A stretch of DNA of 64,000 nt from an uncultured Verrucomicrobiota bacterium. GTDB taxonomy: Bacteria > Verrucomicrobiota > Verrucomicrobiia > Limisphaerales > UBA9464. The notes under the pieces are model-generated. The model did not search any database. It worked only from the letters and a program-made list of their open reading frames with translations, and had not been told where the DNA came from. The stretch covers positions 1 through 64,000 of the forward strand of contig CAJAHH010000031.1 of NCBI GenBank assembly GCA_903939515.1, written 5' to 3'. Below, in pieces: positions 1 through 64,000 of the stretch (position 1 is the first letter of the stretch; each line of letters opens with the position of its first letter). Position numbers and translations under genes: made by a program.

Positions 1-110
1 CACCACGTAAACGGATCAGACAAGTAGTGAAACTGGAGACTTCCCTTAATGGAGATTTAGGTTAACGCATATGGGCCGAGCGCCCCAAGGTAGGGCGCAG
101 CGCTTCAGGG

Positions 111-490
111 GTAGGGCGATTTCTCCGAAAGCGCCACGTCCGCACACACGGACCATCGCAGAGATTGGTCCGCCGCAGACGCGGACCGCTCGGAGATCGT
201 TCCCTACCTCGGAAGTCTTCGGACTACATCCAAGGTTCCTGCCACAAGATCAGCCTTACCCAAGCACCTCCGAGGTAGGGCGATTTCTCCGAAAGCGCCA
301 AGTTGAGCCGGACCGCCGCAGAGATCGGTCCGCCGCAGACGCGGACCGCTCGGAAATCGTTCCCTACCTCGGAAGTCTTCGGACTACATCCAAGGTTCCT
401 GCCACAAGATTAGCCTTACCCAAGCACCTCCGAGGTAGGGCGATTTCTCCGAAAGCGCCAAGTTGAGCCGGACCGCCGCAGAGATCGTCC
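111..490. repeat. 160-bp tandem palindromic repeat, about 2.4 copies
   Basis: Two nearly identical 160-bp units lie head to tail: bases 201-300 recur at 361-460 with only a C/T change near 251/411. Partial copies flank them, at 111-136 and 461-490. Each unit carries arms of about 22 bases that are imperfect reverse complements (191-212 with 270-292; again 351-372 with 430-452). Each also has a short hairpin made of GGTCCGC and GCGGACC (167-187 and 327-347). The open frame running through the block is read as a by-product of a repeat period that lacks stops. Bases 1-110 hold no gene that I can support. The repeat ends just before the 3' end of the slyX-like gene. Confidence 0.85.
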
Positions 491-494
491 CTGC

Positions 495-713
495 TCAGGG
501 CGCGTAGTGCGGCGGCTTCTGGTTGTGAGGCTGAGCGCGGTCCACATCTTGGCCGCGCAAGGTCTCCCCGAGGATCTCTAGCTGTTTTTGAAGTCGGGTG
601 ATCGTTCTGCTCTGGTCAATGATCACCGAGTTGAGTTCGTCGTAGTTGCGCTCGAGATGGGCGAGGGAAGCCTCGGTCTGTTCAAGTCGGGCGTTCAGTG
701 ATTCCAGATTCAC
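495..713 (-). CDS. slyX: SlyX family protein
   Basis: This 72-residue protein is an almost continuous predicted coiled coil (heptads over residues 1-50, with ARLEQTEASLAHLERNYDEL near the start). It ends in a Pro-rich tail with PPHYAP, the hallmark of the SlyX family. The length matches the family, which is usually 70-80 residues. The cellular role of SlyX is not settled. The start codon overlaps the end of the upstream DUF2007 gene by 4 bases (710-713), so translational coupling is likely and the gene is the last of a three-gene minus-strand operon. Confidence 0.85.
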   Translation of the reverse strand: MNLESLNARLEQTEASLAHLERNYDELNSVIIDQSRTITRLQKQLEILGETLRGQDVDRAQPHNQKPPHYAP

Positions 714-940
714 AGTTCTCCTTCGCGTTCGGTGAAAAACAAGTCGTGGGCCCTGGAAAAATCGGCTTCCGGGACGAGGATCCGCACTTCGCGGTCCAAA
801 TCTTCGGGATCTAAAGGGGTGGGTTCACCCGTGATGGGCTCGACGGGTTCGATCGTAGACTCAATGCCGTGCTTCTCGAGCCACGTTTGCAAGAGCTCGC
901 ACTTAATCCAGGGTCCGGTGAAGAAGTGCCTCATGGCCAT
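710..940 (-). CDS. DUF2007-type small protein
   Basis: This 76-residue protein has the DUF2007 (putative prokaryotic signal-transducing) pattern: an initial FFTGPWIKCELLQTWLEKHG segment, in which a residue change at a protein or membrane interface selects a long helix, then an acidic loop and a RILVPEADFSRAHDLF helix. The family has a ferredoxin-like fold and no established biochemical function. It lies 18 bp after the REC-PAS-phosphatase gene and overlaps slyX by 4 bp, which suggests co-transcription with both. The family assignment rests on motif recognition only. Confidence 0.7.
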   Translation of the reverse strand: MAMRHFFTGPWIKCELLQTWLEKHGIESTIEPVEPITGEPTPLDPEDLDREVRILVPEADFSRAHDLFFTEREGEL

Positions 941-958
941 GGCGTTGCCCTGAGGCTC

Positions 959-2491
959 TCAGAGGACCCGGACGATGACCACGGTGAAGTCGTCGGTTTG
1001 CGGCTCCGGTTGCGTGAAGGCTCGGGCCTCGCTGCAAATGAGTTCTGCCAAATCGGCTGCTGGCATTCCCGGGTGGCCACGGATGAGATCCAGAACCCGC
1101 TCCACGGTGAAGAGGCTCCCGTCGGCGCGCATGGCTTCGTCGATGCCGTCGGTGAGTTGGAGCAGAGTGTCGCCCGAATTTAGAATAATTTCAGGATTCT
1201 CACCGTAGGCGATGAGGCCTTGCCGCCCGAGCGGTTTGCCGGTTCGGCGCAAGCTGGCCTTGATTTGGCCGGTCGCATCGAGGACCCAGGTCGCGGGATG
1301 GCCTGCGCTGGCGTGACGCAAGGTTCGGGTCTCGGGATGGATCGCAGCCAAGGACGCAGTCACATAATTGTCGCCGCCGAGGTCTTCGGCCAAGAGCCGG
1401 TTGGCTTGGGTCAGGATTTCGGCCGGACTGAAGACCAATCGGGCCGTCATGCGAAGACAGAATCGGGTCTCCGCCATGAGGAGAGCGGGTCCCATTCCGT
1501 GTCCGGCCACATCGGCCACCAAGATGCCCCAAGAGCCATCTGGCAAGGGCAGGTAATCGAAAGAGTCTCCGCCCGTGGCCTCGGCGGCATGGGAAACCCC
1601 GGCGATATCGAATCCCGGCACCCGGGGTGAGGATTTGGGGAAAAGGCGGGACTGGATCTCGCGAGCCGCAGCGAACTCCTGTCGCGTCTTGCGTATTTCG
1701 GCCTCGTGGCGACGGCGCTGGCTGATGTCTCGAATGAAGGCGACGAGCCATTGCTGTTGCCCCATCCGCATCTGGGTGAAGCCGATTTCGACTTCGACTT
1801 CTGAATCGTCGGAACGGCGGGCGAAGGATTCGAAGACCCTGCGGTCTTCGGCCCCGGCGGCCGTCTTCCAGGTACCCGGGGCGGTGGCCGCTGTCTGAAG
1901 AAAATCGAGGGTCTTTCCACAGATTTGTTCGGCCTCCCAGCCGAAGATCGTCGTTACGGCCGGATTGCCGAAGCGGATGGCCCCTTCCAAATCGATAAGT
2001 AGCACTCCGTCGGTTGAGTTTTCCCAGACCGATCGGTAGCGCAGCTCGCTCTCGCGGAGGGATATTTCGGCTAGCCGGCTGGCGGCCCGGACGGCGGCCT
2101 CACGCAATTCGCGCTGGATGGCGGGCACCAGGCGGCCGGGGGATCCCTTGGTCATGAAGTCGTGAGCCCCAGACTTCATGGCTTCGATAGCTACGCCTTC
2201 TTCGATACCGCCCGACACGATAATGAAGGGCATGTCCTTGCCGGACTGTTTGTAGAGAACCAAGGCCTGGGGGGCGCTGAACCCGGGCATGAAGTGGTCG
2301 CACAGAACGAGGTCCCAGTTGCCGATTTGCAATTCCTGCGCAAAGGCCTCGGCGCTGGCCACCCGCTTGGACTCCACCCGCCAGCCACCTTGACGCAGGT
2401 GATTGACCAGGATGAGCGCGTCAAACTCGGAGTCCTCAACGATGAGGGCTCGGAGTAAGGGGCGCTCAGGGTTCGGTGGATTTGGGGCCAC
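959..2491 (-). CDS. Response regulator with PAS and SpoIIE/RsbU-type PP2C phosphatase domain
   Basis: This is a 510-residue cytoplasmic signalling protein. Residues about 12-130 are a receiver domain, with the acidic pocket IVEDSE, phospho-acceptor Asp65 in LVLCDHFMPG and the conserved Lys in FMTKG. Residues about 150-255 form a PAS domain (SVWENSTDGVLLIDLEGAI). A short coiled linker (RHEAEIRKTRQEFAAAREIQ) leads to a SpoIIE/RsbU phosphatase domain with metal-binding GGDSFDY, VADVAGHGMG and C-terminal TDDFTVV. Such proteins dephosphorylate anti-anti-sigma factors in partner-switching pathways when the receiver is phosphorylated; that target is inferred. No anti-sigma gene is nearby. It heads the operon with the DUF2007 gene and slyX. 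Confidence 0.9.
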   Translation of the reverse strand: MAPNPPNPERPLLRALIVEDSEFDALILVNHLRQGGWRVESKRVASAEAFAQELQIGNWDLVLCDHFMPGFSAPQALVLYKQSGKDMPFIIVSGGIEEGVAIEAMKSGAHDFMTKGSPGRLVPAIQRELREAAVRAASRLAEISLRESELRYRSVWENSTDGVLLIDLEGAIRFGNPAVTTIFGWEAEQICGKTLDFLQTAATAPGTWKTAAGAEDRRVFESFARRSDDSEVEVEIGFTQMRMGQQQWLVAFIRDISQRRRHEAEIRKTRQEFAAAREIQSRLFPKSSPRVPGFDIAGVSHAAEATGGDSFDYLPLPDGSWGILVADVAGHGMGPALLMAETRFCLRMTARLVFSPAEILTQANRLLAEDLGGDNYVTASLAAIHPETRTLRHASAGHPATWVLDATGQIKASLRRTGKPLGRQGLIAYGENPEIILNSGDTLLQLTDGIDEAMRADGSLFTVERVLDLIRGHPGMPAADLAELICSEARAFTQPEPQTDDFTVVIVRVL

Positions 2492-2550
2492 GGTTCAAAA
2501 TTGAAGTGCGACAGATCCTAAGGCCGGAAATTGGCCGTCCCGCTGTCAGT

Positions 2551-4014
2551 TCACAGTCGGCGGGCTCTTAAAAAGAGGTTTGTCGCCGGGTTGCTGGGCA
2601 GAGGGATTGTCACGGCCTCCGAGAGGCCCTTTCCAACCACAGCAGTGACTCCAGACAGTTGGGTCCAGGTGCCTCCGAGCGAGAGGCTCTGATCAATTTG
2701 ATAGCTGACTCCCGAGGTGGCCCGTAGATGAAGATTCCAAGCGCCACCCGGTTTGCCGGAAATTTCCAGTGTGGCGACGGCCGGTGCGGGATCGGTGTCG
2801 CGGACGATGATATCAACGTCTTGGGTCACACTGGTGAAGGGGTCTTTGACGCTCACTCGTACGCGGTTGGTGCTAGGGCCCTGCTGCACTGTGGGGGTCC
2901 AAGAAAGCAGGCCATGGGTGGTGACAGTCAGGCCAGTCGGACCAGACACCAGTTGGTAGATCACCCCTTGGGCAGGCAGGTCTGAATCGGTGGCCTTGAG
3001 TTGAAACGAGAGCCGCAGGCCCTCGGTCACACGGAGTGTGCCCGCGGGGGTCCACACCGGCGGCAGATTCTGCTCTTGGACGACGATGTCGAATTCTTGG
3101 GAGGTGCCTTCGATCCCGTCATTCACATCGACCCAGACCCGGTTGGTGCTGGGTCCTTGCTCTTCAGTGGGTCGCCAGGAAACCACACCGTTGGTACTGA
3201 CCGTCAGGCCTGTCGGACCGCTGATGAGGCGGTAGCTCAGGGGTTGGGGCGGAAGATCGGAATCGGTGGCCCGGAGTTGGAATGAGAGGGTGGAGCCTTC
3301 GGAGACGCGGCGATTTTGGGCCGTCGATGTCCAGACGGGAGCCTTATTGGGATTGGCCGCAGTGACCACCTGGGCAAAAAAGTTTCCTTGAGGTCCGACG
3401 TTGGGATTGGCGCTGAAGATTTGCAGGGTCCAAGAATCGAGGAGGTCTGCCTCTTCGAGCATCCAGAAGTCTGTGTAGCTCCCAATGACGGTGGAGTTTT
3501 TGCCGGGCAGCGTTGCCCCGATGGTGGGCGGGTTGGCCAAGACCAAGCCGGCTCCGTTGTTCGAATCTTGGGGGAGATTAAAAAACTCCACCGTCCAGGT
3601 GAAGCGGTCGGGGACTGTTACCTGAGGCACTGCCAGAGTGGTCATCTGGTAGCCGGGTTGGACCGGATGCAATCCGCTGTCCCAGATTTGGGTGTTGGGT
3701 TTTTGGGAAGTGGCGATGGAGGCGTTCTCTAGCGCGCCGTCGTTTTTGTAAAAACGGATCCGCCATTCACCCGGGGAAATTAAATTGGTCGGAATGCTGC
3801 CGAAATAGAGAAACGTGAACTGAGTAACAATCCGACCACCTTTCGCCAAGTTGATGTCGTCGCCGTACTGGCGACCGAACATATAATAGTTGGTGGTCAT
3901 CCCGGACATGTTCTCGAAGACGATCTCCGAAGATTGGGCGGACAGGTGGGCGGGCAGGAAAAACATCAAGAAGAGCCAGACGCTTCGTGCCACTTCAGAA
4001 AAGAGTCGTGTCAT
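2551..4014 (-). CDS. Secreted protein with two cadherin-like (He_PIG-type) Ig repeats
   Basis: This 487-residue protein has a Sec signal peptide (hydrophobic SVWLFLMFFLPAHLSAQ, cleavage near residue 27). Residues about 30-210 are a jellyroll-like N-terminal region of unknown family. Two homologous cadherin/He_PIG-like repeats follow (about 218-315 and 316-413). Each has an EG-x-LSFQL-x-ATDSDLP core, SGPTGLTV and a W-x-PT-x-x-QGPSTNRV strand. The C-terminal segment of about 75 residues ends in FLRARRL, a tail type often seen in verrucomicrobial surface proteins. No catalytic residues are recognisable. A surface adhesion or structural role is inference. It lies 60 bp upstream of the phosphatase operon on the same strand. 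Confidence 0.75.
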   Translation of the reverse strand: MTRLFSEVARSVWLFLMFFLPAHLSAQSSEIVFENMSGMTTNYYMFGRQYGDDINLAKGGRIVTQFTFLYFGSIPTNLISPGEWRIRFYKNDGALENASIATSQKPNTQIWDSGLHPVQPGYQMTTLAVPQVTVPDRFTWTVEFFNLPQDSNNGAGLVLANPPTIGATLPGKNSTVIGSYTDFWMLEEADLLDSWTLQIFSANPNVGPQGNFFAQVVTAANPNKAPVWTSTAQNRRVSEGSTLSFQLRATDSDLPPQPLSYRLISGPTGLTVSTNGVVSWRPTEEQGPSTNRVWVDVNDGIEGTSQEFDIVVQEQNLPPVWTPAGTLRVTEGLRLSFQLKATDSDLPAQGVIYQLVSGPTGLTVTTHGLLSWTPTVQQGPSTNRVRVSVKDPFTSVTQDVDIIVRDTDPAPAVATLEISGKPGGAWNLHLRATSGVSYQIDQSLSLGGTWTQLSGVTAVVGKGLSEAVTIPLPSNPATNLFLRARRL

Positions 4015-4110
4015 CGATCGATGGAGCTCCGTTGAGGGAGCGTCTTTCTGTGGTGCCCTTTTGAAACACCAGTTTTCAGAACAGGTTGGGGAGAGTGAAG
4101 AAGACCGGAC

Positions 4111-4185
<75 letters not shown>

Positions 4186-4331
4186 GCCAAAACCGGCGCG
4201 CTTTATGAGGAATGTTCAGGGTCTTGTCAACACGGCGGACGGAATTTACGAAAAGCCCGTTCGTTACGATTGCTGTTCGGAAAAATTCAAGTCCCGCTTT
4301 TTCGGGTTATTGCTTAGAGTTGGCTCCAGCA

Positions 4332-6233
4332 ATGCTGACTGTTTCCAATGTGTCGAAGGGGTATGGCGGAAAGACCCTGTTCTCAGATTTGTCCCTGCAG
4401 TTCAACCGTCAGGACCGTTTGGGTCTGGTGGGTCCGAATGGCGCCGGCAAGTCCACGCTCTTCAAACTGATTCTCCAATTGGAGGAGCCCGATGATGGTC
4501 TGGTGACGTTCCAACGCGGGACCACCGTCGGTTTCCTGCCTCAGGAAAGCGCGCCCGTGGGCGATCAGACGGTGATGGAAATCGCCACCAGTCAGCATGC
4601 GCCCGGTTCCGAGCCGGACGATGATTACCACTCCTATGCCGACGGTCCCGCCATCGCCAAGGCCAAGCGACTGCTCAAGGGTCTGGCCTTTCGGGAAACG
4701 GACTTCGATCGGCCGGCGCGCGAGTTGTCCGGTGGCTGGGTGATGCGGGCACACCTTGCTCGGTTGTTGGTCCATGAGCCGGACATCCTGATGCTGGATG
4801 AGCCCACCAACCATCTCGATCTGGAGACCCTGATTTGGTTCCAAGGCTATCTAAAGAATTACCCGGGAGCGATCTTGGTCATCTCGCATGACCGGGAGTT
4901 CCTCAACCAGTTGGTCACCGGTATCGTCGAGATTCGTAACGAGCGACTCTACAATTACTGTGGTAACTACGACGCCTTTTTGGACGAACGCGAGGCGCAG
5001 CAGGAGCAGCAATTGGCCGCCTTCAAGAATCAGCAGCGCGAAATTGGGCGCTTGATGGATTTCGTGAATCGGTTCCGGGCCAAGAACACGACGGCGACGC
5101 GGGCTCAGGCCAAGCTCAAGCAAATCGATCGTATGGAGAAGATCAACGCGCCGGAACAGGCTGCGTCGACCGTCGATTTTGCATTCCCACAACCGGAGAA
5201 AAGCGGTCAGCGGGTAATCACCTTGAAGGGTGTCAATTTTGCCTATGGGCAGAACGTCATTTACACGGGTTTGGAGTTCGAGGCGCAGCGGGGAGACCGC
5301 ACCGTGCTGGTCGGGCCCAATGGCTCGGGTAAGTCCACGCTCATCAAGCTCTTGGCGGGCAACCTGACTCCCCAGGCGGGCGATCGGGATCTGGGACTGC
5401 GGGTCAAGGTGGGATATTTCTCGCAGTACCGCACCGAAATGCTCCAGCCCGAGCGCACGGTGCTGGAGGAGGCTTCCGATACTGCGGCCCGAGTGACCGA
5501 TTTGTACATCCGATCACTGCTGGGGTGTTTCCTCTTCCGGGATGACGACGTCTTCAAAAAAGTGGCCGTGCTCAGCGGTGGTGAGAAGACCCGCTTGGCT
5601 CTGGTGAAGTTGCTCCTCGATCCGCCCAACCTGCTGTTGATGGACGAGCCGACGACCCACCTCGACGTTGCCAGCATCGATGCACTTGTGGCCGCCTTGA
5701 GTGAGTTCATCGGGACCCTCGTTTTCATCAGCCATGACGTGTACTTCATTCGGGCGATCGCGACCCGCGTGCTGCACATCAGCGGTGGTGTGCTGACACC
5801 GTATGCGGGCGACTACGATTATTACCTCGAGAAGACCAAGGCCTCCTCGGCGCGTGTGGCGTTGACGTCTGCCTCCAATGGCAACGGTCTGACCAATGCC
5901 CGTCCGGCCACCAGTGGTCCGGCCGTGTCCTCAAAACCGGTGATCACGAGCTCCTCCAAGGAGCGTCGGCAGCAGGCGGCGGAGGCTCGCAAGGCCATGG
6001 GTTTCCAGAAAAAGCACGTCACCACCCTGGAAGCACGCATCGCCTCCCTGGAGGCCAAGCAAGTTCAGTTGACGGCCGAGATGGAAAAGCCCGAGACCTA
6101 CACCAAGCCGGGTCGATCCATGGAGATCCAACAACAAATCCGTGCCGTGGGTCACGATTTGCACAAGGTCAGCACCGACTGGGAGGCTGCGGCCACCAAG
6201 CTCGCAGAGCTCGAGGCCGCCTCCGTGGAGTGA
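4332..6233 (+). CDS. ABC-F family ATP-binding protein (Uup/YheS/EttA-like)
   Basis: This soluble protein of 633 residues has two ABC ATPase domains and no membrane segment. Domain 1 has GPNGAGKS (34-41), LSGGW and LMLDEPTNHLDLET. Domain 2 has GPNGSGKS (about 325), LSGGEKTRLALVK and LLMDEPTTHLD. The interdomain linker is charged and helical (ABC-F signature region, about 225-300). A lysine-rich linker and coiled coil close the protein (about 560-633). ABC-F ATPases act on the ribosome in translation control or antibiotic protection; the precise subgroup cannot be fixed by eye. I chose ATG 4332 because homology begins at MLTVSNVSKGYGG. The frame is open back to 4212, but that part is not protein-like. 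Confidence 0.92.
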   Translation: MLTVSNVSKGYGGKTLFSDLSLQFNRQDRLGLVGPNGAGKSTLFKLILQLEEPDDGLVTFQRGTTVGFLPQESAPVGDQTVMEIATSQHAPGSEPDDDYHSYADGPAIAKAKRLLKGLAFRETDFDRPARELSGGWVMRAHLARLLVHEPDILMLDEPTNHLDLETLIWFQGYLKNYPGAILVISHDREFLNQLVTGIVEIRNERLYNYCGNYDAFLDEREAQQEQQLAAFKNQQREIGRLMDFVNRFRAKNTTATRAQAKLKQIDRMEKINAPEQAASTVDFAFPQPEKSGQRVITLKGVNFAYGQNVIYTGLEFEAQRGDRTVLVGPNGSGKSTLIKLLAGNLTPQAGDRDLGLRVKVGYFSQYRTEMLQPERTVLEEASDTAARVTDLYIRSLLGCFLFRDDDVFKKVAVLSGGEKTRLALVKLLLDPPNLLLMDEPTTHLDVASIDALVAALSEFIGTLVFISHDVYFIRAIATRVLHISGGVLTPYAGDYDYYLEKTKASSARVALTSASNGNGLTNARPATSGPAVSSKPVITSSSKERRQQAAEARKAMGFQKKHVTTLEARIASLEAKQVQLTAEMEKPETYTKPGRSMEIQQQIRAVGHDLHKVSTDWEAAATKLAELEAASVE

Positions 6234-6261
6234 TCCTAGTGCCGGAGGTGGCAGGATCTTT
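6232..6261. terminator. Possible bidirectional hairpin between convergent genes
   Basis: GATCCT (6232-6237) pairs with AGGATC (6253-6258), extended by GCC/GGC with a three-base bulge, and is followed by TTTAG. It sits in the 26-bp space between the convergent ABC-F and M42 peptidase genes. The T tract is weak, so this is only a candidate terminator. Confidence 0.25.
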
Positions 6262-7330
6262 AGATCACCACCTTGAATTTTTCGCCCTTGGCGATGGACA
6301 GCGCGAAGCCGGCCATCAGCTCGGGGATAAATTCCAGGTCCTTGAGGTTCACCATCTCCACCGGTGAGTGCATGTAGCGGTTGGGCAGGCTGATGAGCCC
6401 GCTGGGGATCCCGCCGCGGGTCCAGAAGATCACATCGGTATCCGTGCCGCTGGTGGCGCTCATGGCCTCATGCTGCAACGGGATCTTCTTTTTCGCGGCG
6501 ACGTCTTCGAGGCGCTGGATGACGGCCGGATGGTTGCAGCCGCCGTGTGTCAATGCGGGGCCGCTACCGAGCTTGATATCGCCATGGGCACGCTGGTCCA
6601 CGGTGGGGTAGTCCGTGGCGTGGGTGACATCCACCACCAGGGCGGTCTCCGGATTGAGCGAGTAGGCAATTTGCCGGGCTCCGAGCAGGCCGACCTCTTC
6701 CTGCACGTTGGCCACGGCGCAGACTTCGACATTCAGCTTCTTAACCAGGGGTTTGAGCAACCGGAGCGTCTCGGCGACAGCGAAGGTACCGATGCGATTG
6801 TCGAAGGCGCGTGCGACAGCCAAATCGCCGCGCAGCATCTCAAAGCGGTCATTCAGCGTGATCGGGTCACCGATGCGCACCAGCTTCAGTGCGGCGTCCT
6901 TGGAGGCGACACCGATGTCGATGAAGAGTTCGTGGATCTTGGGGGCTTTGGGCTCGCTGTCGCCGCGGGTGAGGTGCGGGGCGACGTTGCCGACGACGCC
7001 AAGAACGGGACCTTGCCGGGTGTGGATGGTGACCCGCTGGGCCTTGGTGATGGCCGGGTCGATACCGCCGGTTCTGCGGACATGAATAAACCCCTCTGCG
7101 GTGATGAAGTTCACCGACATGGCGATTTCATCGGCGTGGGCGGCAAGCATGAGTCGGGGGCCGCCACCCTTGTTGAGCACCGCCACGCAGTTCCCGTAGG
7201 CATCGGAGAAGGTTTCATCGGCGTAAGTGCCGGCGTAGTCCATCCAAACGCGCAGACCGCGCGTCTCATGTCCGACGGGACTGGGGGTGTTGACGAGGGT
7301 TTCCAGGAAGGTCAGCGATTGCGAACGCAT
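6260..7330 (-). CDS. M42 family metallopeptidase (glutamyl/deblocking aminopeptidase-like)
   Basis: This 356-residue cytosolic enzyme is of typical family length. It has the M42 zinc-site motifs: LAAHADEIAM (first metal His), ARAFDNRIG (bridging Asp), NVQEEVGLLGAR (catalytic Glu-Glu), VVDVTHATD (metal Asp), and a late HEAMSATSGTDTD segment. The family forms dodecameric shells that trim peptides from the N terminus. It is convergent with the ABC-F gene. The start at 7330 gives MRSQSLTFLETLVNTPSPVG, with the usual LxxLxxxPSPVG opening. Confidence 0.93.
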   Translation of the reverse strand: MRSQSLTFLETLVNTPSPVGHETRGLRVWMDYAGTYADETFSDAYGNCVAVLNKGGGPRLMLAAHADEIAMSVNFITAEGFIHVRRTGGIDPAITKAQRVTIHTRQGPVLGVVGNVAPHLTRGDSEPKAPKIHELFIDIGVASKDAALKLVRIGDPITLNDRFEMLRGDLAVARAFDNRIGTFAVAETLRLLKPLVKKLNVEVCAVANVQEEVGLLGARQIAYSLNPETALVVDVTHATDYPTVDQRAHGDIKLGSGPALTHGGCNHPAVIQRLEDVAAKKKIPLQHEAMSATSGTDTDVIFWTRGGIPSGLISLPNRYMHSPVEMVNLKDLEFIPELMAGFALSIAKGEKFKVVI

Positions 7331-7391
7331 ACCTCGGGAGTTTGCCTCAGGTGACAGGGGGTGCCAAGGGGGACCCGTGATCTGTCCACGG

Positions 7392-8135
7392 TCAGTGACT
7401 TGTCGTGTCGGGCTGCCGCCGGAAGCGATTTTCTAGGAGGAGGCGCCAAACCATCCACGCCGCCTCGATGGCGATGTCTCGTGACATCTTTGAGACACCC
7501 TGCTCCCGATCGGTAAAGATGATGGGAACCTCGGCGATCTTGAGGCCTCGACGCCAAATGCGATGGGTCAGTTCGATTTGGAAACTGTAGCCGTTGGCTG
7601 TGACCGAACTGACATCGATGGCCGCCAACGTCTCCCGTCGGAAGCATTTGAAGCCTCCGGTCGGGTCGCTGAAGGGCATGCCGGTGATCATTCGGGTGTA
7701 GAAGCCGCCCCAGAGGGAGAGCAGCAGTCGGGGCAGCGGCCAATTGATGACGCGAATGCCGCCCGAGTAGCGTGAACCCAGCACCAAATCTGCCTTCTGT
7801 TCCTGGGCCGTTTGGAGAAAGCGGGGGATGTCTGCCGGATTGTGGGAGAAGTCGGCATCCATCTCGAAGATGAACTGATAATCCCGGCTCAAGGCCCACT
7901 GAAACCCTGCCACATAGGCGCGACCCAGACCATCCTTCACCGTGCGGTGCAGCACATGAACCCAAGGGTTTTTCGAAGCCAACTCATCGGCGATCTGGCC
8001 GGTGCCGTCGGGTGAGTTGTCGTCCACCACTAGCAAATCGACCGGCACGGGCAGCGAGCCAAGTCGGCGGACCAACTCGGGCAGGTTTTCCCGCTCGTTG
8101 TAGGTCGGTACGATGATGAGCGTCTCGGCCGGCAT
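7392..8135 (-). CDS. Polyprenol-phosphate mannosyl/glycosyltransferase, GT2 (Dpm1-like)
   Basis: This 247-residue GT2 glycosyltransferase resembles dolichol-phosphate mannose synthase. It has IIVPTYNERENLPELV at the N terminus, VVDDNSPDGT (nucleotide-binding Asp), and FEMDADFSHNP (DxD-like metal site, about residues 90-100). A later GSRYSGG and a TGGFKCFRRETL segment follow. It lacks the C-terminal membrane helices of the long form and probably works peripherally on a polyprenol phosphate, making an activated sugar for envelope glycans. The sugar donor cannot be told from sequence alone. It is divergent from the glycosylasparaginase gene, 110 bp away. Confidence 0.9.
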   Translation of the reverse strand: MPAETLIIVPTYNERENLPELVRRLGSLPVPVDLLVVDDNSPDGTGQIADELASKNPWVHVLHRTVKDGLGRAYVAGFQWALSRDYQFIFEMDADFSHNPADIPRFLQTAQEQKADLVLGSRYSGGIRVINWPLPRLLLSLWGGFYTRMITGMPFSDPTGGFKCFRRETLAAIDVSSVTANGYSFQIELTHRIWRRGLKIAEVPIIFTDREQGVSKMSRDIAIEAAWMVWRLLLENRFRRQPDTTSH

Positions 8136-8245
8136 AAGTCTTCGCAGTCAATGTAACGGTCCATGATGGCTCTGAACAAATGCGAAATTCCAAGACTTGC
8201 CTCCGGATGCTTGCATCGGAGCGTTTCTTGGGGAGCCTTTGGTCC

Positions 8246-9268
8246 ATGAAGATTCCTCGTAGGGCATTCGTGGGCTCATCACTGGCGGCCATCGCGGGCG
8301 GTCGGCTCAATGCCGCCAATTCGAAGTCGGGTCCGAAAGTTCGTCGGGAGGCGGATGCTCGAGCCAAGCCGCCCTTGGTCATTTCAACCTGGCCCTTCGG
8401 CAAGCCTGCCAACGACCGCACTCTAGAGGTGTTTCGTTCTGGAAAATCTGGCTTGGACGCCGTGGAGCAGGGGGTGCGATTGGCTGAGGACGACCTTTCC
8501 AATTCGAGCGTGGGTCTTGGAGGGATTCCCGCGGCTCATGGTGTGGTCCAGTTGGACGCCTGCATCATGTCCGGTCCGGGACATAAGGCTGGATCGGTGG
8601 CTGCGGTCGAAGGATTCAAGCACCCGGTCTCCATCGCGCGCCGCGTCATGGAGGAAACCCGCCATGTGATGCTGGTGGGCGAGGGGGCTCAGCGGTTCGC
8701 CCGTGAGCGAAAGTTTGAGGAAGGACCCGCGGTCACGCCGGGCCAGAAGGCAGCCTGGGAAAACTGGAAGAAGGCGCAGGAGGCTGAGAAGGCCAAGATA
8801 CCGAACCACGACACCATCGCTCTTCTTATGCTGAGTCCGTCGGGTGATATCTTTGGGGCGTGTTCCACCTCAGGGTGGGGTTACAAGATTCAGGGTCGGG
8901 TGGGCGATTCACCCATCATCGGTGGCGGGCTTTACGTGGACAACGCGGTGGGCGGCGCTGGCGCCACCGGCATTGGTGAGAACGTGATGCGCTATTGCGG
9001 CTCGTTCTTGGTGGTGGAGTTCATGCGCCAGGGAATGTCTCCCACGGAGGCCTGCCTCGCCACGTTGCACCGGATTGCTTCCATGGACCCCAAGGGCTAC
9101 GACCTCAGCATTAACTTCATCGCCCTCGACAAGCGGGGGCGTTTCGGTGCGGCGGGTACCGGTCAGGGTTTCCAATATTCGGTGGCCTGCGACGACTACA
9201 GCAAGGTGCTGCAAAGTCCGGGTGTTACCCAGAAGCCGGTCGGGCCCCTGGGCGGCAATCGTCTTTAA
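8246..9268 (+). CDS. N4-(beta-N-acetylglucosaminyl)-L-asparaginase (glycosylasparaginase)
   Basis: This is a 340-residue N-terminal-nucleophile hydrolase of the lysosomal glycosylasparaginase family, which cleaves the GlcNAc-Asn bond of N-glycopeptides. The first 25 residues (MKIPRRAFVGSSLAAIAGG) look like a Tat-type export signal. The autocleavage site is seen at NHDTIALL, which would expose a catalytic Thr (about residue 191). The glycine-rich substrate region GWGYKIQGRVGDSPIIG and the AVGGAGATGIGE loop are present. ATG 8246 is preferred because the leader begins there; the frame is open from 8180. A role in scavenging glycopeptides outside the cytoplasm is inference. Confidence 0.9.
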   Translation: MKIPRRAFVGSSLAAIAGGRLNAANSKSGPKVRREADARAKPPLVISTWPFGKPANDRTLEVFRSGKSGLDAVEQGVRLAEDDLSNSSVGLGGIPAAHGVVQLDACIMSGPGHKAGSVAAVEGFKHPVSIARRVMEETRHVMLVGEGAQRFARERKFEEGPAVTPGQKAAWENWKKAQEAEKAKIPNHDTIALLMLSPSGDIFGACSTSGWGYKIQGRVGDSPIIGGGLYVDNAVGGAGATGIGENVMRYCGSFLVVEFMRQGMSPTEACLATLHRIASMDPKGYDLSINFIALDKRGRFGAAGTGQGFQYSVACDDYSKVLQSPGVTQKPVGPLGGNRL

Positions 9269-9311
9269 TCGAGCGGTGGCGGATCTGGTTGGCGGCTCGA
9301 GTGGCGGCCGG

Positions 9312-10523
9312 TCACTTTGAACCGGCGGGCAAAGCCACCTGACCGGGCCGGCTCAGGTAATAAAGGAGATCCCGGGTCTGCTGTTCGGTGAGGTTGGCGA
9401 TGAGGCCTTCGGGCATCATTGAGATGGCCGTGGCCTCGATTTTGCGAATCTCCGAGCGGGGCAGTGTAACCAGTTCGTTGGCCGTCTGCAGGGTGATCCC
9501 ACTCGCGTCCTGGGACTTGATCATGCCGGTGAGCACCCGCTCGTCCTTCGTCTCGATGGTCGAGGCCAGGTACTCGTTGGGGATCACTGCGTTGGGGTAG
9601 AGGATATTCTGGAGCAGGTAGTCGAGATCGGCGCGATTGGCCCCGGTGATGTCCGGACCAACAGCGCCACCACTGTCAAAGAGGTGGTGGCACTGGGCGC
9701 AAATTTGATTAAAGACCACGCGACCCCGGGGGCCGTCGCCGGGTTGAGATCCACCGGCCCCGTAGAGTCGTTTCACCCGTTCCACCTCGGCCTTCATGTC
9801 CGGGCTGGTTTCTTTCATCACCCCCCAGATCTGAGTCAGGTCGCTCGCCAAGGTGGGGTCTTTGAGTGAGCGCAATTGGCGAACGAGGTCTGCAGTCAAG
9901 GCGGCCTTCGGAACCGAGCCTCCACGGACGGCCTCCACCAGGGGGCGGGCGTAGGTGGATCGAGAGGCGAGCGTGTTCAGGGCGTCCCGCTGTTCGGTAG
10001 CAGTGAATTGTGAGAATCCGGCCAGGAGCACGGAGGGGGTCTTGGCATCGTCAAACCCGGCCAGGCCGCGCAGCGCGGTGGCCCGGATGCCGGGTTCGGT
10101 GGTGAGCTTTTGGAGGAGGGGCACCAGGGCTGCGTCTCGGGTTCGGAGCAGGGTCTCCAAGGCTGCGGCGCGGTCCGCGGAGGCGGCGTTGGAATCCGAG
10201 GCGATGGCGCGCAGAGAATTTAAGGCTCGGGCACTTCCGAAGACGGTCCCCAGATTTCGGGCCAATCGCTGGGTCTCCGCGTCGGGGGCTGCGGCCAGTA
10301 TGGACTCCAACTCGTTCCACCCGGTTGGAGCAGTCACTCCGTTACGTCCGCGTAGGGCGGCCTCCATGCCTCGCAGCACATCCAGTCGAAGGGTGATGTC
10401 GGGCGTGGTCGCCGCCAGGGCTGTCAGGCGGTCGAGGGGCCCCTCGGCCAAGAGCACGGAAGACAACAGGCTCAAGGCCAGCGTCCAGAGGCACCCGTTC
10501 CGAAACCATTGCGTGGATTTCAC
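9312..10523 (-). CDS. Secreted HEAT-like protein with Planctomycete-type heme-binding C-terminal domain
   Basis: This 403-residue protein has a Sec signal peptide (ending near SSVLLAEG). Residues about 30-260 hold alpha-helical HEAT-like repeats (TALRGLAGFDD and RAAALETLLRTRDAALVPLLQ). The C-terminal domain of about 130 residues is the c-heme module common in Planctomycetes and Verrucomicrobia: GRVVFNQICAQCHHLF (CxxCH), GPDITGANR, LLQNILYPNAVIPNEY and late MMPEGL, with a YYLSRP end. It is a likely periplasmic cytochrome-like electron carrier or an accessory to a dehydrogenase. The usual N-terminal PVC dehydrogenase propeller is absent here. Confidence 0.85.
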   Translation of the reverse strand: MKSTQWFRNGCLWTLALSLLSSVLLAEGPLDRLTALAATTPDITLRLDVLRGMEAALRGRNGVTAPTGWNELESILAAAPDAETQRLARNLGTVFGSARALNSLRAIASDSNAASADRAAALETLLRTRDAALVPLLQKLTTEPGIRATALRGLAGFDDAKTPSVLLAGFSQFTATEQRDALNTLASRSTYARPLVEAVRGGSVPKAALTADLVRQLRSLKDPTLASDLTQIWGVMKETSPDMKAEVERVKRLYGAGGSQPGDGPRGRVVFNQICAQCHHLFDSGGAVGPDITGANRADLDYLLQNILYPNAVIPNEYLASTIETKDERVLTGMIKSQDASGITLQTANELVTLPRSEIRKIEATAISMMPEGLIANLTEQQTRDLLYYLSRPGQVALPAGSK

Positions 10524-10672
10524 GCCGGTAAGGCTACGCAGGAGCCGGAGGGCAGCAAGCTGTCGTTGACCTCAAACATCGTTTGGGGCTTTGGCGGTTG
10601 GGTGTCTTTGATCTGCCGAGGGGGAAATACTCATTGCACCTACCAACTGTGCTGTGCCTAAGTTTCGCGCCT

Positions 10673-10694
10673 TTCCGGGGGAAAACCCCGGGAA
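10673..10694 (+). other. Strong hairpin in the acylphosphatase leader
   Basis: TTCCGGGG and CCCCGGGAA pair with one bulged base around a GAAAA loop, 30 bases upstream of the acylphosphatase start. No run of T follows, so it does not resemble an intrinsic terminator; a role in mRNA stability or translation is possible. The rest of the interval 10524-10723 shows nothing else that I recognise. Confidence 0.4.
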
Positions 10695-10723
10695 TGGTGG
10701 GTTTCACGACGTTGGGGATATTC

Positions 10724-11002
10724 ATGAAGCGCTGGCGCATGCAAGTCTTGTACTTAGGTCGGGTACAAGGCGTGGGTTTTCGCTATCAGACGAAACGGCA
10801 GGCGACGGGCTTCGAGGTATCAGGAACGGTGCGGAACTTGCTGGATGGACGTGTAGAATTGATCGCCGAGGGCGAGCGGTCCGAGTTGGAAGAATTTCGG
10901 AAGGCAATCCGTGAGTGCGGGTTGGGTCCGATGATTCGTAACGAGGACGTGACATGGACCGAGGCCACGGGCGGTTTCCGGGGTTTCGAGATCGTGCGGT
11001 AA
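10724..11002 (+). CDS. Acylphosphatase
   Basis: This 92-residue protein hydrolyses carboxyl-phosphate bonds. It shows the family signature GRVQGVGFRYQTKRQA, with the catalytic Arg of the phosphate cradle in the GVGFR loop, then GTVRNLLDGRVELIAEG with the catalytic Asn. The C-terminal GFRGFEIVR strand completes the alpha/beta sandwich. Length is the family norm. ATG 10724 is chosen because homology begins at MKRWRMQVLYLG; the longer frame from 10583 crosses the leader hairpin. The metallophosphoesterase gene starts 6 bp after its stop, so the two are probably co-transcribed. Confidence 0.94.
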   Translation: MKRWRMQVLYLGRVQGVGFRYQTKRQATGFEVSGTVRNLLDGRVELIAEGERSELEEFRKAIRECGLGPMIRNEDVTWTEATGGFRGFEIVR

Positions 11003-11008
11003 ACGAGA

Positions 11009-11731
11009 ATGAGGTACGCCATTATAGCTGACATCCATGGGAACCTAGAAGGTTTCCAGCGGGTGCTTGCCGACATCCAGGAACAGAAGTGTACCCATGT
11101 CGTGTGTCTGGGCGATGTCGTCGGATATGGCGCCAACCCGAAGGAGTGTCTCGACATCGTACGCGGGATGAACATCCCCACGGTCAAGGGCAACCATGAC
11201 GAATACATCGGCCTCGATGAAGACCCTGAGGGGTTCAATGACGCCGCGGCCGAGGCGGTGGCTTGGAGCCGTTCCCAATTGACGGCGGACGACCGCAAGT
11301 GGTTGAGGGAACTCAAGTATTTCCGTTTGGTGGCCAATTTTTCCATCGTCCATGCGACCTTGGATGGCCCCCAGCGATGGGGTTACGTGTTCGAGAAGCT
11401 GGAGGCGGCCGCGAGCTTCACCTACCAGAACACCCAGTTGTGCTTCTTCGGTCACACTCACGTGCCGGTGGCCTTCATTCGTGATACCGGAGTGCGCGGT
11501 GGTCAGTACTCGAAACTGAAGATCGAACCCGGTCGCAAGTATTTCATTAACGTGGGCAGCGTCGGTCAGCCGCGTGACGGCGACCCTCGTGCGGCCTACG
11601 TGGTGTACGATTTCCCGACTCAGACCGTGGAGCTGCGTCGCCTCGAATACGACATTCCAACGACCCAGAAGAAGATTTTGGACGCGGGACTCCCGCCTCG
11701 ATTGGCTCACCGCTTGGCAACCGGCCGCTGA
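11009..11731 (+). CDS. Calcineurin-like metallophosphoesterase (YfcE/MJ0936-type)
   Basis: This 240-residue cytosolic phosphoesterase has all the dinuclear metal motifs: IIADIHGN (residues 4-11), CLGDVVGYG, VKGNHDEY and FFGHTHVP (about 150). Between blocks 3 and 4 a helical segment holds a further His (IVHATL). The family includes low-specificity phosphodiesterases; the substrate is not predictable. It follows the acylphosphatase by 6 bp and is probably in one transcript with it. Confidence 0.92.
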   Translation: MRYAIIADIHGNLEGFQRVLADIQEQKCTHVVCLGDVVGYGANPKECLDIVRGMNIPTVKGNHDEYIGLDEDPEGFNDAAAEAVAWSRSQLTADDRKWLRELKYFRLVANFSIVHATLDGPQRWGYVFEKLEAAASFTYQNTQLCFFGHTHVPVAFIRDTGVRGGQYSKLKIEPGRKYFINVGSVGQPRDGDPRAAYVVYDFPTQTVELRRLEYDIPTTQKKILDAGLPPRLAHRLATGR

Positions 11732-11790
11732 GTTTTTTTGGGCAGGTTTTGCGGGTGAGCTGTTCGATTAAAGCAGTTTGCATTCAGGTT

Positions 11791-11845
11791 CGCAAAGGGG
11801 TCGCGAAGGGGTCGCAAAGGGGTCACTAACGGCTCGCAAAAGGCT
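11791..11845. repeat. Five 11-bp direct repeats upstream of the GT9 gene
   Basis: The motif CGCAAAGGGGT occurs at 11791-11801 and 11813-11823, with close variants at 11802-11812 (CGCGAAGGGGT), 11824-11834 and 11835-11845. The period is exactly 11 bases, about one helical turn. The block ends just before the start region of the glycosyltransferase gene. It could be an operator array or simple slippage-derived repeats. Confidence 0.6.
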
Positions 11846-11878
11846 CCGGTGGTTTATGGTCTGGGTTCCTGTGGTCGC

Positions 11879-12913
11879 GTGAAGATCCTCATCCTCAAGC
11901 CAAGTTCCCTGGGAGACATCATCCACGCACTTCCCGTGCTGCGGCTCCTGCGGCTTGAGTTTCCGGAGGCCCAGATAGATTGGTGGATTCTCCGTGGGCT
12001 GATGCCTCTTCTCGAGGGCGATCCCGATTTGCGTCGTCTCGTTCCCTTCGACCGGAAAGATTGGGCCAAGCCGCGTCATTGGCCCTCGGTGTTTCGCCTG
12101 GTGCGCCAGCTCCGATCGGAGCGCTACGACTGGATCCTGGACCTCCAAGGCCTGGCCCGCTCAGCGTTGTTTGGCCGGGCGTGTGCCAGTGCTGGTGCTC
12201 GGTATGTCGGGGTGCGGGACTGGCGAGAATTAGCCCCGTTATTCCAGGGCGAATCAGTGCCTCGGCCTTCGCCACAAGCCCATGCTGTGGATTGGCAGCG
12301 GGCCTTGTTGACACATCTGGGAGTGCCTCTGCGCACCGGTTGGGAATGGATTCCTCGTCGGCAGGCGGCGGCGGAGCGCTTGAGGCAGGAGTTTGCCGAG
12401 TTAAACCAGGGTCGCTGGATCGGTCTTCAACCGGGGGCGCGCTGGGACAACAAGCGGTGGCCGGTGGCTCGGTTTGTGGAACTCATGGGTCTTTTGTCGC
12501 GATCCCACCCGGGGCATCGGATCGCTATTTTTGGAGGGCCTGACGACTTAGCCCTGGGTCGGGCTCTGGCGTCGGCCGATCCGGGGCGCTGTTTGGATTT
12601 GACGGGTCGCCTGACCTTACCAGGCATGATCGAGGCCTTGCGCTGTGTGGACCTTTTGGTGACCAACGACACGGGCCCGATGCATGTGGCCGCGGCCTTG
12701 GGCAAGCCGGTGGTGGCGGTGTTCGGTCCGACGGATCCTTCCAGGACCGGTCCCTATGGCCAGGTGGAGTTCGTCCTTCGGGCTCCGCAACCGCCGGCGT
12801 GTGCCCCCTGTTTAAAGCCCGTTTGCCGTTACTCGGAACCGCTGGCTTGCCTGAATCGGATCACAGCCGCCCAGGTGGCTGTGGCCGTGGCCGGTCGTTT
12901 GGCTGCAGAGTGA
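11879..12913 (+). CDS. Glycosyltransferase family 9 (LPS heptosyltransferase-like)
   Basis: This 344-residue GT-B enzyme opens with KILILKPSSLGDIIHALPVL, the GT9 N-terminal signature. It carries the C-terminal donor-site block LVTNDTGPMHVAAALGKPVV followed by FGPTDPSRTGPYG. Family members add heptose to lipopolysaccharide core from ADP-heptose, so a Gram-negative-type outer membrane is implied. GTG 11879 gives a start right at the beta strand; ATG 11849 adds ten unlikely residues and is the alternative. The C-terminal region has Cys residues (CAPCLKPVCRY) seen in many GT9 proteins. Confidence 0.9.
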   Translation: MKILILKPSSLGDIIHALPVLRLLRLEFPEAQIDWWILRGLMPLLEGDPDLRRLVPFDRKDWAKPRHWPSVFRLVRQLRSERYDWILDLQGLARSALFGRACASAGARYVGVRDWRELAPLFQGESVPRPSPQAHAVDWQRALLTHLGVPLRTGWEWIPRRQAAAERLRQEFAELNQGRWIGLQPGARWDNKRWPVARFVELMGLLSRSHPGHRIAIFGGPDDLALGRALASADPGRCLDLTGRLTLPGMIEALRCVDLLVTNDTGPMHVAAALGKPVVAVFGPTDPSRTGPYGQVEFVLRAPQPPACAPCLKPVCRYSEPLACLNRITAAQVAVAVAGRLAAE

Positions 12914-12964
12914 GGGATTTCCAGAACGGTCTTCGACTTAGGTTTCAGGGCCGTTGCTGAGGGA

Positions 12965-14167
12965 TTACTCCGTCAAGGCGGCGTCCCAGTCTTTCCACAC
13001 GGGTTCGTAGCCTAGGCGGCGGATCACGTCGGCCACATCGGAGGGCGAGCGGTCGTCGGCAATGTCGAACTGGCCGGTGGCGTTGGTGGCGCGTCCCTGG
13101 GTGGCTTTCCATTCGGGCGAATCGGGCGCCAGTGCTTCGATGCGTCCGCGTACTGTGTGGTGGATGGCGTCCTTGCCGGCTCCTGTATAGCCGCCGGGTT
13201 CGGTGTGGCTGCCAGCGCTGGCGTGGGTGATGCCCAAGGGCAGGAGGCCGTCGCGCAACGGGGCAGGTTCGCGGGTGGAGAGCACCAGGCCGACGTCGGG
13301 CAAAAACAGCCGCAGCGCGGTGATCACCTGGACGAGGTCGCGATCTTTAAATCCGGTGAGGGGCTGGAATTCACCGGCGCAGGGGCGAATCCGCGGGAGC
13401 GAGACAGTGACTTGTGCTTTCCAGCAGTGCTTGAGCAGCCAGGCGGCGTGGGCGGCCACGGAGATGGCTTCTTGGCGCCAGTCGGCCAGACCGTACAAGG
13501 CTCCGATGCCGAGGCGGCGGAATCCGGCCAAATAAGCCCGCTCGGGTGTGGCTAGTCGCCAGTCGAAATCGCGTTTGGGACCGAGTGTGTGCATTTGAGC
13601 GTACACGTTCCGGTCATAGGTCTCTTGGTACACGACCAATCCTTCGGCGCCGGCCTGAACCAGCGGATAGTAGTCGGCGGTCTCCATCGGCCCGACCTCC
13701 AGCGACAGAGAAGGGATAAAGGAGTGGAGGGTTCGAATACATCCGGCCATGTAACCGTTGGAGACGAACTTGGGGTGCTCTCCGGCCACTAGTAGGATAT
13801 TGCGAAAGCCGTGGCCGGCCAAAGCCAGGGCTTCTCGTTTCACTTCTTGTTCGGCGAGGGTGACCCGGAGGATAGGGTTATCGCGGGAAAAGCCGCAGTA
13901 AGCGCAGTTGTTAATGCACTCGTTGCTGAGGTACAGCGGTGCGAAGAGTCGGATGGTCTTTCCGAACCGTTGGCGGGTGAGGGCTTGGGACCGTCGGCAC
14001 AGTTCCTCCAATCGAGTGGCGGCCTCCGGTGAGAGCAGGGTGGCAAAATCACTGACCGACGACGGGCCGCGCCGGAGTACCGAGTCTACTTGCTCGGTAT
14101 TCGACGACCGGGCCTGACTCATCAAACCCTCTAAAGGCAAGGCATCGAAGGCCTCGACGAAACTCAT
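12965..14167 (-). CDS. thiH: 2-iminoacetate synthase ThiH
   Basis: This 400-residue radical SAM enzyme cleaves tyrosine to dehydroglycine (2-iminoacetate) for the thiazole half of thiamine. The cluster motif is CINNCAYCGF (CxxxCxxC). Family segments RLFAPLYLSNE, LLVAGEHPKFV, VYQETYDRNVY and SLPRIRPCAG are all present. ATG 14167 (MSFVEAFDALPLEG) fits the family length of about 380-400. The frame is open a further 113 codons upstream, but only because two palindromic repeats there lack stops. No other thiamine gene is in the window, so thiH stands apart from thiG/thiS here. Confidence 0.93.
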   Translation of the reverse strand: MSFVEAFDALPLEGLMSQARSSNTEQVDSVLRRGPSSVSDFATLLSPEAATRLEELCRRSQALTRQRFGKTIRLFAPLYLSNECINNCAYCGFSRDNPILRVTLAEQEVKREALALAGHGFRNILLVAGEHPKFVSNGYMAGCIRTLHSFIPSLSLEVGPMETADYYPLVQAGAEGLVVYQETYDRNVYAQMHTLGPKRDFDWRLATPERAYLAGFRRLGIGALYGLADWRQEAISVAAHAAWLLKHCWKAQVTVSLPRIRPCAGEFQPLTGFKDRDLVQVITALRLFLPDVGLVLSTREPAPLRDGLLPLGITHASAGSHTEPGGYTGAGKDAIHHTVRGRIEALAPDSPEWKATQGRATNATGQFDIADDRSPSDVADVIRRLGYEPVWKDWDAALTE

Positions 14168-14207
14168 GTCGGGCGACCATAGCTGTGGAGTCTCCGCAGG
14201 CAAGCGG

Positions 14208-14334
14208 GCGCTCCGCGGGACCGGGCCTTCGCTCGCAGGGAACGTTGGGACAGGTGGGGCTTTCGCGCTGTCGCGCGGGGGGGGATTTAGGGTGTCGACG
14301 TTCCTACGCTCGCTCCGACCCGGTCCCGCTCCGC
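14208..14334 (+). repeat. Palindromic element, copy 1
   Basis: This element of about 127 bp opens GCTCCGCGGGACCGGGCC and closes near GACCCGGTCCCGCTCCGC, so its ends are inverted. Inner blocks CTCGCAGGGAACGT and ACGTTCCTACGCTCGCTC also pair. A central small hairpin (CGCGCTGTCGCGCG) follows GAGCTTT/GGGCTTT. It sits 40 bp upstream of the thiH start and is tandem with copy 2 at a 144-bp period. The rest of 14168-14593 holds no gene that I can support. Confidence 0.9.
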
Positions 14335-14351
14335 TTGACGTATTTGGTGGG

Positions 14352-14475
14352 GCGCTCCGCGGGACCGGGCCTGCGCTCGCAGGGAACGTTGGGACAGGAG
14401 GAGCTTTCGCGCTGTCGCGCGGGGGGGGATTTAGGGTGTCGACGTTCCTACGCTCGCTCCGGCCCGGTCCCGCGG
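14352..14475 (+). repeat. Palindromic element, copy 2
   Basis: It is nearly identical to copy 1, with the same order of arms, GGAACGT / ACGTTCC inner pair and central CGCGCTGTCGCGCG hairpin. The outer arms CGGGACCGGGCC and GGCCCGGTCCCG are perfect reverse complements. Confidence 0.92.
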
Positions 14476-14593
14476 CTGCCTTGGGGTGCATCACGGTGGA
14501 TGCCATGCTTTGTCCTAACGCGCCTGCCTTGGGCTAATATTGGGTCCGGATTCCTTGAGGTCTCCTGGTCGGAGGGGAGGATTTAGAAAAGCG

Positions 14594-15547
14594 TCATTGG
14601 GACTCCAGTTGGCGGACTAGGGTCTCGCGGGCGGGGAGGATGCCTTTGTAGGCGGCGATGGCTTCAGGCATCGAGCGGAGTTGGGTTGCTAGTTGATCGC
14701 GGGCGCCGGGGGCCTGGAGCACGCGCTCGAGCGGGTGCACGGTGAGGTGGATGGCGAAGAGGAGGCCGCCGCTGTTCGGTAGGGCCCGGAAGGCTTGGTG
14801 CTCGAGCCGTAGCCAGGTGGTGTCGAGGGTGGCGTCTGCTGTCAGTCGGGGGAGGTTGCGATCGGGGTGGGCATTGCGTTCGCCGTGGGCGGCGAGGCCC
14901 CAATTGTCGCGTTCGAAGGTTTGTCCGGGCTGCAGCCGATCGAGAAAGGTTCGGATCCGTGCTCCCAGCGTAGCGTTCAAGGTGGGCACATCGGCGTGAA
15001 TGGCATCGACGGTTTTGCCGAGCTTCTCGCGGAGGTCCCAGGCCGATGGAAAGCAGACTGCTCCGGCGACCAGTCTGAATTGGCCAGACGTATCCCGCCG
15101 CAAGAGTAGTAGGTCGGGCTCCCAATTGAGGGACAGGCTCTTGAGCAGTCCGTCGGGTCGCGGGTCTGGGTGGTGGGAGTTTTCTTTGGGAAAGGGCGCG
15201 TTGGGGAAGAGGGCCAATGCTTCGAGCAGGCTGGGGGTAGCTTCGTCGGTCCAGTCCAAGTGACGTTGGGGCTCCTGGGACAACCAGTGATGGCGATCGC
15301 GCAGGGTTTCTTGGCGCGGGTCGTCCCAACCAAACCACTCTTGACGGGGCCGCTGCATGCCGAAGCCAAAGGCAAAGTCGCCGCCAGAAAACAACCGTTC
15401 AGCCAATGTCTCGGGGAGGACCGGTTCCATGCTGCGTAGGGTGCCTCGGCAGGGCTCGGTCGCCAATGTCCGGATCGATGGTTCGTTCTTCTGGGCACCG
15501 ACGGCTTTCTCGCTTAGGGAGTCGGTTATGAGGCGGAGCCGATCCAT
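14594..15547 (-). CDS. DUF3445 protein (heme-dependent oxidative N-demethylase-like)
   Basis: This is a 317-residue protein if the first ATG is used. It matches the DUF3445/HDOD family: FGFGMQRPRQEWFGWDD near the start, LLLLRRD then VAGAVCFPSAWDLREKLGK in the middle, IHADVP, FERDNWGLAAHGERN, and a C-terminal LRLEHQAFRALPNSGGLLFAI block with IHLTVHPL. Family members bind heme b through a PAS-like fold and oxidatively demethylate amines. An internal ATG at 15430 (MEPVLPETLAERLFSGGDFA) is also plausible and would shorten it by 39 residues. The gene is divergent from the acyltransferase gene, whose frame reaches its 5' end. Confidence 0.8.
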   Translation of the reverse strand: MDRLRLITDSLSEKAVGAQKNEPSIRTLATEPCRGTLRSMEPVLPETLAERLFSGGDFAFGFGMQRPRQEWFGWDDPRQETLRDRHHWLSQEPQRHLDWTDEATPSLLEALALFPNAPFPKENSHHPDPRPDGLLKSLSLNWEPDLLLLRRDTSGQFRLVAGAVCFPSAWDLREKLGKTVDAIHADVPTLNATLGARIRTFLDRLQPGQTFERDNWGLAAHGERNAHPDRNLPRLTADATLDTTWLRLEHQAFRALPNSGGLLFAIHLTVHPLERVLQAPGARDQLATQLRSMPEAIAAYKGILPARETLVRQLESQ

Positions 15548-15630
15548 TGAAGGTCAATGATTCGCGGATCACCGCCCAGAACTCCGCCAACGGGATTGCG
15601 CTGATCCTAGAACCTTGTCACAACGCAGGG

Positions 15631-16845
15631 ATGCCTCCTTCACCCGGTTCTGGGAAATCCCCAGCGATGCCGCAGCGATTGTCGTCGATGGATGCTTACC
15701 GCGGGTTCGTGATGCTGTTGATGGCCGGCGAAATGGTTCGCTTCGGAGCCGTGGCCGCTAACATGCCCGCCGACAGTGTGTGGCATTTTTTCGCGCACCA
15801 TCAGGATCATGTGGATTGGCAGGGGTGCACGCTCCACGACCTGATCCAACCGTCCTTTTCTTTCCTGGTGGGTCTGGCCTTGCCGTGGTCCATCGCTTCG
15901 CGTCAGCAGTCGGATCAAGGCTTCCTGCGGATGTTCTTCCACACGGTGTGGCGGGCTCTGGCCTTGTCGGCGCTGGGTATCGCGCTGCGGTCGACGCATG
16001 CGTCGCAAACGAATTTCACCTTCGAGGACACGCTCACCCAAATTGGTTTGGGCTATACCTTCTTGTGGCTTCTGGCCTGGCGGAGTGTGCGGACGCAAGT
16101 AGTTGGACTGGTGGCCATTCTTCTGGGGTATTGGGCCTGGTTTGCTTTGGCTCCGCTGCCCGGTCCGGACTTCGATCCCTCGAGCGTCGGTGTCTCGGCC
16201 GATTGGATGAAGCAGCACGGCCTGAGCGGTTTTGCAGCCCACTGGAACAAGAACGCCAATCCGGCTCACCACTTTGAGGTGTGGTTCCTCAATTTGTTCC
16301 CGCGCGCTAAGACGTTCCTCTTCAATGGCGGTGGCTATTTGACGCTCAGTTTTATTCCCACGCTGGGCACGATGATTTGCGGTTTGCTGGTGGGTGGCTG
16401 GTTGCGCCGAGAGGACGTTCCGATTGGCCGGCGGTTATTCCGGATTGCCCTGGTCGGAGTGTGTGGATTGGCAGCCGGTTGGTTTCTCGATCGGGCCGGA
16501 ATCGCTCCGGTGGTCAAACGCATTTGGACGCCGTCCTGGGTGCTTTTTAGCGGCGGGTGGTGCTGCCTGCTCATCACGGGCTTTTATTGGGTGGCCGATC
16601 GCCTGAAACAGTCTTGGCTGACCTTCCCGCTTCAGGTAGTAGGTATGAACTCCATCTTCATGTACGTCACCAGCCACCTCTGGGATGGCTTCTTCCGTGA
16701 CAACGTGCGGACCCATCTGGGCAAGACGTTCTGGCCGGATCACTTTGGGGTGTATGCGCCGGCGGTGGAAGGGGCGGCGGTGCTCTCGATTTTCTGGGCG
16801 ATGTGCTGGTGGTTGTGGAAGAAGCGTCTCTTTATCCGCATTTGA
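15631..16845 (+). CDS. Membrane acyltransferase of the HGSNAT/DUF5009 type
   Basis: This is a polytopic membrane protein of 404 residues with about ten hydrophobic helices. It opens with RLSSMDAYRGFVMLLMAGE, the DxxRGxxxxxM pattern of heparan-alpha-glucosaminide N-acetyltransferase-like proteins (COG4299/DUF5009). The conserved His segment DHVDWQGCTLHDLIQPSFSF follows at about residues 50-70. These enzymes are thought to move an acetyl group across the membrane onto a sugar amine. ATG 15631 is chosen because CGCAGGG lies just before it; ATG 15667 is the alternative. The substrate here is unknown. Confidence 0.82.
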   Translation: MPPSPGSGKSPAMPQRLSSMDAYRGFVMLLMAGEMVRFGAVAANMPADSVWHFFAHHQDHVDWQGCTLHDLIQPSFSFLVGLALPWSIASRQQSDQGFLRMFFHTVWRALALSALGIALRSTHASQTNFTFEDTLTQIGLGYTFLWLLAWRSVRTQVVGLVAILLGYWAWFALAPLPGPDFDPSSVGVSADWMKQHGLSGFAAHWNKNANPAHHFEVWFLNLFPRAKTFLFNGGGYLTLSFIPTLGTMICGLLVGGWLRREDVPIGRRLFRIALVGVCGLAAGWFLDRAGIAPVVKRIWTPSWVLFSGGWCCLLITGFYWVADRLKQSWLTFPLQVVGMNSIFMYVTSHLWDGFFRDNVRTHLGKTFWPDHFGVYAPAVEGAAVLSIFWAMCWWLWKKRLFIRI

Positions 16846-16889
16846 CGGGTCAGTGGTTGGGCGATGGGTGTGGGTGAGTAGACAACAGG

Positions 16890-19800
16890 ATGAAACGAGG
16901 AGAGATGAAGGCAGGATTCCAAAGGTCGGTACGATCACCGGTGCTCTACCCGGTGCGCAAACTGGGTCATGCCGTGGGATGGATCACGGCAACGGCACTG
17001 GCATCGATGTCGCTGGCAGGGTCCGTGGCCGCCGAAGCGCTCGATGCCAAGACGCGGGTGCTCTTCGAGCGTCACTGTCTCAATTGCCATTCCACAGCGA
17101 AGCACAAGGGCGACCTCGATTTGGAGCAGGTGCTTCAGCCGGGCGCGGAGTCGACCGATCCCAAGGTTTGGCAGCAAGTGCTGGAACAGGTTTCCGTCGG
17201 TGAAATGCCTCCGAAGGATCAGCCGGTGATGGACGCGAAGGCCCGGGAGCAATTGATGGCGGGAGTACGTGGGTTGCTCGATCGATGGGCCCGGAAAAAT
17301 GCCGGGGACCCCGGACCGGTGGTGCTGCGGCGTTTGGCGAATGCGGAGTACACCTACACGATCCGCGATCTGACGGGCGTGGAGTCTCTCGATCCGGCTC
17401 GTGAATTCCCGGTCGATTCGGCCTCGGGCGAGGGGTTCATGAACGTGGGACAGTCGCTGGTGATGTCGCCCTCGTTGGTGACCAAATACCTGGATGCGGC
17501 CAAGGAGGTGGCGCGCCATGCCGTCCTTCTTCCCGATGGGGTTCGGTTCTCTTCGAGCACCTCACCGCGTGACTGGACCGAGGAACGCCTCGCGGCCATT
17601 CGGCAGTTCTACGGGCGCTATACCCAGAACGGCGGCGGCACTGCGGTCAACCTCCAGGGCATTCAGTTTGACACGCGTGACGGTGGTGTCTTGCCGCTGG
17701 CTCGGTATTTGAACGCCACGCTGGAACTGCGGGCGGCGGGGCGTTCTCGGAACGCGACCCACCTTGAGGCGTTGGCCCGCCTTCGAGGGCTGAATGTCCG
17801 GTATTTGAGCCTGCTGTGGGCCGAATTAAACCAGTCCGAGCCGTCTCCGCTCTTGGATGCAGTCCGGGCCCGTTGGCGCGAGGCCAAGCCGGGTGAGGGC
17901 GCTGCCGTGGCTGCAGTGGTGGAGTCGTGGCAGCGTTCGGTTTGGCGATTCACCACGGTCGGTCACATTGGTAAGCGGGATGGTCCTAGTGCCTGGCAGG
18001 TCCCGATCTCTCCTCTGGCCACTGCTCGTGAGACGCGCTTCAAGCTGCCGGCTCCGGATGCCTCTGGGGAGGTTCGTGCTTTTCTGGTGAGCTCCGATGC
18101 CGGAGATGGTTCGGCGGCGGATGTGGCGCTGTGGTCCAATCCGCGTTTGGTGGTTCCGGGCCGACCGGATGTGCCGCTGAGTCAGTTGCGTTCGGTCATT
18201 CATCGATTGGATCAAACCCGGGGTCCGCTCTTCTCTCAGGCGGCGGCGTGTCTGAATGCTGCGGCTGAGCTGACAGAAGTTCCCTCCGGTGAGGCGCTGA
18301 CTGCGCTGGCCCGCTCCAATAACCTCGAACCGCAGGTGTTTGCGGCGTGGTTGGAGGCGCTAGGGATGCGTTCGGGAGGCACCCGCATCGAGGGGTTGAT
18401 CACCTCCACGCTCGAGAGTGCGCAGGGGTATTCCTTCATCCAGGGTTGGACTGCTGCGGATGCCTTGAGTGTCACGGCCAACTCCTCGGATCGCGAGGTC
18501 CGGGTGCCGGGCCTGATGCGGCCCCACAGTGTCGCCGTGCATCCGTCGCCCTCGCGTCGCGTGATCGTGGGATGGCGAGGGCCTGTCGCAGGAACCTTCA
18601 AGATCGAAGGTCTGGTCCAGCATTCGCACACCGAATGCGGGAATGGCGTGAGTTGGGTGCTGGAACTCCGTCGGGGTGCCACGCGCCAGACGTTGGCCTC
18701 GGGTGTATCGCAAGGATCCAAGGAAGTGCGTTTCGGACCGCTGCCTTCGGTGACGGTGGGCGTGGGCGATGTGGTGTGCCTGTCGGTGGGGCCGCGTGAC
18801 GGCAACCACTCCTGCGACCTCACCCGCGTGGACTTGCAGTTGACCGATACCTCAATTGCCGCGCAGGTCTGGAGTCTCTCCGGTGACGTTTCGCCCGCCA
18901 TCTTGGCTGGCAATCCCCACGCTGATCGCTTGGGCCACCCCGCGGTCTGGCATTTCTTCAGCGAGCCAGAGGCACGCGGCGGTGCGCTGGAAACCACGAT
19001 CCCTGAGGGTTCGATCTTGGCCCGTTGGCGCGCGGCCGCCTCCATCGAAGAGAAGCGCCGGTGGGCTGCCGATCTTCAGGCCTTGTTCTCTTCTGAGCCG
19101 GCGGGCTTGGGTAAGGATGCTCCCGATGCGGTGTTGCGACGCCAGTGGACCTCCCTCCAGGGACCGTTGCTCGGGGCGGTGCTCCGCGGCCTTGTGCAAC
19201 AGCCAGAGCTGGCGATCTCAGCATCCGCGTCGGCACCACAAGAGGGCCCGGGGCCCGAGCCTGCCCTCTTTGGGAAGAATCCCCTTTCCGCTTCTTCTCG
19301 CGTCGCCCCACAAGATCTCTGCGTGAAGGCGCCGTCGGTGGTGGAAGTTCGCCTGCCGGCCGAATGGGCGGTCGGTGGCGAACTGGTGGCCACGGCCACG
19401 TTGGATGCTTCCGCGGGTCCTGAAGCGAGTGTCCAAATGCAACTCTTGCCGCAGCGCCCGGCCTCACTCGCGCTAGTGCCGGGAGCGGTGAGCACGAAGG
19501 GCGGAAAGGGCACTTGGTCCGATGGCGAGTTGCCCACGCAGTCGGATCTGCCGGTGCTGGTAGCGGACGGAGGGGCAGCGCGCCGTCGTTGGGATCAAGG
19601 GCTTGAGCGCTTCCGCGCACTGTTCCCGGCCGCGCTGTGCTACACCAAGATTGTACCGGTCGACGAGGTGGTTACGCTCACTCTCTACCATCGCGAAGAC
19701 GATGCCCTGCGTCGCTTAATGCTCACTCCGGCGGAGACGGCCGAACTGGAGCGCCTCTGGTCGGAGTTGCACTACATTAGTCAGGATGCCTTCAAGTTGG

Positions 19801-21191
19801 TCGATGCCTTCGAGCAGTTGTGGCAGTTCGCCACCCAAGATGCGGATCCCAGCGCCTTTACCCCGATGGGTGAGCCCATCCGCCGCCGTGCCGACGAGTT
19901 TCGGCGTCTGCTGGTCGACACCGAACCGGCCCACTTGCAATCGATCTTCGCCTTTGCGGCTCGGGCCTATCGCCGGCCGCTGCAAGCCGGAGAGGTCGAT
20001 GCATTGAAGGGTCTCTATGGACGCCTCCGCGGAGACGGTCTCACCCACGAGGAATCTGTCCGGGGTATTTTGGCTCGAGTGCTGGTGTCGCCGGCGTTCC
20101 TTTACCGAGCCGAACAACCCGGTCCTGGAGTGGCCTCCACTCGGGTGAGTGACATGGAGTTGGCGACGCGCTTGAGCTATTTCTTGTGGGCTTCAACGCC
20201 GGACGCCGAGTTGATGGCCGAGGCTGTCGCTGGGCGCCTTCATCGGCCAGAAGTCTTGCGTGCCCAGGCTCGGCGAATGCTCAAGAATCCGAAGGTGGAA
20301 CGCTTGGCCACCGAGTTCGCCTTGGCTTGGCTGCATTTGTACGACTTCGAAACGTTGGACGAAAAGAGCGAGCGTCATTTCCCCGAGTTCCGCGGGCTTC
20401 GCGGCGCCATGCGTGAAGAGACGGTCCGTTTCTTCACCGACCTCTTCCAGAACAATGGCCCGGTGCTCGACATCTTGGACGCCGACCACTCCTTCTTGAA
20501 CGCCGATCTGGCGGGCTTCTATGGGGTCACGTCGGTGAGCTTCACTCGATCCAACGAATGGAAACGCGTCACGGGGCTGCGCCCGATCGCGCGCGGTGGC
20601 ATTCTGGGACAGGCGTCCACTTTGGCGCGTCAATCGGGCGCCTCGCGCACCAGCCCCATTCTCCGGGGTAATTGGATTAGTGAAGTGATCCTCGGCGAGA
20701 AACTGCCCAAGCCTCCGAAGGATGTTCCGCGCTTGCCCGAAGACGAGTCGCTCGAGCAACTCACCGTGCGGCAACTCACCGAGAAACACAGTTCGGATCC
20801 AAAGTGCTCGGGCTGCCACCGTCGGATCGATGCCTACGGGTTCTCGTTGGAATCGTTCGATGCGGTGGGCCGATTCCGTGAGCGGGATCTCGGCGGCCGG
20901 GCCCTCGATGTTCGGGCCAAGGTCCTCGACGGCACCGTGCTCGAAGGCGCGGCCGGGTTGCGGCGTTATTTGTCTCATCAACGTAAGGAGGCCTTCTTGC
21001 GGCAATTCAGTCGCAAGCTCCTCGGCTACTCGTTGGGTCGCGGCGTGCTGTTATCGGACGAGCCCCTGTTGAGCGATTTGCAGCGGAAACTCTCCTCCCG
21101 GGATGCCCGGGTCCAGGGGGCCGTTGAAACCATTGTCGCTAGTCCTCAATTTGTCCGAATCCGTGGGATGGACCGCAAACCCGAAGAATAA
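16890..21191 (+). CDS. DUF1587/1592/1588/1585 secreted c-heme protein (Planctomycete-type)
   Basis: This large exported protein of 1433 residues has a leader helix at about 28-48 and a c-heme site C63LNCH67. DUF1587 follows (VLRRLANAEYTYTIRDLTGV). After a long variable region with sandwich-like segments come DUF1595 (RAYRRPLQAGEVDALKGLY), DUF1592 (LATRLSYFLWASTPD), DUF1588 (RGGILGQASTLARQSG, with a second CxxCH, CSGCH) and DUF1585 (FSRKLLGYSLGRGV). The length exceeds the usual 750-1000 residues; the extra part lies between DUF1587 and DUF1595. Its biochemical function is not established. The DUF1552 gene follows 25 bp after the stop, a standard pairing. ATG 16905 is an alternative start. Confidence 0.9.
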   Translation: MKRGEMKAGFQRSVRSPVLYPVRKLGHAVGWITATALASMSLAGSVAAEALDAKTRVLFERHCLNCHSTAKHKGDLDLEQVLQPGAESTDPKVWQQVLEQVSVGEMPPKDQPVMDAKAREQLMAGVRGLLDRWARKNAGDPGPVVLRRLANAEYTYTIRDLTGVESLDPAREFPVDSASGEGFMNVGQSLVMSPSLVTKYLDAAKEVARHAVLLPDGVRFSSSTSPRDWTEERLAAIRQFYGRYTQNGGGTAVNLQGIQFDTRDGGVLPLARYLNATLELRAAGRSRNATHLEALARLRGLNVRYLSLLWAELNQSEPSPLLDAVRARWREAKPGEGAAVAAVVESWQRSVWRFTTVGHIGKRDGPSAWQVPISPLATARETRFKLPAPDASGEVRAFLVSSDAGDGSAADVALWSNPRLVVPGRPDVPLSQLRSVIHRLDQTRGPLFSQAAACLNAAAELTEVPSGEALTALARSNNLEPQVFAAWLEALGMRSGGTRIEGLITSTLESAQGYSFIQGWTAADALSVTANSSDREVRVPGLMRPHSVAVHPSPSRRVIVGWRGPVAGTFKIEGLVQHSHTECGNGVSWVLELRRGATRQTLASGVSQGSKEVRFGPLPSVTVGVGDVVCLSVGPRDGNHSCDLTRVDLQLTDTSIAAQVWSLSGDVSPAILAGNPHADRLGHPAVWHFFSEPEARGGALETTIPEGSILARWRAAASIEEKRRWAADLQALFSSEPAGLGKDAPDAVLRRQWTSLQGPLLGAVLRGLVQQPELAISASASAPQEGPGPEPALFGKNPLSASSRVAPQDLCVKAPSVVEVRLPAEWAVGGELVATATLDASAGPEASVQMQLLPQRPASLALVPGAVSTKGGKGTWSDGELPTQSDLPVLVADGGAARRRWDQGLERFRALFPAALCYTKIVPVDEVVTLTLYHREDDALRRLMLTPAETAELERLWSELHYISQDAFKLVDAFEQLWQFATQDADPSAFTPMGEPIRRRADEFRRLLVDTEPAHLQSIFAFAARAYRRPLQAGEVDALKGLYGRLRGDGLTHEESVRGILARVLVSPAFLYRAEQPGPGVASTRVSDMELATRLSYFLWASTPDAELMAEAVAGRLHRPEVLRAQARRMLKNPKVERLATEFALAWLHLYDFETLDEKSERHFPEFRGLRGAMREETVRFFTDLFQNNGPVLDILDADHSFLNADLAGFYGVTSVSFTRSNEWKRVTGLRPIARGGILGQASTLARQSGASRTSPILRGNWISEVILGEKLPKPPKDVPRLPEDESLEQLTVRQLTEKHSSDPKCSGCHRRIDAYGFSLESFDAVGRFRERDLGGRALDVRAKVLDGTVLEGAAGLRRYLSHQRKEAFLRQFSRKLLGYSLGRGVLLSDEPLLSDLQRKLSSRDARVQGAVETIVASPQFVRIRGMDRKPEE

Positions 21192-21216
21192 CCCCAACCC
21201 TCCAGAATCGACTACC

Positions 21217-22524
21217 ATGCCCCAACATTCACTGAATCGGCGCACGTTTCTCCGAGGCGTCGGCGTCTCCATGGCGTTGCCCTGGATGGAATCTCTGACG
21301 GTCTGGGGCGACACGCCGCCGGCAGGCCAGCGTCCGGCTAGCGAGGCACCCGTCCGCATGGCGGTGCTCTTCTCGGGCAATGGGTTTCACTCCAAGGAAT
21401 GGTGGGCCCGGGGCGAGGGTGCGCAGATGGAGTTGGGCCAGGTGTTGGCCCCGCTGCAGGACTTCCGCCAGAAGACGGTATTCGTCCGAGGCCTTTACAA
21501 TGCCGAGGCGCTCAAGGGAAACATCCACAGCTCGCAAACCGGCAACCTGCTTTCCGGCGCGTCGCTGGCCTCGGGTGGCGAGATTCGCTCGGGCACCAGC
21601 CTCGACCAGTTCGTGGCGCAGGCGCAGGGCCGGACCACCAAGGTGCCGAGCTTGGTCTTGGGCTGCGAGAAGTCCAACCCGTCGGTCCACAAGAACTACT
21701 CGATGCTGTACAGCTCGCACATCTCGTGGACCTCGCCGACGACTCCCACGCCGCTAGAAATTTATCCGGCGTTGGCCTTCGACCGGTTGTTCAAGGACTC
21801 CAACGAAAAGGGTGACCGCAGTGTGCTCGATGCCGTCTTGTCCGACGCGCAAAGCCTGCGCCGGCAAATTAGCATCAACGACCGCCGCAAGCTCGATGAG
21901 TACCTCGATTCGGTTCGCGACGTCGAGCAGCGCATCGACACTGCCGGCAAGAAGGGTGAACTGCAGGGCTGGCGGCCGACCTTGTCGAAGCCCAACATAG
22001 CCCGCCCGGCGGACGGCATTCCGCAGGACATCGCCGAGCACATGAAGCTCATGTGCGATATCTTGGTGCTGGGGTTCCAAACCGACACGACGCGGATCAC
22101 CACGCTGAAGCTCAACAACGACCACAGTTCGCTGCGGTTTCCGAATCTTGGTGTGGACTACATGATCCACCATTTGCTCTCGCACAGCGATTCGGCCGAC
22201 TGGCTCAAGGTGAACCAGTTCTTCGTGAAGCAATTGGCCTACATCGCCCGCAAACTAGACGCCATTCAGGAAGGGGAACGCACCCTGCTCGACAACACGA
22301 TGCTGCTGTATTGCTCCTCGATGCTAAACGGCAACCACGATGCCAACCAATTGCCGGTGGTGTTGGTCGGCGGTGGCGGCGGTCGCATCCGAGGTGGTCG
22401 CGTTCTCGACTACAAGGAAAAGCCCAATCGCCAAATGTGCCGGTTGTTCTTGTCGATGATGGACAAGATGGACGTCCGGCCTGGCACCTTTGGCGACGCC
22501 CGACAGGCGCTCGACGAAGTATAG
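21217..22524 (+). CDS. DUF1552 Tat-exported protein
   Basis: This 435-residue protein begins MPQHSLNRRTFLRGVGVSMA, a clear twin-arginine signal. It then carries the DUF1552 pattern (VRMAVLFSGNGFHSKEWW, the IHSSQTGNLLSGA block, and FQTDTTRITTLKLNNDHSS). DUF1552 belongs to the alkaline-phosphatase-like DUF1501 superfamily by context, but catalytic activity is unproven. It is the standard partner of the DUF1592 protein directly upstream, and both probably act outside the cytoplasm. ATG 21217 is fixed by the Tat leader; the longer frame overlaps the upstream gene. Confidence 0.9.
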   Translation: MPQHSLNRRTFLRGVGVSMALPWMESLTVWGDTPPAGQRPASEAPVRMAVLFSGNGFHSKEWWARGEGAQMELGQVLAPLQDFRQKTVFVRGLYNAEALKGNIHSSQTGNLLSGASLASGGEIRSGTSLDQFVAQAQGRTTKVPSLVLGCEKSNPSVHKNYSMLYSSHISWTSPTTPTPLEIYPALAFDRLFKDSNEKGDRSVLDAVLSDAQSLRRQISINDRRKLDEYLDSVRDVEQRIDTAGKKGELQGWRPTLSKPNIARPADGIPQDIAEHMKLMCDILVLGFQTDTTRITTLKLNNDHSSLRFPNLGVDYMIHHLLSHSDSADWLKVNQFFVKQLAYIARKLDAIQEGERTLLDNTMLLYCSSMLNGNHDANQLPVVLVGGGGGRIRGGRVLDYKEKPNRQMCRLFLSMMDKMDVRPGTFGDARQALDEV

Positions 22525-22527
22525 TTG

Positions 22528-22657
22528 GGCTCCGCGGGATCAGGCGCTCCGCTCGCAGGTAAGCTCGGGCAAGGATGAGCTTTCGCGCTATGCGCGAGGG
22601 GTTGTGGTGATCGCTTCCAATGCTCGCTTCGGCCCGATCCCGCTCCGCTGCGGTTTT
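22528..22657 (+). repeat. Palindromic element, copy 3 (variant with GTGATCGCTTCC)
   Basis: It starts 4 bases after the DUF1552 stop codon. Ends GGCTCCGCGGGATCAGGC and GGCCCGATCCCGCTCCGC pair imperfectly. Instead of the GGAACGT/ACGTTCC pair this variant has GGTAAGCTCGGGC and GTGATCGCTTCCAATGCTCG. The central CGCGCTATGCGCG hairpin is kept. Confidence 0.88.
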
Positions 22658-22662
22658 GGGTG

Positions 22663-22796
22663 GGCTCCGCAGGATCAGGCGCTCCGCTCGCAGGTAAGCT
22701 CGAACAAGGAAGAGCTTTTGCGCTGTGCGCGAGGGGGTGAGGGTGATCGCTTCCAATGCTTGCTTCGGCCCGACCCCGCTACGCTGCGGTTTTGGA
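22663..22796 (+). repeat. Palindromic element, copy 4
   Basis: This is the same variant as copy 3, in direct tandem with it (about 135-bp period). It has GGCTCCGCAGGATCAGGC at the left, GCGCTGTGCGC in the centre and GGCCCGACCCCGCTACGC at the right. Confidence 0.88.
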
Positions 22797-22798
22797 AG

Positions 22799-22926
22799 GG
22801 CTCCGCAGGATCAGTCCGCGCTCGCAGGGAACGTTGGGACAGGAGGGGCTTTCCAGCGCTATCGCGCTGGGGGGACTAGGATGTCGACGTTCCTATGCTC
22901 GCCGCGGACTGATCCCGCTCCGCTGC
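22799..22926 (+). repeat. Palindromic element, copy 5
   Basis: It belongs to the GGAACGT/ACGTTCC subtype of copies 1-2. The left arm GGATCAGTCCGCGCTCGC matches the right arm GCCGCGGACTGATCC, so both arms have changed together while keeping their pairing. It has a central AGCGCTATCGCGCT hairpin. It runs straight into the 37-bp motif at 22927. Confidence 0.88.
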
Positions 22927-22963
22927 GGGGTCGGTCCCACCTATTTACACAAAAGGGGACACT
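22927..22963 (-). repeat. 37-bp motif, copy 1
   Basis: This is a perfect reverse complement of bases 42103-42139, 19 kb away (37 of 37 by hand comparison). Its core is CTATTTACACAAAA, bounded by GTCCC and GGGAC, which can pair. It joins palindromic copies 5 and 6. Confidence 0.92.
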
Positions 22964-22989
22964 CCTTACTATACAGCTGCCGTTGCGAT

Positions 22990-23143
22990 GGCTCCGCAGA
23001 ACCGGGCCTGCACTCGCAGGGAACGTGGGGACAGGGGGAGCTTTCGCGCTGGCGCGCGAGGGGGAATAGGGTGTTCACGTTCCAATGCTCGCTTCGGCCC
23101 GGTCCCGCTGCCGCTTGGGGTTCCCCTCCGCTGCGGGTTTTGA
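22990..23143 (+). repeat. Palindromic element, copy 6
   Basis: It opens GGCTCCGCAGAACCGGGCC after GTTGCGATG and carries GGAACGTGGGGACAGG, the hairpin CGCGCTGGCGCGCG, then CACGTTCCAATGCTCGC and GGCCCGGTCCCGCTGCCG. The rest of 23144-23240 is GC-rich with no gene recognised. The whole interval 22525-23240 is therefore repeat DNA. Confidence 0.88.
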
Positions 23144-23240
23144 AGAGGGGCCCCGGTCGGCGGAAGCGGAAGTCTCGGGGTCCGTGTCTCGGGAGCAGGT
23201 CGGACGCTCCCAGGCCGGTGTTGAAACTCCCTCCGGGAAT

Positions 23241-23885
23241 TCAGGGAAGGAGCAGTCGGCGGATGGCGTCGTAGTCGCTCACCACGGCGGTGGCGTCTTG
23301 TAGTTTTTCGGCCGGCAGGGTGTTGGTGATGCCGATGACGCGCATGCCCGCCGCGCGGGCAGCGGCGACTCCGGCGGCCGAATCTTCAATGACGACGCAG
23401 TCGGCCGGGGGCACTCCGAGTAAGCTCGCAGTGTGGAGGAAGATGTCGGGTGCTGGTTTGCCTTTGGTCACATCCTGGGCGCTGACGACTTTCTCGAAGT
23501 GCCGACGCAAATCCTGCATCCCCAAGACGGCGGCGATCACTTCGTGGTTCGATCCCGAGGCCAAAGCCACCCGGGTTTGTCGAGCGAGGTCGGACACCAG
23601 GGCAGGGATAGGCGGGAAGATGGGTTGGGCGGCTTCGAGCAAGGTCATGAAGCGACCCTGTTTCCAAGCCATCAGCTCGTCGAAGGGTTGGGGCGGTGAG
23701 TGCCGGGCGATGAAGTCCAGCCACAGCGCTTTGTCGGAACGGCCGTAATAATCAGGGAAGTGGAAGCCGTGGGTTTGTCCGTACCCCATTTCCTCGAAGA
23801 CCACCTGGAAGGCTTTTTCGTGCAGCGGTTCGCTGTCCACGATCACTCCATCCATGTCGAATATCACCGCCGCGTAAGGTCGCAT
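23241..23885 (-). CDS. HAD-superfamily phosphatase, beta-phosphoglucomutase-like
   Basis: This 214-residue subfamily IA HAD enzyme has VIFDMDGVIVDSEPLHEKAF (nucleophile Asp and acid/base Asp), ALASGSNHEV (motif II Ser), KGKPAPDIFL (motif III Lys) and VVIEDSAAGVAAARAAGM (motif IV). The helical cap lies between residues about 20 and 85. The family covers sugar-phosphate phosphatases and mutases; the substrate is not predictable. ATG 23885 (MRPYAAVIFDMDG) is favoured over the longer frame to 23924. Confidence 0.9.
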   Translation of the reverse strand: MRPYAAVIFDMDGVIVDSEPLHEKAFQVVFEEMGYGQTHGFHFPDYYGRSDKALWLDFIARHSPPQPFDELMAWKQGRFMTLLEAAQPIFPPIPALVSDLARQTRVALASGSNHEVIAAVLGMQDLRRHFEKVVSAQDVTKGKPAPDIFLHTASLLGVPPADCVVIEDSAAGVAAARAAGMRVIGITNTLPAEKLQDATAVVSDYDAIRRLLLP

Positions 23886-23987
23886 TGCGCTGAGATTGCG
23901 CCCGGGACACCGGCTGGGGTGCAAGTGGGAAACGAAGATCTCAGGGAATCCCCTCGGTTTGGTTTCGGGCTCTCCAAATCCTGACCA

Positions 23988-25265
23988 TTACTGCGCGATG
24001 CAGTAGAGGGCGTTGTGGGTGCGGACGAAGATCTCGCCGCCCGAGAAGGCGGGAGTGGAGTTGGAAAGTTCGCCGAGTGGATTGGAGGCGATGAGCTCGT
24101 ACTTCGGCGCGGCCTTGAGGACCAAGGTGTCGCCCGACTGATTGACGAGGTAAATTCGGTTACCGACACGGACGCCCGTGGCCCAAGTGGCGCTGGCTCC
24201 TCCGGAGGCCGGGAGACGCTCCTCGAAAACCATCTTACCGTCGGACATCCGGTAGCACTGGAAGAATCCGTCGGTGACGCTCACATAGGCGTGACCCTCA
24301 TGAATAATGGGCGATCCGATGGTGTGCTTCTTCATGCGCTGCTCGTGGAAGAGCCGCTGGCCGGTCCGGTCGCCTTCGCCGCCGGGTGCAATGGCCACCA
24401 TGCCGCCGAAGAATCCGCCCATGGTTAGGAGTGTGCCCTCGCCGAAGGTGGTGGAACTGTACACCAGCGGGTTGATGCCGTCGGTGGCCCAGAGTTCGTG
24501 GCCGTCGGCCGGGGCGAAGGCGCGGATCTTGTTGGCGACGGGCAGGATGAGTTCATCGCGTCCCTTGGCCCGGATGACCAGCGGGGTGCTGAAGGTGCCC
24601 AAGGCCCCGTCGTTCTTTCCGGCGAATCCATCGAAACGCTCCGCGGGATGCTGCTCTTTGAGGGCAACCTTCCACTGCTGTTTCCCGGTTTTTTTATCCA
24701 AGGCATACAATGCGGAAAATTCGCCGGGGCCGTGGTAGACAATCACTCGGTCTCCGTGAATCACCGGTGAGGAGCCTTGTCCCCATTCGTGGCGCTGCTT
24801 GCCGAGGTCGGCCTTCCAGAGGGTCTTGCCCGCGAAGTCGTAGGCCACGATGCCGGCGGAGCCGAAACTGGCGACGACCCGTTGTCCGTCGGTGACCGGT
24901 GAGGCGGCGCAGTGCGGGTTGGTCTTGTGGTGCGGGTCGGTTTCATCGAAGGCCACACTTTGTTGCCAGCGGAGTTGGCCTGTCTTCCGATCAAAGGCCA
25001 TGAGTGTCCGCTGCTTGCCGTCCTGCAGGGCCTGGGTGATGAACACCGTCTTGCCCCAGACAATCGGCGACGAGTTTCCGGCCTCCGGTAGTTCGGTGCG
25101 CCACTGCACGTGTTCGGTTTTGCTCCAGTGTTCTGGAAAGCGGGTCTCGGGCGTGGTGTTGTCTTGGTTGGGTCCGCGCCAGGAGGGCCATTGGGCCGCG
25201 CACAGGGTTCCGGCAGTGGCCCCCAGGAATACGAGGCGGGCGAGAGCGACGCGCAGGGAGTTCAT
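23988..25265 (-). CDS. Exported PQQ-like beta-propeller protein
   Basis: This 425-residue protein has a Sec signal peptide (LARLVFLGATAGTLCAAQ). The mature part starts with WPSWRGPNQDNTTPE, the usual opening of verrucomicrobial and planctomycete PQQ_2 propellers. Repeating blades show a W at the blade turn (GQLRWQQSVAF, GKTLWKADLG, GKQQWKVALKEQ, GHELWATDG). No metal or PQQ ligands can be confirmed, so it may be a non-enzymatic propeller related to BamB. ATG 25265 begins the signal peptide; the frame is open to 25409. It is transcribed toward the HAD gene, 102 bp away. Confidence 0.87.
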   Translation of the reverse strand: MNSLRVALARLVFLGATAGTLCAAQWPSWRGPNQDNTTPETRFPEHWSKTEHVQWRTELPEAGNSSPIVWGKTVFITQALQDGKQRTLMAFDRKTGQLRWQQSVAFDETDPHHKTNPHCAASPVTDGQRVVASFGSAGIVAYDFAGKTLWKADLGKQRHEWGQGSSPVIHGDRVIVYHGPGEFSALYALDKKTGKQQWKVALKEQHPAERFDGFAGKNDGALGTFSTPLVIRAKGRDELILPVANKIRAFAPADGHELWATDGINPLVYSSTTFGEGTLLTMGGFFGGMVAIAPGGEGDRTGQRLFHEQRMKKHTIGSPIIHEGHAYVSVTDGFFQCYRMSDGKMVFEERLPASGGASATWATGVRVGNRIYLVNQSGDTLVLKAAPKYELIASNPLGELSNSTPAFSGGEIFVRTHNALYCIAQ

Positions 25266-25469
25266 GGAGTGAGAGTCTCCACGACACGGCCGGCTTCGCC
25301 AAGCCGACAGACACATCGACAGAGACACCGTGGATCTCTCGGCGAAGGTAGGGAATTGAGGGAGGCGTATCTTTGGAAGAGGCGCGTTCGGAGTGCCCCG
25401 TTGGGGCACACAGCCTCGTTCGCAGACGATGACTCGCGGGAAAAGGCGCAGGGTGGGGCTGAGGGTTCT

Positions 25470-27623
25470 CTAGCCAGTGCGGCCAAATCGCTTTTCCAAA
25501 TCCCGCCAGCCCATCTCGATCATCGTCGGGCGACCGTGCGGGCAGGTGTAGGGCATGGAGCACTTTTTGAGGTCGACGATGAGTTGATCGAGTTCTCGCC
25601 CCGAGAGCGGGTCGTTGGCCTTGACCGCATGACGACAAACCGTTTTGGCGATCACGTCCTCGCCCAACCGCATTAGGTTCACACCGGAGCCCGCGGCCTT
25701 GAGGGCGTCGATCAGGTCCAGCGTGAAGCGCTTGGGGTGGTTGGACTTCACCATGGGCGGGAGCGCGTCGAGGAGGAATGTACGATCACCGAACTCGCTC
25801 AGTCCTATGCCCATCCGGGTCAGTGTCTCGAGGTTGCCGCGCACGAATTCCGCATCGCGCACCGAGAGTTCCACGGTCTCCGGCAGGAGGAGTCGTTGGG
25901 AGGCCGCCTGATGACCGGCCTCGAGCCGCTGAAGCATTTGCTCGAAGAGAATGCGTTCGTGGGCCGCATGCTGGTCGAGCAGTACGAGCCCGCGTTCAGA
26001 TTCGAGCAGCACATACAGACGGCCCACGACACCGATGATTCGCAGCGGTCGCTGGAGTAGGGCGACGGGCAGCGCACCCGCACTCGACGGGAGCGGGGCG
26101 GCAGGCAGGTTGGGATGGGTAGGGTGGGCAGGGTGGGCCGAAGAAATCAGGCTGCTCGGACTCGAGGGCGCTATTGGGCTCTCGGTCGCCGCGGCCGGTG
26201 GAGTGCCCGGGAGGGGACGATCGGCCGGCGCCGATGGTGGGATGAACGCAGATTCGGCGGATCGCTGTGCCGCGATGGAATCGGGTTCGGGCAACCCCGC
26301 GGCCGGAGCCGCATCGGTCTCTGTAGTTCGGAGTTCGAGGGCAGGCCTCGTGGTTGCGGAGACGCCCGGTGAGTTCAGCTCGGCCGGTTCCGTGCCGGAG
26401 AATCCCGGCAGCAGGGTGGATTGGGGGGTGGCCGGGGCATGCGGAGTCGAAGGGTACCGCGTGGCCTCGCCGACTAGCATCGGGAGTCGCAGATCGGGGG
26501 TGAACCTCTCGGCTTCGGGGTGTGCTTGGTGAAACTTCAGTAATGTGTCTCGGACAGCCTTGGCTACCAGACGTCGCACAGCGGCTTCTTCCCGGAACTT
26601 CACCTCGCGTTTTTGCGGGTGGACGTTGACGTCGACGGCCGCTGGATCGATCTCCAGGAACAGGCAGCAGACGGGATATCGTCCGCGCATCAAGGCTGTG
26701 TGATAGCCCTCAGCCAGGGCAAAATGGAGCCCGCGATTCTCGACGGGGCGTTGATTGACGAAGAGGTGTTGTTCGTCGCGTGAACTGCGCGAGACACCGG
26801 GCGCTCCGATAAATCCCCACAAACGGAACCGCGAGAGTTTGCCCGAATCGCGCAGCACCCAAGCGTCTTCAATTCCGGCATCAGGTGCCTCTTCGATGCC
26901 GGCCGAAAAATCGAGCGGCAACCAGGGGGTTTCAGCACCGTGCAATTGGCGCAGCCGTTCTTTGAGTGCGGTGAAGCGGTCGGCATCAGAACTCCAAGGC
27001 ACCGGTGGCAATTGCCAGGCTTGCCGGCCATCGGTGACGAAACTAAAGCCGACCTGGGGCCAAGCCAGGGCCACCAGAGTGAGGTAATGTTGGATGTGGG
27101 CGCGTTCGGTTTCTTCGGCGCGGAGAAATTTCCGGCGGGCGGGCAGGTTGAAGAAAATTTGCCGCACCTCGATGGTGGTTCCGGAGGGCGATGCTGCTGC
27201 TTTGACTTCGACGATCTTGCCGCCGTTGACCACGACCTGGGTGGCCTCGCCCGAGGTGTCTTCGCGCTCGCGGGTGGTGATTACGAACCGGCTCACGCTG
27301 GCGATGCTGGGCAGGGCCTCGCCGCGGAAACCCATGGTGGCGATGGAGGCGAGGTCTTCGGCGCGGGTGATCTTGGAGGTGGCGTGGCGTTCCAGGCAGA
27401 GCAGGGCGTCGTCGCGGCTCATGCCCCGGCCGTCGTCGGTGACGCGGATGAGGCTGCGCCCGCCGGCTCCGATTTCGACGGTGATGCGGGTGGTGCCGGC
27501 ATCCAATGAGTTCTCGACCAGTTCCTTGACCACGCTGGCGGGACGTTCCACCACCTCGCCGGCGGCGATTTGGTTCGCCACATGTTCTGGAAGCAGCCGA
27601 ATCCGATTCACGTGGGTGAGCAT
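25470..27623 (-). CDS. mutL: DNA mismatch repair protein MutL (endonuclease type)
   Basis: This 717-residue protein has an N-terminal GHKL ATPase with KELVENSLDAG, VTDDGRGM and TMGFRGEALPSIASV. A Pro/Ala/Ser-rich linker covers about 380-500. The C-terminal dimerisation/endonuclease domain has LDQHAAHERILFEQM, which fits the DQHA(X)2E(X)4E metal motif, and late CRHAVKAND and CPHGRPTMIEM. Intact nicking motifs suggest the MutH-independent pathway used by most bacteria. No mutS is in the window. The start at 27623 fits homologues. Confidence 0.96.
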   Translation of the reverse strand: MLTHVNRIRLLPEHVANQIAAGEVVERPASVVKELVENSLDAGTTRITVEIGAGGRSLIRVTDDGRGMSRDDALLCLERHATSKITRAEDLASIATMGFRGEALPSIASVSRFVITTREREDTSGEATQVVVNGGKIVEVKAAASPSGTTIEVRQIFFNLPARRKFLRAEETERAHIQHYLTLVALAWPQVGFSFVTDGRQAWQLPPVPWSSDADRFTALKERLRQLHGAETPWLPLDFSAGIEEAPDAGIEDAWVLRDSGKLSRFRLWGFIGAPGVSRSSRDEQHLFVNQRPVENRGLHFALAEGYHTALMRGRYPVCCLFLEIDPAAVDVNVHPQKREVKFREEAAVRRLVAKAVRDTLLKFHQAHPEAERFTPDLRLPMLVGEATRYPSTPHAPATPQSTLLPGFSGTEPAELNSPGVSATTRPALELRTTETDAAPAAGLPEPDSIAAQRSAESAFIPPSAPADRPLPGTPPAAATESPIAPSSPSSLISSAHPAHPTHPNLPAAPLPSSAGALPVALLQRPLRIIGVVGRLYVLLESERGLVLLDQHAAHERILFEQMLQRLEAGHQAASQRLLLPETVELSVRDAEFVRGNLETLTRMGIGLSEFGDRTFLLDALPPMVKSNHPKRFTLDLIDALKAAGSGVNLMRLGEDVIAKTVCRHAVKANDPLSGRELDQLIVDLKKCSMPYTCPHGRPTMIEMGWRDLEKRFGRTG

Positions 27624-27985
27624 GGGGCGTTCGGGCTCAGTCGTGGAGTCCAGAAAGGAGGAGATTGGCGATTACTGTGTTCGATGCTCTGGCTGAAGTT
27701 TCATTGGGTGAAGTTTGTTTCGATGGCTTGACCCGCTGTGAGGGGTTCTGTTGCTTGGGTTAATGAGTGCGTTGCGCCAATGGCTGGGTGTGGGGTTGGG
27801 GTGAGCGATCTTGAATTGGGTAATCGGCGGGCTGATCACAAACAATCCGGGCCGTGCTTGGCGGGTGCTGGCTGAGCGTCGGTGACTTGCTGGTGCGGCT
27901 CGTTAGTCTTCGGTATTTGCTGTTATCGCAGCGGTTTATCACCCGCACTGGACAACCTTGGGTGGCATCGACAAGGTTGAGATCC

Positions 27986-28333
27986 ATGCTCGATTCGATA
28001 CTTGCTCCGGGTGAGAAGATTCACGTCATTCACCGACGTCGTTTCGATCAAGAGCCACATCGTCACTTTGTCGGTGTGGTGAATGATTACCGCGAGGGGG
28101 TGCTGCGGATGACGGGTCATGTGTATGCGGTGGATACGACGACTTATCAGTTCATCCGTCGGCCAGAACAGCGGACGCGGGTGGTTTCGGTGGTGAGTGG
28201 TGAGGTGATCGTGAACGTGATTCCCGTGTCGGTGGATCTTTCAAAGATCACTTATCGGCAGGAGGGATCTGCGGTTCGTGTGAGCGACGGCAGTGACTGG
28301 CACCTAGACATTAGTGAAGTGGGTTGGCGCTGA
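27986..28333 (+). CDS. Hypothetical protein, small beta-rich
   Basis: I do not recognise this protein of 115 residues. It is cytosolic-looking, with alternating hydrophobic strands (HFVGVVNDYREGVLRMTGHV, RVVSVVSGEVIVNVIP), as in an SH3- or Sm-like barrel. ATG 27986 (MLDSILAPGEKIHVIHRRRF) is the likely start; the frame is open to 27854. Upstream, 27624-27985 shows lower GC and no recognisable gene. A palindromic element begins 3 bases after the stop. The coding call rests on codon-like composition only. Confidence 0.6.
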   Translation: MLDSILAPGEKIHVIHRRRFDQEPHRHFVGVVNDYREGVLRMTGHVYAVDTTTYQFIRRPEQRTRVVSVVSGEVIVNVIPVSVDLSKITYRQEGSAVRVSDGSDWHLDISEVGWR

Positions 28334-28335
28334 GG

Positions 28336-28478
28336 GGCTCCGCCTGCGTACTTTTTGTTGGGGATGGGTCCTGCGCTCGCAGGGAACGTGGGGATAGATG
28401 GGGCTTTCGCGCTGGCGCACGAGGGGGCTTAGGTGTGTGGACGTTCCAATGCTTGCTCCGGCCCCATCCCGCTCCGCC
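28336..28478 (+). repeat. Palindromic element, copy 7, with flanking direct repeat
   Basis: GGGATGGGTCCTGCGCTCGC pairs with the right-arm GCTTGCTCCGGCCCCATCCC; GGAACGT and ACGTTCC are kept, and the centre is CGCGCTGGCGCAC. A direct repeat of about 38 bp beginning GCTCCGCCTGCGTACTTTTT occurs at both 28337 and 28471. The following 28510-28780 has no supported gene. Confidence 0.88.
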
Positions 28479-28518
28479 TGCGTACTTTTTGTTGGGGATG
28501 GGTCCTGCTGCCGCCTTC

Positions 28519-28531
28519 TGGGGTGGCCAGG
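28519..28531 (+). repeat. 13-bp direct repeat flanking the restriction remnant, left
   Basis: TGGGGTGGCCAGG occurs here and again at 30699-30711, bracketing the decayed restriction genes. Confidence 0.6.
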
Positions 28532-28785
28532 CTACCTGTTACAAAAATGTGTGAATTTCGCCCGCAAAACATCGACTTTGGTACGCGTTGGTATTCGTTC
28601 GGAATTGCGGATTTCTGATGCGGTCGTTGCGTTGAAGATTCATTCTTATCGCATTAAGCCGGAATCGGAATGACGCCTCATTACACCCTTGCTCGTTGCT
28701 CAACAGCGACGGACACGCTCTGTGGATTCGGTGCGAGCGATCGGTGATGCGCGAGAATCCGCGATCGAGAACTCATGACTTGCAC

Positions 28786-29415
28786 GTGAACAAGAAGGCG
28801 CTTTCCGAAACCGACATCCGTTCCAAGTTCATCACTCCGGCCCTTTGCGGTCCGGAGGGAGCGGGCTGGGATCTGATGACCCAGGTTCGGGAGGAGGCCT
28901 ATTTCACCAAAGGTCGAGTGATTGTCCGCGGCAAGACAGTCCAGCGCGGCGAGGCGAAGAAGGCAGATTACCTGCTTTACTACAAACCGAACCTTCCCAT
29001 CGCCGTCATCGAGGCGAAGGACAACCGACATGCCGTTGGCGACGGTATCCAGCAGGCTCTCGAATACGCAGAGATTCTGGACGTTCCATTTGCCGATAGT
29101 TGCAATGGCGATGCGTTCCTAGAGCACGATCGCACGGCCGCCAGCGGCACGGTGACCCGCGAGATTCTGCTCGATCAGTTTCCGTCGCCGGCGCAGTTGT
29201 GGTCGCGTTTCTGCGCTGCCAAGGGGCTCACGTCGACGCAGGTCGCGGTCACGACTCAGGATTATTACGACGACGGTTCTCGGAAATCACCGCGCTACTA
29301 CCATCTCATCGCCATCAACCGCACGGTCGAGGCCATCGCGCTCTTCGGAGGCAAACCTGCCTATCTAGCCGCCCTCCGCGATCTGGAAACGGCCCTGTAT
29401 CAGGAAGCCGCCTGA
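28786..29415 (+). pseudogene. hsdR: Truncated type I restriction enzyme subunit HsdR (N-terminal domain only)
   Basis: About 185 residues match the N-terminal nuclease domain of HsdR: KALSETDIRSKFITPALCGP, VIVRGKTVQRGEAKKADYLL and IAVIEAKDNRHAVGDGIQQA (the D...ExK catalytic cluster). They continue through QDYYDDGSRKSPRYYHLIAI to NRTVEAIA at about 29340. In intact HsdR the helicase Walker A region follows. Here the frame instead ends after 24 further residues, LFGGKPAYLAALRDLETALY plus QEAA. That tail could be the 3' end of another gene, perhaps hsdS, fused by an internal deletion (inference). The start is GTG 28786 or ATG 28747. The helicase motor is absent, so no restriction activity is expected. 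Confidence 0.85.
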
Positions 29416-29418
29416 ACC

Positions 29419-30168
29419 ATGGCTGAACTCGTGGAACACAGCGACTACCTCGTGTTCGTCGATGAAAGCGGCGATCATCACCTCACGCGCATCGATCCTC
29501 AGTTCCCGGTGTTCGTGCTGCTCTTTGCGATCCTCCGCAAAGACGACTACGTCGAAAAAGTCTGCCCGGCCCTCTCTCGTTTTAAATTCCAGTTCTGGGG
29601 GCACGACGAGGTGGTGTTGCACGAGCACGACATCCGCAAACCCTCCGGCGACTTTCTGTTCCTACTCCAGAAACCATTGAGGGAACGTTTTCTCGCCCAG
29701 TTGAGCGCACAGATGGAGGCCTTGCCTGCCACTGTGGTCGCCGTGGTGATCGACAAGCCGTCCTTCGCCTCCCGATATAGCGCGCCCGCCAACCCCTACG
29801 ACTACGCCATGGAACTGGGACTGGAACGTACCCATCGACACTTGGCCTCCTTGGGGAAGCCTCGGCATCGGACCGCCATCATTGTCGAGAAGCGCGGTCG
29901 TCGCGAGGATGCCGACCTGGAATTGGCCTTCCGGCGCGTCTGTGATGGCGCCAACGCCTTGAACCAACGCCTCCCGTTTGATTTGGTGATGATTCCGAAA
30001 TCCTCCAATTCCGCCGGCCTTCAACTCACCGACCTGATGGCTCGGCCGGTGGCACTCCATCACCTGCGACCGGATCAACCCAATCGTGCCTTCGAGATCA
30101 TCCAGACCAAGTTTCGCCGCAATCCGGCGGGGCAATACGAGGGCTGGGGCTTGAAGCGACTGCCCTAA
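29419..30168 (+). CDS. DUF3800 domain protein
   Basis: This 249-residue protein has the DUF3800 hallmarks: YLVFVDESGDHHLT at the N terminus (RNase H-like acidic residues), then HDIRKPSGDF, VVAVVIDKPSF, IIVEKRGRREDADLE and a C-terminal LQLTDLMARPVALHH with the closing Asp. DUF3800 genes are common passengers of type I restriction operons, and a nuclease-like fold is suspected for the family. It begins 3 bp after the hsdR remnant and is followed by the hsdM remnant. Unlike them it has no visible lesion, so it may still be made. Confidence 0.85.
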   Translation: MAELVEHSDYLVFVDESGDHHLTRIDPQFPVFVLLFAILRKDDYVEKVCPALSRFKFQFWGHDEVVLHEHDIRKPSGDFLFLLQKPLRERFLAQLSAQMEALPATVVAVVIDKPSFASRYSAPANPYDYAMELGLERTHRHLASLGKPRHRTAIIVEKRGRREDADLELAFRRVCDGANALNQRLPFDLVMIPKSSNSAGLQLTDLMARPVALHHLRPDQPNRAFEIIQTKFRRNPAGQYEGWGLKRLP

Positions 30169-30280
30169 AATGCGAAGGGCCTCCGGGAAATCCCAGAAGC
30201 CCAGCGCCGACCGGAAATTTCCAGTCCAACTTAAAATTAGATTTACTCCCGCCACACTGTTCGTCAATCCGATTTGCCCC

Positions 30281-30601
30281 ATGCCCAACGTCTCCAACCT
30301 CATCAAGACCATCCAGGATATCATGCGCAAAGATGCTGGTGTCGATGGCGATGCTTAGCGACTTGCTCAGCTCGGCTGGATGTTCTTCCTGAAAATCTTC
30401 GATGATCGTAAAAAGGGGATGGAAGTCCTGCGCGACAACTACAAATCCCCGCTTCCAAACGAACTCCGCTGATCCAACTGGGCCACCGATGAAGAAGGCA
30501 TCACCGGGGACGCTCTGCTCGCCTTTGCCAACAACGACCTGCTGCCTAGGTTGAAAGTCCTCTACGGCACTGGCGACATTGTTACGCTCATCAAAGCCGC
30601 C
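30281..30601 (+). pseudogene. hsdM: hsdM (type I methyltransferase) 5' fragment with two in-frame stops
   Basis: From ATG 30281 the frame reads as the HsdM N-terminal helical domain (NLIKTIQDIMRKDAGVDGDA, then RLAQLGWMFFLKIFDD). Two stops interrupt it: TAG at 30356-30358, where the family has Gln (CAG), and TGA at 30470-30472, where Trp (TGG) is expected before SNWATDEEGITGDALLAF. Both fit single transitions. Similarity stops at about 30560-30600 and the catalytic domain is missing. A phoD-like fragment begins at once after it on the other strand. Confidence 0.85.
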
Positions 30602-30676
30602 TTCGACGAGGAAGGATTGGCGGACGGTGGTGCGGCCACCGGGTTTGAGGATGTCTTCGACGGCGATGTGCTCGCT
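30602..30676 (-). pseudogene. 3' fragment of a PhoD-like phosphatase gene
   Basis: These 75 bases match 34187-34261, in the 3' part of the intact phoD-like gene, with about 66 identities by hand. On the minus strand they read SEHIAVEDILKPGGRTTVRQ and SFLVEGG, close to the intact gene's YIAVEDILKPGGHTTIRK and SFLVESG. No other part of a phosphatase is present. It is a gene end left behind by recombination, either from a paralogue or from a foreign copy. Confidence 0.75.
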
Positions 30677-30698
30677 CTGCCCGGTCTCGCTGCTGCCT

Positions 30699-30711
30699 TG
30701 GGGTGGCCAGG
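30699..30711 (+). repeat. 13-bp direct repeat flanking the restriction remnant, right
   Basis: TGGGGTGGCCAGG is the second copy of the left-hand repeat at 28519-28531. It is preceded by CCCGGTCTCGCTGCTGCC, which resembles the right end of the palindromic elements, as the left copy does. Confidence 0.55.
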
Positions 30712-30825
30712 TTGGGACGCGGTCTTGGGTTTCGGCATCGAGCCGAGGGTGGGTGGACGTTCAATGCGTCCGATGAATCAACGGCATCGGCAGACTTGGG
30801 ATTTGTGCCAGCGGTCTTCGTCGTC

Positions 30826-30988
30826 AGCACGAGGACCTTGTCGACGCGGTGACCCTCCCTAGCCAGCACCTCGAAGACGTAGTTCTGTTCCACCAAGTGC
30901 CCCCCAAGTGTTCACCTTCATGCGGGACGTGTGCGAAATACTTCAATACCAAGCCGACGAGCGTCTGATCATCGGCACTAGCACCGTC
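30826..30988 (-). pseudogene. CorC/HlyC-domain C-terminal fragment with frameshift
   Basis: On the minus strand residues DDQTLVGLVLKYFAHVPHEG are followed, after a one-base frame change at a C6 run (30900-30905), by NYVFEVLAREGHRVDKVLV. Together they match the transporter-associated CorC_HlyC domain that ends CNNM/HlyC-type (DUF21-CBS) membrane proteins. No CBS or membrane part is present, and a stop lies just upstream in frame. The fragment abuts the 3' end of the giant PQQ gene. The remaining 30712-30825 shows nothing recognisable. Confidence 0.65.
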
Positions 30989-30994
30989 CCGGGC

Positions 30995-33900
30995 TCACGG
31001 ACTACGGGGCGCGACTTCGGCCAGCATCGGGGCCGCATCCTTGCGGAAACTGAACCCGAGCGAGGCTTGGATGGGATATCCGCAGATGCACGAGGCACTG
31101 GCCTCCGGGATCAGGATGCCGCCTTCCGCCGGAAGGATGTTCAGCCAGCAACCCGGGCGCGTCGGTGACAGCCGGGTGAAGGATCCATCTTCGAAGCGGA
31201 AGAAGGTTGGGTTGTCCGCCCGAAAAAGCAGCCCGTCATCCGAACCGGTCATCCCGCCACAGGCGTGGCCTGGTCGCTTCAGGATCCAGTCTCCCTGGGC
31301 GCCCTTCGGAATCCATCGGGTTCCCGTGGCGAGATCGAACAGGTCGCTCTCGAAGCACACCCGCTGTCCCAGCACGACCGGCCGTTTGACCTGCTGACCA
31401 TGGAAAAGGTCGTGGACCGGATTGCGCCCGGAGCTCTTCCAACGCTCGGTGCCGTCGGCCGTTTCCCAGCAACGCAGATGATAGGCAGCCTGCGGGCCGG
31501 CACTTCGCGCGCACGATAGGATCAGGCGGTCGCTCGCTACGGAAAGCCCTAGTATGTCTTCGGCTTCGGGCCATTTCAGCGGACGCTCCCAGACGCGCTT
31601 TCCTGAGGCCGCATCGATGCAGACGACAACGGCGTTCTCCAAAATTGCGGCACAGGTCAACCGACCCGTGCGGTCTGCGCGAGCCTTCGGGCCCAGCGCC
31701 TCCACCGCATAGACGCGACCCGCGGCGGCACACAGCGTGGCATTCACCCAGGCGCCTTCGGTGGGCATCCCCCATTGGACGGAGCCACCGGCCTCCTCGA
31801 GGGCGCACAGCGTGCGTGAGCAGACCAGAGGTCGGCCCGAGCGGTAATCCAGATCGACGAGATCGTACTCCTTGCGGGTGCGGGCAGCGGTCGGCCGCAT
31901 CGTGCTGCCGAGGATCCGACCGCCGTCCCGGGCCACCCAACCCCAGTGATCGTCGGCGTGGATCCGGCCCGGTGCGGGCCGTCGACGCGCGACCGTGCCG
32001 CGTCGGCCCTCGATCTCCCAAAGCTCTGTGTTTACCGCGACCCAGGTACGCGATCCCGACTCGTCCAGCACCACGTATCCGGCATCGTACGGCATCGCAT
32101 ACCGCATCGACTCCGGAAGATCCAACTGCCAACGGACCGTTCCATTGCGGGCATCGGTTCCGATGAGTCCGTTCTCGGCGATCGTGACGATCAGGCCTCC
32201 GGAAACCAACGGAGCATGCCCGCGCGTGTGCCGGTCGGGAATCCGCTCCGGGCCATGGCCTCCGAACCATTGGAGGCGGGGGAATCCCTGGAGTGATTGT
32301 GAAGTGGCGCAGGTGTTGCCGGCATTCCCATACTGATGAGTCCACCGTCCGGTGCCCGACACGGCCTCGCCGGGCAGGATCCGCCCCTGCAGGACCACCA
32401 CCCCGGAGGGTGCTGGGCAGGCGATTCGATGGGCCTCGGATGCGGAAAGCGTGGAACCCACGACGAGGTTGAACAGGTGATCGGCTACCGGGACGGGACC
32501 CGACAGGTCAAACCCCACAACCGCGGCGAGGGATCCCAGCCATCCCCGCTCGTGGAGATGGCGGCGAGCGGCGTCCACCTCGGCCGAGGGGACAGCGATC
32601 ACCCATTGAAGTTCCGATCCGGCCATCAGCGCAGGGAGGACGTCGTCGGCGCCGACAGGTCCAGGGGGTTGGTAAAGTCCCCAGCCGCGTGGCGCAGGGA
32701 GTTGGCCCAGGGCGGTGCGCAGGACTTCAGCCAGAGGGGCCGCGGGCTTCGTCGGGGCGATGACTGCTGGCGCGCGCGACGGCGCGGGGGGCGACGAGGG
32801 CCCAGCCTCTCGGGGGATGAAGGTGGTGATCTGGCCTCGGGTGGTCGAGACCGCGAGGGTGCGGTCGTCGGCGGCCAGGGCGAAGACGGGGCCGTCGACC
32901 GTCAGGGTGGGACCGAGTTCGCCGGTGTCGGCCCGGAGAACTTGGACGGTGTTGCTGACGCCCAGGAACACATGGGAACCGGCAACGATCAGCGGACCCG
33001 CACCGGAGACCGCTCGTTTCCACCGGGTGGCCTGAACCAGGTCCCCTTTGCTGGTCCGGAGTCGTTCCCGGTCCACGGCGAGGATTTCGCGCTCATTGAC
33101 CAGATAACTCGTGGTGGGCGTTACCGCGAGGTTTCGGCCTGGATAGGAGACGATCCTGCTGGTCCGACGGGTGCTCGTCGGCGGGTTTGCGGTCGAGCCC
33201 GATGTGATCGTACCCGTGGCTCCGGGGCCGGTGAACGTTTCGTTGTCCGAAACGACCGCCAACGTTCCGGTGCCCGAGCCCAACTCGCGTCGAAAGTCTC
33301 CGCTCTTCCGGGAGTACACACGCGGGGTCGCCCGCCCATTCGGTACGATCAGGTCGGCACCCGCGTTTACCAAATAACCCTGCGGCGAGACATTCCCCAG
33401 CAACCGACGCCAGCGGAGGGCACCATCGGTGAGGTCGAGGGCCACCAGATAGGTGCCCTCCAAGGGAAACAGGCCGGCGGTGGCGTAGACCGTGCCCTCG
33501 GCCACCAACGGCCCGGATCGGATCGGATGAGGGCTGATCAGGCGTCCATTGCCGCTGATCCAAGGCTGCGCGGGACCGATGTGCACTGCCCACAGTTGCA
33601 GCCCATCGGAAAGTCGGAGCGCGCGAATCCATCCGTCGTCGGCGCCGACGACGACCCGATCCCCGGCGACGGTCGGTGCGTATCGGATGGGTCCGCCGCA
33701 GAAGTGGTTCCAGCGGATGGCACCGGTCCGACGGTCGACGCACCGAACCTCGTCGAGGGTGGTGCCGAAGAGGATGGCATCGCCCGCAAGGATCGGATGG
33801 GGAGCGAGATCATCGGCGGCGCGGGGAACGAAGGGCTGATCGATCTTCTGCCAGAGGCTTCCGCGTGCCTCGGTGGACCAGGCCGGGGCCGGGGTTCCGG

Positions 33901-34087
33901 AATCGATGGACCACGCTGCGACCAGTGCGTCGGTCGGGGGCCCGGCCTCCACGAAGGCGGTTCGACCGCCATTGCTTCGGGCTGTCGATGCGCTTGCCTG
34001 CGGCGATACCGACACAAGCAATCCCCAAAGAGCCAGGATTCCAGCGATGCGTCCGAGGATCCGATGAGGTGGGGTGTGCAGCGTCAC
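30995..34087 (-). CDS. Large exported PQQ-like multi-propeller protein
   Basis: This 1030-residue protein has a signal peptide (IAGILALWGLLVSVSPQASA). The mature protein has PQQ_2-type blades in two stretches: about 95-430 (VDRRTGAIRWNHFCGGPIRY, LDLTDGALRWRRLL, VDRERL) and about 600-1000 (TDARNGTVRWQLDLP, IDAASGKRVWERPL, ETADGTERWK). A middle region of about 170 residues (including HERGWLGSLAAVVGFDL) links them; it looks like the 'SAM-methyltransferase-less' linker of such proteins but has no known name. Enzymatic function is not evident. Its 3' end directly abuts gene debris at 30988, so the native C terminus could have been altered. Confidence 0.8.
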   Translation of the reverse strand: MTLHTPPHRILGRIAGILALWGLLVSVSPQASASTARSNGGRTAFVEAGPPTDALVAAWSIDSGTPAPAWSTEARGSLWQKIDQPFVPRAADDLAPHPILAGDAILFGTTLDEVRCVDRRTGAIRWNHFCGGPIRYAPTVAGDRVVVGADDGWIRALRLSDGLQLWAVHIGPAQPWISGNGRLISPHPIRSGPLVAEGTVYATAGLFPLEGTYLVALDLTDGALRWRRLLGNVSPQGYLVNAGADLIVPNGRATPRVYSRKSGDFRRELGSGTGTLAVVSDNETFTGPGATGTITSGSTANPPTSTRRTSRIVSYPGRNLAVTPTTSYLVNEREILAVDRERLRTSKGDLVQATRWKRAVSGAGPLIVAGSHVFLGVSNTVQVLRADTGELGPTLTVDGPVFALAADDRTLAVSTTRGQITTFIPREAGPSSPPAPSRAPAVIAPTKPAAPLAEVLRTALGQLPAPRGWGLYQPPGPVGADDVLPALMAGSELQWVIAVPSAEVDAARRHLHERGWLGSLAAVVGFDLSGPVPVADHLFNLVVGSTLSASEAHRIACPAPSGVVVLQGRILPGEAVSGTGRWTHQYGNAGNTCATSQSLQGFPRLQWFGGHGPERIPDRHTRGHAPLVSGGLIVTIAENGLIGTDARNGTVRWQLDLPESMRYAMPYDAGYVVLDESGSRTWVAVNTELWEIEGRRGTVARRRPAPGRIHADDHWGWVARDGGRILGSTMRPTAARTRKEYDLVDLDYRSGRPLVCSRTLCALEEAGGSVQWGMPTEGAWVNATLCAAAGRVYAVEALGPKARADRTGRLTCAAILENAVVVCIDAASGKRVWERPLKWPEAEDILGLSVASDRLILSCARSAGPQAAYHLRCWETADGTERWKSSGRNPVHDLFHGQQVKRPVVLGQRVCFESDLFDLATGTRWIPKGAQGDWILKRPGHACGGMTGSDDGLLFRADNPTFFRFEDGSFTRLSPTRPGCWLNILPAEGGILIPEASASCICGYPIQASLGFSFRKDAAPMLAEVAPRSP

Positions 34088-34156
34088 GGCAGGATCTTGA
34101 AAGAAAGGCAGCTGGTTAGGGTCTTGGATGAACGCACCGCTCGGCGATCTGGGTCT

Positions 34157-35764
34157 TCACACCGCCTGTGCGCCGGGTTTGCCCGATTCGACGAGGAAGG
34201 ACTTCCGGATGGTGGTGTGGCCGCCGGGTTTGAGAATGTCTTCGACGGCGATGTAGTCGCTGCGCCACGACTTCGGGGTGACGGTGCAACGCACGTAGCC
34301 GCGCTCGCGGTTGAAGAAGCGGACGCAGGGGTTTATCGACTGGAGTTTTGCCGTCGCTTCGGGGTTGTCCTTGCCGTTGCCGCCGCTGGTGATGCTGCTG
34401 CCAACAAATTCGGTGGCGATGACGGGGGTCTCAGGCTTGCGGTCGTCGATGCGCAGGTCGTTGACCCAGTTGGAGTGGATGTCGCCGGTGAGGACGATGG
34501 GGTTGGGGATGCGGCGGTCGGCCCAAAAACGGGCAAGGGCCATGCGCTCGTGGGCGGCACCGGGCCACTGGTCCATGGAGTAGATGGGCTCGGGGTCCTT
34601 GGCGGTGCCGGGGAAGGCCACCAAGCCCATCATGACTTGCTGGGCGAGTACGTTCCAGTGGGCTTGCGAGGCGATGAGACTGCGGTCCATCCAGTTGCGC
34701 TGTTCGGCTCCGAGCAGGGAGTTGCGCGGGTCGAGCGCGGCGGCGTTGAGGGGCTTGTTGTTGTCGCCGTTGGGCTGGTCGGTGCGGTACTGGCGGGTGT
34801 CGAGCACGAGGAACTCGGCCAGGCGTCCAAAGCTGGCCTTGCGGTAGAGTTGGAGGTGGGGCCCTTGTGGCAGGCAAGAAGCCCTCAGTGGCATGGCTTC
34901 GTAGTAGGCCTGGTAGGCGGCGGCCCGTTGAATGAGGAAGTCGGCCGGATTGACGGTGCTGACCTCGGAAATACCGGCGGCGTAGTTGTTGTCGAACTCG
35001 TGGTCATCCCAGGTGACGAACCACGGGCAACGCCGATGCATTTCCTGGAGGTGCCGGTCGGAACGGTAGAGGGCGTGGCGGCCGCGGTAGTCTTCGAGGG
35101 TGATGATGCGGGTCTTGGTGGGCCCGGTGTGGCGGCGGACCTTTTTGTCCTTGGCGGGGCCTTCGTAAATGTAGTCGCCGAGGTGGAAGACGAGATCCGG
35201 TTCATCTTGGGCCATGCGCTCATAGGCCGTGTAGTGGCCGTCTTCGTAATGCTGGCACGAGGCGAAGGCGAAACGCAGTTCGCTCGGCAGCGACTCCGGC
35301 TCGGGCAAGGTGCGGGTGCGCCCGATGGGGCTAGTGGCCGGGCCGGCGTGGAACCGGTACCAGTAGTGACGCCCGGGTTTGAGGCCGGCGACTTCGACAT
35401 GCACTGAATGGCCGAGCTGGGGCAGGGCGAGGGTGGTCCCGCGCTGGATGATCCGCGACATGGACTCGGTTTCGGAAAGTTCCCAGCGAACGGGGATGCG
35501 TTCGGTGGTCAAGCCGTAGCCGGGCTCGAGCGGCTTGGGGCAGAGGCGGGTCCAGAGCACGACGCTGTGGGCCTCCGGATCACCGCTGGCGACGCCCAGT
35601 TGGAAGGGGTCAGCTGCGAACGAGATCTTGGAGTCGGTCGTGCCCGCGGACCGGGCAGCGATCGCCGGCAACGCCGCCAGGGCCGCACCGTAGGCGACGA
35701 AGAGGCGACGGCTGAGTCCGCCCTCGTGGCAGACGGCTTGCGGGAGACGTTCGAGCAGGGACAT
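34157..35764 (-). CDS. phoD: PhoD-like alkaline phosphatase/phosphodiesterase
   Basis: This 535-residue Tat-type exported enzyme (SRRLFVAYGAALAALPAIAA) has a PhoD N-terminal domain (FQLGVASGDPEAHSVVLWTR). The metallophosphatase core contains FASCQHYEDG, LVFHLGDYIYEGPA, VTWDDHEFDNNYA and VLTGDIHSNWV. Family members cleave phosphomonoesters and diesters with Ca/Fe and serve phosphate scavenging. ATG 35764 (MSLLERLPQAV) is taken as start; ATG 35803 is also open. A phoB-phoR pair lies 3 kb away, so Pho-type regulation is plausible, though no Pho box was confirmed. Confidence 0.92.
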   Translation of the reverse strand: MSLLERLPQAVCHEGGLSRRLFVAYGAALAALPAIAARSAGTTDSKISFAADPFQLGVASGDPEAHSVVLWTRLCPKPLEPGYGLTTERIPVRWELSETESMSRIIQRGTTLALPQLGHSVHVEVAGLKPGRHYWYRFHAGPATSPIGRTRTLPEPESLPSELRFAFASCQHYEDGHYTAYERMAQDEPDLVFHLGDYIYEGPAKDKKVRRHTGPTKTRIITLEDYRGRHALYRSDRHLQEMHRRCPWFVTWDDHEFDNNYAAGISEVSTVNPADFLIQRAAAYQAYYEAMPLRASCLPQGPHLQLYRKASFGRLAEFLVLDTRQYRTDQPNGDNNKPLNAAALDPRNSLLGAEQRNWMDRSLIASQAHWNVLAQQVMMGLVAFPGTAKDPEPIYSMDQWPGAAHERMALARFWADRRIPNPIVLTGDIHSNWVNDLRIDDRKPETPVIATEFVGSSITSGGNGKDNPEATAKLQSINPCVRFFNRERGYVRCTVTPKSWRSDYIAVEDILKPGGHTTIRKSFLVESGKPGAQAV

Positions 35765-35900
35765 GGCTGTGTTGCATTCGAGACCGGCCCCGCCGCGGGT
35801 CAAGGCGGTTCTGGGGTTGTCACCGAAATGTCGCCGGGTCCAGGAACCTCCGGCGTACGCGTCACCAACCCGAGAAGTGTCTGAGCAAACTCAAGCTCTG

Positions 35901-36644
35901 TCACACGGCATGGCGCAAGGCCTCTAACTCGCGTCGCAATGGGAGCCAATATTCCCGGTCACGCTGGCGTTCGGCGGTTTCCTCCGCGAGCAACGCCTGC
36001 TCCAAATTCATCGACTCGCCGCTGATCACTTGGGAGAGCAGTGGACGTTTGCTGGTCAGGCGTCGACAGGTCGCCGGATGACGTTGGGCCAGTTCCAAGA
36101 GCAGTTCAGAGGTGCGCAGTTCTTGGAACCAGAACCGGATTTGTGGCGGTGTGGGGTGCTTCTGGTTCTCGAAATAGTGTGCCTCGACCAGACGACGGAT
36201 CATCGGCCAATCCTTGTCGCGCTGGGTTTTCTTGGCCTGGACCAGATCGGGTAGGGAGAGCAGGTCGACTTTTTCACCGCTGGTCAGCTGAAGTGTGGTC
36301 CGACGTCGCCACAGTCGGGCGAAGGGGTCCACCCCACGCATTCTGGACATTATATCCACGCGCATGTGCAAGGCGTCGGGATGTTGGCAACGGAAATGAA
36401 CGGCGTGGCCGCGTCGGAGGTATTTGAGCGCGAACGGGGGAACCGCGATAGGATCGGCCTGCAATTCATCGAGCGCCTTGCGCAATCGGGCGAGGTTGGC
36501 GCTGTTCGCAAGGAGGGCGAAATCTGTATCTCGGCTAAACTCGGCCGCGCCGTAAAACACGCACGCCTGTCCGCCCATAAGCAGGGCGTGAACGCGCTGC
36601 TTGCGCATCGAAGAAAGGACTTTGAGTATCGGGTTCGGGATCAA
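35901..36644 (-). CDS. Nucleotidyltransferase-fold protein
   Basis: This 247-residue protein has the nucleotidyltransferase signature near the N terminus: LLMGGQACVFYGAAEFSRDT then DFALL, that is, a GG loop followed by the D-x-D metal pair. A third acidic residue is in MRVDIMSRM. The remaining helical region holds SLPDLVQAKKTQRDKDWPMI, a common element of AbiEii/MenT-like and minor nucleotidyltransferases. ATG 36608 (MRKQRVHALLMGG) is an alternative start. The gene overlaps the small upstream ORF by 74-110 bases. A toxin role is possible but unproven. Confidence 0.72.
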   Translation of the reverse strand: MIPNPILKVLSSMRKQRVHALLMGGQACVFYGAAEFSRDTDFALLANSANLARLRKALDELQADPIAVPPFALKYLRRGHAVHFRCQHPDALHMRVDIMSRMRGVDPFARLWRRRTTLQLTSGEKVDLLSLPDLVQAKKTQRDKDWPMIRRLVEAHYFENQKHPTPPQIRFWFQELRTSELLLELAQRHPATCRRLTSKRPLLSQVISGESMNLEQALLAEETAERQRDREYWLPLRRELEALRHAV

Positions 36645-36846
36645 GTGAACCTCCCAGTGCGAGATAGGTTTGCCACAACTTCTCGCTCTCCAGCCAACGT
36701 TGTGCAGGGGTCAGCCGGTACCAGTCCGCCCATTCCCCGCCAACCAGTTGTTCCGGCTGAATCACGGCTAAACAGTGCCCAGTTTCGGCCCGTCTGTAAA
36801 CCTTCGAACCCCGGGGTCCGAATTGTCGGCATCGGCATCGGGGCAC
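36535..36846 (-). CDS. Small ORF overlapping the nucleotidyltransferase gene
   Basis: This frame of about 103 codons contains WYRLTPAQRWLESEKLWQTY and LALGGSLDPEPDTQSPFFDA. I associate this pattern with small proteins encoded next to nucleotidyltransferases, from memory and without a search. It overlaps the downstream gene by up to 110 bases in another frame. The exact start is uncertain: the first 15 residues (MPRCRCRQFGPRG) look non-native, so a later non-ATG start is possible. If both are real the pair has antitoxin-toxin-like geometry. Confidence 0.55.
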   Translation of the reverse strand: MPRCRCRQFGPRGSKVYRRAETGHCLAVIQPEQLVGGEWADWYRLTPAQRWLESEKLWQTYLALGGSLDPEPDTQSPFFDAQAARSRPAYGRTGVRVLRRGRV

Positions 36847-36902
36847 GAAAGGCTGTGAGCAGGGGCTGGATTTCTGCCATGTGAAACTAAAATGTTCCCG
36901 AG

Positions 36903-37910
36903 ATGACGCACCGCCCGCTCGAAAGCCAATGGAGTCCGGACTATCGATCCTTCACCCCTCTCGGGTTGCCCGCGCTCGGTCTGGGCACTTGGAAGTTGCC
37001 CAAGCCGCAGGTGCCGGCAGTGATTCGCGAGGCGGTCGGGCTCGGGTACCGGCATTTTGATTGTGCCTGTGACTACGGCAATGAGGCCGAGGTCGGCGTC
37101 GGGTTGGCTTCGGTTGTGCAGGAAGGGCTTTGCCGCCGGGACGACCTATGGGTCACCTCCAAGCTGTGGAACACCTACCACGAACCGAAGCACGTTCGCG
37201 CGGCGTGCGAACGCTCGCTGCGAGATTTGCGCTTGGACGTGCTGGACTTGTACTTGGTGCATTTCCCCATCGCTCTGGCCTATGTGCCGTTTGGTGTGCG
37301 TTATCCGCCCGAGTGGTTTTTTGATCCGGCGGCCGACAAGCCAGCCCTGAAGCCCATCGCGGTGCCGTACGCCGACACGTGGGGCGCGATGGAGGAGTTG
37401 CAGCGGGCCGGCCTGGTAAAGCAAATCGGCGTGTGCAACCTGAACGTCTCGATGCTGCGGGAAGTGCTGAACACGGCTTCCATCCGACCGGCGGTGCATC
37501 AGTTCGAGGCGCATCCGTACCTGATCCAAGAACGTCAGGTGCGCTTCTGCCAGTCGGAGGGCATTGCAGTCACGGCCTTCTCACCGCTCGGGGCACCGTC
37601 GTACTTGCCGTTGGGGATGGCCCGCCCGGAGGAGTCAGTGCTGGTGGATCCGGTGGTCACCGGCCTCGCCGCGGCTCTGGGTCGCACTCCGGCTCAGGTG
37701 GTGCTGCGATGGGCAGTTCAGCGCGGGTGCGCGGTCATCCCGAAGGCGCAGGATTTCAATCATCTGCGCGAGAACGCCCAAGTGTTCGATTTTTCGCTGA
37801 GCGCTGGGCAGATGCAGGCCATCGATGCCCTCGACCGTTGTCGTCGATTCAACGACCCGGGACATTTCTGCGAGAAGGCCTTCAACACTTTCTTCCCGAT
37901 CTTCGACTGA
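36903..37910 (+). CDS. Aldo/keto reductase
   Basis: This 335-residue NADPH-dependent carbonyl reductase has the TIM-barrel AKR tetrad: Asp and Tyr in HFDCACDYGNEAEVG, Lys in VTSKLWNTYH, and His in YLVHFPIAL. The GTWKLPKP opening, VKQIGVCNLNVSML and the C-terminal cofactor block VIPKAQDFNHLRENAQVFDF are also typical. An insertion around YVPFGVRYPPEWFFDP recalls the xylose reductase group, but the substrate is unconfirmed. It is divergent from the nucleotidyltransferase pair. Confidence 0.92.
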   Translation: MTHRPLESQWSPDYRSFTPLGLPALGLGTWKLPKPQVPAVIREAVGLGYRHFDCACDYGNEAEVGVGLASVVQEGLCRRDDLWVTSKLWNTYHEPKHVRAACERSLRDLRLDVLDLYLVHFPIALAYVPFGVRYPPEWFFDPAADKPALKPIAVPYADTWGAMEELQRAGLVKQIGVCNLNVSMLREVLNTASIRPAVHQFEAHPYLIQERQVRFCQSEGIAVTAFSPLGAPSYLPLGMARPEESVLVDPVVTGLAAALGRTPAQVVLRWAVQRGCAVIPKAQDFNHLRENAQVFDFSLSAGQMQAIDALDRCRRFNDPGHFCEKAFNTFFPIFD

Positions 37911-37952
37911 GCCGGAATCTCGGCCTGTGCCTCTTTGTGGCTGCGCCTGGGC

Positions 37953-38633
37953 TTAGAACAGGCTCGGCTGTTCCGGATACGCCTCGATGCACCGTGGGTC
38001 GTCGATGCGAGCTTGGCCGACGATGGGGTTCACCCGACAGGCAGACCAACCGGCATCCGGGCTGGGTCTCAGGAGGGTTTGGAGAAGTTCGAGCGGGGAC
38101 GACGGTTCCAGCCAGAGCGCTGCGGCTTCTCGGTCGAGGCAAGCCGGCATCCGGTCGTGGATGGGCGCGACCACGGAGTTCGGGGCCGTGGTGATGACGG
38201 TGAAGGATTCAAGAGGCGTGGCTTCATTGGGCGATGACCAGGATTCCCAAAGACCGGCGAACAGCAGGAAGTCGCAGTCGGTTCGCGCGAATCTCCACGG
38301 TTGCTTGGACCGGCCGAGGACCTGCCACTCGTAAAATCCGTCGGCTATAATGAGACACCGCCGACTGCGAAAGGCGGTCCGGAAGGCAGGCTTTTCGGCC
38401 AAGGTCTCAGACCGGGCGTTGATCAGCGAAAATCCGACGGCCTCATCGCGGGACCACTCAGGAATCAGTCCCCAGCGTAACTCATCGATCACCAAACCGT
38501 GGGCGTTCCGGCGGATCACCGGAGCGCGTTGCGTGGGGGCAATATTGTAGCGGGCCTTGCCCTGTCTTCGGACGCGATGGGTTCCCACCGTGACCTCGAC
38601 GGATTCCTTCGCCAAACTGTACCGACCACACAT
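37953..38633 (-). CDS. SOS response-associated peptidase (SRAP; YedK/HMCES family)
   Basis: This 226-residue protein starts MCGRYSL, so Cys2 becomes the N-terminal catalytic residue that crosslinks to abasic sites in single-stranded DNA. Other SRAP signatures are YNIAPTQRAPVI, LRWGLIPEW, INARSETLAEKPAF, CLIIADGFYEWQ and the active-site His in IHDRMPACL. It protects replication forks by shielding abasic sites. It lies divergent from phoB, with 122 bp between them. Confidence 0.95.
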   Translation of the reverse strand: MCGRYSLAKESVEVTVGTHRVRRQGKARYNIAPTQRAPVIRRNAHGLVIDELRWGLIPEWSRDEAVGFSLINARSETLAEKPAFRTAFRSRRCLIIADGFYEWQVLGRSKQPWRFARTDCDFLLFAGLWESWSSPNEATPLESFTVITTAPNSVVAPIHDRMPACLDREAAALWLEPSSPLELLQTLLRPSPDAGWSACRVNPIVGQARIDDPRCIEAYPEQPSLF

Positions 38634-38755
38634 TTTTAATACCTAGGTTGGTGCCCCGAGTGGGTCAAGCCCCCCGAAAAGACGGGCAAGTCACGGACTT
38701 GTAACGTGACCGACATGGAGCGAACATAATATCCATGCCACCCTCACTTCGAGTT

Positions 38756-39439
38756 ATGCCAAAAATACTCGTCGTCGACGATGAACCTGATGCGTTGGAA
38801 GTCCTAGGCTTCAACCTGAAGAACGCCGGATACGAGGTGACCACGGCGGATGATGGTGATGCGGCATTGAAGAAAGCGCGTCAGCAGTTGCCTGACCTCA
38901 TCTTGTTGGACCTCATGTTGCCCGAGGTCGATGGCCTAGAGGTGTGTAAATTGCTGCGGCGGGACCCGGCCACCAGTGCCATTCCAATTATCATGGTCAC
39001 CGCCAAGGCCGGTGAGATCGACCGTGTGGTCGGTCTTGAATTGGGTGCCGACGACTACGTCACCAAGCCCTTCAGCCCGCGGGAGCTGATTTTGCGCATT
39101 CGCAACTTGCTCAAGCGTCGCAGCGAGACCGATGAGGAGAAGCCCCAGACGATGCAGTTCGGCGATCTGCTCATCGATATCCCGCGTCACCTAGTCAGCG
39201 TTGCTGGCCAACGGGTCGACCTGACGGCCACCGAGTTCAAGCTGCTCATTGTGCTGGCTCAACGGCGCGGGCGGGTTCAAAGCCGCGAGGCGCTTTTGCG
39301 CGATGTGTGGGAATACGACAACCTCATCGACACCCGCACCGTCGATACTCACATGCGGCGCCTGCGCGAGAAGTTGGGCGAGGGCGCTCAGTACTTGGAC
39401 ACAGTTCGGGGTGTCGGATATCGGTTCATGGAAGCCTGA
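38756..39439 (+). CDS. phoB: OmpR/PhoB-type response regulator
   Basis: This 227-residue protein has a receiver domain (ILVVDDEP, phospho-acceptor Asp52 in LILLDLMLPEVDG, Thr and Lys in IMVTAKA and YVTKPFSPRE) and a C-terminal winged-helix DNA-binding domain (LTATEFKLLIVLAQRRGRVQ, TVDTHMRRLREKLG, VRGVGYRFM). It is followed after 23 bp by a PhoR-like kinase, the standard phosphate-response pair. ATG 38756 (MPKILVVDDE) is preferred; ATG 38735 is also open. The phoB name is by similarity and context. Confidence 0.9.
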   Translation: MPKILVVDDEPDALEVLGFNLKNAGYEVTTADDGDAALKKARQQLPDLILLDLMLPEVDGLEVCKLLRRDPATSAIPIIMVTAKAGEIDRVVGLELGADDYVTKPFSPRELILRIRNLLKRRSETDEEKPQTMQFGDLLIDIPRHLVSVAGQRVDLTATEFKLLIVLAQRRGRVQSREALLRDVWEYDNLIDTRTVDTHMRRLREKLGEGAQYLDTVRGVGYRFMEA

Positions 39440-39462
39440 TTCGCTGGAAGCTTGATCCGCGC

Positions 39463-40680
39463 ATGTCGATTTCTCCCTTAGTGGCCGCGGTTTTGGGTGC
39501 CGGAATCTCGGCTGTCATTGCCACCCTGTTCTTGAGGGGGCGTTGGCTTCGGGAGGCCCGAGAGGCAGCCTCGTTGCGCGATCAACTCGCCCAAGAACGT
39601 TCCAGCCGCGCCGAATCGCAGGCCGCTGAAAATGCCCGCCAACAGGCGCTTTTCGAGAACATGCTCGAAGGAGTTCTGCTGCTGGATGCCTCCGGAAGGG
39701 TCCAATTCACTAACACCGCGTGCCGCCGTTTTTTTGATCTCGAGGCCGATGTCCGTGGTCGCACTCTTCTCGAGGCCTTCCGCTGCAATGACTTGTCGGC
39801 GGTGGCGGCTGAGGCGGGTAAGGCAGGTCGGGTCAATGGCAAGGAATTGGAGTTGGAGGGAGGATCGGAAGCCCGTTTGCTTCAGGTCAACGCGGTCGCT
39901 CTTGTTGGGCCTGAGGGGCGTACAGATGGGGTCTTGATGGTGCTGCACGATGCGACGCGCCTCCGCCAATTGGAGCGCACCCGCCGCGAATTCGTGGCCA
40001 ATGTCAGCCACGAGCTGCGCACGCCCCTCTCGCTCATCAAGGGATCGGTAGAGACGTTGCTGGATGGCGCGGTTTCGCAACCAGCCATCGCTTCCAAGTT
40101 CCTCGACATCATCGATCGCCATTGTGACCGGTTGACCTACCTGATCGAGGATCTCCTGACATTGTCCCGATTGGAGTCCGGTCAGTTAGCCATTAATTAC
40201 GACACCGTCCCACTGCGCGGACATGTGACGGAGGTCTTTCACGATTTCCACCGCAAGGCCGAGGACCGCGGTGTTCAGCTCATCAATGATGTGCCCCTCG
40301 GATTGCACGCACGGGCCGACTCCGATCGCCTCGATCAAGTGCTCTCAAACCTCATCGACAACGCCATCAAATACGGTCGCCCCGGAGGCACCGTGCGCAT
40401 CGAGGGACGCGAGATCCCGGGGAGCGATTTGATCGAAATGGCCGTGGCGGACGACGGTCCGGGCATCCCCACCGAAGCGGCCGAGCGGGTCTTTGAACGG
40501 TTCTACCGGGTGGATACGGCTCGCTCTCGCGAACAGGGAGGCACGGGCTTGGGTCTAAGCATCGTCAAGCACATCATTCAGGCCCATGGCGGCGAGGTGC
40601 GTCTCGAGACTGCCCCAGCCAAGGGAGCCGCCTTCCGCTTCACCCTTCCCGCCGTGCCGCCTCCGGTGGCGGGTAAATGA
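39463..40680 (+). CDS. phoR: PhoR-like sensor histidine kinase
   Basis: This is a membrane-bound kinase of 405 residues. It has one N-terminal transmembrane helix (LVAAVLGAGISAVIATLFL), a PAS domain (about 60-160, LFENMLEGVLLLDASGRV) and a HisKA domain with His183 in ANVSHELRTPLSLIKG. A HATPase domain follows, with N box NLIDNAIKYG, ADDGPGIP and GGTGLGLSIVKH. It would phosphorylate the PhoB-like regulator encoded just upstream. The first ATG of the longer open frame (39307) lies inside phoB and is not favoured. Confidence 0.92.
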   Translation: MSISPLVAAVLGAGISAVIATLFLRGRWLREAREAASLRDQLAQERSSRAESQAAENARQQALFENMLEGVLLLDASGRVQFTNTACRRFFDLEADVRGRTLLEAFRCNDLSAVAAEAGKAGRVNGKELELEGGSEARLLQVNAVALVGPEGRTDGVLMVLHDATRLRQLERTRREFVANVSHELRTPLSLIKGSVETLLDGAVSQPAIASKFLDIIDRHCDRLTYLIEDLLTLSRLESGQLAINYDTVPLRGHVTEVFHDFHRKAEDRGVQLINDVPLGLHARADSDRLDQVLSNLIDNAIKYGRPGGTVRIEGREIPGSDLIEMAVADDGPGIPTEAAERVFERFYRVDTARSREQGGTGLGLSIVKHIIQAHGGEVRLETAPAKGAAFRFTLPAVPPPVAGK

Positions 40681-40765
40681 TCGGGCACGCGCCTTCGTTC
40701 CACCATCCGTTGCCTCGGTGTTCTGCGTGACTCCGTGCTGCTTCCCGGGTAGGCCTTGTCCCGAT

Positions 40766-41863
40766 ATGTCCGATTTGCCCACCGAGTCGTCACAGCCCCT
40801 GGTGTTCGATTGCCATTTGGACCTCTCCATGAATGCCATGGAGTGGAACCGGGACCTCACGCGATCGCTGGAACACATCCGTCGCCGCGAGCAACACCTG
40901 CGGGACCAGCCCGATCGAGGCAACGGGATCGTGTGCTTTCCGGAGATGCGCCGGGGCAACCTGGGGCTTTGTGTCGCCACCCAAATCGCTCGATCGGTGA
41001 ACCGGTTCAGTCGCATGCCGGGTTGGAGCAGCGCCTCGCAAGCATGGGCCCAGACCCAAGGCCAATTGGCGTGGTACCGTGAGATGGAGGCAGCAGGCGA
41101 ACTGCGCTTCATTACTGACCGGGCCGGCCTAGAGGCCCACCTGGCCGATTGGCAACGCCCCTCGACTGAGCGGAAGCCTATCGGATACATCCTCAGTCTG
41201 GAGGGAGCCGATTCACTCCACACACCCGCCCATTTGGAACGGGCCTACGCCTACGGTCTGCGAGCGGTGGGTCTGACCCATTATGGCCCCGGTCTCTGCG
41301 GTGCTGGCACCGATGATGAGGGTCCCTTGAGTGCTCACGGGCGTGAACTCTTGGCCGAGGTGGAGCGTCTGGGGTTAATCCTCGATGTCACCCATCTGAG
41401 TGATGAGTCCTTCCGGGATGCCTTGGATCGGTTTTCCGGGCCCGTCTGGGCCAGCCATTCCAACTGCCGCGCCCTGGCCGATTGGAATCGCCAGTTCACC
41501 GACGACCAAATTCGCGAACTCATTCGTCGCGATGCAGTCATCGGTGTGGCGGTCGATGCGATCATGATGGTCCACGGCTGGCATCACCACCGTTCTAAGC
41601 CCGCGGATTTTGATCTCAGCCTCGAGCACCTGGCTAACCACATCGACCACATTTGCCAACTGGCCGGGAACATTCGTCATGTGGGCATCGGCACCGATGC
41701 CGACGGCGGGTTCGGCACCGAGCAAATGCCTGCCGACCTGGGGTCCATCGCCGACATTCAGAAACTGGGACCCATCTTGGCGCGCCGCGGCTATTCAAAG
41801 TCGGACATCGACGGTATCTTCCACGGCAACTTCTTGGCCCTGCTCCGTCGGGTTTGGAAATAG
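40766..41863 (+). CDS. Membrane/renal dipeptidase, peptidase family M19
   Basis: This 365-residue zinc dipeptidase has the M19 metal ligands: FDCHLDLSMN (HxD), SLEGADSLH (Glu), LDVTHLSDESF (His) and SHSNCRAL (His). Near the C terminus GIGTDADGGFG and a GIFHGNFLALL helix match family structure. It hydrolyses dipeptides, including D-amino-acid-containing ones in some members. No signal peptide is seen with ATG 40766, so it may be cytosolic. It is 85 bp after phoR and could be co-transcribed with it. Confidence 0.9.
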   Translation: MSDLPTESSQPLVFDCHLDLSMNAMEWNRDLTRSLEHIRRREQHLRDQPDRGNGIVCFPEMRRGNLGLCVATQIARSVNRFSRMPGWSSASQAWAQTQGQLAWYREMEAAGELRFITDRAGLEAHLADWQRPSTERKPIGYILSLEGADSLHTPAHLERAYAYGLRAVGLTHYGPGLCGAGTDDEGPLSAHGRELLAEVERLGLILDVTHLSDESFRDALDRFSGPVWASHSNCRALADWNRQFTDDQIRELIRRDAVIGVAVDAIMMVHGWHHHRSKPADFDLSLEHLANHIDHICQLAGNIRHVGIGTDADGGFGTEQMPADLGSIADIQKLGPILARRGYSKSDIDGIFHGNFLALLRRVWK

Positions 41864-41918
41864 CCCGTTCAGAGTCGGCGCTCTGCAAACTCCGACCTCG
41901 CAGCGGGCGGCATCGGGC

Positions 41919-42041
41919 AGCAGCGGGATTGGGCCGCAGTGAGCATCGGAACGTCAGCCTCCCAGCCCCCCTCGCGCGTCAGTGCGAAAGCGACTCCTGC
42001 CCCCACGTTCCCTGCGGGCGCAGGACCGATCCCGCGGAGCC
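41919..42041 (-). repeat. Palindromic element, copy 8 (inverted orientation)
   Basis: Read on the minus strand it opens GGCTCCGCGGGATCGGTCC, has GGGAACGTGGGGGCAGG, a central hairpin, GACGTTCCGATGCTCACTG and GGCCCAATCCCGCTGCTGC. Orientation is opposite to copies 1-7. The interval 41864-42408 has no gene apart from repeats. Confidence 0.88.
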
Positions 42042-42102
42042 CTCCCCGAGGCACCAACCCCGGGCGCAAGCCTCAGAAAGTCTCCTGCAGGTAATATGTT
42101 GT

Positions 42103-42139
42103 AGTGTCCCCTTTTGTGTAAATAGGTGGGACCGACCCC
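42103..42139 (+). repeat. 37-bp motif, copy 2
   Basis: This is identical, in reverse orientation, to bases 22927-22963. It lies between palindromic copies 8 and 9 and is directly followed by a second GGTCGCC/GGTCCC-like stretch. Confidence 0.92.
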
Positions 42140-42164
42140 AAGGCGACCGACCCCCAGGCGATTC

Positions 42165-42287
42165 GAGCGGAGCGGTGTCGGGCCGTAGCGAGCCTTGGAG
42201 GCGAACACCCTCACCCCTCGCGCAAAGCGCGAAAGATCATCCTCCCCAGAGCCTACTCAGCGAGCGGAGGCCCGATACCGCGGAGCC
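42165..42287 (-). repeat. Palindromic element, copy 9 (inverted orientation)
   Basis: On the minus strand it starts GTTGCGATGGCTCCGCGG, as copy 6 does. It keeps CTTTCGCGCTTTGCGCGA in the centre and GTTCGCCTCCAAGGCTCGC to the right, the GTGATCGCTTCC-type variant of copies 3-4. Confidence 0.87.
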
Positions 42288-42313
42288 ATCGCAACGACAG
42301 AAGCAGAGTAGAG

Positions 42314-42350
42314 AGTGTCCCTTTTTGTGTAAATAGTTGGGACCGACCCC
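42314..42350 (+). repeat. 37-bp motif, copy 3
   Basis: It differs from copy 2 at two of 37 positions and has the same orientation, 211 bp away. With copy 2 it brackets palindromic copy 9 directly upstream of the RND permease gene. Confidence 0.9.
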
Positions 42351-42408
42351 TTTTGAGTTTATCTCGGCGTTGAGTTTCTGGGCGCAAACCGGCTCACTTG
42401 TCTCTTCA

Positions 42409-45400
42409 ATGATCCTGCCGCGCATTTCTATCCAGCGTCCCATCCTCGCTTGGATGATGAATCTCGTGCTGGTGCTCTTTGGGTTGATTGGTTTGTCCCG
42501 TCTTCCCGTCCGCGAGTTGCCAGACATTGATCCGCCCATCGTTTCTGTGACGACGATCTTCCCCGGCGCCAATGCGCAGGTGGTTGAGACCGAGGTGACC
42601 GAGCGTCTTGAGGAGGCCATCAATAATATCGAGGGCATCAAGACCTTGCGCAGTGAAAGTAGGGAGAGTGTCAGTAGTATTTCAGTGGAGTTCGATCTTT
42701 CCCGGGATATCGACACCTCAGCTCAGGATGTCCGGGACCGGGTCTCCCGCGTGCGCGGCGCGCTGCCCCGAGACATCCGCGAGCCCATCATTTCCAAGCA
42801 GGATTCCGATGCGCAGCCGATCCTTTGGATCGCTCTGAATAGCGAGCGGTATTCCCCGCTAGAGATGACCACGCTCGCGGAAAAGCAAATCAAGCCCCGC
42901 TTCCAAGGGGTCAGCGGCGTGTCCTCCATTACCATCGGTGGTGAGAAACGCTATGCGATGCGCCTGTGGCTTGATTCGGCGCGGATGGCTGCTCGGCGCG
43001 TTACGGTCCTCGATGTTCAGCAGGCGCTCCGGCAGCAAAGCATCGAATTGCCCAGCGGACGCGTGGAGAACCTAGACCGGGAAATGACCATTCAGACCCG
43101 CGGCGAGATGAAGTCGGTCGATGAGTTCAACAACCTCGTGCTGCGGGCCGAAGGAGCCAACTTAGTGCGGCTCAAGGATGTGGGTCGGGCAGAGGACGGC
43201 GTTTCGGATTACCGCACCATCGCCCGCGCCTCCGGCAAACCCTGCGTTTTCTTGGGCGTCGTCAAGCAGGCCAAGGCCAACACGGTGAATGTGGCTCAAT
43301 CCATCCGCGCGGAAATGGAGGCGATCCAACCCACCCTGCCTGACGGGGTGCAGATGACGGTGAGTTATGACTCGAGCATTTACGTCGAAAAAGCCATCAG
43401 CGAGGTGTGGGACACGCTGGCCATCGCCTTCGGTCTGGTAGTGCTCATCATCTTCGTTTTTCTCCGCGATTTGCGGGCAACGTTCATCCCGATTGTGGCC
43501 ATCCCGGTGTCTATCATTGGTACCTTTGCGGTGCTCCACATCATGGGATATTCGGTGAACATCCTCACCATGCTCGCGCTGGTGCTGGTCATCGGCATCG
43601 TGGTGGACGACGCCATCGTGGTGCTGGAAGCCATTTACCGGCACATCGAAGAGGGCATGAAACCCATGGCGGCAGCCTTCAAGGCCATGGACGAGATTAG
43701 CTTTGCTGTCATCGCTATCACCCTGTCGCTGGTGGCGGTTTTTACACCGCTGGCCTTCCAGAAAAGCACCACGGGCCGTCTCTTCGTGGAGTTCGCCGTG
43801 GCTGTCTCGGTTTCGGTGATCATCTCGGCGTTTGTCGCGCTCACCTTGTCGCCGGCCATCGCTGCTCGGGTGCTTAAGCCCATCCACGGCAAGAAGGCCA
43901 CCGGGCTTTTCGCAGTGTTTGAGGCGATCCTCGATGCGGTGACTCGCGGCTACCTAAGTTCCCTGCGCTGGGCCCTGCGTCACCGCTTCCTGTCGGTGCT
44001 GGTGACCTTGGGAACCGTGGCCTTGATGATCTTTGCTTATCGAGGCTTGGATAAAGACTTTCTGCCGCAGGAGGACAAGAGCCGGATGTTTGCGGTCGTC
44101 CTCACTCCGAACGGTTCCACGAGCGAGTTTACCGACCGGCAGCTCCGCAAGGCCGAGGCCATCATTGCCAGCGTCCCGGAGGTGAAAAGTTACGGCGCCA
44201 TTGTGGCCCCGGGCTTCAGTGGTCCCGGTCAGGCGTCGTTCGGAATTGTTTTTGTGAGCTTCCAAGATCGTTCACTACGGAAACGCTCGACCCAGGAAAT
44301 CGTCAACGGACCGGGAGGCATAGCACAGCGGTTCTTTGCCGAGGTCGAAGGGGGCTTCGCTATTGCCAACCTGCCCAAGGCTATCGAGGTGGGCTTTAAC
44401 AACTCGCCGTTCGAACTGGTAATCCAGAACCAGGACCTCGACACGCTCAATCAGACGGCGCAGGCGCTCTCGGCTCGTATTAGTGGACTGACCAACGCTG
44501 CGGGCCAACCTCTGCTCAAGAACATCCGGGTTAGCTATGAGGTGGACAAGCCCGAGCTGCGCCTCTCGGTGGATCGCAGTCGAGCCGCTGCGCTGGGGGT
44601 GAGCATCGAAGACATTTCTCGGACGCTTCAGATCCTCTTCGGTGGCCTGGATTTGAGTCGTATGAAGGTGGATGGCAAGGAGTACGAAGTCATCGCCCAG
44701 TTGGAGCGAGCCTCCCGACTCACACCGCAGGAGTTGGACACAGTGTATGTCCGCAATCAGCGCGGGGAGCTCATTCAGCTCAACGCCCTAGTAACTCGAA
44801 CGTCCGGCGCGGCCCCCAATTCCATCAGCCACTACGGTCGACTCCGCAGCGCCAGCATCACGGCCTCTCCGGGCGGTACTCCCATTGGTGTGGTGGTGGA
44901 GCAAGTTCAGCCGCTCTTGAAAGATCTGCCGGCGGGCACCCTGCAAGCGTGGGAAGGGGAAGCGAAGAACCTGGCGGACAGCACCGGTGAGATTTGGTTC
45001 GTGCTCGGTCTGGCCGCGATCATCGTCTACATGACCTTGGCTGCGCAGTTCGAGAGTCTGATCCATCCCTTCACGGTCATGCTGGCGTTGCCGCTGGCCG
45101 CGGTGGGCGCCTTCGGGTTGCTGTGGGTGCTGGCCTTCCTGGGCAAGACCGGGGTGATCCCAGTGATCCCCTCCATGAACATCAACTTGTTCAGCCAAAT
45201 CGGCCTAGTGCTCCTCATCGGGCTGGTGACCAAGAATTCGATCTTGTTGGTCGAATACGCCAATCAGCGCGCCCAACAGGGCATTGACCCAGTTTCGGCG
45301 ATGATGGAAGCCGGCAAGGTTCGGCTTCGGCCCATTCTCATGACGGCCTTTTCCACGGTGGCGGGCATTATGCCCATTGCCATTGGTTTTGGCGCGGGTG

Positions 45401-45582
45401 CCGAGAGTCGTCGTCCGATGGGCGTCGCGGTCGTGGGAGGCATGCTCACCAGCACCTTCCTGACTCTGTATGTGATTCCGGTCGTCTACGTGCTGCTGGA
45501 TCGCTGGTTTCCAACGCGGCCAATGCATTCCTCCGAACTCCTGCCGGAAGCCCCGACCCCGCAACCCGCCGTCGCCCACTGA
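42409..45582 (+). CDS. RND efflux permease (HAE1/AcrB-like)
   Basis: This inner-membrane proton antiporter of 1057 residues has twelve predicted transmembrane helices and two large periplasmic loops, as in AcrB/MexB. The TM4 proton-relay pair is seen in GIVVDDAIVVLEAIYRHIEEG. Other family blocks are ATFIPIVAIPVSIIGTF, ARVLKPIH and GLVTKNSILLVEYANQ near the C terminus. The usual periplasmic adaptor gene is not adjacent: the repeat cluster lies upstream and a serine hydrolase follows 4 bp after. ATG 42409 (MILPRISIQRPILAW) starts at TM1; the frame from 42337 runs into repeat motif 3. Confidence 0.93.
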   Translation: MILPRISIQRPILAWMMNLVLVLFGLIGLSRLPVRELPDIDPPIVSVTTIFPGANAQVVETEVTERLEEAINNIEGIKTLRSESRESVSSISVEFDLSRDIDTSAQDVRDRVSRVRGALPRDIREPIISKQDSDAQPILWIALNSERYSPLEMTTLAEKQIKPRFQGVSGVSSITIGGEKRYAMRLWLDSARMAARRVTVLDVQQALRQQSIELPSGRVENLDREMTIQTRGEMKSVDEFNNLVLRAEGANLVRLKDVGRAEDGVSDYRTIARASGKPCVFLGVVKQAKANTVNVAQSIRAEMEAIQPTLPDGVQMTVSYDSSIYVEKAISEVWDTLAIAFGLVVLIIFVFLRDLRATFIPIVAIPVSIIGTFAVLHIMGYSVNILTMLALVLVIGIVVDDAIVVLEAIYRHIEEGMKPMAAAFKAMDEISFAVIAITLSLVAVFTPLAFQKSTTGRLFVEFAVAVSVSVIISAFVALTLSPAIAARVLKPIHGKKATGLFAVFEAILDAVTRGYLSSLRWALRHRFLSVLVTLGTVALMIFAYRGLDKDFLPQEDKSRMFAVVLTPNGSTSEFTDRQLRKAEAIIASVPEVKSYGAIVAPGFSGPGQASFGIVFVSFQDRSLRKRSTQEIVNGPGGIAQRFFAEVEGGFAIANLPKAIEVGFNNSPFELVIQNQDLDTLNQTAQALSARISGLTNAAGQPLLKNIRVSYEVDKPELRLSVDRSRAAALGVSIEDISRTLQILFGGLDLSRMKVDGKEYEVIAQLERASRLTPQELDTVYVRNQRGELIQLNALVTRTSGAAPNSISHYGRLRSASITASPGGTPIGVVVEQVQPLLKDLPAGTLQAWEGEAKNLADSTGEIWFVLGLAAIIVYMTLAAQFESLIHPFTVMLALPLAAVGAFGLLWVLAFLGKTGVIPVIPSMNINLFSQIGLVLLIGLVTKNSILLVEYANQRAQQGIDPVSAMMEAGKVRLRPILMTAFSTVAGIMPIAIGFGAGAESRRPMGVAVVGGMLTSTFLTLYVIPVVYVLLDRWFPTRPMHSSELLPEAPTPQPAVAH

Positions 45583-45586
45583 CCTC

Positions 45587-46813
45587 ATGACCATCGACTC
45601 CGCCAAAGGCCGTTCCGTTTCCGTCCGTTACGGCGGTTTCGCTCGCTGGGTAACTCTGGCGCTAGTGCTCCTCGCTTTGGGGTGCCGTGCGCCGCAGCCG
45701 CCAAAGCCGGTAGTTCTGTCATCGGTTTTTCGCAGTGAGAAGCTCTCGGCCATCGACGGGGCCATCGTGCAATCCATCGCCTCGAACCGTTGCCCGGGCG
45801 GAGTCTTTTGGTTGGAGAGAAATGGGACGGTGTATTCGAAGGCCTATGGGCACCGTTCGGTGGATCCATCGCTGGAGCCGGCCAGCCTGGACACGATTTA
45901 TGATGCCGCCTCGCTGACCAAGGTGCTGGCCACGACGCCAGCGTTGGCCTGGCTGATCGAGCGCGGGCGCATCGACCCAGAGAAGCCCCTGGCCCATTAC
46001 CTCCCGGCCTTCGCCGCCCACGGCAAGGAGGCCATTACGGTGCGGCAAGTACTGACGCACGCTTCGGGATTGCGCCCCGGTTTGGGTGGCGGCGCTTGGA
46101 GCGGTTCCGACAAGGCACTGGAACTGGCCTGCGACGAGAAGCCAACGCACCCACCCGACACCCGGTTTGTTTATTCCGACATTAATTTCATTCTCTTGGG
46201 TCATCTCGTGGAGAAGGTTTCGGGCCAGACCTTGGATGCCTTTTGCGAAGCCCACGTGTATCGACCTCTGAAGATGCGAGACACGGCTTACCGTCCCCTG
46301 CTTCACGGTCTGGCAGTCGACCGCATTGCCCCGACGGAGCGGCGCGCCGATGGCACGTGTTTCCGCGGCGAGGTGCACGACCCGACGGCCCGAAAAATGG
46401 GCGGCGTGGCCGGACACGCGGGCTTATTCACGACCGCCGCCGACGTGGCCCGCTTCTGCCGCATGATGGATGCTGGCGGAACCCTGGAAGGGGTTCGGGT
46501 GTTCCGTCCGGAGACGGTGGCCCGCATGATCTCGGTGCAAACACCGCCGAATCTCCCGAAACGGGGTCTGGGCTGGGACATTGATTCGCCTTATGCCGGA
46601 CCGCGCGGATCCCTCTTTCCGGTCGGATCGTTCGGCCATTCCGGATGGACCGGCACCTCCCTGTGGCAAGATCCCGGCAGCCACACCTGGGTCATTTTCC
46701 TGAGCAACCGCAATCACCCCACCGAAGAGGGCAACATCCTGGCCCTCCGCCGCCAACTCGGCACCTTGGCAGCCGAGTCGTTGGTGGGAGTGGAGTTTGG
46801 CTCTGTCCGATAG
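45587..46813 (+). CDS. Class C beta-lactamase-like serine hydrolase (lipoprotein)
   Basis: This 408-residue protein has a lipoprotein signal peptide with lipobox LLALGC (Cys about residue 28). The catalytic fold matches PF00144: SxxK in AASLTKVLATTPALA, the second motif Y-S-D in FVYSDINFILLGHL, and C-terminal HSGWTGTSLW in place of the KTG triad. Members include esterases, peptidases and cell-wall hydrolases, not only lactamases. It starts 4 bp after the RND gene, so the two are likely one transcript and may both relate to envelope stress or drug exposure (inference). Confidence 0.88.
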   Translation: MTIDSAKGRSVSVRYGGFARWVTLALVLLALGCRAPQPPKPVVLSSVFRSEKLSAIDGAIVQSIASNRCPGGVFWLERNGTVYSKAYGHRSVDPSLEPASLDTIYDAASLTKVLATTPALAWLIERGRIDPEKPLAHYLPAFAAHGKEAITVRQVLTHASGLRPGLGGGAWSGSDKALELACDEKPTHPPDTRFVYSDINFILLGHLVEKVSGQTLDAFCEAHVYRPLKMRDTAYRPLLHGLAVDRIAPTERRADGTCFRGEVHDPTARKMGGVAGHAGLFTTAADVARFCRMMDAGGTLEGVRVFRPETVARMISVQTPPNLPKRGLGWDIDSPYAGPRGSLFPVGSFGHSGWTGTSLWQDPGSHTWVIFLSNRNHPTEEGNILALRRQLGTLAAESLVGVEFGSVR

Positions 46814-46893
46814 GATGGGTCGGCCGATCGGCAACTCCACCCTTGACCCTGCGAGGATTGCGGAGCCGGATATTTGAAACCCCTGATTTTGCC

Positions 46894-47718
46894 ATGACAC
46901 TCGGACTCCACCCGTCCCGGATTCGCCGGGGCTTCACCCTAATCGAACTGCTGGTGGTCATCGCCATCATCGCCATTCTGGCTGGAATGCTCTTGCCGGC
47001 CTTGGCGAAGGCGAAGGCGAAGGCCAATTCGATTAAGTGCATCAACAACGTCAAGTCGATGACGTTGTCGACCTTCATGTACTTGTCCGATCATGGCAAA
47101 CCGGTGCCCTACAATGGGGCTGCGACCGCCAGCATGGACAATGCGTTGTGGGTGACCGTGCTGGCCACCAACTATGGCGGCATTAATGCGGCCCGCATTT
47201 GTCCGTCGGCTCCGTCGGCGGCCGTTAAGTCCAAGCGTCGGCATCCCAACAGTGGTTCCTTGAACCAGACCTGGTTGTGGACCGGATCCAAGGGCATCGA
47301 CTACGAGGCGAGCTACACCTTCAATGGGTGGTTTTACGGCGATGATGATCCGTATTTTAGCTCTCCTGATCAGCGAGTGAAGAAGTACCGCAATGAGACC
47401 GATTGCCCGACACCGTCCAACACGCCGGTGATCGCTGATAGCAACTGGATCGATACCTGGCCCCAAGCCTCCGATCCACCGGCGCGAAACCTTTTCACCG
47501 GCGACGACTTCGCTGGAGCCATGGTGCGCTTGACGCTGCCACGCCATGGGAGTGCCGTCTGGGGGCGCAACCAGATCTTCAACCCGAAGGACACGTTGCC
47601 GGGCGCCATTAATTCGGGCTTTGTCGATGGGCACGCCGAATTAGTCCGGCTCGAGCGCCTGTGGAGTTTGGATTGGCACAAGGGATGGGTCACCCCGACC
47701 AAGCGTCCGGGCAAGTGA
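46894..47718 (+). CDS. Type II secretion/prepilin-like protein (verrucomicrobial family)
   Basis: This 274-residue protein has the prepilin N terminus RRGFTLIELLVVIAIIAILA, with the peptidase site G|F and Glu5, followed by GMLLPALAKAKAKA. Its C-terminal half carries the DG motif region PGAINSGFVDGHAELVRLER, typical of the large secreted prepilin families of this phylum. The export route and function are unknown. ATG 46894 is set by the prepilin leader, although the frame is open to 46645. Confidence 0.92.
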   Translation: MTLGLHPSRIRRGFTLIELLVVIAIIAILAGMLLPALAKAKAKANSIKCINNVKSMTLSTFMYLSDHGKPVPYNGAATASMDNALWVTVLATNYGGINAARICPSAPSAAVKSKRRHPNSGSLNQTWLWTGSKGIDYEASYTFNGWFYGDDDPYFSSPDQRVKKYRNETDCPTPSNTPVIADSNWIDTWPQASDPPARNLFTGDDFAGAMVRLTLPRHGSAVWGRNQIFNPKDTLPGAINSGFVDGHAELVRLERLWSLDWHKGWVTPTKRPGK

Positions 47719-47795
47719 GCCGAAGCCGGAGCCCGCAGCCGATGTCACCAGTTCGTAGATTGTGCTCCGCGAGCCGCCTGGGGCACGGTCTTGGG

Positions 47796-48659
47796 ATGAA
47801 GTTCTCGGTCCTTGTGTGCGGGGTTCTCGGCCTGCTGTTGGCTGGTCACTCCTTTGCGGCGGAGGTGCGGCCTCTGACCCAAGCTCATTCCCACAACGAC
47901 TACGAGCAGAAGCGCCCGTTGCTGGAGGCACTCGATCACGGGTTTTGCAGCGTCGAGGCCGACGTGTATTTGGTGGAAGGCCAATTGTGGGTGGCCCATG
48001 ACCGCAAAGACCTGAAGCCCGACCGCACGCTGAAGTCCCTGTATTTGGAACCGCTGGCCGAGCGCGTCCGCAATCGGGTGGGGATCTTCGCCGACCCCAA
48101 GGCGCGACTCATGTTGCTGGTGGATGTCAAAGGGCAGGGACCTCAGGTGTACGAGCGCCTTAAGACGGAGTTGGCACCGTATGCGTCCATGCTCACCCGC
48201 TTCCGCGATTCGGGCGTCGTGACCGGTGCGGTCACGGTGGTGCTTAGTGGCGATCGCGCTTGGGACCTGGCCCGCGCCGACCGCGACCGATGGTGCGCCC
48301 TCGACGGCCGCATGAGTGACCTCACCAATACTGCGCCGGTTGGTGTCACTGGGTCCTCGACGCCCCCCGCTTCTCTAGTTCCGTTGGTGAGCGAAAGTTG
48401 GCGAACCCTCTTTCGCTGGGACGGTGACGGCGAGATGTCGGCGTCCGACAAGGCCCGCTTGAAGGGGTTGGTGAGTCAGGCCCATGCGCAAGGTCGGAAG
48501 ATCCGCTTCTGGGCCCTGCCCGATCGTCCTGAAGCGTGGACGCTGTGTCGCGACGCAGGCGTGGACTTGATCAACACCGACAAAATTCCCGCATTGTCGG
48601 CGTTCTTGCGGGGACAGCCATTGCCTCCGGGAAAACCGCCCATCGCGGACGAAAACTAA
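47796..48659 (+). CDS. PI-PLC/glycerophosphodiester phosphodiesterase-like secreted protein
   Basis: This 287-residue protein has a signal peptide (SVLVCGVLGLLLAGHSFAA). The mature N terminus AHSHNDYEQKRPLLEAL holds the first catalytic His of the PLC-like TIM barrel, FCSVEADVYLVEG the acidic metal-binding pair, and LWVAHDRKDL the second His. A C-terminal INTDKIPALSAFL is the last barrel strand. The family acts on phosphodiester head groups, and the substrate is unknown. ATG 47796 is used because the signal peptide begins there. Confidence 0.85.
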   Translation: MKFSVLVCGVLGLLLAGHSFAAEVRPLTQAHSHNDYEQKRPLLEALDHGFCSVEADVYLVEGQLWVAHDRKDLKPDRTLKSLYLEPLAERVRNRVGIFADPKARLMLLVDVKGQGPQVYERLKTELAPYASMLTRFRDSGVVTGAVTVVLSGDRAWDLARADRDRWCALDGRMSDLTNTAPVGVTGSSTPPASLVPLVSESWRTLFRWDGDGEMSASDKARLKGLVSQAHAQGRKIRFWALPDRPEAWTLCRDAGVDLINTDKIPALSAFLRGQPLPPGKPPIADEN

Positions 48660-48727
48660 TTTCGCTGGGGGCCGGCGCTGTACTGGCTAACGTTGGCCGA
48701 CGTTGGCGACGGGTGTCTCCACCGGGC

Positions 48728-49879
48728 CTACTTCAGTGATTCCGCCTCGGCGCGGGCCCAGCGGTCGGCTTCGAGGATTTGTTCCAAAGTCGGTTGCTCA
48801 ATAACTCGGTGCGCGTCCATCACGCGCGTCACCAGTTGGGCAATCCCAGTGAAGCCGAGTTGGCGGGCGCAAAAACGTTCCACGGCCACTTCGTTGGCCG
48901 CATTGAGCACCGCCGGCAGTGTGCCGCCGATTTCACCGGCGCGTCGGGCCAATCCCAGGGCGGGGAATCGGTCCGTATCCGGTTCTTCGAAGGTGAGTTG
49001 GCCGATCTTGGCGAAGTTCGTCTGGACGCGGTCGCTGCGGAGGCGCTCGGGGTACAACAGCGCGTACTGAATGGGCAGGCACATGTCCGGCGTGGACAAC
49101 TGGGCGATGATCGATCCGTCGACGTACTCCACCATAGAATGCACCACGCTTTGCGGGTGTACGACCACTTGGACGCGGGGCATTTCGATGTCGAAGAGCC
49201 AGCGCGCCTCGATCATTTCCAGGCCTTTGTTGAAGAGCGTGGCCGAATCGATGGTGATCTTGCGACCCATGACCCACGACGGATGCTTGAGGGCCTGTTC
49301 GACGGTGACGGCCTGCAGTGCTTCCTTCGGCCATTTCGTTGCATCGCGGAACGGGCCGCCCGAGGCGGTGAGCCACAAGTTTCGCACCGACGAGGCGGGC
49401 TTGCCGTCTAAGCACTGGAAGATGGCCGAATGCTCGCTGTCCACCGCCAAAACCTGAACCCCGTGGGCCTTGGCCTCACGCATGACGATTTCGCCAGCCA
49501 TCACTAGGATTTCCTTGGAGGCGACCGCGATGTCCTTACCGGCTCGAATGGCGGCCAATGCGGGCTCTAGGCCGGCCGTGCCCACGATGGCGATGAGGAC
49601 GATGTCTGCCTCGGGCAACGTGGCCAGGCGGATGAGGGCATCCGGGCCTGTGAGCACTTCGGTGGTGTTGCCCAGTGCCGTCCGGACCCCCTCGGCTTTG
49701 CTGGCGTCATGGATCGAGGCCACCCGTGGGCGGTGCTTGAGGCACTGTTCTATCAGGAGATCGGCATTGCCACCGGCAGCCAGTCCGACCAACAGGAGTC
49801 GGTCCGGCTGGTCTTCCACCACCTTGAGGGTGCTGGTGCCAATCGAACCGGTGCAGCCAAGCAGGACGACGCGCTTCAT
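48728..49879 (-). CDS. dxr: 1-Deoxy-D-xylulose-5-phosphate reductoisomerase
   Basis: This 383-residue enzyme is the second step of the MEP isoprenoid pathway (DXP to MEP with NADPH). It has the N-terminal NADPH motif LLGCTGSIGTSTLKVVED, the metal and substrate site VDSEHSAIFQCL, and WLTASGGPFRD (flexible loop). Further blocks are MGRKITIDSATLFNKGLEMI and VVHPQSVVHSMVEYVDGS. All family blocks are intact and the length is standard. Confidence 0.97.
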   Translation of the reverse strand: MKRVVLLGCTGSIGTSTLKVVEDQPDRLLLVGLAAGGNADLLIEQCLKHRPRVASIHDASKAEGVRTALGNTTEVLTGPDALIRLATLPEADIVLIAIVGTAGLEPALAAIRAGKDIAVASKEILVMAGEIVMREAKAHGVQVLAVDSEHSAIFQCLDGKPASSVRNLWLTASGGPFRDATKWPKEALQAVTVEQALKHPSWVMGRKITIDSATLFNKGLEMIEARWLFDIEMPRVQVVVHPQSVVHSMVEYVDGSIIAQLSTPDMCLPIQYALLYPERLRSDRVQTNFAKIGQLTFEEPDTDRFPALGLARRAGEIGGTLPAVLNAANEVAVERFCARQLGFTGIAQLVTRVMDAHRVIEQPTLEQILEADRWARAEAESLK

Positions 49880-50078
49880 GTGTCCGTCGAGTCTGGGGGT
49901 GGATCGACTCCAGCGGCAAGAGCCCGCGCTTCGACTTAGGAATCACTGAAACCTTGGACTGGCCTTGCTGGTCATCGCGAGGGTAAGTTGTTTTCTTAAA
50001 TCGCTGAAGAAATGTCTGGCTGACGCGTCTTTAAGCGCATTCCTAGTGCGACAACGCCTCCAACTACTGTCCTCGACA

Positions 50079-51617
50079 ATGGAAACGAAGAAGATCTGGT
50101 CCCGTGCCGTCCGCTCCGCCGGTAGCTTTTTGGCCGCCCTCGTGCTGAGTTCGTCCGCTGCGCAGGCGGCTCCTGAATTGAAGGCCGTCTCCCTAGACGA
50201 CTGCCTCAAACTGGCCCTGCAGAAGAACTTGGACATCCGGATTGCGTACTTCAATCCACGCCAGTCATTGAGCCAGTACCGTCAGGCTTTTGCTGGCTAC
50301 GATCCCTCCATCGGCATGTCTGCGCGCCAGAATTTCCGGACCAGCGCGGGCGTGGGCAACCCCGGCGACTTTATTCCGCCCGGCGGCGAATCCTGGGCTG
50401 AGAACTACTCGGTGGGGCTTCAGGGCTTGGCCCCCACGGAGACCGGTTTGCGCTACTCGCTGCAGAGCGGAATGACCCGCAACAACAACGTCTTCTTTGC
50501 CACCCCCAATCGTCCGGAAATCAATTCCGGCTTTTTCTATAGCCCGTTTGTCAGCCTCGACCTGACGCAGCCGTTGTTGCGCGATTTTTGGATCGATTCC
50601 ACTCGCATGATGGTGCAGGTGAATAAAATCGGCATCGGACGCTCCGAGCAGGGGGCCCGCCGTCAGGTGATCACCGTGGTCGCTCAGGTGGCTCTGGCTT
50701 ATCACGACTTGATTGCCGCCCGCGAAAATGTGCGGGTGCAGCGCAAGGCCGTTGAAACAGCCGAACGGCGTCTGGCCGAGCAAAAGAAGCGAGTCGAAGT
50801 CGGCGCTCTGGCTCCGCTCGATGAGAAACAATCCGAGGCCGAAGTCTATCGCGCCAAGGCGGACCTGCTCCAAAGCGAGGCGCGCCTGGGCGATGCCTCC
50901 ACCAATCTCCGGAATTTGATCAACGACGACCTGGGCAGCTGGGACAACGTGTTGCTCAATCCCACCTTGATGCTGACCGCCGAACCGGTGGCCTTCGACA
51001 AGAAGGACAGCTGGCACAAGGCCTTAACTCAGTCGCCCGACATAGTGGATGCCCGGTTGCAACTCGACTCGCAGAAGGTTCGACTGAAGTTCACCAAGAA
51101 CCAGCTCTTCCCGCAGCTCGATTTGCTCGGCGGCTACGGCGTCATCGGAGCCGAACCCTCTTTTGGCATGGCCCTGCAGGATATCGAAGACCGGAAGTTG
51201 CCCAATCACTTCGCGGGGATGCGCCTAAACTTCCCGCTCAACAATCGCAACGCCCGCGAGACACATAAGCAGAACAAGCTGGAGCAGGAGCGGTTGCTGC
51301 TCAGTTACAAGCGCATCGAGCAAAACCTCATGCGTGATATCGATATTTCCATTCGCTCGGCCAAGACCGCCTTCGAGCGCGTCAATGCGGCCCGCAAGCA
51401 GCATGAATTTGCCGCCCAGGCTCTGGATGCTGAAGAGAAGAAGCTCGCCAATGGCAAGAGCACGGCCTTTCAGGTGCTGCAAATTCAGCGCGATCTGACC
51501 AGTTCCGAGGCCAGCGAGATCAGTGCACTCTCCGACTACAACAAGGAGTTGTACCGACTGTCCCAAGCGGAGGGCGATATCCTCAACAAACTCGGCATTG
51601 TCTTGGACATCCGCTGA
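50079..51617 (+). CDS. Outer-membrane efflux protein (TolC/OEP family)
   Basis: This 512-residue protein has a signal peptide (SFLAALVLSSSAAQAA). It shows the two OEP repeats of long alpha-helical hairpins: LDDCLKLALQKNLDIRI and AYHDLIAARENVRVQRKAVE in the first half, LQLDSQKVRLKFTKNQLFPQ and KSTAFQVLQIQRDLTSSEA in the second. A trimer would form an outer-membrane channel. No adaptor or permease is adjacent; the RND gene is 4.5 kb upstream. ATG 50079 marks the signal peptide start. Confidence 0.92.
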   Translation: METKKIWSRAVRSAGSFLAALVLSSSAAQAAPELKAVSLDDCLKLALQKNLDIRIAYFNPRQSLSQYRQAFAGYDPSIGMSARQNFRTSAGVGNPGDFIPPGGESWAENYSVGLQGLAPTETGLRYSLQSGMTRNNNVFFATPNRPEINSGFFYSPFVSLDLTQPLLRDFWIDSTRMMVQVNKIGIGRSEQGARRQVITVVAQVALAYHDLIAARENVRVQRKAVETAERRLAEQKKRVEVGALAPLDEKQSEAEVYRAKADLLQSEARLGDASTNLRNLINDDLGSWDNVLLNPTLMLTAEPVAFDKKDSWHKALTQSPDIVDARLQLDSQKVRLKFTKNQLFPQLDLLGGYGVIGAEPSFGMALQDIEDRKLPNHFAGMRLNFPLNNRNARETHKQNKLEQERLLLSYKRIEQNLMRDIDISIRSAKTAFERVNAARKQHEFAAQALDAEEKKLANGKSTAFQVLQIQRDLTSSEASEISALSDYNKELYRLSQAEGDILNKLGIVLDIR

Positions 51618-51684
51618 TCGGAGCCAAGGCTGCAACCACGGAAATTGGAGCCCACTCAGGGATGGCTCCTCAGGATTTGAAACC

Positions 51685-52329
51685 ATGAAACACTTCCTTC
51701 AAATCGGGTTCGTGATGGCCAGCTTGATCATTGCGAGCAGGGGGCTTCAGGCGCAGGGGGCCAAACCCCTGTTCGAAGAGAAGTTTTCGTCGGCCAAAGT
51801 CGGCGAGGCGCCCGAATCTTTCATGGTTTTAGACGGGCAGTTCGCGGTCCGTGACGAGGAGGGAAACCGATTTCTGGAGTTGCCTGGGGCTCCGCTGGAG
51901 TCCTTCGGGGTGCTCTTTGGTCCTAATGAATCCGATGGGGTCGAGGTGACCGCACGCATTCTGGGCACCAAGAGCGGGCGTAAGTTTCCCACCTTCGCCG
52001 TCGGGCTCAATGGTGTCGGCGGTTACAAGGTGCGCGTGGCGCCGGCCAAGAACGCCCTCGAGTTAGTAAAGGGTGACGACATTAAAGCCTCGGTTCCGTT
52101 GAAGTGGACCAGTGGTCAGTGGACTCAATTTCGCTTGAGCGTTCGTAAATCGGGCATCGGCGTCCGCATTGTCGCTAAAGTCTGGCAGGGCGATGAAGAG
52201 CCGAAGGAAGCTCAGTTGCAGCACGACGAATCCGAGAAGCTTCCGCCGGGCAAAGCAGGTGTCTGGGGCATGCCCTTCTCTGGAACCCCGATCCGTTTCG
52301 ACGACTTGCGCATCACGGCCGCACCCTGA
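51685..52329 (+). CDS. Secreted beta-sandwich protein (LamG/DUF1080-like)
   Basis: This 214-residue exported protein has a signal peptide (QIGFVMASLIIASRGLQAQG). Beta-rich blocks FEEKFSSAKVGEAPESFMVL, GYKVRVAPAKNALELV and TSGQWTQFRLSVRKSG are like concanavalin/LamG folds in 3-keto-disaccharide hydrolase-related proteins, and it ends IRFDDLRITA. No catalytic residues can be named. It starts 67 bp after the TolC-like gene and is on the same strand as the propeller-phosphoesterase gene that follows. Start ATG 51685 is chosen by signal peptide. Confidence 0.75.
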   Translation: MKHFLQIGFVMASLIIASRGLQAQGAKPLFEEKFSSAKVGEAPESFMVLDGQFAVRDEEGNRFLELPGAPLESFGVLFGPNESDGVEVTARILGTKSGRKFPTFAVGLNGVGGYKVRVAPAKNALELVKGDDIKASVPLKWTSGQWTQFRLSVRKSGIGVRIVAKVWQGDEEPKEAQLQHDESEKLPPGKAGVWGMPFSGTPIRFDDLRITAAP

Positions 52330-52481
52330 CTGGCTGCCGATGTAGCGCGTCGTTGTGATGCGTTAGACCGAGGCCCGATGGGGCCAGTGAGCCTGCAGAT
52401 TTGTGAGGCTTGCGCGAAAATGTTTCAGAAACTGAGGCATTCGAGCATTGCTGGATTTCTCCAATCCGCCGAAAAAAGGGC

Positions 52482-55199
52482 ATGGAGTTTTCCGTTTCAT
52501 CGCCCCTGTCCCGTCTCGCTTGGGGCTGCCTCGGTGCCGCACTGCTGGCCGGAGTCTCCTTAGATTCTACGGCTGCGCCGCCGCTCTCCAATCGCGAGAC
52601 CGTGGGTCACAAGGAGGGCGGCCGCTCGATCACTCCGGTCAACCAGACCCTCACTCCCCTGGGTCGGCAGATCGAATTAACCGGTTTGCGCCCCCAAGCT
52701 CTAGCGCTGTCCCCCGATGGGTCCCGATTGCTGGTCTCGGGCAAGACCAGCCAGTTGTTGGTGCTCAGCCCGGTGACCGGCGAAATCCTTCAGCGCGTGG
52801 CCCTGCCTTCCGAGCAGGTCAATGAACCCCAGCCCGCGGTGCCGTCTCCCAACATTCTCAAGCCGGACGCCAAAGGTCAGGTGAGCTACACGGGTCTGAT
52901 TTATTCACCCGATGGAAAGCGGGTCTTCCTGAGCAACGTCAATGGTAGCCTGAAGGTGTTCCGTGTGGATCCCGATGGTTCCATCATCGCTTCGCACTCG
53001 CTGCCGCTGCCTGCCGCTGGAGCGCCGCGTCGGAAGGAAGAAATTCCGTCGGGCCTGGCCATGAGTGCCGATGGCCGCCGTCTCTATGTCTGTGCCAACT
53101 TGTCGAACCGACTCCTGGAACTGGACGCGGACACGGGCAAGGTCCTTCGCGAGTTTCGTGTCGGTGTGGCTCCGTACGAGGTGGTGCTCGTGGGCGACGC
53201 GGCCTATGTCAGCAACTGGGGTGGTCGTCGCCCAGGTCCGGACGACCTGACGGGGCCAGCCGGCCGCGGCACCACCGTTCGCGTGGATCCGGTGCGTCAC
53301 ATCGCCAGTGAAGGCTCGGTTTCCATCGTCGACCTGAAGGCCCCAACCGAATCCGTCCCGCTGGAATTGATCACCGGGCTGCATGCCTCAGCCCTGGCGG
53401 TGTCACCGGATCGCCGCCATGTCGTCTGCGCCAATGCCGGTTCCGACACGCTCAGCGTCATCGATACTCGGACTCGCACGGTGGTGGAAACCATTTGGGC
53501 CAAGACCAATCCAGCGGACCTCTTCGGAGCTTCGCCCAACGCCCTGGCCTTCGCTCCCGATGGAAAGACCCTCTACGTGGCCAATGGATCCCAGAATGCC
53601 ATCGCGGTCGTGCGATTTGATCCCGGTGATCGGGAATCCCGGTTGGCGGGTTTGATTCCCGTGGGCTGGTATCCGGGGGCCTTGGTACACGACACCGCGC
53701 GCAAGCAGCTCCTGGTGGCCAACGTGAAGGGGATGCCCTCGAAGATGAAGAAGGCCGATACCGCTGCGGACGGATTCAATTCACACCAATACAACGGAAC
53801 CCTCTCCATGGTCCCGCTGCCGACCCGGCGTCATCTGGGCAAGCTCTCGGAGACGGTGTCCCGCAACGTGCGTCGTGAGGCGATTGTGGCCTCCCGGTTG
53901 CCGCCACGGTCCGGGGTGAAGCCACGGCCCATTCCCGAGCGCATCGGCGAGTCCAGCGTCTTCAAGCACGTGATTTACGTCATCAAGGAGAACCGGACCT
54001 ACGATCAAGTCTTAGGAGACGATCCCCGGGGCAATGGCCGCGCCGACTTGTGCATCTTCGGTGAAAAGATCACCCCCAACTTGCACAAGATTTCCCGCGA
54101 GTTTGCCTTGTTGGACAACACCTACTGCGCTGGAATCCTGAGCGCCGACGGACATCAGTGGTCCACCACGGCCTTCGCCACCGATTACATGGAAAAGTCC
54201 TTCGCCGGATTCCCGCGCAGCTACCCGGACGGCATGGGGGAAGATGAGGATGATGCCCTGGCGTATTCTCCGGCGGGCTTCATCTGGGACAATGCCCTTA
54301 AGCACGGCAAGACCTTGCGCAATTACGGCGAGTTCGCCGCCCCCACCGTCCGCTGGCGCGATCCCAAGAAGAAAGGTTCCATCCCCTATCTGCCGTGCTA
54401 CCGGACTTGGAAGGGCGAATCCGACGAGGTGATTTTCTCCAGTCGGGCAATGGTGCCGACCCTCATTCCGCACACCCCGACAAACTATGTCGGCTGGGAC
54501 ATGTCGGTGCCCGACCAGTACCGGGCCGATCACTTCATTCGCGAACTCAAGGCCTTCGAAGCCAGCGGTGCACTGCCGAACCTCATTCTCATTTGCCTGC
54601 CCAATGACCACACCAGTGGCACCTCCGCAGGCCAACCCACGCCGGCCTCCTGCGTCGCCGACAATGACTTGGCCTTCGGTCGCATCGTTGAAGCGGTCAG
54701 TCACAGTCAGTTCTGGAAGGAGACCCTTATCTTGGCCATCGAAGACGACCCCCAAGCCGGTTGGGACCATGTCAGCGGCTACCGGACCACGGCGTTTTGC
54801 GTCAGCCCCTATACCCGGCGCGGTGCAGTGGTCTCGACCCAGTACAACACCACCAGCCTCATCCGCACCATGGAGCAGGTGCTGGGCATGAAGCCCATGA
54901 ACCAGTTCGACGCCAGCGCCACGCCGATGTTCGACTGCTTCCAGGACACGCCCGATTTCACCCCGTACACCGCGGTGCCCAACACCGTGCCGCTCGACCA
55001 GATGAATCCGCCCGCCAAGGCCCTCTTGAATCCCATCTTGCGGCGCGATGCTGAGGTCTCGGCACGCCTCAATTTCCGCGAGGTGGACAAGGCCCCGGAA
55101 GACGTCTTGAACCGCATCTTGTGGAATGCCCTAGCCGGCACGGATCGTCCCTACCCAGAATGGGCCACCACCCCGGATGCTGACGACGACGACGATTAG
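52482..55199 (+). CDS. YVTN beta-propeller fused to a phosphoesterase domain
   Basis: This 905-residue exported protein has a signal peptide, then a seven-bladed YVTN-type propeller (about 60-440; blades LALSPDGSRLLVSG, SPDGKRVFLSNVNGSL, AMSADGRRLYVCANLSNRLL, LAVSPDRRHVVCANAGS, LAFAPDGKTLYVANGSQNA). A C-terminal PF04185-type phosphoesterase (about 485-880) has KHVIYVIKENRTYDQVLGD, LLDNTYCAGILSADGHQWST and LILICLPNDHTSG. The alkaline-phosphatase-like metal residues are spread across these motifs. ATG 52482 follows AAAAAAGGGC. The C terminus is acidic (ends DADDDDD). The substrate is unknown. Confidence 0.9.
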   Translation: MEFSVSSPLSRLAWGCLGAALLAGVSLDSTAAPPLSNRETVGHKEGGRSITPVNQTLTPLGRQIELTGLRPQALALSPDGSRLLVSGKTSQLLVLSPVTGEILQRVALPSEQVNEPQPAVPSPNILKPDAKGQVSYTGLIYSPDGKRVFLSNVNGSLKVFRVDPDGSIIASHSLPLPAAGAPRRKEEIPSGLAMSADGRRLYVCANLSNRLLELDADTGKVLREFRVGVAPYEVVLVGDAAYVSNWGGRRPGPDDLTGPAGRGTTVRVDPVRHIASEGSVSIVDLKAPTESVPLELITGLHASALAVSPDRRHVVCANAGSDTLSVIDTRTRTVVETIWAKTNPADLFGASPNALAFAPDGKTLYVANGSQNAIAVVRFDPGDRESRLAGLIPVGWYPGALVHDTARKQLLVANVKGMPSKMKKADTAADGFNSHQYNGTLSMVPLPTRRHLGKLSETVSRNVRREAIVASRLPPRSGVKPRPIPERIGESSVFKHVIYVIKENRTYDQVLGDDPRGNGRADLCIFGEKITPNLHKISREFALLDNTYCAGILSADGHQWSTTAFATDYMEKSFAGFPRSYPDGMGEDEDDALAYSPAGFIWDNALKHGKTLRNYGEFAAPTVRWRDPKKKGSIPYLPCYRTWKGESDEVIFSSRAMVPTLIPHTPTNYVGWDMSVPDQYRADHFIRELKAFEASGALPNLILICLPNDHTSGTSAGQPTPASCVADNDLAFGRIVEAVSHSQFWKETLILAIEDDPQAGWDHVSGYRTTAFCVSPYTRRGAVVSTQYNTTSLIRTMEQVLGMKPMNQFDASATPMFDCFQDTPDFTPYTAVPNTVPLDQMNPPAKALLNPILRRDAEVSARLNFREVDKAPEDVLNRILWNALAGTDRPYPEWATTPDADDDDD

Positions 55200-55217
55200 C
55201 CCCATGCTGCCCGTCCA

Positions 55218-55520
55218 ATGAGCGACGAGGCGTTTCGTCCCCCGGGGGATTGTCCGGTCTGTGGCGAGTTTGTTCCGCGCAAGGCCGTGGCCTGCGCTGG
55301 GTGCGGCGCCTCGCGGGATTCCGGTTGGAACGAAGAAGCCAGCGTCTCGGGCCTCGACCTGCCCAACGACGAGGAGTTCGACTACGACGACTTTGTCGCC
55401 CGTGAGTTTGGTCAGGGGCGCCCCAAGAAACCTGATCGCCGACGGTTCTGGACTGTCGTCGGGTTGGTGCTCATCGCGGCCATGGCGGCTTCGTTATTAG
55501 CGATTTTTCGGTGGCACTGA
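55218..55520 (+). CDS. Zinc-ribbon protein with C-terminal membrane anchor
   Basis: This 100-residue protein has CPVC...CAGC (residues about 12-30), a four-Cys zinc-ribbon pattern. An acidic linker (LPNDEEFDYDDFVAREFG) and a C-terminal transmembrane helix (WTVVGLVLIAAMAASLLAI) follow. The N terminus should face the cytoplasm. The function is unknown; similar small anchored zinc ribbons are frequent in this phylum. It starts 18 bp after the propeller gene and is probably co-transcribed. Confidence 0.85.
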   Translation: MSDEAFRPPGDCPVCGEFVPRKAVACAGCGASRDSGWNEEASVSGLDLPNDEEFDYDDFVAREFGQGRPKKPDRRRFWTVVGLVLIAAMAASLLAIFRWH

Positions 55521-55647
55521 GTGCCCGATAACGCCGCGGGAAACTGGTAAAAACCTTCATCCATGCCCCCGTTGACAAAATGAGCCCAGGTTTCGACCAA
55601 GGGAGACCGGGCAGATCTGGGACCACGGGGGCACCCTCTCCTCAGCC

Positions 55648-56967
55648 ATGAATTGTTGCCATCGAACCCGGTCCAGTCTTGGAGAGAACTGCTGGTGCAA
55701 GTTTTTGCGGCTTGGGTGTTTGTGGCTGCTGCTAGCTCCGGCGGTGTTCGGGGATTTTCAGGGGTCGACCCACTTGGTGGAGTTGGAGACCGACGCGCTG
55801 AAGTATTCCAAGGAAGCGACCACGGGTCCCATGGCCCAGTTGATCCGAAAAATTGAGTCCGGAACGGTGCGCCTGGAGTGGCACGCCAAGTGGGGTTGGT
55901 TGCCCGCTTTCCAGAAGGCCTTGGGTGTGGACCCGTCGTCTCAAACATTGGTCTTCTCCAAGACGTCGCTGCAGCGCGAGCACATTCATCCGGGCAACCC
56001 GCGGGCCATTTTCTTTAGTGATGATGTCTACTTGGGCTATATCCCCGGTTCGCCATTGGTGGAGGTTTCCGAGGTGGATCCGCGCCTCGGTGCCGTTTTT
56101 TATGCGGTGGAGCAGAAGCCGACCGAGAAGCCGGTCATTCAGCGAATCGACAATTGCCTGGAGTGCCATGCCTCGTCTCGGACCATGGGGGTTCCAGGGC
56201 ACTTGTTCCGATCGGTGGAGACGGACCGTCTGGGGATCATGGACTTATCAACCGGGATCGAGCCAGTGGATCACCGCACGCCCTTGTCGGATCGATGGGG
56301 TGGCTGGTATGTGACCGGGACGCATGGCGCAGCCCAGCACCGGGGCAATCGGATGGGGGATGATTTTGTTCAGGCCAAGACCACTCCTGCATTGGGTGGC
56401 AACAAGACCCGGCTCGACGAGTATTTCGATCCCTCAAAGTACCCCTCGGCTGGCAGCGACATCGCAGCCTTGATGGTGCTCGGTCATCAGGTGCACCTGC
56501 ACAATTTCATCACCCGCGTTCACTACATGGCTGTCCAGCACTTGGCAGCCTATGGACATGTGGACTACCTCAAGTCGCCGGTCGAAGGCCTGGTGAAGCA
56601 ATTGTTCATGGCCGAGGAGGTTTCCCTCGAGTATCGGGTCCGCGGCAATCCCGAGTTTGTCCGGGTCTTTGAGAAGGTGGGTCCGCGGGACCACACAGGG
56701 CGTTCTCTTCGCCAATTGGACATGCAGACGCGTCTCTTCAAATACCCCTGCAGCTTCCTCATCCACTCCGAGGCCTTCCGCCGGTTGCCAGATCCGCTCA
56801 AGCAGAAGATCTACCGTCGCATGGCCGAGGTGTTGAGCGGGGGCGATGCTTCGGAAGCCTTCCGTGGGTGGTCCGCCGAAGACCGCGTGGCCGTCCGAGA
56901 AATACTCACCGAAACCTTGGAGGATCTCCCGCCCGACTGGAAGAGCCTGACTCGGCCCTCGCGCTGA
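55648..56967 (+). CDS. Exported c-heme protein, function unknown
   Basis: This 439-residue protein has a signal-like hydrophobic segment near the N terminus (FLRLGCLWLLLAPAVFG). It carries one c-type heme motif CLECH in IDNCLECHASSRTMGVPGHL (about residue 170), with conserved segments HIHPGNPRAIFFSDDVYLGY, DLSTGIEPVDHRTPLSDRWG and WYVTGTHGAAQHRGNRMGDD. It belongs to a conserved hypothetical family that I recognise by pattern but cannot name. The many His residues could hold a distal ligand or further metals. It follows the zinc-ribbon gene by 127 bp. Confidence 0.75.
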   Translation: MNCCHRTRSSLGENCWCKFLRLGCLWLLLAPAVFGDFQGSTHLVELETDALKYSKEATTGPMAQLIRKIESGTVRLEWHAKWGWLPAFQKALGVDPSSQTLVFSKTSLQREHIHPGNPRAIFFSDDVYLGYIPGSPLVEVSEVDPRLGAVFYAVEQKPTEKPVIQRIDNCLECHASSRTMGVPGHLFRSVETDRLGIMDLSTGIEPVDHRTPLSDRWGGWYVTGTHGAAQHRGNRMGDDFVQAKTTPALGGNKTRLDEYFDPSKYPSAGSDIAALMVLGHQVHLHNFITRVHYMAVQHLAAYGHVDYLKSPVEGLVKQLFMAEEVSLEYRVRGNPEFVRVFEKVGPRDHTGRSLRQLDMQTRLFKYPCSFLIHSEAFRRLPDPLKQKIYRRMAEVLSGGDASEAFRGWSAEDRVAVREILTETLEDLPPDWKSLTRPSR

Positions 56968-56973
56968 TCGATG

Positions 56974-57759
56974 TTAGTGAGTCTGGCCGAGCCAAGCCCA
57001 GACGTCCGCGGGTTCGTGGTAGTCAGGGATGGCATAGTCGGCACCGGCCTCGGCAAGGCGCAGGAGTTTAGATTCATCCCAACGGCCCGAGTGCCAGTGT
57101 TCTTCGTCTGCGGCCACCGCGATGGCCCGACCTCCGATCGCCTTGGTTTCGGAGATTTCCACCGCACCATCCCCGAAGGAGACCAGCGAACGGAGCGGAT
57201 CCAAGCCATGGGCTTCGACAATGCTCCGGAGGGCGTTCCGCTTGTGGAAGGAGGTATCGGTCAGGCCGGTGGGTCCGTGGATGCGTTGATCGAAAAAGTC
57301 GCGGACTCCCAGGCAATCCACCTCGGCAGACACGGCCGGCCGTGGTGTTCCGCTGACAATATGCAGCGTGGCACCGGCCTGACGGAAGTGCTCTAGGAGG
57401 GCGCGCGCGCCGCGCACCATGTAATGGTCGGCCGTGTGGGTTCCATCGCGGATCGAATCCATGCGCTGGCGAATTAATAGACCGAGCCGTCCCTGAAAAT
57501 CCTCCTGATAACGTTCGGTATGCCAGGGGGTGCCGCCACGTTCGGTAACCAGGGCTCCGAGGCGTTCCATCTGATGGATGCTGGGTCGGCCATTGAGCGC
57601 CCAAATTTCCTGGTGAGCGATGGCCGAACGGCTGTCCACCGATTCGTCCGGGGCAGGGGGCAGGTGCTCCAGCCATTGCTGCAGCATTACTTCACCCCAA
57701 CCGGCGCGAATGAACGACAGGGTTCCGTCCCAGTCGAAGACAATATGCAGGGAGTTCAT
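56974..57759 (-). CDS. HAD-like hydrolase, phosphoglycolate-phosphatase-like
   Basis: This 261-residue protein has HIVFDWDGTLSFIRAGWGEV (nucleophile Asp and acid/base Asp), a helical cap, THIVSGTPRPAV-like motif II (seen as HIVSGTPRP), and VSFGDGAVEISETKAIGGRA (motif IV). The family holds many small-molecule phosphatases. It is one base after the Gfo/Idh stop (57761), so the two form an operon. Possible joint metabolism of a sugar phosphate is inference. Confidence 0.85.
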   Translation of the reverse strand: MNSLHIVFDWDGTLSFIRAGWGEVMLQQWLEHLPPAPDESVDSRSAIAHQEIWALNGRPSIHQMERLGALVTERGGTPWHTERYQEDFQGRLGLLIRQRMDSIRDGTHTADHYMVRGARALLEHFRQAGATLHIVSGTPRPAVSAEVDCLGVRDFFDQRIHGPTGLTDTSFHKRNALRSIVEAHGLDPLRSLVSFGDGAVEISETKAIGGRAIAVAADEEHWHSGRWDESKLLRLAEAGADYAIPDYHEPADVWAWLGQTH

Positions 57760-57760
57760 G

Positions 57761-58795
57761 TTAGAGGGTTACAGGCAACCCGGTGCGGATTGATTCGGCT
57801 TCGGCCTCGCAGACGGCGACGGCGGCTGCGCCGTCGTCGGCGGTGACCACCGTCGGTGCCTTGCCGGCGCGGATGGAGTCCACGAAGTGTTGGATTTGAC
57901 CCGCGTAGCCGTTGGGTCCGTCGAGCTTCAAGGTCTCCGCGGGCTGGCCTTCCACAAAGCGGCGGAGGGCCTCGGTGCCGCGAGACGAGTCGTAGTCGAG
58001 GGTGGCCTTCTCGAGCACCACGGTGTAGGCCATGCAAAACCCGAAACCCGGGGTCATGGCCCAACTGCCCTCGGCGCTCACCACCGCACCGCTGGCGGTG
58101 TCATACTGGGAGACGACATGGTCGATGCCTCCGCTGACCTTGGTATGGCCTCGCGAAAAGACTCTGGACGGGTGCCCGAAGCAGTGCCGAATGAAGTCCA
58201 CGTCGTGGATATGCAAGTCGAGCAAGGCCCCGCCGGAGTCGTCTGCATTCAAGAAGTGCCCGTGTCCCCAGCCCGGTGCCTGGGCCACTCGGCGGAACCG
58301 GGCGCTCAGCACTCGGCCGTATTGCCCGCCCACGATGGCGTCGTGGGCGGCCTGCCATTCTGGCCAGAAGCGCAGGCACATCGCCGGCATGAGGAAGACA
58401 CCGCGGGCGGCGGCTTCGCGGGCCGCGTCGGCCAAACGCCGGCCTTCCTCGGCCGTGCGGGTCATGGGCTTTTCCACCAGCACGTGCTTGCCGGCCTTCA
58501 GCGCGGCGATAGCCAGTTCAATATGGGTCTTGGTCGGCGTGGTGATGTCCACGATGTGAATCGCCGGGTCTGCCAGGAATTCGGAGACATCCCGGTAGGC
58601 GCGCACCTGTGTCATGTCCAACCGTACCCCGTTGGGGTCGCCCACGTTGCCGCCGACTCGAGTGAGGTCGCCATCTAGGTTGCGTCCGCTGGGGTTGCAA
58701 ATGGCACCCACCGAGGTACCGGGCACATGGGCCAGCGCCTGAATGTGGGTCGCGGCCATGAATCCCAGCCCCAGGAATCCGAATTGCAGTGTCAT
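57761..58795 (-). CDS. Gfo/Idh/MocA family oxidoreductase
   Basis: This 344-residue NAD(P)-dependent dehydrogenase has an N-terminal Rossmann fold (FGFLGLGFMAATHIQALAHV), the nucleotide-sugar motif HVLVEKPMTRTAEEGRRLAD (EKP) and a C-terminal alpha/beta substrate domain with LLDLHIHDVDFIRHCFG. Members oxidise sugars or inositols; the substrate is unassigned. ATG 58795 is favoured because the beta strand begins there, even though the frame is open to 58906. Its 5' end is divergent from the DUF1549 gene. Confidence 0.9.
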   Translation of the reverse strand: MTLQFGFLGLGFMAATHIQALAHVPGTSVGAICNPSGRNLDGDLTRVGGNVGDPNGVRLDMTQVRAYRDVSEFLADPAIHIVDITTPTKTHIELAIAALKAGKHVLVEKPMTRTAEEGRRLADAAREAAARGVFLMPAMCLRFWPEWQAAHDAIVGGQYGRVLSARFRRVAQAPGWGHGHFLNADDSGGALLDLHIHDVDFIRHCFGHPSRVFSRGHTKVSGGIDHVVSQYDTASGAVVSAEGSWAMTPGFGFCMAYTVVLEKATLDYDSSRGTEALRRFVEGQPAETLKLDGPNGYAGQIQHFVDSIRAGKAPTVVTADDGAAAVAVCEAEAESIRTGLPVTL

Positions 58796-58905
58796 TGGCT
58801 CTAGGCAATCACGGGCCGCAGTCGAAGACAATCGGGGAGGGAACTCGGTATGAACCTCTTCTCGTCCGCAGTTTGCGCTTCCGGTCCGACGCTGGGCGGG
58901 GTGCA

Positions 58906-61900
58906 ATGGCCGTGATTCCCCGGATGAGCATCGTCAATACCATGTTGGGTGTCGTCGGCGCAGCGCTGGCGGTGGTGGGCCTTTGGGCGGCCGCCCCGGA
59001 GCCGGCGGCAAAACCGTCTGTTGATCCGGCGTCGCACTGGGCGTTCCAGCCAGTACGCAATCCAGCGCCCCCCTCGGTCGCGGATGTGGCCTGGTGTCGA
59101 TCCCCATTGGACCGATTCATCTTGGCTGGACTCGAGCGTCAGGGGCGCAAACCCGCGCCGGAGGCCGACCGCCGAACGTGGCTTCGTCGAGTGACCTTGG
59201 ATCTCACAGGCCTGGCCCCTTCCCAGGAGGAGATCGAAGCCTTCGAGCACGACGATTCACCGCAGGCGACGGAAGCGGTGATCGATCGACTCCTGGCCTC
59301 GCCCCGCTACGGGGAGCGATGGGGACGGCATTGGCTGGATGTCGTCCGGTACGCCGACACCGCGGGCGAGACCGCTGACTATCCGGTGCCGGTGGCCTGG
59401 CGCTATCGGAACTACGTCATCGATGCCTTCAATGCCGACAAACCCTACTTTGAGTTTGTTGAGGAGCAGATCGCCGGTGACTTATTGGCCCGGCAAGGAT
59501 CCCGGGACTGGTATGCCGAACGCGTGGCGGCCACCGGATTCCTGGCCATTTCTCGGCGGTTCGGCTTCGACTCGGAGAATTACCACCACCTGACCCTCCA
59601 AGACACCATCGACACGATGGGTCAGACCTTTTTGGGTCTGACGCTGGGTTGTGCCCGATGCCACAACCACAAGTTCGATCCGGTGCCGTTGACCGATTAT
59701 TATGCGTTGTACGGCGTGTTTGAGAGCACTCGATTCGCTTTCCCAGGGTCGGAACAGAAGCAGCGTTCGCGGGCCATGGTGCCGCTGATCCCGCCTGAGG
59801 AGTCCTTGCCACGTTGGCAAGACTACGAAAACCGGGTGGCTTCTCTCACACGAACGGTCCAGCGAGCGGGGTTGCCGGTGCCTTCGGCGTTGCTCCGATC
59901 GATCGACGACCTGGATGGCGATTTTGAACTGCAAGCTCCGGCTTCGGGCGGCAGCAAGGGGGTGCTCGTGCCGCCTTGGGTGTATGATGGACCCATTGCT
60001 GTCACCACCGAGGCACAAAGCCCCTTCAAACACCGTTACCCGGGCGGCCGCGTCGGGGCGTCCATTCCTGCCGGGCCCCAGCCGTGGCATCTAGGCCAAG
60101 CCCTGCACCGGTTAGGGCGATCGGTTCGCGATGCCCACCGCCTCTCGATCAATCTCGATTTGAAAACCGTGCCCGATCCGACGGTGGGCTCGGGTTCACA
60201 CCGCTTCTGGGTGGGACGTGACGGCGGCAAACCCGCTCTGGAAGTGCTCATCTCCGCTCAGAGCCTGTCTCTTCGCACCGATTCAGGGGTTCAGGTGCCT
60301 CTGGGACCGATCGCCCCGGGGTCGTGGGTGAATTTGCAACTCGACCTCGATCGGAAGGCCCGCACGGTTTCGGTTCGCCTGGGGACGCCCGGATCCATTC
60401 GGTCGGTGGGTCCGCAACGGTTGGCCCGCGACTGGGATGGGGTCATCGACTTCATGGGCCTAGATTCCGATGCCGCCGAAGCGGGCACTGGTACGGGACC
60501 GGCCGTCGCCGCTGCTGCGCGTCCTGGGCTTTATTTGGATAATTTGGCGATCCAGCCTGAGCGGTTTGCCACGGTGTCCACCGAGGGGGGTGCGGCACCC
60601 CATGCGTCGCCGTTGGAACAATCGCTTTTAGAACGCGACGCTCTGGAGCGGGAGTTGGCCTCCTTGCGCGGCATTGATGGCGGCTTCGAAGGCCAGAAGG
60701 CTGGATCCCCACCCGCCAAACCGTGGCGTCCCGGGCCCAATAGCCGCGTTCGGATCCGAACTGAGTCCCAGAGTCCCGTTGCGGGGTTGCTGCCCCGGGG
60801 AAGTCTAGGCATTCACATGCCGGGCGGTCCGGCCTACGACGGCTTTGGTCAGAGCCTTTCCCCGGCCTGGAAGCGCGATCAAACATCGCGACTCCACGCG
60901 GCTTTTGATTTCCGGTGCGGTGAGGTTCCGGCCGGTGGCGGCGGAGAACCTGAGGGCACTTGGCGATTCTACCTCGGTCACGGCGCGGGCACCTCGGCGG
61001 CGGTGGAGCTCTTCTGGTCCGGCTCGGAACTCTTTCGTATCGATGGAGACCGCAAGGAACTCGTCGCACCGCTGCGTCGCGGCCAATGGTATCAGGTGGG
61101 ATTGGTCCTCGACTTGAAGGGCCGCCGCTACGAGGCGACGTTGCGAGGGAACGGAGCCGGGCAAGCCAGCGCTCCGGTGGTCTTTTCGGGCGCGCTTTAC
61201 TCGGGTTGGGATGGCGCCATCGACGATGTCTTCATCGACAGTTATGGGCATCGACCCGGTCCGAAGCCGGCGCTGGATGCTGATAATTTCGCCGTGCAAG
61301 AAGCCCCGCTATCGACCGGTGCTACTGCGGTGACGATCGCCGAAAATTCAGGAGCCATCGAACGCCGTGGCCAGCGGTTGGCCGAGATCGAGGCCCGTTT
61401 AAAAACCCTTCAGGCAGCAGCCGAGGCGGCGGCTCGTGAATTAGAAACGCTCTTGGTGGAAGGTCCTTTTCCGTTGGCCTATGGCGTGTCCGAAGGCACT
61501 CCTCGGGATGCCGTGGTTCAGGTTCGGGGCGAGCCCGACCAACCCGGCCAGCGGGTGCGGCGTGGAGCCCTGTCCGCACTCGGCTTGAAAACTATGGCCC
61601 CGGCTGTGGCCACGAGCGGACGACTGGAACTGGCTCGTTGGTTGACTGACCCGGCCAATCCGCTGCCGGCGCGAGTGATGGTTAATCGGATTTGGCAGCA
61701 ACACATGGGTCGCGGCCTGGTGACCTCGGCCAACGATTTCGGCCTCCGGGGACAGGCTCCGAGCCATCCGGAGTTGTTGGATTATTTGGCCTCGGAATTC
61801 CGTCGTTCGGGCGGGTCGATCAAGGCCTTGCATCGACTCATCCTGGCGAGTGCTGTGTATCGGCAGCGCAGCGAACCGGAGCCGCTGATGGCAGAAGGTT

Positions 61901-62583
61901 CTCCGGTGCGCTCCGTGGCCGATGCCTCGTCCTGCCCGGTCGACGACCCCGCTTCGGCCGGTGCACTCGCTGGGGTTCGCGGCGGTTCCGCTGCAGGGGA
62001 CTCCGGGGACGGGTTTTCGCCATTCCCGCGCCGCCGCCTGGGTGCCGAAGAAACCCGGGACGCCATTCTGGAAGCCTGTGGTGATTTGGATTTGTCGGTC
62101 GGTGAAGGGCATCCATTTCCGTCGCCCACCCGATGGGGGTATACCCAGCACGGCCCGTATGCGGCATCGTACGATCACCACCGCCGCAGCGTCTACCTCA
62201 TGACCCAGCGCATCCAGCGGCATCCGTTTTTGGCGCTCTTTGACGGGGCCGATCCCAACGCCAGCACCGCGATCCGCCGCACCACGACCGTGCCTTCGCA
62301 GGCACTGTTTTTTCTTAACGACCCGATGGTGCATCGAGAGGCCGAGAACCTCGCCCGTTTAGCCCGGACTCACGAAACTGCGGAGTCGGCCCAGGCGGCC
62401 TGGGTATTTCGGCGAATTCTCCGCCGTTCTCCGGAAGCCGCTGAAAGGGCTGACCTCGCCGGATTTTTGGCCCAATACCGGAACGCTCTCAAATCACCGG
62501 CCTCGCCAGACGCCAGTGCCCAAGCCTTGTCTGCGTGGATCCGGGTCCTTCTCGGAAGCAATGAGTTCCTGACCGTGGATTAG
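58906..62583 (+). CDS. DUF1549/DUF1553 exported protein with internal LamG-like domains
   Basis: This exported protein of 1225 residues has DUF1549 after a short leader ([20 protein letters not shown], then [20 protein letters not shown]). It has a C-terminal DUF1553 domain ([60 protein letters not shown]). Between them lie two LamG-like regions, about 370-560 and 600-810, and a Gly/Ser-rich stretch inside DUF1553 (about 1010-1045). Such genes normally start with a c-heme domain (PSCyt1), which I do not see here. The DUF1501 gene follows 28 bp after. The start 58906 is tentative; ATG 58924 is also possible. Confidence 0.9.
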   Translation: [1225 protein letters not shown]

Positions 62584-62611
62584 CCCGAGGCCCTGTCCCC
62601 CTGATTTGCCA

Positions 62612-64000
62612 ATGAACCCTCACGCAGCCTTTGATCCCCGCCGTCGCGGCTTTTTGCGCTCCATGGTCGGTGGCTCCCTGATGTTCCCGGGCATTGTCGG
62701 AGACCTTCTGGCTCGAGAGGCGGGTCTTGGGAGTGCCAGCTCCGATCCGCTCATTCCCCGCGCGCCGCATTTCACCCCCAAGGCCAAGCGGGTGATCTTT
62801 CTCTACATGAGCGGCGGGGTTTCCCATGTCGATTCGTGGGATCCCAAGCCCCGGTTGTTCGCCGATGCCGGCAAGACGGTCACCGTGGATGAGTTTCAAG
62901 GGCGCAAAGGCAACTTCACCATGTACGCCAAGCGGCCTCAGTGGGATTTCGCCCGACATGGCCGCTGCGGCACCGAAGTGAGCGGTCTTTTTCCCCACAT
63001 GGCCGGCTGTGTGGATGATTTGTGCGTGATCCGGTCGATGACCTCCGACCACACCAACCACTACGAGGCCACCCTGGGCATCCACACCGGTTCGTTTACT
63101 TTTGCCCGCCCCAGCATCGGATCTTGGGTCAGCTATGGCTTGGGCACCGAGAACAGCAACTTGCCGTCCTTCGTGGTCATCGCGCCCAAGAGCCCGTATG
63201 CCGGAGGGCAAGTCTGGGCGAGTGATTTCTTGCCCGGGGCTCATCAGGGAACTTGGGTGGTGCCGGGTCAGGAGCCGGTGGCCAATTTGCGCAGGCGGTC
63301 CCCGTCCGAAGAACTTCAGGCCCTGGAGATGGCGGCCATGAGCCGCATGAATCTCCGACATAGTGCGGCTCGCTCCGCCGATCCCCTTCTGGCGGCCCGG
63401 ATGAAGTCCTTCGAGACGGCCTTCGGCATGCAAATGGAGTTGCCTGAACTCTTCGATTTGTCCCGCGAAAGCAACGCCACCCACGCTCTGTATGGCCTCG
63501 AACGGGGGAGCACCCGGGGTTTCGGTTGGCAGTGTCTGGTCGCCCGCAGACTGGCCGAACGCGGTGTGCGGTTTATCGAATTAATTGATTCCGGTTCCTC
63601 CGACAACTGGGATGCCCACGGTGACATGACTCTCCATAGCCCCTTGGCGGCCAATGTCGATCGACCCATAGCCGGGTTGCTCAACGACCTGCGTCAGCGC
63701 GGCATGCTCGAAGACACTCTAGTGGTCTGGACGAGCGAATTTGGCCGGACCCCCTTCAACGCCACGGCCGATCACCGGGGGCGCGAGCACCACCATTGGG
63801 TGTTTTCGTCGTGGATGGCCGGGGCTGGCGTGAAGGCCGGGACGGTTTATGGAGCCTCGGATGATCTGGGCATTCGGGTGGCCACCAACCGCGTCCATGT
63901 CCATGACTTCCACGCCACAATTCTCCATCTTCTAGGGTTCGACCATGAGCGGTTGACCCATCATCACAACGGTCGGGATTATCGCCTGACCGATGTGGCA
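62612..64000 (+). CDS. DUF1501 Tat-exported protein (cut by window end)
   Basis: At least 463 codons are seen, starting at ATG 62612 and running past the window end. The N terminus has a twin-arginine leader (DPRRRGFLRSMVGGSLMF). The body has the DUF1501 sulfatase-like pattern: KAKRVIFLYMSGGVSHVDSW, MTSDHTNHYEATLGIHTG, LERGSTRGFGWQCLVARRLA, RFIELIDSGSSDNWDAHGD and VVWTSEFGRTPFN. The partner is the DUF1549/DUF1553 gene upstream. Function is unknown; both are probably periplasmic or surface-bound. Only the 3' end is missing. Confidence 0.93.
   Translation, partial: MNPHAAFDPRRRGFLRSMVGGSLMFPGIVGDLLAREAGLGSASSDPLIPRAPHFTPKAKRVIFLYMSGGVSHVDSWDPKPRLFADAGKTVTVDEFQGRKGNFTMYAKRPQWDFARHGRCGTEVSGLFPHMAGCVDDLCVIRSMTSDHTNHYEATLGIHTGSFTFARPSIGSWVSYGLGTENSNLPSFVVIAPKSPYAGGQVWASDFLPGAHQGTWVVPGQEPVANLRRRSPSEELQALEMAAMSRMNLRHSAARSADPLLAARMKSFETAFGMQMELPELFDLSRESNATHALYGLERGSTRGFGWQCLVARRLAERGVRFIELIDSGSSDNWDAHGDMTLHSPLAANVDRPIAGLLNDLRQRGMLEDTLVVWTSEFGRTPFNATADHRGREHHHWVFSSWMAGAGVKAGTVYGASDDLGIRVATNRVHVHDFHATILHLLGFDHERLTHHHNGRDYRLTDVA

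Follow-up and report, generated by a model that had tools for sequence, protein, structure and literature searches.

The type I restriction-modification systems of the EcoAI/FtnUII family (NF046051) are the closest described counterparts of the locus presented here, which lies in a 64,000-nucleotide stretch of DNA (the window) from an uncultured Verrucomicrobiota bacterium. The likeness covers the N-terminal part of hsdR in the window and, in an intact relative (locus L002), the whole of HsdR (1182 bits), HsdM and HsdS, whereas the window copy has no hsdS, little of hsdM and an HsdR without motor or helical domain. A decayed locus of a related kind is described in Staphylococcus epidermidis, for example in strain ATCC 12228, where hsdR is truncated and non-functional and another subunit is lacking, a state reported for 64 isolates of the species (PMC6918075). 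The two loci are alike in having a shortened hsdR and a missing subunit, but in S. epidermidis hsdS is complete and hsdM absent, whereas in the window the middle of hsdR is missing in frame and both ends persist, hsdM is reduced to a stub, and hsdS is gone.

The gene that follows hsdR in the window encodes a DUF3800 protein (PF12686; 51.1 bits against a Pfam cut-off of 21). An RNase H fold is reported for the DUF3800 protein beside Cas12a2 (PMC10910872), and the best fold matches of the window protein are likewise to RNases HII, H2 and H3, although its gene lies between hsdR and hsdM and has no CRISPR context. RNA motifs associated with DUF3800 genes have also been named already, including RF02969 (DUF3800-I) and RF02968 (DUF3800-IX) in PMC11701678.

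The window locus and its intact relative

Contigs were scanned with the neighbouring DUF3800 protein as the query, which gave 34 related loci. An intact operon had been expected to exist in relatives, and the nearest locus that has one, L002 (DUF3800 identity 96%), is complete at the same site with the same flanks as the window; its HsdR scores 1181.7 bits against the NF046051 cut-off of 550, and phoD follows hsdS on the other strand. At the same site, a further relative (G396) has an intact hsdR as far as the end of its contig, and a congener (G400) has no restriction-modification genes, the sequences that match window positions 28506 and 30670 lying about 72 nt apart. DUF3800 is present in three of 19 genomes of the genus, namely those of the window and G391, which carry the deletion, and G393, the source of L002, where the operon is intact.

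Read from the GTG at 28786, the shortened hsdR frame encodes 209 residues (the mechanically called ORF starts at 28696). Residues 1–185 are those of an HsdR, with matches to the NCBIfam EcoAI/FtnUII HsdR profile (219 bits over positions 1–174 of 768, below the cut-off of 550), to PDB 3h1t (E 4e-36) and to PADLOC REase_I (252 bits, positions 4–184 of 807), and with 97% identity to residues 21–205 of the intact, 815-residue HsdR of L002. As originally predicted, the likeness runs to NRTVEAIA and then stops, at a point equivalent to residue 205 of L002 HsdR. The accompanying claim that the break falls exactly before the helicase domain is close but not exact: the break precedes Walker A (ATGTGKT, L002 residues 216–222) by 10 residues, but because Pfam ResIII starts at residue 187, about 19 residues of the start of that domain are retained. 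The motor is missing, as is almost the whole EcoEI_R_C domain (L002 residues 657–811), and an HsdR with its nuclease and two RecA-like motor domains was not found at the window locus, where the counterpart of L002 residues 206–791 is absent.

In the window hsdM breaks off near 30606, about 108 codons in, and is fused to a 3' fragment of phoD; an intact HsdM was not found at the locus, where the query matches over its residues 1–149 only and the matched part contains a TGA and a TAG. L002 10160–14314, comprising the rest of hsdM, DUF1016 and hsdS, has no match in the window. Neither was an HsdS found at the window locus, and the one Methylase_S match in the same genome is outside the window, on contig C100. 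Downstream of junction 2 there is a PQQ-repeat gene and then a complete phoD. The restriction-modification site of the window has mutL on one chromosomal flank and PQQ/phoD on the other.

Table 1. Features of the window locus, with the L002 operon for reference (L002 in its own coordinates)
Feature	Coordinates	Strand	Remarks
Dispersed repeat, left edge of remnant	28337..28508		
hsdR remnant	28786..29415	+	Counterpart of L002 HsdR residues 21-205 fused in frame to that of residues 792-815
Deletion junction 1	29336..29339	+	Ends share TCGC; 1,758 bp of the L002 sequence absent
DUF3800 gene	29419..30168	+	Frame open, 249 aa; fold predicted to be RNase HII-like
Two-hairpin RNA-like element	30169..30233	-	Conserved, ~65 nt, reads toward DUF3800 stop codon
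TTGAC, promoter -35-like	30263..30267	-	34 nt before RNA model start
hsdM 5' remnant	30281..30606	+	TAG at 30356, TGA at 30470
phoD 3' end, 81-bp copy	30596..30676	-	Complete phoD at 34157
Junction 2	30602..30606	+	TTCGA common to hsdM and phoD 3' end (L002 as ancestor proxy)
L002 operon	hsdR 6550-8997, DUF3800 9001-9750, hsdM 9752-11320, DUF1016/YhcG nuclease gene, hsdS 12462-14159		

We regard the locus, with high confidence, as what decay has left of an EcoAI-family type I operon of the kind seen in L002 (hsdR-DUF3800-hsdM-DUF1016-hsdS). An ancestor with the L002 gene order would have occupied this same site, and the deletions may have arisen by illegitimate recombination at the shared TCGC and TTCGA, which as short matches are insufficient alone to prove a mechanism. 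Restriction activity would be absent from the product, and the 209-residue protein, if made, would be a residual nuclease domain that has no motor and makes no contact with a methylase. Still intact at the window locus are the DUF3800 gene and, behind it on the opposite strand, the RNA-like element. The hsdR deletion is an ordinary snapshot of the death of a restriction operon, and the adjacent element matters more.

Service of the truncated HsdR by the type I system that the same genome encodes on C100 (one N6_Mtase match and one Methylase_S match) was considered and set aside, the motor being gone. This methylase/specificity pair lies at 10283–12717 of that contig, with one TAG in the methylase match. 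The repeat that borders the remnant on its left belongs to a dispersed family of about 110–300 bp that is found at 14207–14510, 22526–23121, 28337–28508 and 41916–42287 of the window and in relatives too.

History of the deletions and selection on the hsdR remnant

Both junctions are common to the window and L015 (genome G391), which are sisters in a tree of the hsdR N-terminal part (support 0.94). The lesions in their hsdM remnants differ: the window has the TAG and TGA, whereas L015 has a different TAG and has lost 1 bp. The L015 DUF3800 gene is frameshifted by a 2-bp insertion. The shared deletions came first, and the differing hsdM lesions followed in the two lineages.

On the branches to the window and to L015, the N-terminal part of hsdR has 11 synonymous and 12 nonsynonymous substitutions; the L002 side, which takes in the stem, has 18 and 2, respectively (Fisher p 0.004). 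Two of the window changes, Y104D and Q173H in remnant numbering, fall at positions that are Y/F and Q, respectively, in 8 of 8 aligned intact homologues. By these comparisons the hsdR remnant shows relaxed selection.

A shortened protein that is a functional mini-nuclease under selection, with or without DUF3800, would fit a frame that has stayed open in both genomes through the deletion and later mutations, the continued recognition of HSDR_N by Pfam (26 bits, cut-off 25.1), and the excess of synonymous changes on the L015 branch (10 of 18, above neutral, p 0.02 with kappa 4). We nevertheless consider this improbable, since the nonsynonymous load is higher after the deletion and conserved residues have changed, the motor and nearly all of EcoEI_R_C are gone, hsdM is cut, and the rest of the L002 operon is without a match in the window. 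Neutrality is borderline when both branches are pooled (p 0.054) and the window branch alone gives p 0.83; with 23 differences no stop is expected 46% of the time, and a deletion stays in frame one time in three.

Returning to the decayed operon that we favor, dS between the window and L015 is 0.07–0.09 in hsdR, DUF3800 and the PQQ gene, as against 0.20 in mutL and 0.22 in a 159-aa ORF. With these lower values at the remnant, the allele may have passed from one species to the other with its deletion already in place, in which case it was not inherited by descent. The hsdM remnant differs from L002 at 25.6% of positions (82/320) compared with 4.5% for hsdR, so L002 is a mere proxy for the lost part. 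Divergence from L002 leaps from about 2–6% over hsdR, DUF3800 and the element to 26–30% just past the element (window 30234–30606), as if an allele exchange had happened at that point. Independent erosion is seen in two other loci, both with an intact DUF3800: L009 (1846–2643) retains only HsdR residues 21–97, 633–667 and 671–814 before it, and L006 (9838–9948) only hsdM residues 38–74 beside it.

The 24-residue tail and deletion junction 1

After the break the frame does end in a 24-residue tail, and the original prediction suggested that this may be the 3' end of a gene such as an hsdS formerly ahead of DUF3800, reached by a single deletion out of hsdR. A single internal deletion indeed formed the ORF, in that one stretch of 1,758 bp (586 codons, residues 206–791) is missing in frame relative to L002, with the left and right L002 matches overlapping by TCGC. 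The tail, however, is identical at 24 of 24 positions to the last 24 residues (792–815) of L002 HsdR, a natural and intact protein, and it is 59–100% identical to the end of the ORF immediately 5' of DUF3800 in 11 further loci (100% in L015, and 59–92% in L003–L007, L010, L011 and L016–L018, at the end of HsdR or of the ORF before DUF3800). Given this identity and its recurrence, the tail is, by sequence, the C-terminus of HsdR itself and comes from no hsdS; the tail alone gave no match in Pfam or NCBIfam at E≤1.

The operon order hsdR-hsdS-DUF3800-hsdM that had been supposed is also not that of L002, in which no hsdS stands ahead of DUF3800 and hsdS is the last gene of the operon. Methylase_S genes do lie immediately 5' of DUF3800 at two of the 17 upstream neighbors scanned in distant loci (L045 and L032, with DUF3800 identities of 35% and 48%), and the hsdS-DUF3800 order thus occurs in nature, but outside this lineage. 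We give an hsdS origin of the tail practically no credence, as it is ruled out by the match to HsdR C-termini. An assembly artefact or chimera can be dismissed with equal firmness: the window's own assembly is in 160 contigs and 29 of the 34 related loci come from metagenome-assembled genomes (judged by their titles), but identical junctions are present in L015, an independent assembly of another genome that is 94.3% identical to the window over 9.2 kb and differs from it elsewhere, so the break is not an effect of chance or base calling.

The DUF3800 protein

An AlphaFold2 model of the window DUF3800 protein (pLDDT 94.3) has 1eke_B as its top fold match (Z 11.1, rmsd 3.4, 167 residues aligned), and the 16 best fold matches are all RNases HII, H2 or H3 (Z 9.3–11.1, rmsd 3.1–3.9, 148–167 aligned). 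These are above the background of the tool and cover most of the domain, and an RNase H-like fold is predicted. Among 37 DUF3800 sequences 22 columns are invariant, including D15, E16, E157, E163, D164 and D205, and the protein appears nuclease-like, with a putative activity. On the two branches that lead to the window and to L015, 12 of 20 substitutions in its gene are synonymous (neutrality test, p 0.005), but the L015 copy is frameshifted, and these branches do not differ from the L002 side (Fisher p 0.35). DUF3800 is optional in these operons, because in genome G390 hsdM follows hsdR directly; this system (L125, on contig C25) has a related hsdR (56%), hsdM and hsdS, with neither DUF3800 nor the element between hsdR and hsdM.

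A two-hairpin RNA-like element behind DUF3800

Directly past the DUF3800 stop codon, the minus strand folds into two hairpins of 7 and 11 bp. The folding z-score in the window is -5.4 for the minus strand and -3.5 for the plus strand, and in all six loci for which both strands were folded, the one opposite DUF3800 gives the better score. An element on the plus strand was rejected, as a first alignment gave only 5 pairs and the minus strand folds far better. Standard pairs make up 99.3% of the pair cells in an alignment of 24 distinct sequences, and double-sided changes occur at 10 of 18 pairs, with 49 such cells compared with 12.7 ± 3.0 in shuffled alignments and at most 5 in slid ones. A structured, covarying element thus adjoins DUF3800, as is characteristic of a DUF3800-associated RNA. 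Between the window and L002 it differs at 1 of 65 positions, and the next 47 nt differ at 14.

The region upstream of the element was compared in 45 sequences (the 44 matched loci except L026 and L052, plus L129, L132 and L151), and 21 of them have TTGAC at -29, -33 or -34 relative to the model start, compared with a shuffle mean of 0.76 and a maximum of 5. This count overstates the support, since the sequences share ancestry and the interval (-46 to -28) was picked after viewing them; the shuffles preserve base composition only. The 3' end of the element is terminator-like, and we read the element as a putative gene for a small RNA, with a promoter of its own and a terminator-like end.

Relation to known RNA families and a possible module

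The Rfam 15 DUF3800 families gave no match at E≤5 in window 29300–30800, where the sole Rfam match is mir-2 (17.2 bits, E 4.6), in the hsdM remnant away from the element. Nor did they match at the gathering score in 11 loci, at E≤2 in 10 loci or at E≤1 in 5 plasmid loci. BjrC68 aligns over the element in L037, L158 and L156 (27.2, 21.0 and 20.6 bits) and was rejected against its gathering score of 39; these weak matches may reflect a common hairpin-plus-terminator layout.

Weinberg et al. reportedly described DUF3800 RNA motifs in 2017. The element resembles the DUF3800-associated motifs in being conserved and structured and in adjoining a DUF3800 gene, and differs in being without a match to the Rfam 15 DUF3800 families in the stretches searched. 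As DUF3800-associated RNAs are already known, the element is probably another of them, and a new one in the sense that it is set apart from the Rfam 15 families only.

It is conceivable, and we put it forward tentatively, that DUF3800 and the ~65-nt element are a self-contained two-part module, in which an RNase H-like protein and a two-hairpin RNA with its own promoter stand tail to tail, the RNA ending at the DUF3800 stop. The module would be an optional cassette in restriction-modification operons (here between hsdR and hsdM, and absent from the related G390 system), found also on plasmids and in phages, and the protein would work with the RNA or be restrained by it, forming a defence or addiction unit that RNA either directs or neutralises. 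If this is true, it would account for DUF3800 outlasting the restriction-modification genes around it. The element is a concrete candidate RNA partner for DUF3800, a function-unknown domain with an RNase H-like fold, in named hosts: the pair is carried by Methylorubrum extorquens DM4 p2METDI, Bradyrhizobium elkanii pUSDA94-1 and Pseudomonas phage JBD68.

Distribution of the element

The RNA model matches 44 of 54 DUF3800 sources at full length, 25 of which were used to build it. In 43 of the 44, the element and the end of the DUF3800 frame overlap or are no more than 26 nt apart; in L052 the distance is 135 nt. The ten sources without an RNA match are L032–L034, L048–L051 and L053–L055, of which L032 and L033 have a DUF3800 match that reaches the contig end and L034 has a short DUF3800 fragment. 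The element stands beside DUF3800 on all five plasmids examined out of 49 plasmid records with DUF3800 (42.8–71.8 bits), and in both phages examined out of four records (JBD68, 56.5 bits; Pkon1, 21.1 bits).

In a phylum sample of 387 genomes, the element is matched in 23 (at 28 places) and DUF3800 in 20. A DUF3800 profile match is present in the locus at 15 of the 28 places, two of these being fragments, and the other 13 have none in a locus of about 3 kb, 10 of them with element scores of 30.6 bits or less. Strong matches without DUF3800 are found at L129 (1501–1565, 78 bits), immediately behind a subtilase frame, and at L132 and L151, both in genome G157 (61 and 43 bits); these copies are possibly solo or mobile. 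In a viral scan the DNA pattern was present in 21 contigs, of which R1 gave 3 above 30 bits. The JBD68 locus (L182, 3004–3714) encodes gp43, annotated as hypothetical and 45.5% identical to the window DUF3800, with the element behind it and gp44 adjoining.
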